Positions 1-52,895 of a DNA stretch of 52,895 nucleotides are shown here, one piece after another. The stretch is from Robertkochia solimangrovi (GTDB lineage: Bacteria; Bacteroidota; Bacteroidia; Flavobacteriales; Flavobacteriaceae). Made by a program: the position numbers and the translations under genes. The notes beneath the pieces were generated by a model. The model worked only from the letters and a program-made list of their open reading frames with translations. It was not told the DNA's origin and ran no database searches. How positions within the stretch are numbered: the stretch's first letter is position 1; each line of letters starts with the position of its first letter. Location of the stretch: NCBI RefSeq assembly GCF_007279655.1, contig NZ_QKWN01000016.1:1-52895 (forward strand). The letters are read 5' to 3'.

Positions 1-160
1 GGGTCGCATTGCTTTTGGGCTCGCTTTCCTTCGGGTCGCATTGCTTTTGGGCTCGCTTCCCTTCGGGTCGCATTGCTTTTGGGCTCGCTTCCCTTTGGGT
101 CGCATTGCTTTTTAGGCTCGCTTCCCTTCGGGTCGCATTGCTCTTTGGGTCACTTTACCC
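1..160. repeat. Degenerate 32-bp tandem repeat array
   Basis: Five head-to-tail copies of a unit of about 32 bp begin at 1, 33, 65, 97 and 130. Each starts GGGTCGCATTGC, runs into TTTTGGGCTCGC and ends TTCCCTTC. The fourth copy is one base longer and the fifth decays after about 20 bases. The unit junction forms a small CCC-TTC-GGG hairpin. The array abuts the 3' end of mfd and seems to be cut by the window edge. A related copy in the same orientation lies at 52843-52875. The open reading frame across the array only reflects the repeat and is not a gene. Confidence 0.85.
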
Positions 161-180
161 TTTCATAAGGCCGTCTTCCA

Positions 181-3100
181 TCATACGGTTTCTGCTTGTG
201 GTTCCAGTACTTTAATTGCCTGAAGACCTTTTTCTACGGTTTTAATTTTGTCAAAGGTTAACAGCAGTCTAAGACCGTTGCGGGTTTCTTTTTCTTTGAG
301 TTTGCATGCCTGAGGATGGTGTTGTGCGTACCTTATGATGTTCCCGAATACTGGTGACTGATAAAAGCTGCTTTGCTGGTCGGCGATGAAATAACCTGTC
401 ATTTTGCCTTGTTTCAAAACAATCCTTTCGAGTCCGAGTCTGGCTGCGATCCATTTGATGCGTACACTGTTCAGGAGGTCAGTGGCTTCCTCGGGTAGTT
501 CACCGAATCGGTCTGATAGTCGGTTTTCGTATTCTTTGAGTTCTTCTTCTGTTTTCAGGTTGCTCAGTTCATTATACAGGCTGAGTCGCTCGGTTACGGA
601 ATTGATGTAATCATCCGGGAATAGCAGTTCGAAATCTGAATCGAGCTGAGTTTCCCTGATATAGGTTTTTTGTTCTCCTTCCTTATGGTAGAGCCCGGCA
701 AACTCATGTTCCTTTAATTCGTCGATGGCTTCCTCCAGGATCTTCTGATACGTTTCAAAACCGATCTCGTTGATGAATCCACTTTGTTCACCACCCAGTA
801 AATCTCCTGCTCCCCTGATCTCAAGGTCTTTCATAGCGATGTTGAATCCGCTTCCCAGATCTGAGAATTGTTCCAGAGCCTGTATTCTCTTTCTGGCCTC
901 TTCGGTCATTGCCGAATAAGGGGGTGTGATGAAATAACAAAATGCTTTTTTATTACTTCGCCCTACTCGACCTCGCATCTGATGAAGATCAGAGAGGCCA
1001 AAATTATTGGCATTATTGATGAAAATGGTATTCGCATTCGGAACATCGAGTCCGCTTTCAATAATAGTAGTCGATACCAGAACATCGAATTCTCCATTCA
1101 TAAAGGCAAGCATCAACTGTTCGAGTTTTTTCCCGTCCATTTGTCCGTGTCCTACTCCGATTTTGGCGTCAGGGACCACCCGCTGTATCATGCCGGCAAC
1201 TTCCTTGATGTTTTCGATGCGGTTATGGATAAAGAATACTTGTCCGCCTCGTTGAATTTCATAGGAAACTGCATCCCTTATGGTTTCTTCAGAAAATCGA
1301 ATCACATGACTTTCGATAGGGTATCGGTTTGGAGGGGGAGTGGTGATTACCGAAAGGTCACGCGCTGCCATTAAACTGAACTGAAGCGTCCGCGGAATTG
1401 GGGTAGCAGTTAGGGTTAGTACATCCACATTCTCCCTAAGGGTCTTGAGTTTGTCTTTTACGGCTACACCGAACTTCTGTTCTTCATCCACGATCAGGAG
1501 ACCGAGATCCTTAAAGTTGACATTTTTGTTCACCAACTGATGAGTTCCGATAATGATGTCGACTTTTCCAGCTTCCAAATTCTTAAGGGTCTCTCTTTTC
1601 TCAGCTGCATTCCGGAATCGATTCAGATAATCGACCGTAACCGGCATATCGCTTAGTCGTTCGCGGAAGGTTTTGAAGTGCTGAAATGCCAGGATGGTCG
1701 TCGGTACCAGTATCGCTACTTGCTTTCCGTTATCCACAGCCTTGAAGGCGGCTCTGATAGCCACCTCTGTTTTTCCGAAACCAACGTCGCCACAGACTAG
1801 TCGATCCATCGGCTGTTCACTTTCCATATCATTCTTCACATCCTCGGTCGCTTTGCTTTGGTCAGGAGTGTCTTCGTAGATGAACGATGCTTCCAGTTCA
1901 TTTTGTAAATAACTGTCAGGGCCGTATTGAAATCCTTTTTCGGTCTTTCGTTTGGCGTATAGTTTGATCAGGTTGAAGGCAATTTCCTTTACCCGGGTTT
2001 TAGTCTTCTTTTTAAGATTCTTCCAGGCGGCTGATCCCAATTTATAGATCTTTGGAGGACGACCGTCCTTGCCGTTATACTTGGAAATCTTGTGCAGGGA
2101 GTGTATACTGACATATAGAATGTCCCGTTCCCCATAGATCAGTTTGATGGCCTCCTGGGTTTTACCTTCTACCTGTATCTTCTGGAGTCCCCCAAACTTT
2201 CCGATTCCGTGATCGATATGTGTTACATAGTCTCCGATCTCCAGGTTGGTTAGCTCTTTCAATGTGATCGCCTGCTTCTTGGCATAACCATTCTTCAGGT
2301 GGAATTTATGATAACGATCGAATATCTGATGGTCTGTATAACAAACTATCTTTTTGTCGGTATCACGGAATCCCTGGTACATCGAAAAAACCAGGGTCTG
2401 ATAATGGACCTCCTGACCGACATCATTAAAGATATCGTGGAATCGCTTTGCCTGTTGTTCACTTGAACAAATGATGTAATTGGTAAAACCGGCATCCCGG
2501 TTTGTATTGAGATCCTCGATCAGCAGATCGAACTGTTTGTTAAAGGAGGGCTGAGGTTTGGTGTTGTAACTGATGTCTTTAGTAGCCCTTCCTGCGCCGA
2601 AAATGTTACCGCTTTGTCCCTCGATCACCTGAAATTCGATGCAGTCACGAGTAACGGCTTCGGGATTACAGAACAATTCCTCAGGTTTTAATTGACTTAC
2701 CTCTCCGGTTAATCCAGTAAATGCTTCTTCTGCTTTGGCGTAAAGATCTTTAATCCTTGCCAACAGCATTTCTGAATTTCGGATAAATATGATGGTGTTG
2801 GAAGCGATATAGCGGAGGAAACTCTCGCGGTTTTCCTCCATTTTTTTATGCTCTACATTCGGAATGATGGTGATCTTTGTATGTTTTTTTGATGAAAGCT
2901 GTGTTTCGACATCAAAAGAACGAATACTATCTACTTCATCTCCAAAGAATTCAATGCGATAGGGCTCATCATTTGAAAATGAAAAAACATCCACAATACC
3001 TCCGCGAACCGAAAACTCTCCGGGTTCGGTAACGAAGTCCACTCTTTTGAACTGATATTCGAAAAGTACTTCATTGAGGAAATCAAGGGAGATTCGATCG

Positions 3101-3543
3101 CCTGTTCGGATCTTCTGTGTATTCTTCTCTAGTTCTTTTTTGGTGACCACCTTTTCGAAAAGGGCATCCGGATAGCTGACGATCAGGCAGGGTTTCTTAC
3201 GTGAATTTATCCGGTTAAGCACTTCTGCTCTGAGTAGTACATTAGCATTGTCGATTTCCTCGATCTGATAAGGGCGGCGGTAGCTCCCCGGATAGAACAT
3301 AACGTTCTTTTCACCCAGTAACGATTCCAGGTCGTTGAGGTAATACGCTGCCTCTTCCTTGTCATTGAATAACAGGAGGAAGGGTTTTTCAGTTTCCTCA
3401 AAGGCATTAGCGATTTCGAAGGAGAGGGATGATCCGGTCAGTCCGGTAAGTCTGATGCGTCGTTCACCATCGGCAATAGCCTTCCAAAGTTCTCCCGATT
3501 GTGGGGAACTTTTAAAAATTTCTGAGATCTTAGATATACTCAA
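181..3543 (-). CDS. mfd: Transcription-repair coupling factor Mfd
   Basis: Mfd is a cytoplasmic DNA translocase that removes stalled RNA polymerase from damaged template strands and recruits UvrA for nucleotide excision repair. The 1120-residue length is normal for the family. The N-terminal third is UvrB-like. The RNA-polymerase-interacting region lies near residues 430-500 (NLEIGDYVTHIDHGIG). The RecG-like motor has a Walker A motif GDVGFGKTE at 585-593, a DEEQ box at 686-689, ATPIPRTL soon after, and motif VI RGRVGR at 857-862. A C-terminal TRCF domain follows. The start codon appears to be TTG at 3541-3543, since no ATG occurs in frame for about 80 residues and the N-terminus reads like other Bacteroidota Mfd proteins. 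A promoter-like TATCTTTG sits 15 bp upstream, so mfd may be transcribed separately from the upstream amidohydrolase gene. Confidence 0.97.
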   Translation of the reverse strand: MSISKISEIFKSSPQSGELWKAIADGERRIRLTGLTGSSLSFEIANAFEETEKPFLLLFNDKEEAAYYLNDLESLLGEKNVMFYPGSYRRPYQIEEIDNANVLLRAEVLNRINSRKKPCLIVSYPDALFEKVVTKKELEKNTQKIRTGDRISLDFLNEVLFEYQFKRVDFVTEPGEFSVRGGIVDVFSFSNDEPYRIEFFGDEVDSIRSFDVETQLSSKKHTKITIIPNVEHKKMEENRESFLRYIASNTIIFIRNSEMLLARIKDLYAKAEEAFTGLTGEVSQLKPEELFCNPEAVTRDCIEFQVIEGQSGNIFGAGRATKDISYNTKPQPSFNKQFDLLIEDLNTNRDAGFTNYIICSSEQQAKRFHDIFNDVGQEVHYQTLVFSMYQGFRDTDKKIVCYTDHQIFDRYHKFHLKNGYAKKQAITLKELTNLEIGDYVTHIDHGIGKFGGLQKIQVEGKTQEAIKLIYGERDILYVSIHSLHKISKYNGKDGRPPKIYKLGSAAWKNLKKKTKTRVKEIAFNLIKLYAKRKTEKGFQYGPDSYLQNELEASFIYEDTPDQSKATEDVKNDMESEQPMDRLVCGDVGFGKTEVAIRAAFKAVDNGKQVAILVPTTILAFQHFKTFRERLSDMPVTVDYLNRFRNAAEKRETLKNLEAGKVDIIIGTHQLVNKNVNFKDLGLLIVDEEQKFGVAVKDKLKTLRENVDVLTLTATPIPRTLQFSLMAARDLSVITTPPPNRYPIESHVIRFSEETIRDAVSYEIQRGGQVFFIHNRIENIKEVAGMIQRVVPDAKIGVGHGQMDGKKLEQLMLAFMNGEFDVLVSTTIIESGLDVPNANTIFINNANNFGLSDLHQMRGRVGRSNKKAFCYFITPPYSAMTEEARKRIQALEQFSDLGSGFNIAMKDLEIRGAGDLLGGEQSGFINEIGFETYQKILEEAIDELKEHEFAGLYHKEGEQKTYIRETQLDSDFELLFPDDYINSVTERLSLYNELSNLKTEEELKEYENRLSDRFGELPEEATDLLNSVRIKWIAARLGLERIVLKQGKMTGYFIADQQSSFYQSPVFGNIIRYAQHHPQACKLKEKETRNGLRLLLTFDKIKTVEKGLQAIKVLEPQAETV

Positions 3544-3558
3544 CAGCTAATTTTTTGG

Positions 3559-3591
3559 CAAAGATAATAAGCCTGAAGGTATTATTCGAAA
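3559..3591 (-). promoter_or_regulatory. Putative promoter of mfd
   Basis: On the minus strand TATCTTTG (3559-3566) matches the Bacteroidota -7 consensus TAnnTTTG. A TTTCG that could act as the -33 element lies 20 nt upstream (3587-3591). The box ends 15 nt before the TTG start of mfd, which implies a very short leader. Confidence 0.5.
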
Positions 3592-3602
3592 CTCCGGTGT
3601 CT

Positions 3603-4886
3603 TTAGAATTCAGATTTAACAGGCACTCCGTCCTTCATGACAAAATCAACCTTTCTCAATATGGAAATATCTTTTAGCGGATCTCCCTGCACAGCGATAA
3701 TATCTGCCAGGAATCCGATGTTGATCTGCCCGAGCTCATTTTCCATTTTAAGGATCATTGCGTTGGTGAGGGTAGCGGCCTGAATCGCTTTGATCTCTGG
3801 CATTCCTGCTTCAACCATGTAGACGAATTCCCGTGCATTTTCACCATGTTTAAATACTCCGGCGTCAGTACCAAAGGCAATGCCTACCCCTTTTTTATAA
3901 GCTTTTCCGAAGGTAGCCTGTATTTTGGGGCCAATTTCTCGTGCTTTGACCTCAACGACCGGTGGAAAGTATCCTTCTATTTCAGCATTGATGCTCACTT
4001 CCTTTCCGGCGGTGATCGTCGGTACCAGATAGGCATCATGCTCCTTCATCAATTCCATGGTCTCATCACTCATGAGTGTTCCGTGTTCAATGGTCTTGAC
4101 ACCCCCTAGAATGGCGCGTTGCATACCTTCATCTCCATGAGCATGTGCAGCAACATGGAATCCGTAATCCTTAGCGGTTTCACAGATCGCTTTTATCTCT
4201 TCCAGTGTGAACTGAGGGTTTTGTCCGCTCTTAGCTACGCTGAGTACACCTCCAGTTGCGGTGATCTTGATCACATCGGCTCCGTTCTTATAACGTTGTC
4301 TGACTGCTTTTCTCGCGTCATCTACTCCATTTATAACACCCTCCTTAGGTCCTGGATTCCCCATAAGTTCACTGCTGTTGCCATTGGTGGGATCAGCATG
4401 GCCACCAGTAGTTCCGATAGCTTTACCGGCGGTGAAAATCCTTGGTCCGATGGTCCATCCGCCATCTATAGCATTTCTCAAGGCGATATTGACGCCTGAG
4501 CCTCCGAGGTCTCTGACGGTTGTAAATCCGGCGAAGAGGGTGCGTTTTGCATATTCCTGAGCACGGAATGCGATATCTTCCTTGTCTAAAGTAAAGGCTT
4601 CGAGATAGTGGTTAGGGTTGGTTTCAGATTCCAAATGAACATGGAAGTCTATGAGCCCCGGTAATACGGTATACGATTTCAGGTCGATTACCTTGGTGTT
4701 TTCATTTGTGGGAACCGGGTAACCTTTTTGGATCGCTGTGATCTTATTACCGGTAACGATAATCGTCTGTTCCGAAAGGTATTTGCCTGATTCTGTATCC
4801 AGGATCTTACCGCATTGTAAATAGTAATCCTGAGCGAAGATACTGCCGCTGAGCAGTAATGAGAGTAATAAAAAGAACGTTTTCAT
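3603..4886 (-). CDS. Secreted metal-dependent amidohydrolase (imidazolonepropionase/prolidase-like)
   Basis: This 427-residue protein starts with a Sec signal peptide ending at about residue 19 (GSIFAQ), so it acts in the periplasm or outside the cell. The amidohydrolase metal site is complete: HVH at 82-84, probable carboxylated Lys207 in ADVIKITATGG, His248 and His250 in AAHAHG, His268 in IEHG, and Asp341 in GTDAG. These fit the subfamily that hydrolyses cyclic amides or Xaa-Pro dipeptides, but the substrate cannot be read from sequence. A C-terminal composite beta-sandwich (LADIIAVQGDPLKD) is typical. It lies 121 bp downstream of galE and 59 bp upstream of mfd on the same strand. A leader hairpin lies just before its start. 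Confidence 0.9.
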   Translation of the reverse strand: MKTFFLLLSLLLSGSIFAQDYYLQCGKILDTESGKYLSEQTIIVTGNKITAIQKGYPVPTNENTKVIDLKSYTVLPGLIDFHVHLESETNPNHYLEAFTLDKEDIAFRAQEYAKRTLFAGFTTVRDLGGSGVNIALRNAIDGGWTIGPRIFTAGKAIGTTGGHADPTNGNSSELMGNPGPKEGVINGVDDARKAVRQRYKNGADVIKITATGGVLSVAKSGQNPQFTLEEIKAICETAKDYGFHVAAHAHGDEGMQRAILGGVKTIEHGTLMSDETMELMKEHDAYLVPTITAGKEVSINAEIEGYFPPVVEVKAREIGPKIQATFGKAYKKGVGIAFGTDAGVFKHGENAREFVYMVEAGMPEIKAIQAATLTNAMILKMENELGQINIGFLADIIAVQGDPLKDISILRKVDFVMKDGVPVKSEF

Positions 4887-4911
4887 AGAGGTGGTTGGTC
4901 GGTAAAGATCT

Positions 4912-4950
4912 GCAGAAAGGCCGTATATAGAAATATACAGCCTGGTCTGC
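4912..4950 (-). other. Leader hairpin upstream of the amidohydrolase gene
   Basis: A nested inverted repeat runs through GCAGA, AGGC and GTATAT, has an AGAA loop, and returns through ATATAC, GCCT and TCTGC, with small mismatches between the three blocks. On the minus strand it ends 25 nt before the amidohydrolase start. No strong U-run follows, so it is more likely a 5'-UTR structure than a terminator for galE, although it could also stabilise the galE 3' end. Confidence 0.5.
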
Positions 4951-5007
4951 GAATCTGTTATGTTATTAGTTTGTTGCGGTCTGATTTTCAGACTTCAGAC
5001 TAATATA

Positions 5008-6027
5008 CTATAAATTTCTGATCTTTTTTTCCCATTTCCAGGCAGAGAGCATCGCTTCATCTAGCGAAGAACCTGCTTTCCATCCCAGAACATCATTTGC
5101 CTTATGCGTGTCTGCATAAGCTGCGGTTACATCACCCTCTCTTCTTGGGGCGATACGGTAGTTGAGCTTTTCCTCGGAAACCCGTTCGAAACTTTCGATA
5201 ACTTCCAATACAGAACTTCCGGTCCCGGTTCCTAAATTAAAGACTTCATAATTCGATTCATTCTTTTCATTGAGCAATCTTTCTAAGGCGACTACGTGTG
5301 CTTTAGCAAGATCAACAACGTGAATGTAATCACGAACACAGGTGCCATCCGGTGTTGGGTAATCGTTCCCAAATACAGCCAGTTCATTGCGTAATCCGGC
5401 AGCGGTCTGGGTGATGAAAGGTACCAGGTTCTGAGGCACTCCTAAAGGTAATTCTCCGATAGCGGCAGATTCATGAGCTCCTATCGGATTAAAATATCGT
5501 AATGAAATCGCATTCAGACCTTTTTTAACCTTACAGGTGTCTTTAATGATCTCTTCTCCGATCTGCTTTGTGTTCCCATAGGGAGATTCAGCCGGTTTTA
5601 CCGGGGCATCCTCGGTAATAGGAAGTTTGTCGGCCTGACCATAAACCGTACAGGAAGAACTGAAGATGAAGTTTGCATTATCTTTCGCAGACAATTCCTG
5701 TAACATATAGATCAGCGTGTTGAGGTTGTTTTCATAATAGAGTAATGGGTTTTCAACACTTTCTCCTACCGCCTTGGAAGCAGCAAAATGGATTACTCCT
5801 TCAACATCGGGATATTTTTTGAAAAATTCACTGACACTGGCTTTGTCTCGCAGGTCGATTTTTTCGAATTCAGGGCGTTTTCCGGTTATTTCGGCAATAC
5901 CGTCCAGAACGTCAGTAGAAGCATTCGATAAATTGTCGATCACGACAACATCGAAACCCTTCAATTGAAGTTCAACAACGGTATGGGATCCGATAAACCC
6001 TAAACCACCCGTAACGAGTACTTTCAT
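5008..6027 (-). CDS. galE: UDP-glucose 4-epimerase
   Basis: GalE interconverts UDP-glucose and UDP-galactose (often also the N-acetyl sugars) with bound NAD and supplies sugars for surface polysaccharide. The 339-residue length is typical. The Rossmann motif GGLGFIG is at residues 7-13. The short-chain-dehydrogenase catalytic residues are Ser124 (IFSSSCTVYG), Tyr150 and Lys154 (YGNTK), closely matching the spacing of E. coli GalE. The C-terminal substrate domain contains YRIAPRREGDV. The ATG start is clear. It lies 22 bp downstream of the DegT-type aminotransferase on the same strand, so the two are probably co-transcribed in nucleotide-sugar metabolism. Confidence 0.95.
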   Translation of the reverse strand: MKVLVTGGLGFIGSHTVVELQLKGFDVVVIDNLSNASTDVLDGIAEITGKRPEFEKIDLRDKASVSEFFKKYPDVEGVIHFAASKAVGESVENPLLYYENNLNTLIYMLQELSAKDNANFIFSSSCTVYGQADKLPITEDAPVKPAESPYGNTKQIGEEIIKDTCKVKKGLNAISLRYFNPIGAHESAAIGELPLGVPQNLVPFITQTAAGLRNELAVFGNDYPTPDGTCVRDYIHVVDLAKAHVVALERLLNEKNESNYEVFNLGTGTGSSVLEVIESFERVSEEKLNYRIAPRREGDVTAAYADTHKANDVLGWKAGSSLDEAMLSAWKWEKKIRNL

Positions 6028-6049
6028 ATGCGTTTGGTGCTTTTGAGAT

Positions 6050-7201
6050 TTATATAATGGTTTCTTTAATAATTGTAGTTATGAATTCGATCTGTTCAGT
6101 ATCGAGTTCCGTATGCATCGGAAGCGAAAGTACTTCTTCTGCCAGTTTGTTAGTCACTGTAAAATCTGCATCATTGTATCGCGGGTCGGTATATGCCTTT
6201 TGTTTATGGAGTGGAATCGGATAATAAATTCCGAAAGGAATACCGTTCTCTCCCAGTTTTTTGGCAACAGCATCACGTTTACCGTTTAAGATCCGCAGGG
6301 TATACTGGTGGAAAACATGACAATCGGAATCATCGGTGATATTCGGACAGTCACCTGATAATTGAGGGACGATGATATCGTCGATACCGTGTAATGCTTC
6401 ATTATATGCTCTAGCTGCCATTCTGCGTTTTTTATTATACGCATCCAATAATGGTAATTTGGCTCTGAGTACTGCAGCCTGGATGGAATCAAGTCTTGAA
6501 TTTACCCCAACCACATCATGATGGTAGCGTTCATACATACCGTGGTTGACAATACCTCTTAAAGTATGTGCTAGTTCATCGTCATTCGTGAAGATGGCAC
6601 CTCCATCTCCATAGCAGCCAAGGTTCTTTGACGGGAAGAAAGATGTGGCAGCCACATGTCCCATAGTTCCTGATTTGCATTTCACCCCATCTTTTCCAGT
6701 ATAGGAAGCACCGATGGCCTGAGCATCATCTTCAATTACATATAGGTCATGTTCTTTGGCGATCTCCATTATGGCGTCCATATTAGCGCATTGACCGAAT
6801 AGGTGAACCGGAACGATCGCTTTTGTTTTTGGAGTGATCGCTTTACGGATTGCTTCCGGATCGATATTGAAAGTGTCAGGTTCTACATCAACCAGAACAG
6901 GAGTCAATTGAAGTAAAGCGATGACTTCTACAGTAGCGGCAAACGTGAAGTCGGCCGTGATCACTTCATCTCCTGGTTTCAGTCCGAGACCCATCATGGC
7001 GATTTGTAATGCATCAGTACCATTGGCACATGGAATTACATGTTTGACACCCAGATAGGTTTCAAGTTCTTTTTGAAAGTTCTGAACATGGGGACCGTTG
7101 ATAAATGCTGCTGATTCGAGTACTTCGTTTATGGATTTGTTTACTTGTGTTTTGATTTGTTCATATTGACCCTGCAGGTCAACCATCTGTATTTTCCTCA
7201 T
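6050..7201 (-). CDS. DegT/DnrJ/EryC1/StrS family sugar aminotransferase
   Basis: This PLP-dependent aminotransferase acts on nucleotide-linked keto sugars in the cytoplasm. Visible features of the 383-residue protein are the N-terminal MVDLQGQY segment, the cofactor-binding CANGTDAL, an acidic VIEDDAQAIGA (Asp158/159), and the Schiff-base lysine Lys192 in FFPSKNLGCYGDGG. The C-terminus has the family's HQYTLR and GIPFGIYYPIPLH signatures. It resembles WbpE/VioA-like enzymes that make amino sugars for O-antigen or glycan, but the exact sugar cannot be decided. It starts at the ATG at 7199-7201, is followed closely by galE, and is divergent from waaA, which supports a cell-envelope role. Confidence 0.93.
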   Translation of the reverse strand: MRKIQMVDLQGQYEQIKTQVNKSINEVLESAAFINGPHVQNFQKELETYLGVKHVIPCANGTDALQIAMMGLGLKPGDEVITADFTFAATVEVIALLQLTPVLVDVEPDTFNIDPEAIRKAITPKTKAIVPVHLFGQCANMDAIMEIAKEHDLYVIEDDAQAIGASYTGKDGVKCKSGTMGHVAATSFFPSKNLGCYGDGGAIFTNDDELAHTLRGIVNHGMYERYHHDVVGVNSRLDSIQAAVLRAKLPLLDAYNKKRRMAARAYNEALHGIDDIIVPQLSGDCPNITDDSDCHVFHQYTLRILNGKRDAVAKKLGENGIPFGIYYPIPLHKQKAYTDPRYNDADFTVTNKLAEEVLSLPMHTELDTEQIEFITTIIKETII

Positions 7202-7232
7202 GAAATCGGTTCTTTGTGAAATTGATCGTATA

Positions 7233-7240
7233 CAAAATTA
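7233..7240 (-). promoter_or_regulatory. -7 box upstream of the aminotransferase-galE unit
   Basis: On the minus strand TAATTTTG matches the TAnnTTTG consensus and lies 31 nt before the aminotransferase start in the divergent waaA intergenic region. No well-placed -33 TTTG was found. Confidence 0.35.
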
Positions 7241-7300
7241 CGGAAGATGTCGCAATGTATTAAGAGAAAGTGCCGTATTTTAGCCACAAAGTAGAATAAA

Positions 7301-8545
7301 GTGTATTTTCTTTACGACTTCCTATTATATTGCACTTCAGCGGTCATTCATGTCCTTGCCCTTTTCAATCGAAAAATGAAATTCTTCGTAAGCGGAAGGC
7401 AGGAAACCGAACAGATCCTTCAGAATTCGATTACTACGTTAGACCGTGTGATCTGGTTTCATACCGCATCGCTCGGAGAGTTTGAACAGGGACTCCCCGT
7501 TATGGAAAAGGTAAAGGAGGATTATCCTGATCATAAAATACTGGTGACTTTCTTCTCGCCTTCGGGATATGAAGTGAAGAAGAATTCACAGGTAGCCGAC
7601 GTGACCTGTTACCTTCCAATGGATAATAAAAGAAAGGTAAACCGTTTTCTCGAGTTGTCTCGTCCGGAACTTGCCATTTTTGTAAAATATGAGATTTGGC
7701 CCAATTACCTGAGGGAACTTGAGAACCGCCAGATTCCGGCGATACTGATTTCAGGAATCTTCAGAGAGCGTCAGATCTACTTTAAACCTTGGGGCAGCTT
7801 TATGAGAAAGGCATTGAAGCGTTTCCGTCATTTATTTGTGCAGGATGAACGTTCCGTGGAATTGTTAAAGTCGATTGCTATTACAAATGCTGAGGTTAGT
7901 GGTGATACGCGTTTTGATCGTGTTGCAGCTATATTAGAAAGGGAGAATCGTCTGGAATTCATGGATGCCTTTAAAGGTGATGCAACCTGTGTGGTAGCCG
8001 GGAGTACCTGGCCGGAAGATGAGGAAATCATGATGGATTTCGTCAATCAGAACGCTTCCCAAAAACTCAAATTCGTTCTGGCACCACATAATATAAAAAC
8101 TGCAGGTATCTCGAAACTGCGAGAAAAGATCAAGGTTCCTTTTGTGCTATATAGCGGAATGAGTGATGCAGGACTTAAGGAAGCTCAGGTACTGATTCTT
8201 GATACTATCGGAGTGCTCACCCGTGTCTATAGCTATGCGGATATCGCCTATGTAGGTGGAGGAATGGGGACTACCGGATTACATAATACACTTGAGCCAA
8301 GCGTTTTTGGCGTGCCGGTGATCATCGGTAAGAATTATGAAGGGTTTCTTGAAGCAGAAGAGCTTGTCAGACTCGGTGGTGTGCATTCTGTTAAGAGTAA
8401 ATCTGAATTTGAGGAAATATTACGACAATTCTTGACAGATAAGAATTTTACTGAAAAAGTGGGGGCGCTGAATACTAGTTACATAGAAAAAAAGAAAGGC
8501 GCAATGATCCAAATAGCTTGTTTTATTCGTAAAATAGTTAAGTAA
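7301..8545 (+). CDS. waaA: 3-deoxy-D-manno-octulosonic acid (Kdo) transferase
   Basis: WaaA (KdtA) transfers Kdo from CMP-Kdo to lipid A precursor at the inner membrane, an essential step of LPS core synthesis. The protein has 414 residues, with an N-terminal membrane-anchor helix (about 4-24) and a GT-B fold. The catalytic motif SLGEFEQ places Glu60 as the general base. Further conserved segments are VKYEIWPNYL, VQDERS, SGDTRFDRV and the C-terminal AYVGGGMGTTGLHNTLEP nucleotide-binding segment. The start is GTG at 7301: an in-frame TAG lies three codons upstream, and the membrane anchor begins immediately. It is divergent from the aminotransferase-galE unit. Confidence 0.95.
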   Translation: MYFLYDFLLYCTSAVIHVLALFNRKMKFFVSGRQETEQILQNSITTLDRVIWFHTASLGEFEQGLPVMEKVKEDYPDHKILVTFFSPSGYEVKKNSQVADVTCYLPMDNKRKVNRFLELSRPELAIFVKYEIWPNYLRELENRQIPAILISGIFRERQIYFKPWGSFMRKALKRFRHLFVQDERSVELLKSIAITNAEVSGDTRFDRVAAILERENRLEFMDAFKGDATCVVAGSTWPEDEEIMMDFVNQNASQKLKFVLAPHNIKTAGISKLREKIKVPFVLYSGMSDAGLKEAQVLILDTIGVLTRVYSYADIAYVGGGMGTTGLHNTLEPSVFGVPVIIGKNYEGFLEAEELVRLGGVHSVKSKSEFEEILRQFLTDKNFTEKVGALNTSYIEKKKGAMIQIACFIRKIVK

Positions 8546-8655
8546 AATTTAACAATCCTTAAAATATTAAAAAAAGCTTAAAATTTTATTTGTAATGTAC
8601 GAAAAATAGTTGTTTTTTCGTCGTGCATATTTAAGTAAATCAAAAATCACTAACC

Positions 8656-8895
8656 ATGAAAAAAGTATTATTGATCCTCGCCGTGGTATTCGCTTTAGGA
8701 ACTACATTAGTGTCTTGTCGTGAAACCACAAAAGAAAAAGCTCAAGATGCAATTGAAAGCGCCGCTGATGATGTAAAAGATGCAGCAGAAGAAGCCGGTG
8801 ACAAAATCGAAGAAGCAGCTGAAGAAACCAAAGAAGCTGTGGAAGAAGGAGTAGAAGAAGTACAAGAAGAGATCGACAGCCTGAAAGCTGAGTAA
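8656..8895 (+). CDS. Small KE-rich lipoprotein with a long amphipathic helix
   Basis: The 79-residue precursor has a lipoprotein signal with lipobox TLVSC (Cys21). After it comes a roughly 55-residue stretch built almost only of Ala, Glu, Lys and Asp in an 11-residue-like pattern (DAIESAADDVKDAAEEAG). This predicts one long charged helix, as in LEA-like or YtxH-like envelope stress proteins. The mature protein is strongly acidic. It is a single-gene unit: 110 bp of AT-rich sequence precedes it, and a strong intrinsic terminator follows. Its function is unknown. The likely location is a membrane surface, anchored by the lipidated cysteine. Confidence 0.85.
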   Translation: MKKVLLILAVVFALGTTLVSCRETTKEKAQDAIESAADDVKDAAEEAGDKIEEAAEETKEAVEEGVEEVQEEIDSLKAE

Positions 8896-8930
8896 TCTTC
8901 TGAAAAATTAACCAACCAATTATTTACAGG

Positions 8931-8960
8931 GCCCTGATCTTTCAGGGCTTTTGTTTTTTA
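8931..8960 (+). terminator. Intrinsic terminator after the small lipoprotein gene
   Basis: A perfect 7-bp stem GCCCTGA / TCAGGGC (8931-8937, 8942-8948) with a TCTT loop is followed directly by a T-rich run (TTTTGTTTTTT). Confidence 0.9.
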
Positions 8961-9084
8961 TAGAGTTTTGTGGTCCTAATACTATTACGTCATTAATTTA
9001 TATTCAGTCTCCATCTGGCAAGAATACCACTGCCAGTAATGTCCCTTTATTTTACTACTTTTAATCGCCTATAAAACAGGGAGT

Positions 9085-9828
9085 ATGTGCTATCACACCA
9101 GTCAGACTAAAACAACCTCAAAACTGGAGCAAAGGTTCAAGGTTAAAAGAGATCCTGATCATAATATTGGTGAACTCGATTTCACTTTCTTTCATTCAAA
9201 TGGATTTGCACATCAGAATTTGTTGATGATACCGCAAGCTCAGCCACAGATACTCACACCGGGCATGTGGGGGATTATGCCTCAGAATATCCTGGGGATC
9301 ACTCATAAGGAATATTACAAAGAAAGTATACGCTTTGGCTCTGGATTGAATGCACGGTCGGAGAAACTCTTTGATCACTTTATATACAGACATGCCGTAA
9401 TGGAACGAAGGTGCCTCATACCTGTCGATGGTTTTTTCGAGCCACATGAACTGGAGAAAAAAAAATATCCCGTTTATGTCCACAGAAAAGACAAAGACTT
9501 TTTGGCACTTGCAGGTATTTATAATGTAAGCCGAGATGGTTATGTTACGATGGCAATCCTGACAAAGGCCGCATCACCTATGTTTGGTGAGATTCATAAT
9601 TTAAGAAAACGACAACCGGTTATGATCCCTGCTGCTCTGGAAACATCCTGGCTAAGCCCGGGCCTCAAACGACAAGACATAATTGAAATTACAGCAACCT
9701 CCTACGATGAGAAGGTGATTGAAGCCTATACGGTCAGCAAGGACGTCTTTAGCACAAAGATCGACTCAAATCGTCCGGAAATATTGGAGCCTGATCCTGA
9801 ACGTACAGTCCTTCGCTTCGGTGTTTAG
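9085..9828 (+). CDS. SRAP-domain protein (YedK/HMCES family)
   Basis: SRAP proteins crosslink through their N-terminal cysteine to abasic sites in single-stranded DNA and protect them from strand breakage. The 247-residue protein starts MCYHTS, so Cys2 becomes the new N-terminus after Met removal. The other active-site residues are present: Asn89 in LNARSE, Glu119 in GFFEPHE, and His171 in GEIHNLRKRQPVM. The segment after the histidine is a variant of the usual HxRMPV. The ATG is fixed by the required Cys2. The gene meets the acyltransferase gene tail to tail, their stop codons overlapping at 9825-9828. Confidence 0.93.
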   Translation: MCYHTSQTKTTSKLEQRFKVKRDPDHNIGELDFTFFHSNGFAHQNLLMIPQAQPQILTPGMWGIMPQNILGITHKEYYKESIRFGSGLNARSEKLFDHFIYRHAVMERRCLIPVDGFFEPHELEKKKYPVYVHRKDKDFLALAGIYNVSRDGYVTMAILTKAASPMFGEIHNLRKRQPVMIPAALETSWLSPGLKRQDIIEITATSYDEKVIEAYTVSKDVFSTKIDSNRPEILEPDPERTVLRFGV

Positions 9829-10925
9829 ATCTTTATATAGATACCTTTTTTATCCAGTAGGTATCCGACGGTCCAACAAGTGAGCATCACCCAAAGCGCG
9901 AATCCCAGAGAGCCTGCGTAGGGTCCGAAAGTATTCGAAAATATATGTCGGTATATCCAGCCATAGGCACTGCTGTCTTCAATTCTAAAGGTTAACAGTA
10001 AGATCACCATCACGATCGAAAGCAGGTAGGTGAAAAGTGTATTCTTCCCAAAGACCTCAAAGAAATAGGTCCATTTTTTCCAGCCTTTTATATCGATGAA
10101 ATAAATGAGAATTGCCAGAAAAGTAAGGTCGATGCCTACCGTATAAAGAACAAAGGAGCTGGTCCATAATTTTTTATTGATCGGTAAGAAAAGATCCCAG
10201 GTCAATCCGGCGAAGGTCAGTAAGGCGCCAGCGATCAATACGATGGCAAGGGTCTGATAATTTTGTCCGCTCTTTCGGAGAAACTTTCCGCAGAAATATC
10301 CGGCGAGTACGTTTACGATGGCGGGTAGCGTGCTCAGAATTCCTTCGGGATCAAAGGGTATTCCTTCCCCACCATATAACTGATCTGGATTTATGAATAA
10401 AAGATCTAGTTTTCCTGCGGCATTCCCCTCCAGAGTCAGATCTCCGAAAAGATGCAAAATAATTGGATATATGAGCAGTAGAGCAGCTCCCAGAATCATA
10501 GCGTAACGCTCCTTAAGATAGAAAATGATCAGAGAGGCGATACCATAACATAAGGCGATCCGTTGCAGGACACCAAAGATTCGGATCTCTCCGGGGGGAA
10601 TGAATCCATTTTTATCAAAAAAAGGAAACCAATTCAGAAGAAAACCGATCAAAAAGATCAGTAGCGATCTTTTGAGTACCTTACGGAGGAAGACCGATGT
10701 GCCCGCTGCTTTATATTTATCGAGGCTAAAACTCATAGAGTTTCCAACTACGAAAAGGAAGGTCGGAAATACGATATCGGTTAGCCTGAACCCATGCCAG
10801 GGAGCATGTAGTAAAGGACTATAAGAAGTAGACCAACTGCCGGGGGAATTAACGATGATCATAAGGGCTACGTCGAGTCCTCTGAACACATCCAGTGACA
10901 GGTAGCGGGTAGTGGTTTTAGTCAT
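9825..10925 (-). CDS. Multi-pass acyltransferase-like membrane protein (NagX/HGSNAT-like)
   Basis: The 366-residue protein has about ten predicted membrane helices. It begins with the family signature YLSLDVFRGLDVALMI and continues with HAPWHGFRLTDIVFPTFLFVVG. These are typical of the bacterial relatives of heparan-alpha-glucosaminide N-acetyltransferase (DUF5009/DUF1624-like, NagX). Such proteins are thought to acetylate amino sugars across the inner membrane using cytoplasmic acetyl-CoA; the histidine in APWHGF is a candidate acceptor. In Bacteroidota the family often occurs with chitin or peptidoglycan sugar use, but no such genes are adjacent here. Its 3' end overlaps that of the SRAP gene by 4 bp. 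Confidence 0.85.
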   Translation of the reverse strand: MTKTTTRYLSLDVFRGLDVALMIIVNSPGSWSTSYSPLLHAPWHGFRLTDIVFPTFLFVVGNSMSFSLDKYKAAGTSVFLRKVLKRSLLIFLIGFLLNWFPFFDKNGFIPPGEIRIFGVLQRIALCYGIASLIIFYLKERYAMILGAALLLIYPIILHLFGDLTLEGNAAGKLDLLFINPDQLYGGEGIPFDPEGILSTLPAIVNVLAGYFCGKFLRKSGQNYQTLAIVLIAGALLTFAGLTWDLFLPINKKLWTSSFVLYTVGIDLTFLAILIYFIDIKGWKKWTYFFEVFGKNTLFTYLLSIVMVILLLTFRIEDSSAYGWIYRHIFSNTFGPYAGSLGFALWVMLTCWTVGYLLDKKGIYIKI

Positions 10926-10963
10926 GGCAGGTATTTATGAATGACTAAAATAAGAATTTGCAC

Positions 10964-11950
10964 TTAAATACAACCACATCCAATAAGGTCCAGTTCCTTA
11001 TACCATAAATAGATAAGTTGTTTTTCTGCATTGAGGTAGACCATTCCTCTGGCAGGAACTGTAATTCCGGACTGAAAATCGACATCCGTAGAAATAAAGA
11101 ACAGATGGTCCCCTCCTTTTAATTTGGCGAAGGTCTTTAGTTTTCCCATACTGTTCGGACAATCGGAACAGTCTGATCTGAGCTGGGATTGTAACAGGTT
11201 GTCAACGGCCGGCATATTCCGGTATTCTATATCCAGGGGCAGTTTGCATCCGAACTGGTATTCGCCTACAATATCGGTTGCCGTAAAATCATAACGGAAG
11301 AATTCAATACATTCATCATTATGGCGTGATAGTTTTTCGATAGTAACCACTCCCGAATCAATATCAGAATATAGATTTATGACGGGGGGCTCTTCCGGGT
11401 GGTAATAGGCTTCGATCAAACCTGGATAGGAAATTATTTGATCATGCTCTTCAGTTATCATACTATCCTGTTCCAGAAATCCGGTTATGAGTTCTGACTC
11501 TATACTGATGTCAATAAAATCCTTTCCATTCTTTGCATAATAAGGAAAGGAGTATAGTCCGCCAAATTCCCCTAAAGAAAATGCGGGTATGAGGCATTTT
11601 TCAAAAGCGGGATACTGTTCAGGTGAATTACCTGCATTATTGATTTCCTCTTTGAGTTCCCGAAGAAATTCAAGGTTATTTGAGGTAAGCGAATTTCCAT
11701 AACGTTTGATTGCTTCTTCGATGTAAGAAACCTTTACGGAATCCGCAGGAAAATAAAGGTTCCAATAGAAACCGCAATCTTCTTCGGCAAGTATCTCATC
11801 CGACTTTTCCTGTTCGGCAAGATCAACTTTTTGCGATATCGGTTTCTCAATAACCGTATTCTTCACGGATGTATTGTCGGCAATTTTATCCTGAGTTATC
11901 TCCGCACAAGATGTAAGTAGCCCAAAGAAAATTAGAATAGATTTTTTCAT
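10964..11950 (-). CDS. Lipoprotein of unknown function
   Basis: The 328-residue precursor has a type II signal peptide with lipobox LLTSC (Cys15). I recognise no family. The mature part is mostly beta-like, acidic, and has several cysteines (SDCSDCPNSMG and a C-terminal GCGCI) that could form disulfides or bind metal. It has its own 5' region and is 38 bp downstream of the acyltransferase start on the same strand, with no clear shared function. Confidence 0.7.
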   Translation of the reverse strand: MKKSILIFFGLLTSCAEITQDKIADNTSVKNTVIEKPISQKVDLAEQEKSDEILAEEDCGFYWNLYFPADSVKVSYIEEAIKRYGNSLTSNNLEFLRELKEEINNAGNSPEQYPAFEKCLIPAFSLGEFGGLYSFPYYAKNGKDFIDISIESELITGFLEQDSMITEEHDQIISYPGLIEAYYHPEEPPVINLYSDIDSGVVTIEKLSRHNDECIEFFRYDFTATDIVGEYQFGCKLPLDIEYRNMPAVDNLLQSQLRSDCSDCPNSMGKLKTFAKLKGGDHLFFISTDVDFQSGITVPARGMVYLNAEKQLIYLWYKELDLIGCGCI

Positions 11951-12073
11951 GGTTGGTGTGTTAAGATGTTGGGTATGTCTAAGTTACGATTTATTTTAAT
12001 GCAATTAAGATTTGCACTACATGAAATGAAGAAAAATACTACAAATAGTATATGTGAAGGTTATTATACTGTC

Positions 12074-12181
12074 AATTAAGAATTCAGAATTGAGAATTGA
12101 GAGTTATGAGTTATGCTTTATAATGCACCTTATACTGCCTGCAGCCCACAGCCTTCTGCCTATTATTTTCCCACTACTGCC
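12074..12181. repeat. Degenerate 7-nt periodic arrays
   Basis: Two heptamer blocks are visible. Block one (12074-12115) reads AATTAAG, AATTCAG, AATTGAG, AATTGAG, AGTTATG, AGTTATG. Block two (12133-12181) reads TACTGCC, TGCAGCC, CACAGCC, TTCTGCC, then two diverged heptamers, then TACTGCC in the same register, ending over the porin stop codon. The plus-strand reading frame across it is judged an artefact of the repeats. Confidence 0.75.
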
Positions 12182-13283
12182 CGAACTTTTTTCCATATAC
12201 AAGATCGTAACTAAAACCGATCAGGATGACATTGGCCTGATCTTCTTCGGGTACAAGTCTGGAATCATCGATTCGGGCTGAGAGGTAAACGGAGAATTGT
12301 TCGCCGAAAAAATAATTGATGCCCATATAATATTGCAGTAGCTTATATTTTTCATCCAGAGCCTCATTATGATCGGTTTCCTTTTGAATGTTGAACCCGG
12401 TTTCGGCTCTGAAGCGGTCGGTGAATCTGTATTGAAGAATATATTCCATTCCCCAGACAGGAAAAGTAACCGTAGCATCTTCATCTATTCTGTAAAAGTG
12501 GTCTTCTATATGAGCGTAAGTTAAGGCTGTATATAATCGATCACCACTATATTTGGCGCCGAACAGATAATTATCTGAGTGATAGTTGAGACCCGGAATT
12601 ATCGCCTGGTATTCATCGGGAAAGGTAGCCCGATTAAAAGCGGCGCCGACCTCGAGTTCTTGAGTGATCCCATAGGTGGCAGAAGCACCATAATTTGAAT
12701 GAGTGGAAAAAAGCTGTGTCTGGAGTCCGATTCTCAAATTCCCGAATTTGTTGCGGTATACCAGGTCGCGGTCTGCTCTACCGGTACCTTTCCAGCCACC
12801 ATCGGTATTTCCGGAATAGACATCTACAGCATTACCTCCAAAAACTGTAAATGCATCGGTATAACCCCCGATATCGTAGTAGGTTCCCCATTGTTTTCCC
12901 ATGCTGATCGACCCATATACCGGGTGGTAAATTCCCAGATACCCTAAACGTGAAGTGAAGGCGGTAGGTACATCAAAAGGGTCGTCGAAGAAATCGGACG
13001 CACTATTGTTGTTGTTGTTAAATGAATTTCCTTTAGCCAGATTTACGCCAAATTCCAGTCGGCCAAAGATCTCAATTTCATTACCGACCGCTCTGTTTAG
13101 CCAAATTCCCGTTCGTGGTACGTTTTCCTGCAATTCGAAGTGATCATCGAAATATGCGGTATAGGCCTGTAGGTGAATATTGAAGTTTACACTGTCGATG
13201 ATTCTGAGTTCCTGACCAAAGGCGGTGGTAGATATAAAAAGGGAAAACAGGAAGAAAGCGGTACTGAGTATATTTTTCATCAT
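12174..13283 (-). CDS. Porin-like outer-membrane beta-barrel protein
   Basis: The 369-residue protein has a Sec signal ending TTAFGQ (about residue 24) and a body of alternating aromatic and polar strands typical of OmpC/Porin_4-like barrels (GRLEFGVNL, LGYLGIYHPVYGSISMGKQWG, VEVGAAFNRA-like strands, a C-terminal FSYDLVYGKKFGQ). The motif GSISMGKQW before a long extracellular-type loop with DAFTVFGG is characteristic of general porins with an inward constriction loop. The substrate is not predictable. It is divergent from the arsenate reductase-ACR3 operon across 188 bp, so a shared control region is possible. Its last codons run into the heptamer array. Confidence 0.82.
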   Translation of the reverse strand: MMKNILSTAFFLFSLFISTTAFGQELRIIDSVNFNIHLQAYTAYFDDHFELQENVPRTGIWLNRAVGNEIEIFGRLEFGVNLAKGNSFNNNNNSASDFFDDPFDVPTAFTSRLGYLGIYHPVYGSISMGKQWGTYYDIGGYTDAFTVFGGNAVDVYSGNTDGGWKGTGRADRDLVYRNKFGNLRIGLQTQLFSTHSNYGASATYGITQELEVGAAFNRATFPDEYQAIIPGLNYHSDNYLFGAKYSGDRLYTALTYAHIEDHFYRIDEDATVTFPVWGMEYILQYRFTDRFRAETGFNIQKETDHNEALDEKYKLLQYYMGINYFFGEQFSVYLSARIDDSRLVPEEDQANVILIGFSYDLVYGKKFGQ

Positions 13284-13404
13284 GGATAATCTATTGTGTT
13301 TCAGTATTTTAAAATTAGTGTAAATATTTGTAAATCAGAAGGCTATAAATTTCTTAATGATTATTTTTTTTTCATTTAATCGAATTCAAAATAATTAATT
13401 GTAA

Positions 13405-13414
13405 TATTGCAATA
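13405..13414. promoter_or_regulatory. Candidate operator palindrome upstream of arsC-acr3
   Basis: A perfect 10-bp palindrome TATTGCAATA lies 57 bp before the arsC start, in the 188-bp divergent region. ArsR-family repressors bind short AT-rich dyads in this position, but no arsR gene is present in the window, so the assignment is tentative. Confidence 0.3.
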
Positions 13415-13471
13415 ATGCGATGAACTATAGTTTTTATCGTTTTAAATTTTGAAACAGTTATCAATTTCACA

Positions 13472-14089
13472 ATGGTATTTGAACATATTAAAACTTATTT
13501 GGAAGATCTTGATCCTGCTCTGATCTCCGACGATCGTCGGTCCAAATTAAATGGATTTTCTTCCTATATACAGGAACAGTTACTGAGTAAAGGGGTGGTG
13601 CGACTGAACTTTATTTGTACCCATAATTCGAGGCGGAGTCATTTTTCCCATATCTGGGCGCATACGGCTGCCGTTTATTTTGGGTTGAAGGGAGTGGAAT
13701 GTTATTCCGGAGGTACTGAGGCGACTGCCGTTTATCCTCAGGTTCTCAAAACTCTTGAGCAGATTGGATTTAAGGTCATCGCTCTGAGTGCAGGCGACAA
13801 TCCTGTTTACGGGATTCGATGTGGGGGTGGTAGTTTACCCGTCACTTCCTTTTCAAAGAAGTTCGATCATCCTTATAACCCAGACAGCGAATTTGCAGCG
13901 ATCATGACCTGTGCGGAAGCAGATGAAGGTTGTCCCTTCATTCCGGGTGCTCAATTTCGCTTTCCGTTTACTTTTGATGATCCCAAAATCTCCGACAATA
14001 CTGCTGCTCAAGATCGCGTATATGGTGAACGTTGTTTTGACATCGCCAATGAAATATTCTATGTATTCTCAAAAATCGATTTAAAATGA
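13472..14089 (+). CDS. arsC: Arsenate reductase of the low-molecular-weight phosphatase fold
   Basis: The 205-residue protein reduces arsenate to arsenite in the cytoplasm, probably with thioredoxin. It has the phosphatase loop C49-THNSR-R55 (CX5R), a C147-x6-C154 pair ([10 protein letters not shown]) matching the two redox cysteines of S. aureus pI258 ArsC, and the FDDPK acid loop at about 168-172. An N-terminal extension of about 40 residues precedes the catalytic loop. It overlaps the arsenite transporter gene by 4 bp (ATGA at 14086-14089), so the two are translationally coupled. It could be called a protein-tyrosine phosphatase by a generic search, but the C-x6-C pair and the neighbour favour arsenate. 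Confidence 0.88.
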
Positions 14090-15147
14090 TCCGAACGCCC
14101 CGTAAACTTAATTTCACCGATCGTTACCTGACCTTATGGATCTTTATAGCGATGGCGGTTGGAGTACTCTCCGGATATCTGATACCTGCATTGCCTGAAT
14201 ATATTCAGGGGTTCAGTTCCGGGTCTACAAACTGGCTGCTTGCAGCCGGACTTATCCTGATGATGTATCCTCCTTTGGCAAAGGTGGATTATAAATTATT
14301 ACCAAAGGTATTCAGGAATGTTCGCGTTTTGTCAATTTCACTGTTGCTGAACTGGGTTGTCGGTCCGATCCTGATGTTTGTACTCGCTTTGATCTTCCTC
14401 AAGGATTACCCGGAATATATGTCCGGATTAATTCTTATCGGTCTGGCAAGATGCATCGCCATGGTCCTCGTCTGGAACGATCTGGCCGAAGGGAGTCGTG
14501 AGTATGGTGCAGGATTAGTAGCACTGAATAGTTTGTTTCAGGTCTTTGCTTATAGTTTCTATGCATGGCTTTTCATCACCGTGTTGCCGCCCTTGTTCGG
14601 ATATTCCGGAGCTATCGTTGAGATCTCTGTTTGGACCGTAGCGGAAAGTGTTGCGCTTTACCTGGGAGTACCATTTCTTCTCGGGCTTCTTTCCCGGGTG
14701 CTATTGGTAAAATTAAAAGGAGAGCAATGGTATGCTGATATATTTTTACCGGCCATTTCACCGATCACTCTTATCGCTTTATTATTTACGATCATTCTGA
14801 TGTTTTCGCTTAAAGGGGAAATGATTATCCAGATTCCGGGAGATGTACTTTTGATCGCTATACCCCTTATGATCTATTTCGTGATCATGTTCCTGATCGG
14901 ATTCTTCGTGAGCAAGGCAAGAGGTGCTGCCTATGATCAAAATGTGGCTATCGCGTTCACTGCTGCAGGGAATAATTTTGAGCTTGCCATCGCTGTTGGA
15001 ATCGCCGTTTTCGGATTGAACTCCGGGCAGGCTTTTGTGGGTGTCATTGGTCCGCTTATCGAAGTGCCTGCCCTAATCTTGCTGGTTAGAGTTGCCTTTA
15101 GACTTAGGGATAAATACTATAGGAAAGAAAAGGAAATTGTTTCCTGA
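14086..15147 (+). CDS. acr3: ACR3-family arsenite efflux permease
   Basis: The 353-residue inner-membrane carrier, with about ten helices, exports arsenite. Family marks are the N-terminal [17 protein letters not shown], the [10 protein letters not shown] segment, and the conserved helix-4 cysteine Cys123 in [16 protein letters not shown], needed for transport in studied ACR3 proteins. The acidic [10 protein letters not shown] in the penultimate helix and [10 protein letters not shown] are also present. Translation is coupled to arsC by the ATGA overlap. No arsR, arsD or arsA is present nearby. Confidence 0.93.
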
Positions 15148-15290
15148 TCTGCGTCTTATCTTGAAATAAGCTGGATTTCGTCTGTAAAATCTTTCAATAT
15201 GTCGGTAGTTAACGATTAATTAGGTTTTGTTTTTCAGTATTTAACATACAGTTATGGGATATTAGCAGGTAATAACCAACTACTTGTAAA

Positions 15291-16028
15291 ATGATCCGAA
15301 TAATTTTATGTGTCACTATATTCTTATATGTGACCCCTAATTTTGCACAGTCATTCAAAGGGAGCATACGCTTGGAAGGCCTTCCCGTACCCGGAATCAA
15401 GGTGACAAACCTGAAAAATGGCCAGCACATCTATTCTGAGACCGGAGGAATATTTACAATTTCAGCCAGGGCTGGAGATAGTATTCAGTTCGATCGGCAT
15501 AATCTGGAAACAAAGACGGTAGTACTCACCCGGGAAATGTTAAGGCATAATACGGTTATAACAATGGTAAAATCGGCTGTTAAACTGGAAGAAGTAGTGC
15601 TGGAAGCGGAGTATACTCCAATTGAACTGGACGTGGTCACATATAACAGAGACCTGCTTCAGGATATAAAGGAAGATATTAAAAAGCATCCTTATAAATA
15701 CGCAAAAATGCAGACAGGTGTCAATATCTTCGCCCTTTTGGGGACGGTTGTAAAACTGATCGCCCCTGCTAAACCTCCAAGTCCAAAAACCGTATACGTT
15801 TCTGCAGATGATCTTGATGCATTATTTGAGGAAAGTGCGTTTTTTTCAAAGCAGATGCTGGAGCGGGATCTGAAAATTCCAGCTGACCAGCAATATCTGT
15901 TCTTTACTTTCTGTGAAATACAGCATCTTGATACGGATCTGTTGAAGGAGGAAAATCAGTTTCTCTTATTGGATAAACTTCTGTATTGCCTGGATAAATT
16001 TCAAAATAAACAGGAAAACACCGATTAA
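15291..16028 (+). CDS. Exported protein with a carboxypeptidase-regulatory-like domain
   Basis: The 245-residue protein has a signal peptide ending NFAQ (about residue 19). It is followed by a short beta-sandwich of the CarboxypepD_reg-like type found at the N-terminus of SusC receptors (GSIRLEGLPVPGIKV, then ETGGIFTISARAGDSIQF). No plug or barrel follows. The rest is a helical region (DLLQDIKEDIKKHPYKYAK, then KQMLERDLKIPADQQ) of unknown role. Such short proteins occur widely in Flavobacteriia without assigned function. It is on the same strand as the ankyrin-DUF2271-reductase unit, but a 98-bp gap with its own -7 box separates them. Confidence 0.75.
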   Translation: MIRIILCVTIFLYVTPNFAQSFKGSIRLEGLPVPGIKVTNLKNGQHIYSETGGIFTISARAGDSIQFDRHNLETKTVVLTREMLRHNTVITMVKSAVKLEEVVLEAEYTPIELDVVTYNRDLLQDIKEDIKKHPYKYAKMQTGVNIFALLGTVVKLIAPAKPPSPKTVYVSADDLDALFEESAFFSKQMLERDLKIPADQQYLFFTFCEIQHLDTDLLKEENQFLLLDKLLYCLDKFQNKQENTD

Positions 16029-16082
16029 TTCATAAATCACCAAAAAATTCAGAGCGACTGTTTTACAGGTGAATGATTTCTT

Positions 16083-16090
16083 TATATTTG
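16083..16090 (+). promoter_or_regulatory. -7 box for the ankyrin-DUF2271-PepSY operon
   Basis: TATATTTG is a full match to TAnnTTTG and lies 36 nt before the ankyrin gene start. No clear -33 TTTG is seen. Confidence 0.5.
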
Positions 16091-16126
16091 CACTTATTTA
16101 GATTAATTCTAATTTAAGTCATATCG

Positions 16127-17620
16127 ATGAAAAATTCAATCAGCCTGCTTTTACTATTGTTTTGCACATTACTAGCTGCACAAAATTCAAATATTTTCTA
16201 TAACCGTGATTTTTGGAAAAAGAATCCGGGAGTAGAGCGCATAAAGAAAGAAATCAAAGCAGGGAATGACCCTGTTGCTTTAAATCCGAATGCCTTTGAT
16301 GCCATTGTTTATGCCTCCCTGGAAGGGGCTCCTCTGGAATCCATAAAGTATCTGCTCTCTCTGGAAGGTAATTCAGTGAATAAGATTACCCATGATGGGA
16401 GAAGTTATCTTATCTGGGCTGCTTACGCTGGTAACCTGCCATTGGTAGAATACCTTATTGAAAAAGGATCTGACGTTACTATTGAAGACGATCACGGTTA
16501 TAACGCACTTACCTTCGCAGCGAATGCAGGGCAACAGGATACCCGACTTTATGATGTTTTGATCAAAAGTGGTATCGATGTGAAAAGTGTGAACAGATCA
16601 GGAGCAAACGCGTTATTACTGGTAGCTCCTTCTCTGGAGGATGATAAACTGATCAGCTATTTCACTTCTAAGGGAATTTCGCTCAATTCAACAGACGAAA
16701 ACGGGAATAACATTTTCAATTATGCTGCCCGAAAAGGAAATACTAAACTAATGGACTTGTTGATCTCAAAAGGGGTTAATTATAAAACGTTGAATAAGGA
16801 GAATGGCAATGCAGTTCTTTTTGCGGCGATGGGAGGCAGAGGATATTCAAATCCGATCGAAGTATATGATTATCTGGCGAAGCTTGGACTTCAAACCAAT
16901 GTAGTAACAACTTCAGGAAGAACTCCGCTACATTATGTTGCGGGAAATGGTAGTTCACCGGCGATCGTCCAATATTTTCTTGATGCAGGTGTTGACCCGA
17001 AACAAAAGGATGATGAAGGAAACACGGCGTTACTTGCGGCAGCACGTGCAGGAAATTTGGAAGTGGTAAAAATGTTACTTCCGCTTGCAGGAGATATCGA
17101 TCAGGCAAATAAGGATGGTGTTACACCGTTGGCCTATAGTGTAATGAGAAATAATGGAGAATTGTTCGATATGCTGATCAGAAAGGGGGCACAACCGAAT
17201 TTAAGGGATGCCAAAGGGAATAGCCTTGCCGGTATTGCATTCAATTCTTTTAATAAACGAAATGCAGAGACTTTTGAACACATACTCGGAGTTCTGAAGG
17301 TGAATGGTGCAGATTTTAAGGATGTGCAGGAAAATGGAAATAATCTGTTCCATCTTGCAGTGTTGAAACAGGATCCATATCTGATCACCAAGGCAGCAAG
17401 AATTGGCATCTCTCCTAACGAAAAGAATAATGAAGGTCTGACCGCATTGCACCTGGCAGCAATGAAGGCTGGTAATCCTGAATTGATTAGCCTGGTGTTA
17501 AATGAAGGCGGTGATAAAGAGATTCGTACAGATTTCGAAGAGTCAGCCTATGATCTGGCTATGGAAAATGAAATGTTGACCGAATTTCGGAATGATTTAT
17601 CCATTTTAAAAATTAATTAG
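16127..17620 (+). CDS. Exported ankyrin-repeat protein
   Basis: The 497-residue protein has a signal peptide ending LLAAQ (about residue 19) followed by roughly a dozen ankyrin repeats, with recognisable cores such as GRSYLIWAAYAGNLPLVEYL, GRTPLHYVAGNGSSPAIVQYF and GLTALHLAAMKAGNPELI. Repeats of this kind bind partner proteins, here in the periplasm. It is the first gene of a tight unit: only 4 bp separate it from the DUF2271 gene and 8 bp separate that from the PepSY reductase gene. A role as scaffold or regulator for the reductase is inferred from this arrangement only. Confidence 0.88.
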   Translation: MKNSISLLLLLFCTLLAAQNSNIFYNRDFWKKNPGVERIKKEIKAGNDPVALNPNAFDAIVYASLEGAPLESIKYLLSLEGNSVNKITHDGRSYLIWAAYAGNLPLVEYLIEKGSDVTIEDDHGYNALTFAANAGQQDTRLYDVLIKSGIDVKSVNRSGANALLLVAPSLEDDKLISYFTSKGISLNSTDENGNNIFNYAARKGNTKLMDLLISKGVNYKTLNKENGNAVLFAAMGGRGYSNPIEVYDYLAKLGLQTNVVTTSGRTPLHYVAGNGSSPAIVQYFLDAGVDPKQKDDEGNTALLAAARAGNLEVVKMLLPLAGDIDQANKDGVTPLAYSVMRNNGELFDMLIRKGAQPNLRDAKGNSLAGIAFNSFNKRNAETFEHILGVLKVNGADFKDVQENGNNLFHLAVLKQDPYLITKAARIGISPNEKNNEGLTALHLAAMKAGNPELISLVLNEGGDKEIRTDFEESAYDLAMENEMLTEFRNDLSILKIN

Positions 17621-17624
17621 TACC

Positions 17625-18122
17625 ATGCAAAAGTTTAGCAGTTACTTCCTATTGAGTTTATTCTTTTTGTTTCTAACGGCCTTCAATACCTTCCCTGAAG
17701 CAGACGGGCATGTCTACAAATGTATGATCCAAATGACCAACTATCCCGGAGAAGGTGCATATGTGGCAGTTTCGGTATTGGATAAAGATCATAATTACCT
17801 TAAAACATTGCATGTGATGGGAGATGATCCCGAATGGCAGGAAGATCTGACTTCCTGGTTTGGTTTCTTTTCAAAAAATGAGCATCCGGATATCGATGCG
17901 ATTTCCGGTGAAACCCGTGCTGGAGGAGAAAGGATCATGTTTATGGTGGAGATCGAAGATGAACTTATCGATGCTGGAAACTTTCTTCGTTTGGAATCTG
18001 CGGTTGAGAATCAGAAATATGTAGAAGATGAAATTCTGGTTCCCTTGACATCTGGAAGTTTATCCGATAAGATAGAAGGTTCTGAGTACATTCGTTATGT
18101 GAGATTCATTCCCGCAAAATAA
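17625..18122 (+). CDS. DUF2271 exported protein
   Basis: The 165-residue protein has a signal peptide (about 1-22) and one beta-sandwich domain of the DUF2271 type: YKCMIQMTNYPGEGAYVAVS, then VMGDDPEWQEDLTSWF, then ISGETRAGGERIMF. DUF2271 proteins occur next to PepSY membrane proteins or ApbE flavin transferases, which suggests a part in periplasmic electron transfer or flavin handling; the biochemical role is not known to me. It lies 4 bp after the ankyrin gene and 8 bp before the PepSY reductase gene. Confidence 0.83.
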   Translation: MQKFSSYFLLSLFFLFLTAFNTFPEADGHVYKCMIQMTNYPGEGAYVAVSVLDKDHNYLKTLHVMGDDPEWQEDLTSWFGFFSKNEHPDIDAISGETRAGGERIMFMVEIEDELIDAGNFLRLESAVENQKYVEDEILVPLTSGSLSDKIEGSEYIRYVRFIPAK

Positions 18123-18130
18123 GTCGCTTT

Positions 18131-20335
18131 TTGATGAATCGGACGCTTTGGAGATATAGTCATTTTGCGCTTGCAATTTCTTCATCTGTTTTTGTTTTTC
18201 TGGCTGCGGTCACAGGTTTCATACTTGCTTTTGAACCCGTAGGCAAACAGCTGAATGAGAATAGGGTGTCTGGTTGGGACTCCGTTCCACTTAAAGCTAC
18301 CATCGATTCACTACAGTCGCATTACGAGGAAGTACTGACTCTGGAAGTCGATCCGAATGGATTTATCAAGGCTTCCTTATTCGATGGAGCGCAAGACCTA
18401 AATGGTGATTTTCTGATCGATCCACGTACCGGCAACGTACTTGGGGAAGTGCCAAAGCAATCGGCTTTTTTTGAATTCGTGACCTCACTGCACCGATCCT
18501 TGTTTCTGGAGACAGCCGGAAGGATTTTTATGGGAATCACCGCTTTTCTTCTCTTTCTTATCGCATTCTCCGGAAGTATTCTCATCATTAAACGACAAAA
18601 AGGGTGGATCAAGTTTTTCAAGAGAATCGTAAAGGAGAACTTTTATCAGTATTCGCATATAATTCTTGGAAGACTGATGCTTATTCCCTTGCTGGTGATC
18701 ACCTTGTCAGGGGTGTTTCTTTCTCTGGACCGGTTTGAGATTTTTGGTTCGGCAAAGGATCGGTCATCCGGAAAGACTGTGGCGCTCACTGTAGGAGATA
18801 ATGATACTGCTGATTTTTTAAATAAGGTAGGACTGGGAGATATTCGATCAGTCGAATTTCCATTTACCGATGAGCCGGAAGATGTTTTTGTGGTGTATTT
18901 AAATGACAGGAAGCTCGAGATACGTCAATCCGATGGCTACATACAGCAATCAGCGATGTTTCCATTTACAGCATTGGTGCACTCCGCCAGTTTCGACCTT
19001 CATACAGGAAATGGAAGTCTTCTGTGGTCATTAATACTTGCCTTTTCCGCTTTGAATATTTTATATTTCATGTATTCCGGAGCCCAGATTTCCTGGAAAA
19101 GGTTGCGAAATCGTATCGGGAACAAATTTCATCCTGATCTTGCAGATACGGTGATCTTATACGGATCTGAGAATGGTTCCACATTGCAATTCGTGAAGGT
19201 ACTACAGAAGGCTATGATAAAAAGCGGGTCAAAAGTGTATGCTGCAGAATTGAATGATTATCGCAAATTTCTGTCCCTGAAGAAACTGATAATTCTAACG
19301 AGTACATATGGGGAAGGCGATCCGCCGGCAAATGCCGTTCATTTTTTTGACCTGCTTTCTGATCACCGACTACCTGAAAAGGTAAAGACATCGGTGGTAG
19401 GATTCGGTTCCAGATCCTATGCGAATTTTTGTAAGTATGCAGTTGATGTAGATCTCCAAATGAAAAAATTAGGAGCGAGGAATATGGTAGAACCCTATCT
19501 GATCCATAACAGAAACTATGCCTCCTTTAAGAAATGGGTCAGAAGTCTTGAACAAAATCTGGGTACCCATCTGGATCTTCCGGCAACTATTGATATTGAG
19601 CATACGCCTGAGCACGCATTCGATGTCGTTGAAAAGAAGGTGGTTCAGGATCGCTTTGATACAACGTTTATGCTGAAGCTGAAACCAGTCAGGAAACTGA
19701 AAATTCGTTCCGGTGATCTGATAGGAGTTTGTCCGCCCGGTGAAGATACAGAACGCATGTATTCAGTCGGGTTTGATGCGTTAGGTCATGTGTTGCTGAG
19801 TATAAAGTTACATGAGCGTGGCCTGTGTTCAAATTATCTTTATGAGCATAAGGGAGGGGATCAATTAAAGGGTTCAGTACATCGTAATAGCAGCTTTCAT
19901 CTGCCCGGATCCAAAATTCCGGTGATCTGTATAGCTAACGGAACCGGTATCGCACCTTTCATGGGGATGGTTAATGAGCGTAGAGGAAAGAATATGGCAC
20001 CTGTTCAGTTGTATTGGGGCGGTCGTACCTCAGAATCGTTTGATCTGTATCGTCCCGGGATTGATGAAGCTATACGGGAAGGTCGTCTGACCGAGGTGAA
20101 TCTGGCTTTTTCAAAAGAGCAAGATGTACATTATCATTATGTTCAGGATCTGCTGAAATCAACAGGTAATACCGTAGTAGCTCATCTTGAAGCTGGCGGG
20201 GTGATCATGATCTGTGGTTCAGTAACCATGCAAAATGGCGTTTATGAAGTGATCGAATCCTTATGTGGTACACATAATTCTCACCCCCTGTTGCATTATC
20301 TCAATAAAGGACAGATACTTTCGGATTGCTATTAG
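18131..20335 (+). CDS. PepSY-TM/flavodoxin/FAD-NADPH reductase fusion (membrane flavoreductase)
   Basis: This 734-residue protein joins two parts. Residues 1-330 form a PepSY-type membrane module with four helices and a periplasmic PepSY loop. Residues from about 339 are a cytoplasmic reductase like NADPH-cytochrome P450 or sulfite reductase: flavodoxin domain (LYGSENGST at 343-351, TSTYGEGDPPAN), FAD-binding RMYS at 542-545, and NADPH-binding GTGIAPF at 604-610, with a C-terminal MICGSVTMQNGV. Electrons would pass from NADPH through FAD and FMN towards the membrane. Related proteins are thought to reduce ferric siderophores or other periplasmic acceptors. It may start at Met1 or Met2. It ends the three-gene operon and is followed by a terminator. 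Confidence 0.9.
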   Translation: MMNRTLWRYSHFALAISSSVFVFLAAVTGFILAFEPVGKQLNENRVSGWDSVPLKATIDSLQSHYEEVLTLEVDPNGFIKASLFDGAQDLNGDFLIDPRTGNVLGEVPKQSAFFEFVTSLHRSLFLETAGRIFMGITAFLLFLIAFSGSILIIKRQKGWIKFFKRIVKENFYQYSHIILGRLMLIPLLVITLSGVFLSLDRFEIFGSAKDRSSGKTVALTVGDNDTADFLNKVGLGDIRSVEFPFTDEPEDVFVVYLNDRKLEIRQSDGYIQQSAMFPFTALVHSASFDLHTGNGSLLWSLILAFSALNILYFMYSGAQISWKRLRNRIGNKFHPDLADTVILYGSENGSTLQFVKVLQKAMIKSGSKVYAAELNDYRKFLSLKKLIILTSTYGEGDPPANAVHFFDLLSDHRLPEKVKTSVVGFGSRSYANFCKYAVDVDLQMKKLGARNMVEPYLIHNRNYASFKKWVRSLEQNLGTHLDLPATIDIEHTPEHAFDVVEKKVVQDRFDTTFMLKLKPVRKLKIRSGDLIGVCPPGEDTERMYSVGFDALGHVLLSIKLHERGLCSNYLYEHKGGDQLKGSVHRNSSFHLPGSKIPVICIANGTGIAPFMGMVNERRGKNMAPVQLYWGGRTSESFDLYRPGIDEAIREGRLTEVNLAFSKEQDVHYHYVQDLLKSTGNTVVAHLEAGGVIMICGSVTMQNGVYEVIESLCGTHNSHPLLHYLNKGQILSDCY

Positions 20336-20374
20336 TGATATTTGATGGTGATTCTCGAACAGCTTTAGTTGCAT

Positions 20375-20395
20375 AGCCTTAGAGGCTTTCTTTTT
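20375..20395 (+). terminator. Intrinsic terminator after the PepSY reductase gene
   Basis: A 5-bp stem AGCCT / AGGCT with loop TAG is followed by TTCTTTTT, 40 bp after the stop codon. Confidence 0.7.
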
Positions 20396-20495
20396 AGGGT
20401 ATATTAGTTTATCTTTAAACAGTTTATCCAGAGGTATCTTTAACTACTCCGAATCGTTCCTCAAAATGCTTGCTTGTGGTGTAAAACCAGCGGTG

Positions 20496-22385
20496 ATGAA
20501 ACGAATCCGGATTTTTATTTTTCTCCTTTGTCTTTTAAGTGTATTAATTCGTTGTAACACCAGTCGATCGTTTGGAAATAGATCGGAGGCGGAAATTACC
20601 AGAGTAGAGATCGATCTTGTCAATGTAGTGGAGGATAAAGTGAGGGTGTCCATTGTTCCGAAAGGTATTACTACCGATTCTCTGGTATTTTATATGCCGA
20701 AGATCATCCCCGGAACATATTCCGATGCGAGTTATGGCAGAATGATCACCGATATCAAAGCTTTTGACAGGCAGGGCAAACTCATGCGTGTGAACCGTCT
20801 TAATGATAATCGATGGTATATAACGGAAGGGCGCAGGCTCGGTAAGATCACCTACCTGGTGAATGATACCTTCGATGAAGAGCCTGATGAAAGTACATTC
20901 GCAGAAGGCTCTGAGACTATCTTTTCACCGGCAGGAACCAATATTATGGCGGGGGAGAATTTCTTTATGAATATGTCAGGCTTCGTTGGTTATTTCGAGG
21001 CATTGAAGGATCATCCGTATGAAGTCACTATCCAGAAGCCAGCAGCTCTTTACGGTGCAACATCTATGGTCGATGTCGACGAATCGGTGACACGGGATAT
21101 CTTCATGACACGACGTTATCCGGATCTAATCGATGCTCCTGTGCTTTATTCAAAACCCGATACTGCGCACTTCAGGATTGAGGATATGGACGTCCTATTT
21201 TCGATCTACGGACAGGATATAGAAGGCATAAATGCGGAACGTTTTTCATCGGCACTAAAAACCATGATGATCGCTCAGAAAAATTACCTGGGTTCGATAA
21301 ATAAAACAGATCGGTATGCTATTCTTGCTTACGTGAGTACAATGCAACAAGAGGATGCCAAAGGACTTGGTGCACTCGAGCATAACTATTCAACGACCGC
21401 AGTCTTTCGCCCTAATATGAATGTATCCGAATTAACCGATGTGATCTCGCATGAGTTTTTTCATACGCTGACACCGCTGAATATTCATTCAGAGGAGATA
21501 CAATACTTTGATTTTAACGATCCGAAAATGTCTGCCAGTCTCTGGCTATATGAGGGAGTGACCGAATATTTCGCAAACCATTTCTTGGTAAGTGAAGGAT
21601 TGATCTCAGAAGCGGAGTTCTATGCCCGCATTATGGAGAAAATCCAGTTTTCAGAGACCTACGATGATAATTTATCCTTTACAGAAATGAGTAAGCACGT
21701 ACTTGAAGGTAAAATGAAGGCCGAATATCCTAATGTCTATCAAAAAGGAGCCCTGATGGCGATGTGTATCGATATTATTATTCGGGAGAAGTCTGAAGGG
21801 AATCAGGGAATTCTTGATGTAATGGGAGAATTATCACGGATGTACGGACCTGAAAAACCCTTTCAGGATGAGGAGATCATTTCAGTGTTTACCGATCTCT
21901 CCTTTCCGGAAGTCGGAGTTTTTTTGAATCGCTATGTGGAACAGGGCGGAAAGATCGACTATGATTACTACTTGAGTAAAATGGGGGTTACGCCTGCAGT
22001 GGTTTCCGTAAAACAGCCGATCATCTTTGTAATAGGTCAGACTCCATATCTCAGGATCGATATGGATGAAAAGATTAAGGCGATCGCCGAATTACCTGAT
22101 GACAGAAATAGATTCTATAAAGCTTTGGGAGTACAGGATCAAGATGAATTCCTCGAGATCAATGGCGGTAAAGTGGATGGGAGCGATCTGAATCAGATCC
22201 TGTTATTGGGTTATGGTATCGAAGAAGGGGATCCTATAAGCATCAAGGTTAAAAGGCAAGGTGAGATTGTTGAACTCAAAGGGAAAGCGGTTCCAAATTT
22301 TGCAGAAGGCCCCGGATTTCAATTCACAGATTCCTCTAAAAAGGAACTCAATCAGGCTTGGTTAAAAGGAATAGCGAAACATTAG
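20496..22385 (+). CDS. M61-family glycyl-aminopeptidase-like metalloprotease with PDZ domain
   Basis: The reading frame opens at 20466, but the ATG at 20496 puts a signal sequence (MKRIRIFIFLLCLL) at the N-terminus and is preferred, giving 629 residues. An N-terminal beta domain is followed by a gluzincin catalytic domain with HEFFH at 319-323 and the downstream glutamate in LWLYEGVTEYFANHF. A PDZ-like domain at the C-terminus contains DEFLEINGGKVDGSDLNQIL. The family cleaves N-terminal Gly or Ala and works in the envelope. A cysteine after SVLIR is at a lipobox-like place but has Arg at -1, so lipidation is doubtful. The gene seems to stand alone. Confidence 0.9.
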   Translation: MKRIRIFIFLLCLLSVLIRCNTSRSFGNRSEAEITRVEIDLVNVVEDKVRVSIVPKGITTDSLVFYMPKIIPGTYSDASYGRMITDIKAFDRQGKLMRVNRLNDNRWYITEGRRLGKITYLVNDTFDEEPDESTFAEGSETIFSPAGTNIMAGENFFMNMSGFVGYFEALKDHPYEVTIQKPAALYGATSMVDVDESVTRDIFMTRRYPDLIDAPVLYSKPDTAHFRIEDMDVLFSIYGQDIEGINAERFSSALKTMMIAQKNYLGSINKTDRYAILAYVSTMQQEDAKGLGALEHNYSTTAVFRPNMNVSELTDVISHEFFHTLTPLNIHSEEIQYFDFNDPKMSASLWLYEGVTEYFANHFLVSEGLISEAEFYARIMEKIQFSETYDDNLSFTEMSKHVLEGKMKAEYPNVYQKGALMAMCIDIIIREKSEGNQGILDVMGELSRMYGPEKPFQDEEIISVFTDLSFPEVGVFLNRYVEQGGKIDYDYYLSKMGVTPAVVSVKQPIIFVIGQTPYLRIDMDEKIKAIAELPDDRNRFYKALGVQDQDEFLEINGGKVDGSDLNQILLLGYGIEEGDPISIKVKRQGEIVELKGKAVPNFAEGPGFQFTDSSKKELNQAWLKGIAKH

Positions 22386-22489
22386 TTCGGTGTATTGGTA
22401 TGTGTTCGGGTGGGTTATGAGCCAGAATAATTTCACCGGGCATCATCGATTCATAAACTATGGTTATATTTAAGAATTAAAACTGCACG

Positions 22490-25400
22490 ATGAAGCGATT
22501 CAATTTACTACTATTATGTCTGGCCGCGCTACCATTGTCTGCCCAGGATAAAAAAGAGGACAAGAAAGAATGGGATGTATCAGCTCCCGGGAAAGATTTC
22601 AATTATCAAACCCATAAATTCACCACAGAAGAAGGAACCTGGATGAATTTGGATGTTAGTCCGGATGGGAAGACGATCGTTTTTGATCTTTTGGGAGATA
22701 TCTATACGATTCCTGTTACAGGAGGAAAAGCCAAAGCGCTTAGAACGGGGATTCCCTATGAAGTGCAACCCCGATTCAGTCCGGATGGAAAACACATTTC
22801 CTTTACCAGCGATGCAGGAGGAGGCGATAACGTATGGGTGATGAACAGTGATGGTTCGGAGGCCCGGCAATTGACCAAGGAGAGTTTTCGGCTCCTGAAC
22901 AATGCAGACTGGACACCGGATGGCAATTTTCTGATCGCACGTAAGCACTTTACTTCAGGGCGTAGTCTTGGTGCTGGTGAGATGTGGCAGTATCATATCA
23001 CGGGTGGCAGCGGTCTTCAGCTCACCAAAAGAAAGAATGACCAGCAGGATGTAAATGAGCCGAACGTATCACCGGACGGACGTTATCTTTATTATAGTGA
23101 AGACGTTTACCCCGGAGGTGCTTTCGAATATAATAAGGATCCGAATAAACAGATCTATGTAATCAAAAGGTATGATTTTAAAACGGGTGAAACCACAACG
23201 GTAACCGGCGGACCCGGAGGTGCTGCCAGGCCGGCAGTATCACCGGATGGTAAAAAGCTCGCCTTTGTGAAGCGTGTACGTACCAAAACAGTATTGTTCA
23301 TTCAGGATCTCGAGACGGGTCAGGAATATCCGGTATATGATGGGTTAAGTAAAGATCAGCAGGAAGCCTGGGCGATCTTTGGTGTTTACCCTAATTATGA
23401 CTGGATGCCCGATGGAAGATCGTTGGTGTTCTGGAGTGACGGAAAGATTCATAGCCTGAATACAGAAACCCTAGCGATCACGGATATACCCTTTACAGTA
23501 GATGTAGCTATCGATATCGCAGAAACACTTCATTTTAGTTCTCCGGTAACAAGAGATACCTTTGAACCCAAAACGATCCGTCAGGCAGTGACCTCTCCCG
23601 ATGGAAAATATCTTGTTTTCCATGCGCTTGGATATATCTGGAAAAAGAAATTACCGAATGGAAAACCGGAACGTATTACCTCGGAAAATGATTTTGAATT
23701 TGAACCATCGTTTTCACCGGATGGAAGATCATTGGTATTTGTTACCTGGAACGATATCGAAAAGGGTAGTATCAAACAAACAGCATTGAATAGTAAGGCA
23801 GATCCTGTAACACTTAGCCAAGGAAAGGCGATCTACCGAACCCCGTCATATTCGCCAGACGGCAAAAAGATCGTCTTTAGAAAGGAATCCGGAAATACAG
23901 ATCAGGGTACAACTTTTACCAAAGATCCCGGTGTCTATCTAATGAACAGTGACGGTTCTGGAGAAATTAAGTTAACAGGTAAAGGCGAGTATCCCATATT
24001 CAATACCGAAGGTAATCGTATCTTTTTGCAAACCGGAGGTACTTATTTCGGTGCACTTACCAAAGAACTCATCAGTGTAAATCTTCAGGGTGAGGATGAG
24101 CGTACCCATGTTAAATCTAAATACGCTAACCGACTGGTGCCTAGTCCCGACAATAAGTTTATCGCGTACTCGGTATTGCATAAGGCCTATGTGGCTCCGT
24201 TGGTGTTGAATGGTCATACGATCGATCTGGATAATAAATCAGATTTTGTTCCTGTTCGTCAGATCGCTAAAGATGCAGGAATCAACCTGCACTGGTCACC
24301 GGACAGCAAGACTGTGATGTGGACCCTCGGGGCGACTTATTATTCGCAAACTCTGTCTGAAACGTTTAAATATCTGAACGGAGGAAAGGATGTTGAAGAT
24401 TTTCCAGCAAAAGAGACTTCAATCAGACTCGAGGCCGATGTTGATAAGCCTGAAGGAGTGGTTGCTTTTACCAATGCACGTATAATTACTATGGAAGGAG
24501 ATGAGGTCATTGAGAATGGTACTATCGTGGTTAACGGAGATGAGATCATTTCTGTAGGTCCGGCCGCTGAGGTTAAGGTTCCATCGAATGCTAAGGTTTA
24601 TGATGCTACCGGTAAAACCATCATGCCCGGCATGGTAGATGCTCATGCTCATATAGGAGCATTCCGTTATGGTCTTACAACCACGGAGTATTGGCCCTTC
24701 ATTACAAATCTTGCTTTTGGGGTGACTACGGCTCATGACCCTTCCGCAAATACGGAGACTGTATTTACCTTGAGTGAAATGCAAAAAAGTGGGGCGCTTG
24801 TTGGTCCGAGATTATATTCGACCGGTTTCATACTTTATGGAGCAGACGGAGACTTTAAAGCAGTGATCAATGGATTGGAAGATGCAGAAAGCAGTATTCG
24901 CAGAACCAAAGCCTTTGGAGCTAAAAGTGTAAAGAGCTATAACCAGCCACGTAGAGATCAGCGGCAGCAGGTGATCCAGGCAGCACGGGAAATGCAAATC
25001 AATGTAGTCCCTGAAGGAGGTTCAACCTTTTTCCATAATATGACTCAGGTTATCGATGGTCATTCCGGGATTGAACATAATATACCGGTGGCTCCCCTGT
25101 ATAAGGATGTAATCGAACTTTGGAGTGCCAGTGGTTCAGGTTATACCCCTACGCTAATCGTGAATTACGCTGGAATGAGTGGTGAATATTTTTTCTACCA
25201 GCATTACAATGTTTGGGAAAATGAAAAACTTTTGAGATTTACCCCAAGGGGAATTATCGATAGCCGCGCACGTCATCGTATCATGGTACCTGAAGAAGAA
25301 TACAAGAATGGGCATATCCTGGTTTCTGAACAAGTGAATAAACTGGCCGAAGCAGGTGTAAAAGTGAATATGGGAGCCCATGGTCAGATACAGGGTATTG

Positions 25401-25777
25401 GGGCCCACTGGGAAACCTGGATGCTGGTACAAGGGGGAATGAGTAATCACAATGCATTGAAGGCAGCTACCATCAATGGTGCGAATTACATCGGTGCAGG
25501 AAATGATATCGGTTCACTAAAGGCAGGTAAACTTGCAGACCTTATCGTATTATCTGAGAATCCACTGGATGACATTCATAATACGGAATCGATAGAAAAA
25601 GTGATGGTGAACGGAAGACTTTATGATACAGAGACCATGAATGAGATCGGGAACTATGATAATCCGAGACCACCTTTATATTTTGAAGTCAATGGCTACA
25701 ACAATGCCTTTGAGTGGCATGAATCTTCCAATAGTTTTATGCGAGGAGGTTGTAGTTGTCATCTCGGGCATCAGTAA
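22490..25777 (+). CDS. Exported TolB-like propeller/amidohydrolase fusion
   Basis: The 1095-residue protein has a signal peptide ending LSAQ. Residues about 45-610 are a beta-propeller built of PD40/TolB-like repeats (SPDGKTIVF, SPDGKHISF, SPDGKKLAF, SPDGRSLVF, SPDGKKIVF). From about 650 there is an amidohydrolase domain with HAH at 719-721 (MVDAHAHIG) and ARIITMEGDEVIENG at its front. The usual metal-binding Asp loop is replaced by NMGAHGQIQGIGAHWE, a known variant in this fusion family. The C-terminus ends in GGCSCHLGHQ, an unusual Cys/His tail. The substrate is unknown; cyclic peptides or amides are likely from the family. It appears monocistronic. Confidence 0.9.
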   Translation: MKRFNLLLLCLAALPLSAQDKKEDKKEWDVSAPGKDFNYQTHKFTTEEGTWMNLDVSPDGKTIVFDLLGDIYTIPVTGGKAKALRTGIPYEVQPRFSPDGKHISFTSDAGGGDNVWVMNSDGSEARQLTKESFRLLNNADWTPDGNFLIARKHFTSGRSLGAGEMWQYHITGGSGLQLTKRKNDQQDVNEPNVSPDGRYLYYSEDVYPGGAFEYNKDPNKQIYVIKRYDFKTGETTTVTGGPGGAARPAVSPDGKKLAFVKRVRTKTVLFIQDLETGQEYPVYDGLSKDQQEAWAIFGVYPNYDWMPDGRSLVFWSDGKIHSLNTETLAITDIPFTVDVAIDIAETLHFSSPVTRDTFEPKTIRQAVTSPDGKYLVFHALGYIWKKKLPNGKPERITSENDFEFEPSFSPDGRSLVFVTWNDIEKGSIKQTALNSKADPVTLSQGKAIYRTPSYSPDGKKIVFRKESGNTDQGTTFTKDPGVYLMNSDGSGEIKLTGKGEYPIFNTEGNRIFLQTGGTYFGALTKELISVNLQGEDERTHVKSKYANRLVPSPDNKFIAYSVLHKAYVAPLVLNGHTIDLDNKSDFVPVRQIAKDAGINLHWSPDSKTVMWTLGATYYSQTLSETFKYLNGGKDVEDFPAKETSIRLEADVDKPEGVVAFTNARIITMEGDEVIENGTIVVNGDEIISVGPAAEVKVPSNAKVYDATGKTIMPGMVDAHAHIGAFRYGLTTTEYWPFITNLAFGVTTAHDPSANTETVFTLSEMQKSGALVGPRLYSTGFILYGADGDFKAVINGLEDAESSIRRTKAFGAKSVKSYNQPRRDQRQQVIQAAREMQINVVPEGGSTFFHNMTQVIDGHSGIEHNIPVAPLYKDVIELWSASGSGYTPTLIVNYAGMSGEYFFYQHYNVWENEKLLRFTPRGIIDSRARHRIMVPEEEYKNGHILVSEQVNKLAEAGVKVNMGAHGQIQGIGAHWETWMLVQGGMSNHNALKAATINGANYIGAGNDIGSLKAGKLADLIVLSENPLDDIHNTESIEKVMVNGRLYDTETMNEIGNYDNPRPPLYFEVNGYNNAFEWHESSNSFMRGGCSCHLGHQ

Positions 25778-25866
25778 AAGTTAGGGGCTTCCTTGAGCAT
25801 TTGATTGTCGGGCGTCTTTAATCCAAGGAACCTGATTTGAAGAATAATAAGGGCCTGTATAAAAAC

Positions 25867-25927
25867 AAAATAACTGATTTTCCATTGCGGTATAAAGTCA
25901 AATATTCGTAGGAAAATCAGTTATTTT
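25867..25927. other. Long perfect inverted repeat
   Basis: The arms AAAATAACTGATTTTCC (25867-25883) and GGAAAATCAGTTATTTT (25911-25927) are perfectly complementary over 17 bp around a 27-nt loop. The hairpin lies 89 bp after the propeller-amidohydrolase stop and 90 bp before the DUF2339 start. It may act as a bidirectional terminator because both sides end in T-runs, or as a protein-binding dyad. Confidence 0.7.
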
Positions 25928-26017
25928 CATATGTTTGTACCCGAAAAACTGTAAAATATAGTCATAGAGTTTTCGTTATTATCTTGTCCCGCTTCCTAAA
26001 CTATGTAATTAAATTGT

Positions 26018-28399
26018 ATGAGTGAAGACCAGAATTTAAATGCCTTATTAATCCGGTTGGAAAATCTGCAAAAGCGACAGGAAGAATTTTCCCTTGAGAT
26101 CAGTGCATTGAAATCAGAGATTTATCGCATTAAAGCAGCGGCATCTGAATCAGTTCAAAAGGCTGAAGCTGAGACTGTGATTGTCACCGAACCGAATGTT
26201 GAGCAGGTGCATGAAAAACCTGAAGTTCCTGCGGTAGAAAAGGAGGTTCAACAGGTTTCTTATATATCCAAAGAACAGGCTCAGGTTGGTGCAAAGACTG
26301 TTTATGGTGCCAGACCGGTTGCTAAACCCAAAACGGATATTGAAAAGTTCATCGGGGAGAATCTCATCAATAAGATCGGAATAGTTATCACCGTTATCGG
26401 TGTGGCCATAGGAGCTAAATATGCCGTCGATCACCAATTGATAAGTCCGCTCACAAGAATCGTACTGGCGTATGTTTTTGGTCTGGGATTGTTGGGTACT
26501 GCCTACAAGCTTAAAAGTAAATATGAGAATTTCAGCGCCGTACTATTGAGCGGAGCGATGGCAATCCTCTATTTTGTTTCCTATCTGGCCTATAGTATGT
26601 ACGCTTTGATTCCGCAATTCATGGCTTTTATACTGATGTTGCTGTTTACAGGATTTACGGTTTTTGCAGCCATACGATATAACAGGCAGGTCATTGCTCA
26701 TATCGGACTCGTAGGTGCTTATGCCTTGCCATTTCTTTTAAGCGATGGCTCCGGAAAGGTTGGATTCCTCTTTTCTTATATGGCGATCATCAATATAGGG
26801 ATCTTGTTCATCGGATTCCGGAAGTACTGGAATGCGTTGTTCAAGGTGGCCTTTGTACTTACCTGGATGATATTTTCTTTCTGGTATTTTACAGATTTCA
26901 GGCAGGGTGAACATTTGATCCTGGGTTCTGTCTTCGCGTTTATATTCTTTGCGATTTTTTACGGAACCTTTCTGGCCTATAAATTTATTCGTAAAGAATC
27001 TTATGCAAAGGAGGATGTAGTTTTCCTTTTATTGAATTCAGTGATCTATTACAGCCTTGGATATGCCATTCTGGGAAGAAATGAAACCGGTGAGCAATTA
27101 CAGGGGGTGTTTACTTTGTTCAATGCAATCCTGCATTTTGTGGTATGTGTGAAAATATACAACGATAAACTTGCAGACAGAAAATTATTCCAGCTTGTTG
27201 CTGGTCTGGTCTTACTTTTTGTGACACTGACATTTCCGGTTCAACTCGATGGAAACTGGGTTACCCTGTTCTGGATTGGAGAAGCCGTATTGTTATATTA
27301 CATAGGGATTAAAAAGGATGCACCGATCTATGAAAAGCTTTCCTACCCGATTATGATACTGGCATTTTTCAGCTTGTTACAGGATTGGGCAATAGGTTAT
27401 GACGCGTATTATTTTGAAGGAGAGGGGTCATCAATGTTACCGATCCTGAACTTTATGTTCTTTACGTCCTTATGTTTTATCGTGGGATTTGGTTATATTA
27501 TGTATCTCAATTATCGGGAAGGGCATAATTCAGCGGTGATTCAAAAAGGAATTTATAAATGGATCTCCAAGACAATCCCTTATTTGCTGCTGATCGTGGC
27601 CTATTTTGCCGGCCGAAATGAGATCAGTTATTATTTCTCTCAATTATATCAATCATCAAAACTAGCAACAGATGCTTCAGAATCTTTTGGGAGCACGTTC
27701 TGGAATAATGATCTGAATGGTTATCGTATCATATGGATTATTAATTATTCATTGATGTTCGTTTCCTTGTTAGGGGTGGCAAATCTTAAATATCTCAAAA
27801 ATCGAAAATGGGGGGTTTTGAATGGGGTTTTACTGATATTTACGCTTTTAGTTTTTATGGGAGAAGGGCTGTATGTGCTCAGTGAGTTACGCGAAAGTTA
27901 TCTCGACCCGATGCATCCGGAATATTATTCATATTCGGTCTTCCATATATTGATTCGGTATGTGTCATTTATTTTTGTGGCATTCGCTTATCTGATCTGT
28001 CGAAAATATTCCAAAGCAGAATTTATGGGTGCGGGCTTGAAAATACCTTATGAACTCCTGCTTGCAGGTGGGGTGTTATGGTTGCTAAGCAGTGAACTTA
28101 TTCACTGGATGGATATTGCAGGATCCTCTGCCTTGTATAAACTCGGACTGAGTATTTTCTGGGGGATATATTCGCTGGTACTTATTGTAATTGGTTTGTG
28201 GAGAAACAAGAAACATCTGAGAATTGCGGCAATAATTTTATTCGGTTTGACACTGGTGAAATTGTTCTTTTATGACATCGCACATTTACATACTATCGCA
28301 AAAACTGTGGTCTTTGTTTCTTTAGGAGTATTGCTATTGATCATTTCCTTTCTGTATCAGAAGTATAAAAATATTGTTTCCGATGACACAGGGGAGTAA
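26018..28399 (+). CDS. DUF2339 polytopic membrane protein
   Basis: The 793-residue protein starts with a coiled coil (LLIRLENLQKRQEEFSLEISALKSEIYRIK, read in parts) and a variable linker, then the DUF2339 signature DIEKFIGENLINKIGI followed by about twenty membrane helices. The family is widespread but has no known biochemical function. It overlaps the following DUF3999 gene by 17 bp, and the same pair is found together in other bacteria, so the two products probably form one complex in the inner membrane. Confidence 0.88.
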   Translation: MSEDQNLNALLIRLENLQKRQEEFSLEISALKSEIYRIKAAASESVQKAEAETVIVTEPNVEQVHEKPEVPAVEKEVQQVSYISKEQAQVGAKTVYGARPVAKPKTDIEKFIGENLINKIGIVITVIGVAIGAKYAVDHQLISPLTRIVLAYVFGLGLLGTAYKLKSKYENFSAVLLSGAMAILYFVSYLAYSMYALIPQFMAFILMLLFTGFTVFAAIRYNRQVIAHIGLVGAYALPFLLSDGSGKVGFLFSYMAIINIGILFIGFRKYWNALFKVAFVLTWMIFSFWYFTDFRQGEHLILGSVFAFIFFAIFYGTFLAYKFIRKESYAKEDVVFLLLNSVIYYSLGYAILGRNETGEQLQGVFTLFNAILHFVVCVKIYNDKLADRKLFQLVAGLVLLFVTLTFPVQLDGNWVTLFWIGEAVLLYYIGIKKDAPIYEKLSYPIMILAFFSLLQDWAIGYDAYYFEGEGSSMLPILNFMFFTSLCFIVGFGYIMYLNYREGHNSAVIQKGIYKWISKTIPYLLLIVAYFAGRNEISYYFSQLYQSSKLATDASESFGSTFWNNDLNGYRIIWIINYSLMFVSLLGVANLKYLKNRKWGVLNGVLLIFTLLVFMGEGLYVLSELRESYLDPMHPEYYSYSVFHILIRYVSFIFVAFAYLICRKYSKAEFMGAGLKIPYELLLAGGVLWLLSSELIHWMDIAGSSALYKLGLSIFWGIYSLVLIVIGLWRNKKHLRIAAIILFGLTLVKLFFYDIAHLHTIAKTVVFVSLGVLLLIISFLYQKYKNIVSDDTGE

Positions 28400-29612
28400 A
28401 CTATATCTGTTTTTATTCTTGCTTACAGGACTGTTCACGTACGGCCAGTTCGATGCATTTGGTTATAAAAGATCAGTGCAGGTTAAGGCGGGATCTTGGC
28501 AGAAGATCGCGTTGCCGGATGCGATCTATGGAAGGCTGTCAGAGGACTTGACGGACCTGAGGATCTATGGTCTTTCAGGGAATGATACCCTTGAAGTGCC
28601 TTACCGGATCGTCAATAAAAAGGAACGAATATCGGAGGATACCATAGGATACAAGATCCTGAACCGGTCTCGTAAGGGGAATGAATATTATTTCACCTTC
28701 GAAATTTCTGAGGATCAAGCGGTAAACTTCATGGATTTAAACTTCAGTAACCGAAACTTTGACTGGAGCGCAGATCTGGAAGGAAGTAATGATCAAAAGG
28801 AGTGGTATACCATTTTGGAAGACCAACGAATGCTGTCGATCAAAAACAGCAAGGCCGATTACCGTTACACGACTCTTAACTTTCCTGACTGCGGATACAA
28901 GTATTATCGACTGAGTTTTCAAAGTGATAAGAACCCCGGATTGTTACATGCTTCCCTGTTCAGAAAAGAGGTTGTAAACGGAGAGTTTAAAACCTATAAA
29001 AAGTTGAATACCGTCACCAGGGAGAATCGCAAGTCGAAACATACAGATATCGATGTAACGTTGAAAGAGCCGGTACCTGTAAGCAGAGTACGGATCACAG
29101 TGGCAGATACCAACGATTACTACCGACAGGTGGTCGTGCGCGGACTGAGCGATAGTATCAGAACGCAGAACGGCTGGGTGTATACGTATAAGGAACTCGC
29201 TTCCGGTACCCTGAGCTCAATGGGGAAGAATGATCTTGAGTTTGATGATAAAGTGGTAAAGAAATTAAAGATCACTATACAGAACAATGATAATGCACCC
29301 CTGGTCATACGTTCCCTGGAAGTGGAAGGTAACCCATATGCTTTGGAGGCAAGATTTGCTGAACCAGCTGATTATTATCTGGTGTATGGAGGAAAGCATG
29401 TTCAGCGCCCTGAGTATGATATTAGGTTCTACGAAGATAATATTCCTGACAACATGCCTGTGGTGATACCGGGTCTTGAGGAGATTATAAAAAAAGATGA
29501 TCCTGAAGTAATTTCACCACTTATCGAACATAAATACTGGTTGTGGTTGGTGATGGGATTGATCGTACTAACAATCGGAGGTTTTACATTGAGAATGATG
29601 AAGGGGGAATAA
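28383..29612 (+). CDS. DUF3999-like exported membrane-anchored protein
   Basis: The 409-residue product has a signal sequence (LYLFLFLLTGLFTYGQ), a large periplasmic beta-rich region with discoidin-like strands (FRYSLNF-type segments, DWSADLEGSNDQKEWYTI), and one C-terminal transmembrane helix (YWLWLVMGLIVLTIGGF). This matches the DUF3999 partner of DUF2339. A TTG three codons upstream (28374) is in frame, but the ATG at 28383, inside the end of the DUF2339 gene, is the better start. Its function is unknown, and coupling to DUF2339 is shown by the overlap. Confidence 0.8.
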   Translation: MTQGSKLYLFLFLLTGLFTYGQFDAFGYKRSVQVKAGSWQKIALPDAIYGRLSEDLTDLRIYGLSGNDTLEVPYRIVNKKERISEDTIGYKILNRSRKGNEYYFTFEISEDQAVNFMDLNFSNRNFDWSADLEGSNDQKEWYTILEDQRMLSIKNSKADYRYTTLNFPDCGYKYYRLSFQSDKNPGLLHASLFRKEVVNGEFKTYKKLNTVTRENRKSKHTDIDVTLKEPVPVSRVRITVADTNDYYRQVVVRGLSDSIRTQNGWVYTYKELASGTLSSMGKNDLEFDDKVVKKLKITIQNNDNAPLVIRSLEVEGNPYALEARFAEPADYYLVYGGKHVQRPEYDIRFYEDNIPDNMPVVIPGLEEIIKKDDPEVISPLIEHKYWLWLVMGLIVLTIGGFTLRMMKGE

Positions 29613-29911
29613 GAATAATTTTATACCACCGTAGACTGTCAATACCTGACGAATTTTCATACTATTAACAGTTATATGTATGTTTCGTTGAGGGGGTTAT
29701 TATTTTTGATTAGATTTTCTTACGCACTTTCTTGTTTGTGAGAAAAGTTCTTTCTATTTTGAGGATGATTTCTAAAGTTTTTTAACCTAAATGAAATTGT
29801 CTTTTTGTGTAATTGTATTGCGTATTCAGTTTTATTGTTAAAGATGGAATCTGAAAATGAGTTAGAGGGGATTGCCTGATTACGACGATTTTTTGAATTT
29901 CAATCTGTAAG
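29613..29911. other. Gene-free 299-bp region before the SusC-like/A2M operon
   Basis: This AT-rich stretch has several T-runs. I see no convincing terminator, RNA gene or complete TAnnTTTG box; TATGTTTC near 29678-29685 is one mismatch away. It presumably carries the promoter of the 29912-37324 operon. Confidence 0.4.
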
Positions 29912-32722
29912 ATGCGAAACTACATTGTACTGATTTTTATACTTTTTTTTCAGTTTTCAAATATCTATGCCCAGGAGGGAATTGTTTCAGGGGTGCTGGA
30001 AGATGAAACAGGACCCATGCCAGCTGTGATGGTGAAGATTAAAGGTACGAATCTTGGCACTCAGACAGATTTTGATGGGTACTATAGTATTCATTGTTCC
30101 GTGGGTGATGTGTTGGTTTTTAGCTACATTGGAATGCGTACCAAGGAGGTTGTAGTAACTGCACAAATGTTGGGAGGTGTAATGGATGAAAATTCGGTTT
30201 TGAAGTCTCCGGTGATGTTAAAGGAGAGCCAGGATTATCAGAATCTAGCTTTCAAAATACCTGATTCCATAAGCAAACAGCAAAACAATTTTCACTTACC
30301 CTATGTGCTCAGTGGGTCAAGTTACTTTTTTCCCACTGAGTCGATCAAAAAATTAGAATTCGAAACCAATGTATTGAAGGTAACTCAGTTTGAGTCGGTG
30401 TATCGGTATGAAATCGATCTTAATATTGGAAGTGGGCTCAAGTATGCCGACAAATCCAGATTGCCTGGATTACAACGAGCGTACGCTCAGGGGAGGCCAC
30501 AGGAAGGTAGTCTGCAATGGTTCGGGCCTGAAACAGGGGAGATCTTCTCCTATGGTCCTAATATCAATTCTTTGGTGTTTGATGGGTCGGATTATGCGTA
30601 TGATGACAACGGCAGGCTTATTATCGGTTCAGGAGGGAATACTATTTTACCTTATAAGAATTCAATGTTGCGATCCAGGTATACTTCTTCGTATAATCTG
30701 GCAGTCAAGGTTGCGAATGAAATTAATCTGTTCAGGCTTGGAATGCGCTATGAATCTGAAAAGGATATTTTTAATCTGGAAAGAATAAGTTCCTCTCAAT
30801 TAAATTTTGATTATAAGTATAAACAATTATTGGATTTCAATATCCATCTGGAAGATTATAAAGATGAGCAGCCTAACATCAATGGAATTCTGAACCATGC
30901 CCTGATGTCTGCATGGATCACCCCGGTAACCTTTCAGAATTCACAGGGGTTTCTTTTGGGGAATGATCAACAACGCAGCTTTAGTCCTGATAATTTTAAT
31001 AACCCTGAATGGCTTTTGGGATTGAGTGGTAATGAAGTGGAATTATTCTCCTTAACCTCTTCGGTTAATTCGAAGGTTGAGTTGGGGGAAGAAGTTACGT
31101 TGAATCTGGAGGCTGATTATGTTTTGACCGGCAATGATCAAAATTTTAGGCTTCCGATGAATTCGGTTGGTTTTGAATCCGGGTATTCCAGTCGTAAACA
31201 AATTGATCAAGGGGCTTTTCATGCTTTGAGCAAGTTGGGTTTCAATGCTTATATCGATAATATTACTTCGTTGGCAGGTTTCGTTAAATTGGAGTACGAT
31301 AATACTACCTTGGATTTTAAACTGTTGGAGCAATCGGGGTTTTCTGGTTTTGACTTTCAGGAGGCTTCTGAGATCTCTCAAAAGGATTTGAAACTAACCG
31401 ATAATGTTTTCAGATATTCCGGAAAAATTGATTTTGATCTTTACTTTGCAGATGCCTTTCTCAGTCTCACCAATAATGGTGTGATATCCAAATATCAGGG
31501 TACGAAACTTTTCCTTCCTACCGTATTGATTAACTACGGTTTTCAAGAACTTTTTTATATCGATTGGATAAATCGATTGAACCTATCTGTCGGATGGGGT
31601 AAAGATGTGAAATTGATGCCTCTGTATTATAATAATCAAAGTCACAACAGCTTGGGAATACTGCCGGAAGAACTTGCCGGACTCAAGACTAATAATGATC
31701 TTTTTGTGTCAGATTTTCTGGACTTCGAGAGTGTTGAGAATCTAGATTTAGGTATGAGTATTGATTTATTTAACTACATGATCGGGATTGAATTCGCATA
31801 CTTCCAATCAACGTCCAAAAATTCAATTTTTCCTATTCTTCGGAATAACGGTTTTGAACTTCAGAATATCGCGAAAATCAGGAATAGGGGGGTCGATGCC
31901 TCTCTCGTTTTTAATCTTCCGGGCTATGGTCATAACTTCGATTTGAGTTCAAGTTTTCAGTTTTCAACCTTTAAAGGGAAAGTACTGGATTTAAACGGTG
32001 AAACTGAAAAGGTGCCGATTGCAGGTTTTGCGAATATATCAAACAGTCTTATCCAGGGAGAACAAACAGGAACTCTGATCGGCTCTGGTTATCTCAGGGA
32101 TCAGCAGGGTAACAAAATTATTGATGATTCAGGGTATCCGATCGTAGCAGAAAATCAAATGGTCATAGGGAATGTGACGCCCGATTTCAATCTGAGTATG
32201 ATGAATGAGATCGATCTGTGGAGATTTAATCTAAAATTTTTATTGGATTTTCAAAGTGGAGGAGATGTATGGAATGGCACGAAGAATATTTTGAATTATT
32301 TGGGCAGGTCAAAAGAATCTGGTGATCTACGCAACACGACCGGATATATTTTTCAAGGCGTAGACCGTTCAGGTCAGCCAAATATGATCCCGGTAGATTT
32401 TGCCAATCCGGATCAGAATGTGACTGAAAACCGATGGGTTAGGTATGGTTTTGACGGAGTGGATGAAGATGCCATCGTAGATGCTACTTATTTTAATATC
32501 AAATCAGTAAGTCTGGGTTATGATGTAGTTGCTTCTGAAAAAAGTACTTTATTCCGCGAATTCAGGATAAGTCTTTATGCTACCAACCTTTATTGTATAA
32601 CCCGATCTAAAGGCATATCTCCCTACAACTCTCTATTTGGATTTACCTCCGGGAATGGGCTTGATTTATTTAATATACCATTACAAAAGGAGGCAGGTAT
32701 AAAAATCGATATAAAAATTTAA
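29912..32722 (+). CDS. SusC/RagA-like outer-membrane barrel lacking a plug domain
   Basis: The 936-residue protein has a signal peptide to AQ21. A carboxypeptidase-regulatory-like domain spans about 23-85 (GVLEDETGPMPAVMVKIKG, TDFDGYYSIHCSVGD, FSYIGMRTKEV). In SusC proteins a plug of about 130 residues would follow, starting LDEVVVTGYG and ending SRGANGV. Here there is only a linker (about 86-160), and the barrel begins at once (YEIDLNIGSGL near 166, RLPGLQRAYAQGR at 183-195, FSYGPNINSLVFDGS at 212-226, closely resembling SusC barrel strands). It runs to a normal C-terminus (KEAGIKIDIKI). No SusD gene follows. The missing plug is found in the next gene, 3 bp downstream, so a two-protein transporter is inferred. 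Confidence 0.87.
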   Translation: MRNYIVLIFILFFQFSNIYAQEGIVSGVLEDETGPMPAVMVKIKGTNLGTQTDFDGYYSIHCSVGDVLVFSYIGMRTKEVVVTAQMLGGVMDENSVLKSPVMLKESQDYQNLAFKIPDSISKQQNNFHLPYVLSGSSYFFPTESIKKLEFETNVLKVTQFESVYRYEIDLNIGSGLKYADKSRLPGLQRAYAQGRPQEGSLQWFGPETGEIFSYGPNINSLVFDGSDYAYDDNGRLIIGSGGNTILPYKNSMLRSRYTSSYNLAVKVANEINLFRLGMRYESEKDIFNLERISSSQLNFDYKYKQLLDFNIHLEDYKDEQPNINGILNHALMSAWITPVTFQNSQGFLLGNDQQRSFSPDNFNNPEWLLGLSGNEVELFSLTSSVNSKVELGEEVTLNLEADYVLTGNDQNFRLPMNSVGFESGYSSRKQIDQGAFHALSKLGFNAYIDNITSLAGFVKLEYDNTTLDFKLLEQSGFSGFDFQEASEISQKDLKLTDNVFRYSGKIDFDLYFADAFLSLTNNGVISKYQGTKLFLPTVLINYGFQELFYIDWINRLNLSVGWGKDVKLMPLYYNNQSHNSLGILPEELAGLKTNNDLFVSDFLDFESVENLDLGMSIDLFNYMIGIEFAYFQSTSKNSIFPILRNNGFELQNIAKIRNRGVDASLVFNLPGYGHNFDLSSSFQFSTFKGKVLDLNGETEKVPIAGFANISNSLIQGEQTGTLIGSGYLRDQQGNKIIDDSGYPIVAENQMVIGNVTPDFNLSMMNEIDLWRFNLKFLLDFQSGGDVWNGTKNILNYLGRSKESGDLRNTTGYIFQGVDRSGQPNMIPVDFANPDQNVTENRWVRYGFDGVDEDAIVDATYFNIKSVSLGYDVVASEKSTLFREFRISLYATNLYCITRSKGISPYNSLFGFTSGNGLDLFNIPLQKEAGIKIDIKI

Positions 32723-32725
32723 TCC

Positions 32726-35700
32726 ATGAGAACAGTTATAAATATAGTATCATCGGCATTAATCGCGCTTCTCGTCATTGGATTTGCCCTTCCGGAAAGG
32801 AATACCTCTATTGAAAAAGTATACACCCAAACCGATAAGCCTTTGTATTTGCCCGGAGAAACCATCTGGTTCAAAAGTTATATTACCAATGCAGAAAATC
32901 GGATCTCTATTATTAGTGAAGTGTTGCATGCTGAACTTATATCCCCCAGAGGAGGTGTTATAGCGACTAGAAGCCTTCGTATTAAAAATGGGTATGCCTA
33001 TGGTGATTTTGATATTTCTGAAGAATGGGCCGGTGGAAAATATACATTAAGGATGTATACCAACTGGATGAAAAACCTGAAGGAAGGAGAATTCTTTGAA
33101 AAAGAACTGATCATCCAAAAGATTGTCAGTCCAAATCTGTTAATGTCCCTTGATTTTAACGAAAAGGCCTATGGCAAGGGTGGACATGTTATAGCCAATT
33201 TAGAAATTAAAGATCTGAAAAATAGTCCCCTGGGTAATTTCGTGATCGATTTTCAGATTTTGGTCTCCGGTGCCTTATACAAGACAGGAAGTTTAAGAAC
33301 TTTGGATGATGGCAAAATTAAGGTTGATTTTGATCTCCCCGTCGATCTCAATACAACGGATGTAGTGTTGAATGTAATGGTTCCTTATAAAGGACTCAAT
33401 GAATCTATCGCAAGAAGTATTCCCGTTTCACTGGATAAGATAGACCTTCAGTTTTTTCCGGAAAGCGGAAGTACAATTCAAGGGGTAAATAACCGTATTG
33501 CGTTTAAGGCGGTTAATGAATTTGGTAAGCCCGCCGATGTCTCGGGAGAAATTGTGGATGAAACCGGTGAAAAAATTGTCGCCTTTCAAAGTTTCCATGA
33601 TGGAATGGGGCAATTTGAAATGACCCCCGATACGCAACATTATTATGCCAGGATTCTAACTCCATTTATTTCGGATTCATTGATTGCCTTGCCGAAGAGT
33701 TTGCCTTATGGTACAAAATTCTCGGTGATGCAATCTGGTTCGGTCTATGATATTGATATCTTTTCAACCGATACGGATGAAAAGATCCTGAAAGTATCGG
33801 ATGCAAGCGGAATTTATAAAACCATACCGGTGAGTCTTTCGAATGGTCGTGCAAAACTTGTCTTACCCAGGGAACAGCTTCATCATGGCATACAAAAAAT
33901 AACCTTGTTAAGCAGTCAAGGAACTGGACTTGCGGAGAGGCTTCTGTTCTGTGATAATTCAGGATTTCTCAAAATAGCTGTGGATCTGGATAAGGAGTTA
34001 TATCAAACCAGAGATAAGGTTAAGGTACATATTAAAACAACAGATGCTAATAATAATCCGGTTTCTGCGAATTTGTCGGTAGGGGTGGTAAATAATAAAC
34101 TTATTTCTTATGCTGATGATAGGCAGGATAATATCTTGACATATCTGTTGATGAGTTCCGAATTAAAAGGTAGAATCCATGAGCCATCCTTTTATTTTGA
34201 TGCTGAAGAACCAAAAGCTAGAAAGGCACTCGATATGGTAATGCTGACACACGGATGGAGAAAGTTTATCAGTAATGAAGATAAAATGGAGGATGCGATT
34301 TATCTGCCTGAGAACCTACTTAGACAGATCGGATATGTTATTGATAAGACGGGTAAACGTGTACAGGCTCACCTGGTGTTGTTTGAGATTCTTTCGCAGA
34401 AAGCTTACCCTTTTGAAACCGATAGTAACGGAAATTTCAAATTCACTGTCGATAATAACTCAGAAATGGTTTTGATCGCATATACTGACGACGGAAAAGA
34501 TTTGCAGATTATTTCAGAGGGGCTTACTCAAAATAAAGGAGAAGGAAGTTCCGGAGGCTCCGTAGAGAGCGAATTGATGGGTAAAGATACTTTATTTAAA
34601 GAAAGCTATTTTAGAAGTCCACAAATTAGAGGTATTCAGCAGGAAGTTGAAAATACTGGTTATTTAAGAATGATGATGGATTCAGATGCTGCTGCATTAG
34701 ATGAGGTGGTGGTCGTTGGGTATGGCGCGATTTTAAAGAGCAAAACCATTGGAGGATCAGTAGTTACCATTGATCAAAATGAATTGTTCGAAAATGGTCA
34801 GAATATCTCTGATCTTTTGGGTGGTAGGGTATCGGGTGTCCAAATAATCGAATCATCCGGAAATCCGGGAAGTACCAGTAATATACGTGTTAGAGGGAGT
34901 TCTACAATTTATGGTGATTCTCAGCCTTTACTGATCATCGATGGCGTGCCCGTCGATGGAGTTAATTATACACGGATAATGACTTCTCTTGAAGCTTCGG
35001 AAATCGAATCAGTAGGAGTGATAAAAGGTGCAATGGCTGCGGCCTTGTATGGGAGCAGAGGAAGTAATGGGGTAATTGTGGTTAAAACCAAAAATGGCTA
35101 CAATAACACATTATACATGGCAAAGGAATTCAAAAGAGACCGATTTTTTAATTATGCTTTTAAGCGATTTAGACAATATGGGAGAATGTCCATGAGTGAG
35201 AGTAAACTCTTCTATGCTCCCGTTTATGATAGTGATATAATATCCGAAGAGCGCTCAGATTTCAGAAGTACGATCTATTGGAATCCGGTGGTACAAACAG
35301 ATATGAATGGAGAAGTGAATCTTGAATATTACAATTCGGATGAGATCACTTCCTTTTTGATAACAACGGAAGGGATTGGATATAATGGAGCCGTTGGTAG
35401 AAATGAAACAGAATACGCGACCGGAAGACCGCTGAATATGGATTTTAAATTCCCTGAATTCATGGTTCTAGGTGATACCTTAAGAATTCCAGTTCGCATT
35501 AATAATGAAACCAAAAAAATGCTTTCAGTCAGACTCGATACTGAGTTGCCAGCTGCCTTGAAATTTGTGAAAGGTTTCGAAAGTTCAAAGCTGAAAATCC
35601 CAGCGAATTCCAGTGTTGTTGAGGAATTGACCGTAGTGCCTGTTGAAACCGTTGTGGATGATGACTTTATTGTAAAAGTGAGTGGAGAAGGATATAATGA

Positions 35701-37324
35701 TGTGGTCATTAGAACGTACGATGTCATTAGCCCTTATTTTCCCACTAGTGCTGTGATTTCAGGAGTTAGAAATGGCAACTATGAATTTGAGGTGAATAAT
35801 GCAATAGCCGGAAGTATTCGAGCTGATTTAAATGTTTATATCGATCTGATTGGGGATGTCATGGATGGAGTAGAATCGATTTTGCGAATGCCTTCTGGTT
35901 GTTTTGAGCAGGTTTCGTCCAGTACTTATCCGAATGTAATGATTCTTAAGTATCTCAAAGAAAGCGGGAAACTGAATACTGAAATCGAGAATAAGGCCAT
36001 GAATTACATCAAAAAAGGCTATCAGAAATTAGCAGCCTATGAAACCGCTGAAGCAGGTTTTGAGTGGTATGGTCATAGTCCTCCTCATGAAGCCTTGTCT
36101 GCCTACGGGTTGATGGAATTTTCGGAGATGAAGGAGGTTTATGCGGGAGTAAGTGATGCGATGTTGAAAAGAACGATCAATTTTTTAATGAGTCGCAGAG
36201 ATGGCAAAGGAGGTTTTAAGCAGCATAATGGAAAGTATGGATTTTCCGGTGCTCCGGAAGATGTGAATAATGCTTATATCGTATATGCGATTACAGAGTC
36301 GGGACATAATGTTTCATTGGATCCTGAATATCAACATGCCTATGATGATGCGTTGAAAAGTAATGATTCTTATAAAATGGCTATGATGGCTATGGCAAGT
36401 ATAAATATAGGGCGTTCTGACGAGGCTGATATATTGTTCGATCGTTTGCGGAATAATATTAATGAATATGGGTTTGCTGAATTACCCGTAAAAAGTACCA
36501 TTACCCGTTCCTATAACAATTCTGAGAAGATCGAAAACGCTGCCATGAATGTGCTGGCCCTATCGAGATCCGGGGAAACAACAGATGAACAATTGATCAG
36601 TAAGGGCGTTGAATATATACTTTCAAACCGCAAGAACGGTCGGTTTGGTTCTACACAGGCTACTTCTATGGCCTTAAAGGCTCTGATCACTTATAATAGA
36701 GATCTGAAGCAGAAATTGATCGATTCCGGTAATTTCCTGACCATTGAGATCAATGGGCAAAAGGTCTTAAGTGAATTGAAATCAAATAAAACAGGGAAGG
36801 TCGAAATTCCTGGATTGGAAAAATATATAATAGCAGGGAGGCAGTCCGTAAACATTGCGTTTTCAAATCCGGAAAACACTTTTCCTTATTCAATGGATGT
36901 CTTCTGGGATAGTAAGATCCCGGATTCTGATACAGGTACAGAATTGGAACTGATTACTACCCTAGCTGATTCCATATATACCGTGGGGAATTCAGTCAGA
37001 ATGAATGTTAATGTAAGAAATGTCAAAGAGAACCCCTTACCGATGTCCACTGCTGTCATTGGGATTCCGTCGGGTACCACTTTACAAACCTGGCAAATAA
37101 AGGAATTGCTGGATAAGCGTGTTGCTGATTATATTGAGATCATGGATAATTATTTGGTGTTATACTGGAAGGAATTTGGACCTGGTGAGGTAAAACAGGT
37201 AAATCTTGATCTTAAAGCTGAGATCGGAGGTAATTACAGAGCCCCTGCAAGTTCGGTCTATGTCTATTATGCCGATGAGCTAAAGCAATGGGTGAAAGGG
37301 GAGGAAATCGAGATCGTCAATTGA
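32726..37324 (+). CDS. Alpha-2-macroglobulin family protein with an inserted TonB-receptor plug domain
   Basis: The 1532-residue protein has an N-terminal signal (hydrophobic core about 7-20, no lipobox). An MG2 domain (YTQTDKPLYLPGETIWFKSY) lies at about 32-125, and further macroglobulin-like sandwiches extend to about 640. A SusC-type plug occupies 658-791: LDEVVVVGYG, LLGGRVSGVQI, IRVRGSSTIYG, PLLIIDGVPVDG, ALYGSRGSNGVIVVKTKNG. The A2M segment IYWNPVVQTD follows at about 850-858, then the thioester motif GCFEQ (Cys1059-Gln1062; CxEQ is the usual form), an alpha-barrel thioester domain, and a C-terminal receptor-binding-like sandwich. The plug is where A2M proteins have their bait region. 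It is co-transcribed with the plugless SusC-like barrel gene. A2M proteins trap proteases; the plug would tie this one to the barrel. Confidence 0.9.
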   Translation: MRTVINIVSSALIALLVIGFALPERNTSIEKVYTQTDKPLYLPGETIWFKSYITNAENRISIISEVLHAELISPRGGVIATRSLRIKNGYAYGDFDISEEWAGGKYTLRMYTNWMKNLKEGEFFEKELIIQKIVSPNLLMSLDFNEKAYGKGGHVIANLEIKDLKNSPLGNFVIDFQILVSGALYKTGSLRTLDDGKIKVDFDLPVDLNTTDVVLNVMVPYKGLNESIARSIPVSLDKIDLQFFPESGSTIQGVNNRIAFKAVNEFGKPADVSGEIVDETGEKIVAFQSFHDGMGQFEMTPDTQHYYARILTPFISDSLIALPKSLPYGTKFSVMQSGSVYDIDIFSTDTDEKILKVSDASGIYKTIPVSLSNGRAKLVLPREQLHHGIQKITLLSSQGTGLAERLLFCDNSGFLKIAVDLDKELYQTRDKVKVHIKTTDANNNPVSANLSVGVVNNKLISYADDRQDNILTYLLMSSELKGRIHEPSFYFDAEEPKARKALDMVMLTHGWRKFISNEDKMEDAIYLPENLLRQIGYVIDKTGKRVQAHLVLFEILSQKAYPFETDSNGNFKFTVDNNSEMVLIAYTDDGKDLQIISEGLTQNKGEGSSGGSVESELMGKDTLFKESYFRSPQIRGIQQEVENTGYLRMMMDSDAAALDEVVVVGYGAILKSKTIGGSVVTIDQNELFENGQNISDLLGGRVSGVQIIESSGNPGSTSNIRVRGSSTIYGDSQPLLIIDGVPVDGVNYTRIMTSLEASEIESVGVIKGAMAAALYGSRGSNGVIVVKTKNGYNNTLYMAKEFKRDRFFNYAFKRFRQYGRMSMSESKLFYAPVYDSDIISEERSDFRSTIYWNPVVQTDMNGEVNLEYYNSDEITSFLITTEGIGYNGAVGRNETEYATGRPLNMDFKFPEFMVLGDTLRIPVRINNETKKMLSVRLDTELPAALKFVKGFESSKLKIPANSSVVEELTVVPVETVVDDDFIVKVSGEGYNDVVIRTYDVISPYFPTSAVISGVRNGNYEFEVNNAIAGSIRADLNVYIDLIGDVMDGVESILRMPSGCFEQVSSSTYPNVMILKYLKESGKLNTEIENKAMNYIKKGYQKLAAYETAEAGFEWYGHSPPHEALSAYGLMEFSEMKEVYAGVSDAMLKRTINFLMSRRDGKGGFKQHNGKYGFSGAPEDVNNAYIVYAITESGHNVSLDPEYQHAYDDALKSNDSYKMAMMAMASINIGRSDEADILFDRLRNNINEYGFAELPVKSTITRSYNNSEKIENAAMNVLALSRSGETTDEQLISKGVEYILSNRKNGRFGSTQATSMALKALITYNRDLKQKLIDSGNFLTIEINGQKVLSELKSNKTGKVEIPGLEKYIIAGRQSVNIAFSNPENTFPYSMDVFWDSKIPDSDTGTELELITTLADSIYTVGNSVRMNVNVRNVKENPLPMSTAVIGIPSGTTLQTWQIKELLDKRVADYIEIMDNYLVLYWKEFGPGEVKQVNLDLKAEIGGNYRAPASSVYVYYADELKQWVKGEEIEIVN

Positions 37325-37353
37325 TCAGATTATTATCCCTCGAATTTTGTCCT

Positions 37354-37361
37354 TAAATTTG
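37354..37361 (+). promoter_or_regulatory. -7 box upstream of the luciferase-like oxidoreductase gene
   Basis: TAAATTTG fits TAnnTTTG and ends 39 nt before the start codon. No well-spaced -33 element is apparent. Confidence 0.45.
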
Positions 37362-37400
37362 TCTTTTAGTTGTGTTCAATAAAAAGCAAATTTTCCCCCG

Positions 37401-38396
37401 ATGAAAAATATACCCTTATCCGTACTGGACCTTGCGATCGTGGTTCAGGGTGGCGATCCTGCAGATGCGATCCGCAGAACAGTTACACTGGCACAGCAGG
37501 TAGAAAATCTAGGTTATAATCGACTTTGGCTCGCCGAGCACCATAATATGGAACATGTAGCCAGTTCTGCAACTTCGGTATTGATCGGACATGTGGCGGG
37601 GCAAACGAAACATATGCGAATAGGTTCCGGAGGAATTATGCTACCCAATCATTCGCCTTTGGTGATCGCCGAACAATTCGGAACGCTGGAATCGATCTAT
37701 CCGGGGCGTATCGATCTCGGATTGGGAAGAGCGCCTGGGACTGATCAGCTCACCGCCTATGCATTGCGAAGGAATAATATGACTGCTGCAGATCGTTTTC
37801 CGGAAGACGTTAAGGAATTACAACAATATCTGAGTACTGACAACCATGGTGCAAAAGTGAGAGCCTTTCCCGGAGAAGGACTCGATATCCCTTTATGGAT
37901 TCTCGGTTCAAGTACCGATAGTGCTTATCTCGCTGCGAATTACGGACTCCCTTACGCCTTCGCCTCTCATTTTGCACCGGCGAAACTGATGGATGCCATC
38001 GAAATTTACAGAAACAACTTTAAGCCTTCCGCACAACTCGAGAAGCCTTATGTTATGGCCTGCGTTAATGCCATTGGAGCCGATACCGATGAGGAAGCTG
38101 AACATTTGGTGACTAGTCTCTATAGAATGTTCATGGGGATCATTACGAATAATCGCAGTCCCCTGAGTCCGCCTGCACCGCTACCGGAAATGTTCTATCA
38201 TCCGGAAATTCAGCAGATGGTTAGAAATATGACGCTCTATACCTTCACCGGAAACAAGGAAAGTCTGAAGGAAAAGTTCGAAGTGTTTGTCGAGGCTACC
38301 GGGGTCGACGAACTTATGATTACGAGTCCGATCTATGATATGGATGCCAAGTATAAATCGTTTGACTTGGTAAAGGAAGTTTTTGAGACAGCCTAA
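37401..38396 (+). CDS. LLM-class flavin-dependent oxidoreductase (luciferase-like)
   Basis: The 331-residue TIM-barrel protein resembles bacterial luciferase-like monooxygenases of the YhbW type. Seen are an N-terminal [10 protein letters not shown], a [12 protein letters not shown] segment with the conserved His pair, [22 protein letters not shown], and [12 protein letters not shown]-like glycine-rich flavin contacts. It would use reduced FMN and oxygen, or act as an F420/FMN oxidoreductase; the substrate is unknown. The gene stands alone and meets the minus-strand membrane-protein gene tail to tail with a 4-bp overlap. Confidence 0.92.
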
Positions 38397-38950
38397 TCCT
38401 CAAATTGTAAATGCTCATTTTCATTTAACTGTAAGGGTGACCATTTAAGATAACCAAAAGCATTTTTTCTCAAATAAAACATAAGATAGATCCCTGAAGA
38501 AAGAATCAGGGGATAAAATACAGTCAGTGCCATCAGTATCAAAATATCACCGTCATTTTCTATTTGTCTGAAGAATTCAAGGGCGAAATTGACTATGGAT
38601 ACGGAAAACCAAAATATTCCTGGAAGGAGAAAACGGCCGTTAAATTGCCAAATATTAATCGTGATATAGATCGTAATGATAAGGAAGGCAAATGACAGAA
38701 AATCAAACCTTTCGATCAGATCTAATAGGGTAGTCAATTCGAACAGCAAAAAGAGACCCCATATGATCGATATCGCAATATGAACGTTATTAAATTTTAA
38801 TTTTGATTCTCTGGACGGTAAGTGTGCAAGGATTTTTCTAAGTGTTACGTCCTCGATCTTGTCCTTATAACGGTTGTACAATTCAGATTTGGAGGCGACA
38901 CCTAATCTGAGATCTTTTATGATCTCAGATTTTATTTCTTTAGCGGTCAT
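38393..38950 (-). CDS. Small four-helix membrane protein of unknown function
   Basis: The 185-residue protein has a charged N-terminal region of about 55 residues ([17 protein letters not shown], then [20 protein letters not shown]) that looks helical and cytoplasmic. About four transmembrane helices follow, then a short polar tail. I do not recognise the family. It lies 12 bp after the ankyrin gene on the same strand, so they form an operon. Confidence 0.72.
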
Positions 38951-38962
38951 AGTGGTAAGATG

Positions 38963-39700
38963 TTATTTTGATAAATAACTTTCAAGCAACTGAGCCGCCT
39001 TTTTTTGTCCTCTTTCTTTAGCCAGATCATATGCATTTTTCTTGTCATTGTTTTGGAGTGTCAGGTCGGCGCCGTTGGCCATCAACAATTCAATAACATC
39101 TAAATAGCCACTTTTAGCAGCTTCTCCTAACGCAAAATCACCTTCTATATCCTTATTGTTGACATTTGCTCCTTTCTCGATTAAAAATTTGACAACTTCA
39201 AAGTGACCTTTTGAGGCAGCATGTTCCAAAGGTGTAGCACCATCTAAAGCCTTTGGGTCAACTTCAGCGCCATTTTGAGCTAAATATTTTACAATTTCAA
39301 TATGACCGTTTCTTGCCGCAACCCGGATTGGTGTAAAATCCCGATATCCTTTGCGATTAGGATCGGCACCATGATCAATTAATAGTTTGACAATATCATA
39401 GTAACCTTCCTGACAAGGATATTCAAGAGCAGTTGAACCTACAGGTTGAACTTTGTTGATTTGATTGACATCTGCGCCTGACCTGATCAGTAATTCTGAT
39501 ATTTCATAATTATTATCTGCCGTTGATCTCCATAAGGGAAACAGTCCATTTTCATGAAATTCGTTTACATTATTCCCTTTTTTGATGAGGGTGGTTACTT
39601 TTTTCAAATCTCCATCTTCAACAGCTTTGTAAAGTTTTTGAGAATAACCAATAGTGGTGAGTAGGATTAAAATTGAGGTTAGGATTTTTTGCATTTTCAT
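38963..39700 (-). CDS. Exported ankyrin-repeat protein
   Basis: The 245-residue protein has a signal peptide ending GYSQ (about residue 21) and about seven ankyrin repeats filling the rest, for example GSTALEYPCQEGYYDIVKLL, FTPIRVAARNGHIEIVKYL, ATPLEHAASKGHFEVVKFL and GDFALGEAAKSGYLDVIELL. It probably binds partners in the periplasm. It differs from the ankyrin protein at 16127 in size and context. It is followed at 12 bp by a small membrane-protein gene, which could be its partner. Confidence 0.88.
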   Translation of the reverse strand: MKMQKILTSILILLTTIGYSQKLYKAVEDGDLKKVTTLIKKGNNVNEFHENGLFPLWRSTADNNYEISELLIRSGADVNQINKVQPVGSTALEYPCQEGYYDIVKLLIDHGADPNRKGYRDFTPIRVAARNGHIEIVKYLAQNGAEVDPKALDGATPLEHAASKGHFEVVKFLIEKGANVNNKDIEGDFALGEAAKSGYLDVIELLMANGADLTLQNNDKKNAYDLAKERGQKKAAQLLESYLSK

Positions 39701-39883
39701 ACGTATTAGAATTGATATTTTATTTTTCTTGTGCTTTACTGATTTCTTTATAGCGCTTCCATATTCTCAATGGATTCGCTTAACAGGTTTTTTTATTCAT
39801 CGACTTTGCTCGGAATTTCAGTGAGGTCGCTAGCGCGTAAAAGGTGGTTCAGCAAACCGATATTTTCGGCTGCAGTTGTTAAA

Positions 39884-40750
39884 TTAATTTTCATCCCACT
39901 TCTCTTCAAAAAGATCGATAAATTGTTCATATCTCGAACCGTCTTCCGCGTACAATCTCGTAAGCGCTGCCCATTCATCAAATTTCTCTTTATTTCTTAC
40001 TTGATAATAGGATTGGGCCATATTGACTGCCATTTCACTTTTTTCAAAGTCATTGTCTGAAAGCTCTATTCCTTTTTTATAGGTGCTTTCCGCCATATCG
40101 ATCTGGTTCATATTTTTAAAGGCGAACCCTAACTCACGATAAAAAAAGAAGTTGGCAGGGTCATTTTCTATAGCCATTTCGAGAACTTTAATGGCATTCT
40201 CATAATCTCCCAGCGCGTTATACGCATACGACAATTCAAATTCGAGACCTTTAAAGTGCGGTTCCTGTGCATAGGCCTTCAATAAAGGAGAAAGCGCTAA
40301 TGCGCTGGCACCGGCATGGTTATAATGATATCCAATATTCTTTAAATAGGATGTACTTTCACTTTCTTCTTTGTAATATTTCAACCATTCAGGTTCTTCC
40401 GGAAGATTTAGTTCAGATCGTATGTCATCAGGTATGATAGTGACCAGAGTCCAATTCGGATCGATCCTGTATTTAGCATGGAAGGTTGTATCTGCTTCCT
40501 GAGAAACATAGTGATTCGAATCATCGATATAAAATTCACTTCCAATATGATAGGTAAAGCCCGCTTCGTCATCAATATAAATGAATCCGTAATGGTAGGT
40601 GGAATCGGTATCACCTGGTGGCAGGGCGACCCACTTGTCAACGGCTTCATAATATTTTGTAGTAAACTTTAGCTCCGATTCATTATTCTGTGAATTTACA
40701 TGGATAATAAAGAATAGTAGTGCGACTACAATCATCATATTATGTTTCAT
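39884..40750 (-). CDS. Exported TPR-repeat protein
   Basis: The open frame extends to 40783, but the ATG at 40748-40750 begins a clean signal peptide (MKHNMMIVVALLFFIIHVNSQ, read in parts) and is preferred, giving 288 residues. The C-terminal half has about three tetratricopeptide repeats (AYNALGDYENAIKVLEMAIE, YRELGFAFKNMNQIDMAESTYKKGIE, NMAQSYYQV). The N-terminal half is beta-like and unassigned. The role is unknown; such repeats mediate protein contacts. It is 183 bp upstream of the ankyrin gene on the same strand. Confidence 0.8.
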   Translation of the reverse strand: MKHNMMIVVALLFFIIHVNSQNNESELKFTTKYYEAVDKWVALPPGDTDSTYHYGFIYIDDEAGFTYHIGSEFYIDDSNHYVSQEADTTFHAKYRIDPNWTLVTIIPDDIRSELNLPEEPEWLKYYKEESESTSYLKNIGYHYNHAGASALALSPLLKAYAQEPHFKGLEFELSYAYNALGDYENAIKVLEMAIENDPANFFFYRELGFAFKNMNQIDMAESTYKKGIELSDNDFEKSEMAVNMAQSYYQVRNKEKFDEWAALTRLYAEDGSRYEQFIDLFEEKWDEN

Positions 40751-40913
40751 AATCAAATATATAAAGGTTGAAGCATCATACAAAGCATCCCCGGGCCTTC
40801 GACGTGTTTTAAAAGTAATAAATTTCTTAAAATAAATCGAATAACAGTAATTAAAAAGACCTTAGAGCTACAATACAATAGGAATTTGAAAACGTATAAC
40901 AGTTAAGTTTATG

Positions 40914-40937
40914 AAAAAATAGGCAAGCCTGTTTTTT
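40914..40937. terminator. Bidirectional intrinsic terminator
   Basis: AAAAAATAGG and CCTGTTTTTT form a 10-bp stem with one G-T wobble around a CAAG loop, with A- and T-runs on the two sides. It lies between the TPR gene start and the BKACE-like remnant. It would end minus-strand transcription from the remnant. Confidence 0.7.
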
Positions 40938-41034
40938 AGGTTATTTTCTGTACTTTATGACAGTATCGATCGGTATTTCATTTGACTTCGCAGGGCTTCC
41001 TAGTCATGTTCCTTCCAGGAACTTGTCCTAATTC

Positions 41035-41247
41035 CTACAGGAATATTTCCACATCTTTTTCAGATACTAAGTATCTGTTTTTGACATATGCCAAGGTAAG
41101 TGTCTCCTGACCTTTCTGATTCCTGGTGTGAAAATGAATTGATTTAGCGCCTGCCTTCACTGCGTTGTATGCCGCATCCGTAATCTCAGATGTCGTTTTC
41201 GCGATCAAGATTTCATTTCTGTTGCCATTTATAGCGACTTGAAGCAT
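41035..41247 (-). pseudogene. N-terminal remnant of a BKACE/DUF849 (3-keto-5-aminohexanoate cleavage) gene
   Basis: The 70-residue frame reads like the first quarter of a beta-keto acid cleavage enzyme: MLQVAINGNRN at the start, EITDAAYNAVKAGAKSIHFH in the middle, and TRNQKGQETL, matching the family's opening strand, AAVAAGAxxVHxH metal-binding histidines and DxxGRESL. Full family members have about 270-310 residues. Here the frame stops after a diverged segment, and no continuation is seen in the 100 bp before the terminator at 40914. It is most likely a decayed gene; a short functional protein is less likely. Confidence 0.55.
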
Positions 41248-41388
41248 AATGTTTTCCTGAGTTGACTACAGGGTAATGTTTTTAAAGTTGTGAAGACATA
41301 AAAAATTAAAGTTAATTCACTGTAAAACAGCAATTAAGGTGCTGTTTTACATGCATTTTTTGTAAATTTAAGAGTATAAATTACGGTT

Positions 41389-42693
41389 ATGAGAAGGTTG
41401 TGTTTTATGGTAATCGTGCTACAGGTTTTATCAGTAGCACTCTTGAGTGCACAGACTAGTGTGACGGATCTGGTGCTCATTAATGCAGATAATAATACGG
41501 AGGTCAGGACACTCACAAGCGGAGCGGTGATCGACCTCACGGAAATTCCAAAGATCAATATCCGTGCAATTACTGATCCGGATCTGGTGGGTAGCGTGGT
41601 TTTCAGGATCAATGGAAAGAGTTACAGAACAGAGAACATAGCTCCCTATGCTCTGGGAGGAGATTTTCCGCCTGGTACTTATGCGGCTTATCCGGCTTCC
41701 GTCGGAACTTTTACTGTGTGTGCAATACCCTATTCAGGCAGCAATGCTTCCGGAGTACAGGGAACGGAACGCTGTGTGGAGTTGACCTTTATAAAGAGTG
41801 ATGCCGCTCCGGTGATCGGGGTTCCGGATCATGAGGATCTCAATTTTTGGGGTGAGATGATCGCTATTCAGGTGCTGGCAACTGACCCACAAGGGAAATC
41901 TGTAACTTTTAGTGCAGAAGGATTGCCGCCTTCCCTGGAGATAGATCCCTCTAGCGGACTCATAAGTGGGGTGTTGGATCTGGTGAATACCTATGGTAGT
42001 TCCACCGGGTTTGATGCATTGATCACGGCTACAAACAGTGATGGGCTATCTTCAAATGCGCCTATCGATTTTTTTATACTGCATCCGAATATCGAGTCCT
42101 TTACCCTGATCAACACGGAGACGAATCTTCCGGTTCCGGGTTATGACCCTATTCCTTATGGTGGAACTATCGATCTTTCGGAAACAGGCGGTCAGTTGAA
42201 TATACGGGCAAATCCGGCAATACCGGTTATCTATGGAGGTAGTGTGTTGTTCGAATTGAACGGAGCGTTTGTAAGGGCTGAAAATATTGCGCCCTATGCG
42301 TTGGGAGGAGATGCTCCCCCGGGTCATTATTACAACTTTCCTTTAGTTCCCGGAAATTATAATCTTGCGGCGCGTATCGTTTCCGGGGTTAATGGTAGTG
42401 GAGGATTCAGTTTCTATGGAAATACGAATTTACCTTTTTCAGTGATCGATGGTGTTTCATCGACTTCACTTGCCAAAGTATATCCTAATCCTGCGTCTGA
42501 ATATATCGAAATCTCAGATCTGCAAAATGTGCGATCGTTCGCCATCATCGATCAATTTCGGCAAACGGAATTCAGTCAACCCGTAAATACGGATCTGCAA
42601 CGTATCGATATCAGTAATTTACCTTCCGGTCTCTATATCCTCCGGTTACAATATGATAATACGGTTAAGAATTTAAAACTGATCAAGCGATAG
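41389..42693 (+). CDS. Secreted T9SS cargo protein with duplicated beta domains
   Basis: The 434-residue protein has a signal peptide ending LLSAQ (about residue 22), two copies of a beta-sandwich of about 110 residues (each with a LIN-x-T/D-N start and an NIAPYALGGD motif, at 83-92 and 299-308), a putative Ig-like domain between them (LPPSLEIDPSSGLISGVL), and a C-terminal type A sorting domain (KVYPNPASEYIEI, then SGLYILRL and NLKLIKR). The type IX secretion system would carry it to the surface or medium. The domain that repeats is common in secreted Flavobacteriia proteins; its ligand is unknown. It is a single-gene unit. Confidence 0.9.
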   Translation: MRRLCFMVIVLQVLSVALLSAQTSVTDLVLINADNNTEVRTLTSGAVIDLTEIPKINIRAITDPDLVGSVVFRINGKSYRTENIAPYALGGDFPPGTYAAYPASVGTFTVCAIPYSGSNASGVQGTERCVELTFIKSDAAPVIGVPDHEDLNFWGEMIAIQVLATDPQGKSVTFSAEGLPPSLEIDPSSGLISGVLDLVNTYGSSTGFDALITATNSDGLSSNAPIDFFILHPNIESFTLINTETNLPVPGYDPIPYGGTIDLSETGGQLNIRANPAIPVIYGGSVLFELNGAFVRAENIAPYALGGDAPPGHYYNFPLVPGNYNLAARIVSGVNGSGGFSFYGNTNLPFSVIDGVSSTSLAKVYPNPASEYIEISDLQNVRSFAIIDQFRQTEFSQPVNTDLQRIDISNLPSGLYILRLQYDNTVKNLKLIKR

Positions 42694-42771
42694 CAGGAGG
42701 ATCTTTATGGACTGCACAGGGAAGGTTTTAATCTTCAATGCAACATCGAATGGACGATCGTTCATTCGCTT

Positions 42772-42809
42772 CCTATTCCCTGACCCCGGCCCTAAAGGGC
42801 GGGAATAGG
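42772..42809. repeat. Bulged intergenic hairpin of REP-like type
   Basis: The outer stem is CCTATTCCC / GGGAATAGG (42772-42780, 42801-42809) and the inner stem GCCCT / AGGGC with an AA loop. TGACCCCG forms a one-sided bulge. It lies 78 bp after the T9SS protein gene. The outer and inner stems are perfect, and the G+C content is much higher than the surroundings. No T-run follows, so it looks more like a dispersed repetitive hairpin than a terminator. Confidence 0.6.
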
Positions 42810-42953
42810 ATAGTTGGCCATCAGGAAACTTTTCTTGATTTTATTTGAGGTTAAAGTGATATGAATGAGAAAGATGTTAGGGGTAGGTTCTAAATGATAA
42901 ATGTTAAGATTGTAGATTATAATTTACAATTAATTGAGCAAGTAATAAAATGA

Positions 42954-42978
42954 AAAAAGCCCTTCGTTTGAAGAGCTT
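42954..42978 (-). terminator. Intrinsic terminator after tRNA-Leu
   Basis: Reading the minus strand, AAGCTCTTC and GAAGGGCTT form a stem with a T-G wobble around AAAC, followed by a U-run of six. It starts 3 nt after the tRNA 3' end. Confidence 0.75.
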
Positions 42979-42981
42979 TTG

Positions 42982-43063
42982 TGCGGGTGAAAGGACTCGA
43001 ACCTTCACACCTTGCGGCACTAGATCCTAAGTCTAGCGTGTCTACCAATTCCACCACACCCGC
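42982..43063 (-). tRNA. tRNA-Leu (anticodon UAG)
   Basis: The acceptor stem GCGGGTG / CACCCGC pairs perfectly with A as discriminator. The anticodon stem CTAGA/TCTAG encloses loop CTTAGGA, giving anticodon TAG (reads CUN). A type II variable arm (TGCCGCAAGGTGT) and a T-loop GGTTCGAGTCC are present. The CCA end is not encoded. Both a promoter and a terminator are visible. Confidence 0.96.
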
Positions 43064-43075
43064 GAATTGTGGGTG

Positions 43076-43104
43076 CAAATATAAATGAAAAAATGAAATT
43101 ACAA
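43076..43104 (-). promoter_or_regulatory. Promoter of tRNA-Leu
   Basis: The minus strand has TTG (43102-43104), an 18-nt spacer, and TATATTTG (43076-43083), a full match to the Bacteroidota TTG/TAnnTTTG promoter. The -7 box ends 12 nt before the mature tRNA 5' end. Confidence 0.75.
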
Positions 43105-43133
43105 TGCCTATTCTTTAAAAATTTCATTTTTTG

Positions 43134-43141
43134 TATTTTTG
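43134..43141 (+). promoter_or_regulatory. -7 box for the M20-S9 peptidase operon
   Basis: TATTTTTG matches TAnnTTTG and lies 20 nt before the M20 peptidase start codon. It is back to back with the tRNA promoter. The poly-T context lowers its weight. Confidence 0.4.
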
Positions 43142-43161
43142 AGCAATTCAATTAAAACTTC

Positions 43162-44559
43162 ATGGAAAATATAGCGTCGTATATCACGACACACAAAGAT
43201 CGATTCATACAAGAACTCGTTGAACTCTTAAAAATTCCATCCATCAGTGCCGACCCTGCTTTTGCTCAGGATGTTCTCAATACCGCTGAAGCTGTAAAGA
43301 GCGCATTAGACGCTGCCGGATGTGAGGTTACGGAGATCTGTGAAACACCGGGATACCCGATCGTTTACGGAGAAAAGATCATCGACCCAAAACTACCTAC
43401 GGTATTGGTGTACGGGCATTATGATGTACAACCACCGGATCCGGTTGATCTTTGGAATTCTCCACCTTTCGAACCGGTGATCAAAGCCACCGATCTGCAT
43501 CCGGAAGGAGCCATATTCGCACGTGGTGCCTGTGATGACAAGGGGCAAATGTATATGCATGTGAAAGCTCTGGAATTTATGGTAAAGAATAATGAACTCC
43601 CGTGTAATGTTAAATTCATGATCGAAGGTGAGGAAGAAGTAGGTTCTGAAAGTCTGGGTTGGTTCGTGGAACATAACCGGGAAAAGCTCGCAAATGATGT
43701 CATTCTGATTTCCGATACGGGAATGATCGCAAAGGATATTCCGTCGATCACAACGGGATTGCGTGGGCTGAGTTATGTAGAAGTGGAAGTGGTTGGCCCG
43801 AACCGGGATCTGCATAGCGGACTCTATGGTGGGGCGGTAGCGAATCCGATCAATATTATGACGAAATTGATCGCCTCCCTACATGATGAAAATAATCATA
43901 TTACCGTTCCGGGATTCTATGATAAGGTGATTGAGCTTAGTGTTGAGGAAAGAGCTGAAATGGCCAAAGCTCCTTTTAACCTTGAAAACTATAAAAAGGC
44001 GCTCGATATCGAGGATGTTTATGGAGAGAAAGGCTATTCTACCAATGAACGTAACTCTATTCGTCCGACACTTGATGTGAATGGAATCTGGGGCGGTTAT
44101 ACAGGTGAAGGCGCCAAAACAGTGATCGCAAGTAAAGCTTACGCAAAGATCTCGATGCGTCTGGTGCCGGATCAGGACTGGAAGGAGATCACACAATTAT
44201 TTAAAGCACATTTTGAATCCATTGCTCCCAAAGGAACCCGTGTCACGGTAAAACCACATCATGGAGGATTTCCCTATGTTACTCCTATGGACAGTCTTGG
44301 GTATGCTGCTGCAAGTAAGGCTTATGAGGCTACTTTTGGAAAGACACCGATTCCTCAGCGAAGTGGAGGAAGTATTCCTATTGTGTCCCTTTTTGAAAAA
44401 GAACTTAAAAGTAAGACGATTCTGATGGGCTTCGGACTCGACAGTGATGCGATCCATTCCCCGAATGAGCATTTCGGACTTTGGAATTATCTGAAAGGAA
44501 TTGAAACAATTCCATATTTTTATAGGTACTTTACGGAATTATCAAATAGTGAATCATAA
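43162..44559 (+). CDS. M20-family dipeptidase
   Basis: The 465-residue cytoplasmic enzyme hydrolyses dipeptides with a two-metal site. It has the M20 motifs: metal-binding His in YGHYDVQPPDP, bridging Asp in RGACDDKGQ, catalytic Glu-Glu in IEGEEEVGSES, a metal Asp in LISDTGM, and the final His in SDAIHSPNEHF. The insertion (dimerisation) domain contains RDLHSGLYGGAVANP. The length and motifs fit the carnosinase-like M20 subgroup. There is no signal peptide. It lies 31 bp before an S9 peptidase gene, and the pair would complete peptide breakdown, with S9 cutting in the envelope and M20 in the cytoplasm. Confidence 0.94.
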   Translation: MENIASYITTHKDRFIQELVELLKIPSISADPAFAQDVLNTAEAVKSALDAAGCEVTEICETPGYPIVYGEKIIDPKLPTVLVYGHYDVQPPDPVDLWNSPPFEPVIKATDLHPEGAIFARGACDDKGQMYMHVKALEFMVKNNELPCNVKFMIEGEEEVGSESLGWFVEHNREKLANDVILISDTGMIAKDIPSITTGLRGLSYVEVEVVGPNRDLHSGLYGGAVANPINIMTKLIASLHDENNHITVPGFYDKVIELSVEERAEMAKAPFNLENYKKALDIEDVYGEKGYSTNERNSIRPTLDVNGIWGGYTGEGAKTVIASKAYAKISMRLVPDQDWKEITQLFKAHFESIAPKGTRVTVKPHHGGFPYVTPMDSLGYAAASKAYEATFGKTPIPQRSGGSIPIVSLFEKELKSKTILMGFGLDSDAIHSPNEHFGLWNYLKGIETIPYFYRYFTELSNSES

Positions 44560-44590
44560 AAATTAATCAATTACCAACCAACCTATTACT

Positions 44591-46909
44591 ATGAATTCAA
44601 AATTCAAAACGCTCTCAGGATTAGTTATGCTATGGCTGATCACGGGATGTACGGAGAAAGCTCCGGAAGAACAGGTTACGCTGGATGACTACCAACGAGC
44701 CGCAGGGTACATGTATCCGAATATGTCAAACTTGGTCAGAAATACCGTTGAAGACGGACAATGGACCAATGACAGCATCTTCAGTTACATGAAAAATACA
44801 CCTGAAGGCAGGGAGTTTATAAGTGTGAACGCTAGAACTCAGGAGAAAACACCCGCTTTTAATCACAGACAACTCGCACTGGCACTCACAAAGTCAGCCG
44901 GACATGAAGTCAAGGTTGACAGCCTTCCATTCCGATCATTTACTGTAAGTGAAAGTGGAAATATCGAATTCAGCACTTTTGGGAAGCAATATAGCTTTTC
45001 ACCGGAAACCGGAGAGCTGAGTGAATCTGAAGTAACAGATAATGGTAGAAGATTCAACAGAAATGAAATCCTCTCACCTGATGGGAAGAAGGCTGCTTTT
45101 ATAAAGGATCATAACCTTTGGGTCAAGGAGGTGTCAACCGGAAAGTTGACACAACTTACCTTTGACGGAAAAGAGGATTATGGTTATGCCACCAACAATG
45201 CTGGCTGGACACATAGTGACGGCCCGGTACTGCTTTGGTCTCCGAATTCCGATAAGATTGCTACTTTCCGTCAGGATGGACGCGGTGTAGGAGAAATGTA
45301 TCTGGTGAATACCAAAGTGGGGCATCCGGACCTGCAACAATGGAAATATCCATTACCGGGAGACAGTGCAGTATTTATGATCGAACGATTGATCGTCGAT
45401 CTGAAACCCGCAACTCCTAAACTGATCCGTCTTCAAATGGATCCTGATTTTCAAAGATCCACCACCACCGACCATATTGCCGGAAGAGGAGGGGTCTTGC
45501 TGGATGCAGAATGGAGTCCGGATGAATCCAAATTTGCATTTGTTTCATCTTCCAGAGATCATAAGACCGCTGAGCTAAAGATCGCTGATGCGCAAACCGG
45601 AGCGGTAAGATCGGTTTTAAAAGAAACCACACCTACCTATTATGAATCTGGAGTAAGATCTGAAAACTGGTTCGTTTTGCATAAATCTGATGAGGTGATC
45701 TGGTACTCGGAAAGAGATAACTGGGGGCATCTCTATATGTATGATTTGAATACCGGAGCTTTGAAACATCAGATCACTAAAGGTGAATGGCAAGTACAAC
45801 AAGTGGTTCACATCGATGAAGATGCCAGGGTGATCTATTTTACTGCGGGAGGCAAAGAAGAAGGGAATCCATATTATCAATATATGTATAAGGTTGATTT
45901 TGATGGAGAGAATCTGGTTTGTCTCACCCCTGAAAAAGGAGACCATAATGTTACCTTCTCGCCCGATTACCAATTTCTGGTAGATACCTATTCGACAACT
46001 GCGAACCCACCGGTGAGTGTATTGAGTGATCTGAACGGAAAGGTAGTTGCGGAGCTCGAGAAGGCAGATATTTCTGAACTGAAAGCAGCCGGATGGCTGG
46101 CGCCGATAGAGTTTACAGTGAAAGCACGTGATGGAGAAACCGATCTCTATGGGATCATGTGTCTTCCGAGTAATTATGACGAAAGCAAATCATATCCAAT
46201 ATTGAACTATATATATCCGGGTCCACAATCGGGAAGTATCGGAGATTATTCGTTCAGAGAATCACGTCGTGATTTTCAAGCGGTTGCTGAACTTGGGTTT
46301 ATAGTGTTTGGCGTGGATGCGATGGGAACACCCGGCAGATCAAAATCTTTCCATGATGCCTATTACGGGAATATGGGAGATAATGGATTGCCGGATAATA
46401 TCGCTACCATCAGACAGCTTGCCGGGAGATATCCGGCGATAGATACCACCCGGGTAGGTATCTGGGGACATTCAGGGGGAGGATTTGCTTCTACGGATGC
46501 GATATTGCGATATCCTGATTTCTATGATGTAGCGGTTTCCGGTTCAGGTAATCACGATAACCGTAACTATGAAGATGATTGGGGTGAAAAATGGCAGGGA
46601 CTGCTGAAGCAAAATGCTGAGGGAATCAATAATTACAGTGATCAGGCGAACCAACTGATGGCTGAGAATCTCAAAGGGCATCTTTTGATTACTCACGGTC
46701 AACTAGATGATAATGTGCCTCCATCTAATACGATGTTGGTAGTAGAAGCCCTTATCAAAGCGAATAAGGATTTCGATATGATCATCTTTCCAAACCAGCG
46801 TCATGGTTATGGAAATATGACCAATTATATGACCGTCAAACGATGGGATTATTTTGTAAAACATTTGAAAGGTCAGGATCCACCCAAGGATTTCTCACTG
46901 GATGAATAA
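44591..46909 (+). CDS. S9 family dipeptidyl-peptidase IV-like lipoprotein
   Basis: The 772-residue precursor has a lipoprotein signal with lipobox LITGC (Cys20). An N-terminal beta-propeller (about 50-530, with the DPPIV_N-type segments LSPDGKKAAFIKDHNLW and LWSPNSDKIATFR) precedes an alpha/beta hydrolase domain. The catalytic Ser628 is in GHSGGG (most DPPIV enzymes have GWSYGG), with Asp706 or Asp707 in GQLDDNVPP and His738 in QRHGYG. It removes dipeptides from peptide N-termini in the periplasm or at the outer membrane. It follows the M20 gene at 31 bp and is followed by a terminator. Confidence 0.93.
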   Translation: MNSKFKTLSGLVMLWLITGCTEKAPEEQVTLDDYQRAAGYMYPNMSNLVRNTVEDGQWTNDSIFSYMKNTPEGREFISVNARTQEKTPAFNHRQLALALTKSAGHEVKVDSLPFRSFTVSESGNIEFSTFGKQYSFSPETGELSESEVTDNGRRFNRNEILSPDGKKAAFIKDHNLWVKEVSTGKLTQLTFDGKEDYGYATNNAGWTHSDGPVLLWSPNSDKIATFRQDGRGVGEMYLVNTKVGHPDLQQWKYPLPGDSAVFMIERLIVDLKPATPKLIRLQMDPDFQRSTTTDHIAGRGGVLLDAEWSPDESKFAFVSSSRDHKTAELKIADAQTGAVRSVLKETTPTYYESGVRSENWFVLHKSDEVIWYSERDNWGHLYMYDLNTGALKHQITKGEWQVQQVVHIDEDARVIYFTAGGKEEGNPYYQYMYKVDFDGENLVCLTPEKGDHNVTFSPDYQFLVDTYSTTANPPVSVLSDLNGKVVAELEKADISELKAAGWLAPIEFTVKARDGETDLYGIMCLPSNYDESKSYPILNYIYPGPQSGSIGDYSFRESRRDFQAVAELGFIVFGVDAMGTPGRSKSFHDAYYGNMGDNGLPDNIATIRQLAGRYPAIDTTRVGIWGHSGGGFASTDAILRYPDFYDVAVSGSGNHDNRNYEDDWGEKWQGLLKQNAEGINNYSDQANQLMAENLKGHLLITHGQLDDNVPPSNTMLVVEALIKANKDFDMIIFPNQRHGYGNMTNYMTVKRWDYFVKHLKGQDPPKDFSLDE

Positions 46910-46913
46910 TATG

Positions 46914-46941
46914 AAAGCTGCCTTTTGGCAGCTTTTTTTTA
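46914..46941 (+). terminator. Intrinsic terminator after the S9 peptidase gene
   Basis: The perfect stem AAAGCTGCC / GGCAGCTTT with a TTTT loop is followed by a run of T, starting 4 bp after the stop codon. Confidence 0.93.
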
Positions 46942-47030
46942 ATCTTTTTTTCATCATCAGAGCCTGAATTTATAGGGGGTTTGAGAGAGTTTCTGTATAA
47001 ATGACTTATTTACAGGTGATTGTTTTGTGC

Positions 47031-47071
47031 TCTACGTTTGTAGAATTAAAAATTATTTCTACATTTGTAGA
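47031..47071 (+). promoter_or_regulatory. Twin BlaI-type operators overlapping the -33 and -7 promoter elements
   Basis: Two near-identical dyads TCTACGTTTGTAGA (47031-47044) and TCTACATTTGTAGA (47058-47071) match the BlaI/MecI site TACAnnTGTA. The TTTG in the first (47037-47040) and TACATTTG in the second (47060-47067) are 19 nt apart and make a full Bacteroidota promoter. The second operator ends 14 nt before the BlaI start codon. Repressor bound to both sites would cover both promoter elements. Confidence 0.85.
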
Positions 47072-47085
47072 ACACTAAATGAGAT

Positions 47086-47460
47086 ATGGAAAATAAATTA
47101 TCAAGAACAGAAGAAGCTTTAATGGTAAAATTGTGGGAGCTGAAGAAGGCATATCTGAGAGATCTTTTAGATGCCTATGATGAACCAAAGCCGGCAACTA
47201 CGACACTGGCTACCCTGTTGAAACGGATGCGTGAAAAGGGATATGTTGATTATACTGAACATGGAAAGCATCGAGAATACTATCCGTTAGTGAAAAAGAG
47301 TCAGTATTTCTCCGGACAACTTAAGGGTATGATCAGGCATTTCTTCAATAACTCTCCGACGCAATTCGCCTCGTTCTTTACGGAGAGTACAGATTTGACT
47401 GAGGCCGAGTTGCAGGAGTTAAAGAAAATGATCGATGAACAATTAAAATCGAAAAAATGA
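47086..47460 (+). CDS. BlaI/MecI-family transcriptional repressor
   Basis: The 124-residue protein has the N-terminal winged helix of the Penicillinase_R family (LSRTEEALMVKLWELKKAYLRDLL, then TTTLATLLKRMREKGYVDYTEHGKHREYYPLVKK, read in parts) and a C-terminal dimerisation helix pair (LTEAELQELKKMIDEQL). It should repress its own operon through the twin dyads just upstream and be removed by proteolysis triggered by the M56 partner. It overlaps the M56 gene by 4 bp (47457-47460). No beta-lactamase or other obvious target gene is adjacent. Confidence 0.93.
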   Translation: MENKLSRTEEALMVKLWELKKAYLRDLLDAYDEPKPATTTLATLLKRMREKGYVDYTEHGKHREYYPLVKKSQYFSGQLKGMIRHFFNNSPTQFASFFTESTDLTEAELQELKKMIDEQLKSKK

Positions 47461-48998
47461 TGTGGCCAATTATCTGGAAATCGACCGTAATTGCACTGTT
47501 GATGCTGGTTAGCTACCGTGCTTTACTTGAAAAGACCTCATTGCACAAATTCAAAAGAATTTTTCTTTTGATGGGATTAGTTTTAAGTATCCTGGTCCCT
47601 TTTATAATTATCCCGGTATATAGTAACCTCCCGGAACATGTAGCACAGCAAACCGGGAAGATGCCCGAGGTTATTGTGGATACCGCGGCTTATGGGGTAG
47701 CGTTTAATTGGGAGATACTGATCCTTTCGGTCTATATGGTGGGTATGTTCTTATTTCTGACTCGGTTTGTGATGAGAATCCTGAAGATCAGAAAGTATAT
47801 AAGGCAGGGAGAGAAGGTCAGAAAAGATCATTATACCCTTATATTACTGGACGATGAGCATGCTCCGCAATCTTTCTTCAATTTTATCTTCCTCAACAAA
47901 AAGGATTACAAGGGTCATAACCTGCCGGATGCTGTAATTGAACACGAAACAGCCCATGTTAGTCAGGGACATTCCTGGGATCTGATGTTCTCTGAGATCA
48001 TGACGGTCTTGTTGTGGTTTAATCCGGTGATCTTTCAATACACGAAATATATCAAACTCAATCATGAGTTTCTGGCAGATCAGGAAGTATTAAAAAGAGG
48101 CATTCCTCTTGCCGAATATCAGCAATTGATCTTCAGTTATCTGAGGTCGGGAAATGCTTCTGATCTTGTACATTCATTCAATTATTCATTCATTCAAAAA
48201 CGATTTAAAGTTATGAACATTAAAACTTCAAAATTTGGAAAGAAGATCCGGTATATCGGATGTGTTTTATTGGTTTCCTTTGTTGTTTATGGTTTTAGCG
48301 ACCGTAACGTGATCTTTCAAAAGCAGGAATCCTCAGGGGTTATTGTCGAATCGGCTTCTGAGTATTCCCTCCAATCTGTAAAGGATCAGTATCTTAAGAA
48401 ATTAAACGCTTATAATACAATTCTTAAAGATGGGAAAACCTTTATCAATCGAAGCAGAGGGGAACAGCAGGAGCTTATCAATCTTTATGCGGATCTGCAA
48501 CAGATGTATTCCTATCTCCTTAAAAAAGGAGAGAAAGGTATTGTAGCACCCGAATTGCCTAATGAAGGTTATTTTAAGCTGGTGGATGACAATAATGTTT
48601 ATTACAAAAGTGAAGAAGATCTGACTGACGCCGATAAATCATTATTGGAGGTTCAAAATATAAAACCACAGATCATCGAAGTAGTGGAGGATCAGGGTAA
48701 GAAACAGGAAGTAATCGAAGTAGTGGAGGATCAGGAAGTGATCGAGGTAGTGGAGGTTGTCGGTTTTCCCTATAATGAGCAGACCAAACCTTACCTGGAT
48801 GCCAGAAATGCGGTGGAGCAATATATGAGCTCTAAAGGTGGGTATCCTGAGGGAGTTAAAAATCTAACCGAAGAAGAGCATCGTGAGGTGGGTGTTTTAT
48901 TGAAGAAAATGATATCAGAATTTATCAAGCTGGATGTGGACATGCAGAAAGTGGTGCCGAAACCATTTCCTCCTTTGCCTCCCCAGGTGAAGAATTAG
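47457..48998 (+). CDS. BlaR1-type M56 membrane metallopeptidase
   Basis: The 513-residue inner-membrane protein has an N-terminal group of helices and a cytoplasm-facing zinc site HETAH (163-167) followed by FNPVIFQYTKYIKLNHEFLADQ, as in BlaR1/MecR1 (M56). Another helix near 265-280 leads to an extracytoplasmic region with no penicillin-binding domain; instead it has an acidic VIEVVEDQ repeat segment (about 405-435) and a C-terminal region of unknown fold. It probably senses an envelope signal and cuts the BlaI-type repressor. The start is one of two adjacent ATGs at 47457 and 47460, overlapping the repressor stop. Confidence 0.9.
   Translation: MMWPIIWKSTVIALLMLVSYRALLEKTSLHKFKRIFLLMGLVLSILVPFIIIPVYSNLPEHVAQQTGKMPEVIVDTAAYGVAFNWEILILSVYMVGMFLFLTRFVMRILKIRKYIRQGEKVRKDHYTLILLDDEHAPQSFFNFIFLNKKDYKGHNLPDAVIEHETAHVSQGHSWDLMFSEIMTVLLWFNPVIFQYTKYIKLNHEFLADQEVLKRGIPLAEYQQLIFSYLRSGNASDLVHSFNYSFIQKRFKVMNIKTSKFGKKIRYIGCVLLVSFVVYGFSDRNVIFQKQESSGVIVESASEYSLQSVKDQYLKKLNAYNTILKDGKTFINRSRGEQQELINLYADLQQMYSYLLKKGEKGIVAPELPNEGYFKLVDDNNVYYKSEEDLTDADKSLLEVQNIKPQIIEVVEDQGKKQEVIEVVEDQEVIEVVEVVGFPYNEQTKPYLDARNAVEQYMSSKGGYPEGVKNLTEEEHREVGVLLKKMISEFIKLDVDMQKVVPKPFPPLPPQVKN
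48675..48761 (+). repeat. In-frame 21-bp repeats inside the M56 gene
   Basis: The 21-mer beginning ATCGAAGTAGTGGAGG is present identically at 48675-48695 and 48714-48734, with a diverged third copy at 48741-48761. It encodes IEVVEDQ-type units. The identity of two copies at DNA level suggests recent expansion. Confidence 0.8.
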
Positions 48999-49016
48999 AT
49001 TGTTATACTACGCAAT

Positions 49017-49088
49017 TGACACCAGTGACAAAAGAAACATTAGTGTCAATTGTGTTGCTTGAATCACCAGTATCACTTTTAACGAAAC
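49017..49088. repeat. Degenerate 9-nt periodic array upstream of the DUF4407 gene
   Basis: Eight consecutive 9-mers are readable in one register, among them TGACACCAG, TGTCAATTG, AATCACCAG and TATCACTTT. The array also contains the inverted repeat CAATTGACAC / GTGTCAATTG (49013-49022, 49043-49052). It sits in the 289-bp gap after the M56 gene. Confidence 0.6.
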
Positions 49089-49287
49089 ATTTTTTCATAC
49101 GTCTGCAGTGCCCCTTTATTTTCTAAAGGGGCAGGAAGTAATGGAGCTTTCTGGATGAAGCGTACGATCATCTAAAAATCGCTATTCTCCCTTTTCTGTC
49201 TGCAACATTCAATTTCTAAGCGCATTATTTGTAACATTTTGGTGAAAACTGCGTTATATAACATGACATCAATCAAAATCGCAGCTT

Positions 49288-50388
49288 ATGATCAAAGAGT
49301 TTTTCTGGATGTGTTCCGGAGCCGATGACGAACTTCTTAAGGATTGTTCAAGATCGGAACAGATAAAACAGGCCGGGATCGGAGGGACCGTTTTCTTCAC
49401 CGCTCTCATGGCTTTTATTGCAGCTTCCTACGCGTTATATACCGTATTTGATAATATCTATACATCCGTTTTCTTCGGGTTTGTCTGGGGACTTTTGATC
49501 TTTAATCTGGACCGGTTCATTGTTTCTACGATCAAAAAACGAAATGATTTTACAGCTGAGCTTTTACAAGCGGTGCCGCGGATCATTCTGGCGGTGATCA
49601 TTGCCGTAGTGATCGCAAAACCACTTGAACTAAAGATTTTCGAAAAGGAGATTGACCGGGTATTACTGGAAGAGAAAAATCAGATGACCCTGGATAATAA
49701 ATCTCAATTAACCCAGCAATTCAGTCCGGAGATCACTGCACTTAAAACCGAGAACGATGGCTTAAAGAATGAAGTTGTCAATAAGGAAGCGGAGGTAAAT
49801 TCACTCTACGATACGTTTATTGCCGAGGCTGAAGGTAGGGAAGGTACCCTGAAGATCGGCAAGGGGCCGGTCTACGCCGAAAAAAGAGCAAAACATGACA
49901 CTGCTTTGGCAGAACTGCATGCCTTACGTGAGTTAAATAATACGAAGATCATCGCCAATGAGGAACAGATCGCTACCCTGGAAAAGGGACTTGCCGATAA
50001 GATCGTGGAAACACAGCCGGTAATCGAGGGTTTCGACGGGCTCATGGCACGGGTAAATGCTCTTGATAAATTGCCGTGGCTCCCATCCTTCTTTATTTTT
50101 CTTTTGTTCCTTGCCATTGAGACCGCACCGATCATCTCAAAACTTATGGCGCCACAGGGAGAATATGATATAAAGCTGGAAGATGCAGAACAGACCATTA
50201 AAACCTGGGCCGATCAAAAAGCCAATCAACGTAAGCAACAGCTTAAAACCGATGCGGCAATCAATGACAGAGTCTACGAAGATCTCTCAGAAGAAGAGGA
50301 ACTCTACAATTATAAACGCAAGGTGGCGAGAGATATCATGCAGCTACAAGCAGATTCCTTTTATAAACAGCAGAAAAGAAATTTATAA
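49288..50388 (+). CDS. DUF4407 membrane coiled-coil protein
   Basis: The 366-residue protein begins with MIKEFFWMCSGADDELLKDC, the DUF4407 start. Three N-terminal helices (about 30-55, 58-80, 95-112) follow, then a long extracytoplasmic or cytoplasmic coiled coil (about 120-245, rich in Lys and Glu), a fourth helix (PSFFIFLLFLAIETAPII, about 265-283) and a polar C-terminal helix. The conserved NLDRFIVS follows the second helix. The role of the family is unknown. The gene is monocistronic and flanked on both sides by arrays of 9-nt repeats. Confidence 0.87.
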   Translation: MIKEFFWMCSGADDELLKDCSRSEQIKQAGIGGTVFFTALMAFIAASYALYTVFDNIYTSVFFGFVWGLLIFNLDRFIVSTIKKRNDFTAELLQAVPRIILAVIIAVVIAKPLELKIFEKEIDRVLLEEKNQMTLDNKSQLTQQFSPEITALKTENDGLKNEVVNKEAEVNSLYDTFIAEAEGREGTLKIGKGPVYAEKRAKHDTALAELHALRELNNTKIIANEEQIATLEKGLADKIVETQPVIEGFDGLMARVNALDKLPWLPSFFIFLLFLAIETAPIISKLMAPQGEYDIKLEDAEQTIKTWADQKANQRKQQLKTDAAINDRVYEDLSEEEELYNYKRKVARDIMQLQADSFYKQQKRNL

Positions 50389-50392
50389 TTAG

Positions 50393-50473
50393 TAACACTA
50401 GCCACACTAGCCACACTAGTAACACTAGTGTCGTTAATGTCACCAGTATCACCGGTATCACCAATGTCACTAA
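50393..50473. repeat. Degenerate 9-nt periodic array downstream of the DUF4407 gene
   Basis: Nine consecutive 9-mers are in perfect register: TAACACTAG, CCACACTAG, CCACACTAG, TAACACTAG, TGTCGTTAA, TGTCACCAG, TATCACCGG, TATCACCAA, TGTCACTAA. It begins 5 bp after the DUF4407 stop and ends just before the next gene's -7 box. The words resemble those of the array at 49017. Confidence 0.85.
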
Positions 50474-50483
50474 ATTAATTTGC

Positions 50484-50491
50484 TAACTTTG
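50484..50491 (+). promoter_or_regulatory. -7 box of the PPOX-phosphoesterase-SGNH operon
   Basis: TAACTTTG is a full TAnnTTTG match 18 nt before the ATG at 50510. The region where a -33 element would lie is occupied by the last 9-mers of the repeat array. Confidence 0.5.
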
Positions 50492-50509
50492 TGTAAAAGA
50501 CAGGCAATC

Positions 50510-51058
50510 ATGGGCAAAAAGTATGATAAGATCACATCGAGGATCGAGCGGTTTATCGCTGAACAGAAAATATTTTTCGTAGGTACTGCGATGGCTGATG
50601 GACGGGTGAATGTGTCTCCAAAAGGGATGGACAGTTTTCGTGTGGTTTCTTCCAATAAAGTACTCTGGCTGAACCTTACCGGTTCCGGTAATGAGACCGC
50701 GACCCATATTCAGTTCAACGATCGGATGACCGTGATGTTCTGTGCTTTCGATGGCCCGCCAATGATACTGCGCTTATATGGACATGCAAAGGCATGGCAT
50801 GAAGGCGATCCGGAATTCGAACGCTATGTATCTGAATTTCCTAAGATTGCCGGTACCCGACAGATCTTTGAAATGAATGTCGACCTGGTACAAACCTCTT
50901 GTGGCATGGCAGTTCCTTTCATGGATTTTAAAAGTGAACGAACCGAGCTCGCTGATTGGGCTGAAGACAAAGGTGTTGCTGGAATTCATCAGTACCAGAA
51001 GGATAAGAACCTGGTAAGCCTGGATGGAAAACCAACGGGAATGCCGGTTATTGATTAA
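50510..51058 (+). CDS. Pyridoxamine 5'-phosphate oxidase-fold flavoprotein
   Basis: The frame is open from a TTG at 50480, but the ATG at 50510 (MGKKYDKIT) is the natural start and lies downstream of the promoter, giving 182 residues. The split-barrel FMN-binding fold is seen in FFVGTAMADGRVNVSPKGMDSF, LNLTGSGNETATHI and MFCAFDGPPMILRLYGHA (each typical of the family). The family includes flavin and heme-related oxidoreductases, so the reaction cannot be named. It is 3 bp upstream of the metallophosphoesterase gene. Confidence 0.88.
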   Translation: MGKKYDKITSRIERFIAEQKIFFVGTAMADGRVNVSPKGMDSFRVVSSNKVLWLNLTGSGNETATHIQFNDRMTVMFCAFDGPPMILRLYGHAKAWHEGDPEFERYVSEFPKIAGTRQIFEMNVDLVQTSCGMAVPFMDFKSERTELADWAEDKGVAGIHQYQKDKNLVSLDGKPTGMPVID

Positions 51059-51061
51059 AAT

Positions 51062-51958
51062 ATGTTCTCTGCCAGTCATCGTCGTTTCGAAAAGGCATTC
51101 GCCAAAGCGCCCATTATCAATTTTGATGATGGATCTAAATTCGTATTTTTTAGTGATTGTCACCGGGGTGATAACAGTTTTGCAGATGAATTCGCCAATA
51201 ACCGCAATATTTACTTCCATGCCCTGAAATATTATTTTCAGGAGAACTTCACCTATATAGAACTCGGAGATGGGGATGAACTCTGGGAGAATCACCGGTT
51301 TCATACCATATTGGAGGCGCATAAGAATGTTTATGCCTTATTAAAGGATTTTCATGATAACAAACGGTTATATATGCTGTATGGTAATCATGATATGGTA
51401 CATAAAGATAGCCGATATGTAAAAAGGCATTATGACACCTGGTATGATCCGAATCTCGGTGAGGAGGTCTCCTTCATGCCGGGATTACTAATCCATGAGG
51501 CGATACGTCTTAAGCATACCCAAACCGGACAGGAAATCTTTTTGGTACACGGACATCAGGCCGATACCTGGAATTATACCTTTTGGAGGTTTGCCCGTTT
51601 GATGGTACGGGTGCTCTGGCGACCCCTGCAAGTCGTTGGAATTTCGGATCCTACAAGTCCTGCGAGGAATAATCTGGAATCCTTTAAGATTGAAAAAAGA
51701 ACCAAAAGGTGGATTACCTTCAGGAAAAATCTGTTCACGATCGTAGGACATACGCACCGGCCAAGATTCCCCGAACCCGGCGATCTTCCACTATTCAATG
51801 ACGGTTGTTGTGTACATCCGAGAAGTATCACAGGGATCGAATTCGTGAATGGAGAAATATCCTTGATCAAATGGTATATCGATACTACGGATGAAGGGTA
51901 TTTGCAAATCGTAAGAACCGTACTCGAAGGTCCGCAGAAGATCGCTGATTATCACTAA
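51062..51958 (+). CDS. Calcineurin-like metallophosphoesterase (LpxH-like fold)
   Basis: The 298-residue enzyme has the full two-metal phosphoesterase set: DxH in FFSDCHRGD, GDxxD in LGDGDELWE, GNHD in MLYGNHDMVH, a His in LVHGHQADTW and GHTH in IVGHTHRPRF. The extended insert and the overall order resemble UDP-2,3-diacylglucosamine hydrolases, but the family is broad. It follows the PPOX gene by 3 bp, and the SGNH gene begins 10 bp downstream. The substrate is unknown. Confidence 0.9.
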   Translation: MFSASHRRFEKAFAKAPIINFDDGSKFVFFSDCHRGDNSFADEFANNRNIYFHALKYYFQENFTYIELGDGDELWENHRFHTILEAHKNVYALLKDFHDNKRLYMLYGNHDMVHKDSRYVKRHYDTWYDPNLGEEVSFMPGLLIHEAIRLKHTQTGQEIFLVHGHQADTWNYTFWRFARLMVRVLWRPLQVVGISDPTSPARNNLESFKIEKRTKRWITFRKNLFTIVGHTHRPRFPEPGDLPLFNDGCCVHPRSITGIEFVNGEISLIKWYIDTTDEGYLQIVRTVLEGPQKIADYH

Positions 51959-51968
51959 TACTTTGCCT

Positions 51969-52739
51969 ATGAAGATGTATACTTTAACTAAAATCACCAC
52001 AATTTTTTATCCGTCATATCTCCTTGGTCTGATTTTGATTTCTTTTATATTTACAGCCTGCGGCGTTCAAAATGCCAGTGAAAAAAGAGCGGATAAAGAA
52101 ATGAATGAATCGATGCCAAACCCGGATAAAAGAACTGTGAATTATCTCGCATTGGGAGATAGTTATACAATCGGTCATAGTGTTTGTGACACTTGTAATT
52201 TTCCGGAACAATTAAAACGACAATTACTCACCCATAATTTCGATGAGGTTGACCTGCAGATCATTGCTGTTACAGGGTGGACGACCGAAGACTTGCTGAA
52301 CGGAATCGAAGAAAAAGCTCCCGCAGGAGCTCGTGATCTGGTTACCTTGTTGATCGGTGTAAATAATCAATATCAACACAAAGACTTCAGTAAGTACGAA
52401 GAAGAATTCGTTACCTTGTTTGAAAAAGCCATTGCCTTTGCCGGAAATGATAAAGATAGAGTGGTGGTAGTTTCTATTCCGGATTACGCATATACGCCTT
52501 TCGGTCAGGCACTGCCCGAGCCCGAGAATATTTCTGAAGAACTCGATCGTTATAATACATATGCAAAAAAAGTGGCAACCGAATCCGGAGTTAGCTTTGT
52601 CGATATAACGGATATCACAAGGAAAGGCCTTAATGACCCTGAGCTGGTAGCGGATGATCAGCTGCATCCTTCGGAGAAGGCGTATGCAGGTTTTGTGGAG
52701 CGGTTACTTCCTGTTGTACTTTCCAAACTGCGAGAGTGA
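51969..52739 (+). CDS. SGNH/GDSL-family hydrolase lipoprotein
   Basis: The frame opens at a TTG (51963), but the ATG at 51969 (MKMYTLTK) is preferred. A lipoprotein signal ends in lipobox FTAC (Cys31). The catalytic blocks are GDSYTIG (nucleophile Ser), the Gly in GWTTEDLL, Asn in IGVNNQY, and the Asp-x-x-His pair in DDQLHPSEKAY. It would deacylate or hydrolyse an ester of an envelope lipid or glycan. It is the last gene of the PPOX-phosphoesterase-SGNH operon, followed by a cluster of small hairpins. Confidence 0.92.
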   Translation: MKMYTLTKITTIFYPSYLLGLILISFIFTACGVQNASEKRADKEMNESMPNPDKRTVNYLALGDSYTIGHSVCDTCNFPEQLKRQLLTHNFDEVDLQIIAVTGWTTEDLLNGIEEKAPAGARDLVTLLIGVNNQYQHKDFSKYEEEFVTLFEKAIAFAGNDKDRVVVVSIPDYAYTPFGQALPEPENISEELDRYNTYAKKVATESGVSFVDITDITRKGLNDPELVADDQLHPSEKAYAGFVERLLPVVLSKLRE

Positions 52740-52742
52740 CGT

Positions 52743-52875
52743 GCACCTTCGGTGCTTAGTGTCGATCCTGATCGCTGGCGCGATCAGTTCTCCAGTGTCG
52801 CGGTTTGTTTTGCTGACGCAAAACTCCCTTAAGTGACCTTACGGCTCGCTCCCCTTCGGGTCGCATTGCCTTTTG
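52743..52875. repeat. Cluster of short hairpins and a 32-bp repeat relative
   Basis: Four small inverted repeats follow one another: GCACC-TTC-GGTGC (52743-52755), TGATCGC-TGGC-GCGATCA (52769-52786), GTTTTGC-TGAC-GCAAAAC (52807-52824) and ATTGC-CTTTT-GCAAT near 52864-52878. Between them GGCTCGCTCCCCTTCGGGTCGCATTGC (52843-52869, read in parts) copies the unit of the array at 1-160 in the same orientation. The rest of the window to 52895 continues this pattern and has no gene. Confidence 0.7.
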
Positions 52876-52895
52876 CAATCTTATAGCTTGCTCTC

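Follow-up and report, generated by a model that had tools for sequence, protein, structure and literature searches.

A plugless SusC-type barrel gene paired with an alpha-2-macroglobulin that carries a TonB-dependent plug in Robertkochia solimangrovi and other Bacteroidota

Two adjoining genes of Robertkochia solimangrovi divide between them the parts of one SusC polypeptide. The upstream gene encodes a SusC-type barrel protein in which no plug was found, and the product of the downstream gene is a thioester alpha-2-macroglobulin (A2M) bearing both a plug and a TonB-box-like motif. A sequence-only reading had drawn attention to these genes as a singular case; instead, the plugless barrel and the A2M-plug form a conserved unit that is spread over several Bacteroidota lineages. 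The pair is probably a naturally split SusC-type TonB-dependent receptor, with a plug that acts in trans and is tethered to a periplasmic A2M. Shown by computation are the architecture, the conserved pairing, the way plug and barrel are present or missing together, the complete predicted barrel, the conservation of TonB box, plug core and thioester motif, and the result that no SusD-like neighbor was found.

Division of the SusC parts between two genes

The window, meaning the whole 52,895-nucleotide stretch of DNA that was analyzed, comes from a genome of 4.4 Mb in 23 contigs. Both reading frames lie where the sequence-only reading had placed them and have the following features.

29912..32722, + strand: gene for the plugless SusC-type outer-membrane barrel, 936 aa
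29987..30166, + strand: N-terminal extension, CarboxypepD_reg-like, residues 26-85 (Pfam PF13715, E 1.8e-11)
30167..30400, + strand: largely disordered linker, residues 86-163 (pLDDT and structure alignment)
30401..32719, + strand: complete predicted 22-strand barrel, residues 164-936 (predicted model)
32723..32725, + strand: intergenic gap, 3 bp
32726..37324, + strand: gene for the thioester A2M carrying the plug, 1532 aa
32816..33076, + strand: MG2 domain, residues 31-117 (PF01835, E 1.5e-12)
34532..34696, + strand: long disordered tether ahead of the TonB box, residues 603-657 (block pLDDT 24-39)
34697..34723, + strand: TonB-box-like motif LDEVVVVGY, residues 658-666 (homologue conservation)
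34745..35074, + strand: TonB-dependent receptor plug, residues 674-783 (PF07715, E 4e-15)
35270..35539, + strand: A2M domain (MG7), residues 849-938, behind the plug and a second tether (PF00207)
35834..36694, + strand: thioester-containing domain (TED), residues 1037-1323 (PF07678, E 2.9e-27)
35897..35911, + strand: thioester motif GCFEQ, residues 1058-1062 (GCxEQ in 54/54 homologues)

The upstream protein has a signal-like start followed by the carboxypeptidase-regulatory-like extension, which is its sole Pfam match; the plug family PF07715 was absent in the Pfam scan at E values up to 1. The SusC model TIGR04056 covers this protein from profile position 278 to 980 of 981 only, which is the barrel part, and the score of 144.8 bits does not reach the curated cut-off of 368.25. 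From about residue 164 onward the protein is predicted to adopt a SusC-type fold with a complete 22-strand barrel, and solved SusC chains align to the model only from residue 162-167 onward. In an ordinary SusC, the TonB box and plug occupy the position taken here by the linker, for which the predicted model gives pLDDT below 50 at residues 89-105, 116-129, and 133-139. The sequence-only reading had described a protein with signal, extension and barrel and without a plug, and this description is borne out. A profile search for a plug in the barrel, which that reading had set as a test, found none in the protein itself and none in homologous barrels (0/41), and a pattern match found no TonB-box-like motif in the homologous barrels (0/54). 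A match to the BamP family NF053692, restricted to residues 2-85 (E 2.8e-4), was set aside. Dokdonia-type barrels of about 800 aa (L081 5035-7455, L082 5053-7461, and L185 3649-6069) leave parts of the barrel profile unmatched (91-159 and 707-761 for L185) yet are paired with an A2M-plug.

The downstream protein supplies the other SusC parts. Its residues 639-797 match positions 59-220 of TIGR04056, on which it scores 172 bits, likewise below the curated cut-off of 368.25, and it scores 47.9 bits on the SusC signature TIGR04057, just over the curated cut-off of 46.2. Seven residues of the plug core (R723, G724, L735, D739, G776, G782, and V783) are invariant in 54/54 homologues. The TonB-box-like motif is conserved at L658 (52/54), E660 (52/54), and V661 (51/54), and the pattern is matched in 52/54 A2Ms versus 0/54 partner barrels, so that the box is present in trans only; the strict pattern is unmatched in 5 of 14 further A2Ms of one family, f5. 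For comparison, the TonB box of Bt1763 is DEVVVTG (excerpt of PMC7782687). The protein also has the A2M domains, with PF01835, PF00207, and PF07678 all above cut-off, and residues 847-1002 of its model align to residues 766-932 of bovine complement C3. The earlier picture of a downstream thioester A2M with a plug and no barrel is therefore upheld by PF07715, PF07678, and the GCFEQ motif, and the idea of neighboring genes 3 bp apart that share what is normally one polypeptide stands on the reading frames, Pfam, and TIGR04056 alike.

Plug and TonB box lie directly ahead of MG7, in the slot of the protease bait region, and the disordered tethers share this slot. The predicted model has disordered stretches on both sides of the plug, and the confidence of the prediction for the plug on its own is low (block pLDDT about 45-63). 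Among 12 A2M segments, the one that contains the first tether (residues 525-655) is the most divergent.

The ordinary relatives of the pair are built differently. Within the same genome TIGR04056 has 57 matches, 48 of which are one-piece SusC proteins. The remaining matches are one SusC matched in two pieces within one frame, both halves of the pair, and five partial matches. Of these five, two are one-piece receptors in which Pfam finds plug and barrel, one is a protein whose plug precedes about 570 residues that match no Pfam family, and two are proteins with the N-terminal extension domain and no plug. By the barrel profile, the nearest ordinary relatives among the matches listed are one-piece SusC proteins of 1050-1165 aa (L140-L148, 389-553 bits), and unlike the split pair, the nine inspected have a plug in the same chain (9/9) and a Pfam-confirmed SusD-like neighbor (9/9); nine proteins of this tier were inspected among the matches listed, and other plugless barrels could exist. 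A profile built from six SusD-like genes matched no gene in the 54 pair loci, whose lengths vary, and matched 10 genes, nine of them Pfam-confirmed, in the nine ordinary SusC loci. SusC/RagA transporters such as BT1763 and BT2264 thus share with the pair the barrel fold, the N-terminal extension, the TonB-box sequence, and the plug motifs; the pair differs in that plug and TonB box sit on a separate protein, no SusD-like neighbor was found, and both halves fall under the TIGR04056 cut-off.

Recurrence, joint absence, and history of the pair

Searching a contig collection with a profile made from the C-terminal part of the A2M gave 217 relatives, and the best 80 of the 217 were analyzed by locus calls with custom plug, barrel, and A2M profiles. 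An intact plug is found in 47 of these best 80 loci, and 45 have upstream sequence, the contigs of L051 and L084 starting inside the A2M. A plugless barrel lies directly upstream in all 45 assessable plug-bearing loci. The other 33 of the best 80 A2Ms are without an intact plug, and a barrel is upstream in 0/23 of those with at least 3 kb of upstream sequence, the 10 loci with less than 3 kb being left out. This distribution (45/45 versus 0/23) corresponds to a Fisher P of 1e-18, a value that is not phylogenetically independent, since the A2M tree needs just two label changes and thus implies few independent events. The 54 pairs compared in this study omit L031 (on the same contig as L052), L131 (a duplicate of L070), L111, L080, L089, and L138; L185 resembles L081 and was not counted as a new pair. 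For 48 of the 54, the intergenic distance between barrel and A2M falls within -4 to 6 bp.

Genome sets at three taxonomic levels agree with these calls. In the family to which the window belongs (397 genomes), 14 genomes have the A2M and the barrel adjoins it in 14/14. The barrel profile, with the two best candidates scored per genome, found among the matches listed the same genomes of this family as the A2M search, plus G106, in which a contig ends mid-A2M beside a barrel fragment. An order-level set of 346 genomes has the A2M in 19, namely four seen before and 15 of another family, and in this second family the pair is present in 15/15 A2M-bearing genomes. In a phylum-level set of 395 genomes the A2M occurs in five, four with the pair and one without plug and without barrel. 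The sequence-only reading had looked to consistent co-occurrence for support and to an A2M-plug apart from any plugless barrel for refutation. Co-occurrence is what we find, and no orthologue with an intact plug is without a barrel where upstream sequence exists.

Loci without an intact plug are read as the joint decay of both receptor halves. The Microscilla A2M at L093 has a degenerate plug, and its barrel gene is replaced by a 129-aa stub with signal and N-terminal-extension domain only. Three Saprospiraceae A2Ms (L104, L112, and L121) retain a TonB-box-like stretch and a partial plug, as read from the sequence, and the A2M of L096 has half a plug remaining; L121 is the only one of these four with enough upstream sequence, and no barrel is present there. 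The plug-free Bacteroidota A2Ms (L095, L097-L100, L102-L110, and L112-L128) have homologous N- and C-terminal parts where the contig covers them and the same GCFEQ motif, and differ from the window A2M in having no intact plug, with plug remnants in some; the 22 whose upstream sequence extends to 3 kb or more are all without a barrel there. Most of them form a group nested among plug-bearing A2Ms in a tree rooted at the midpoint only.

Among more distant paralogues, fifteen MG2-type proteins without a TED (L033-L045, 795-1259 aa) share the MG2-type N terminus with the window A2M, and several have a plug match and an MG7-like end; no plugless barrel adjoins any of these 15. By the custom profile, their plug matches are restricted to C-terminal parts of the plug, weak, or absent. 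The fullest of these plugs (L034 7005-9479) covers Pfam Plug positions 22-107 (E 2e-11), and BLAST aligns it to nearly the whole window plug at 29% identity.

The distances of the two halves, barrel and A2M, are correlated at r 0.92. This agreement is not specific to the plug. In the full set, the partial correlation of the plug with the barrel is 0.217, and four other A2M segments are higher (0.626, 0.432, 0.353, and 0.219), the highest being residues 850-1000; in a closer set of 45 members, the plug reaches 0.35, level with two neighbors (0.35 and 0.37) and above the other nine. A plug-specific co-divergence with the barrel was therefore rejected. Across 54 homologues the plug (residues 655-797) tracks the rest of the A2M at r 0.53, while other segments do so at 0.75-0.93, and this low value may mean that the plug has undergone gene conversion with SusC plugs resident in the genome, or that rates are uneven. 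A2M plugs are mixed with SusC plugs in the plug tree; since the tree gives no resolution, we do not claim that the partner barrel is the one from which the plug was excised.

Proposed plug in trans and the alternatives

In the model that we favor, the upstream gene would yield an outer-membrane barrel without a plug, and the downstream gene an exported A2M in which two flexible tethers hold the matching plug with its TonB box. The A2M would reside in the periplasm, since that is the side to which a TonB-dependent plug turns both of its ends. A SusC barrel without its plug would have an estimated channel of about 20-25 A (excerpt of PMC7782687). The cell should therefore depend on a plug from another source, which the neighboring gene offers. 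The A2M plug would probably enter the partner barrel from the periplasmic side and seal the pore. TonB may well act on the A2M TonB box, withdrawing the plug and opening the pore. Two published cases serve as precedents. In excerpts of PMC7782687, the whole plug is missing in cryo-EM from Bt1762-63 transporters that are empty and closed, and the authors take this expulsion as a likely non-physiological effect of detergent that nevertheless hints at removal of the whole plug by TonB. For FpvAI, a soluble plug supplied in trans partly restores a plugless barrel (excerpt of PMC10994204).

A further step concerns the thioester. Withdrawal of the plug, or protease cutting of the exposed tethers, would plausibly free the thioester domain, and the freed thioester would bind incoming material covalently beneath the channel. 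This triggering is speculation, prompted by the position of the plug and by the bait-region activation of the E. coli A2M (excerpt of PMC4498604), and we regard plug-triggered covalent capture as possible but doubtful. Carried to its full extent, the idea would make the unit a complement-like covalent trap gated by a channel plug, in which the plug replaces the bait, unplugging by TonB or tether cleavage by an intruder both opens the pore and arms the thioester, cargo is captured on entry, and one lineage has a competing, sigma-linked reporter plug; this wider scheme we put forward as an improbable one.

The split receptor is favored by the strict pairing, the location of plug and TonB box on the A2M instead of the barrel, the joint absence, the complete predicted barrel, the tethers, the correlation of distances, and the precedents. 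Counted against it are the lack of special plug-barrel co-variation, the plug tree, the low pLDDT of the plug, the two label changes, the five f5 A2Ms off the TonB-box pattern, and the TED-less paralogues without a plugless barrel. Several of these points bear on other explanations. The plug might be a static peg, never moved by TonB, and serve to fix the A2M as a sentinel beneath a pore in the outer membrane. A simple pattern found no lipobox in the plug-bearing A2Ms (0/54), so another anchor would be useful, and the missing SusD-like lid beside the pair fits such a role; however, the TonB-box pattern is distributed between A2M and barrel as expected if TonB pulls the plug, and the lipobox is equally missing from A2Ms without an intact plug (28/29). 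For the latter reason we rejected lipobox loss as a sign of plug-based anchoring and dropped that idea, and we consider a static peg unlikely. It is very unlikely that the plug merely takes the place of the bait region, inert or with a purely structural role, and is unrelated to any barrel. Its place before MG7, the related MG2 proteins that have partial plugs and no plugless barrel beside them, and a history that looks unlike that of the rest of the A2M could all be accommodated, but the strict pairing with plugless barrels, the joint absence, and the invariant core residues speak against it, as does the width of the pore that a plugless barrel would leave (excerpt of PMC7782687). That the A2M plug acts as a general blocker or decoy for SusC barrels elsewhere in the cell, and not for its neighbor, seems to us extremely unlikely; the genome has about 49 further SusC barrels, and the tree places A2M plugs among those of SusC proteins, yet those barrels carry their own plugs in the same chain, and the gene pairing is strict.

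The unit could also be mainly a sensor, in which occupancy of the barrel by alternative plugs signals the state of the envelope to an ECF sigma factor, with transport or trapping as a secondary role. The case for this comes from family f5, where a second plug protein without a barrel lies ahead of the barrel in 15/15 loci (L170 2891-5206; L171-L184). This protein has a membrane-like segment, as read from its sequence; three long members that were scanned have a Pfam plug and a VWA domain, and two short ones (L173 and L183) matched the custom plug profile and no Pfam family. Directly before it stands a sigma-factor homologue in 14/14 assessable loci, one of which is a Pfam-confirmed ECF sigma, and this arrangement suggests regulation through barrel occupancy in f5. 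Weaker sigma-factor matches also occur near two other pairs (L132 and L139) and adjoin seven plug-free A2Ms (L095, L098, L102, L105, L107, L118, and L126). On the other side, the window pair has DUF2339, DUF3999, and luciferase-like genes as its immediate neighbors, and no gene family except the pair itself exceeds 23 of the 54 pair loci, so that a primary sensory role for the unit as a whole is quite unlikely. The commonest families near the pair loci presumably reflect housekeeping synteny, judging by their names. At L132, a 156-aa protein with two half-plug matches (3623-4093) lies between the weak sigma-factor match and the split pair. Directly upstream of the pair in the window are overlapping DUF2339 and DUF3999 genes (26018-29612). 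A promoter scan that found 34 candidates against 24.9 (sd 4.7) in shuffles was set aside.

Relation to known systems and meaning

The window A2M has the MG2, MG7, and TED domains and the CxEQ thioester motif of type I bacterial A2Ms such as E. coli ECAM/YfhM and the Salmonella A2M. It differs from them in the plug in the bait-region slot and in having no lipobox by pattern, and protease trapping by it is putative; ECAM is anchored to the inner membrane (excerpt of PMC4498604). The artificially split FpvAI resembles what is proposed for the pair in that a plug in trans partly restores function, and differs in being a laboratory construct whose plug is not part of a larger protein (excerpt of PMC10994204). 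The plug-in-trans reading offered earlier is supported, with docking as its conditional element and the protease-trap role of the A2M as a putative one. A search limited to published open-access papers found no description of an A2M with a TonB-dependent plug or of a natural split receptor.

The mechanism of TonB-dependent receptors still poses two questions: what share of the plug comes out of the barrel, and whether the two have to belong to a single polypeptide. With a natural receptor whose plug is a separate protein, plug occupancy could be studied by deletion or exchange while the receptor itself is left uncut. Such a receptor would also place bacterial macroglobulins at a channel, with a possible trigger besides bait cleavage.
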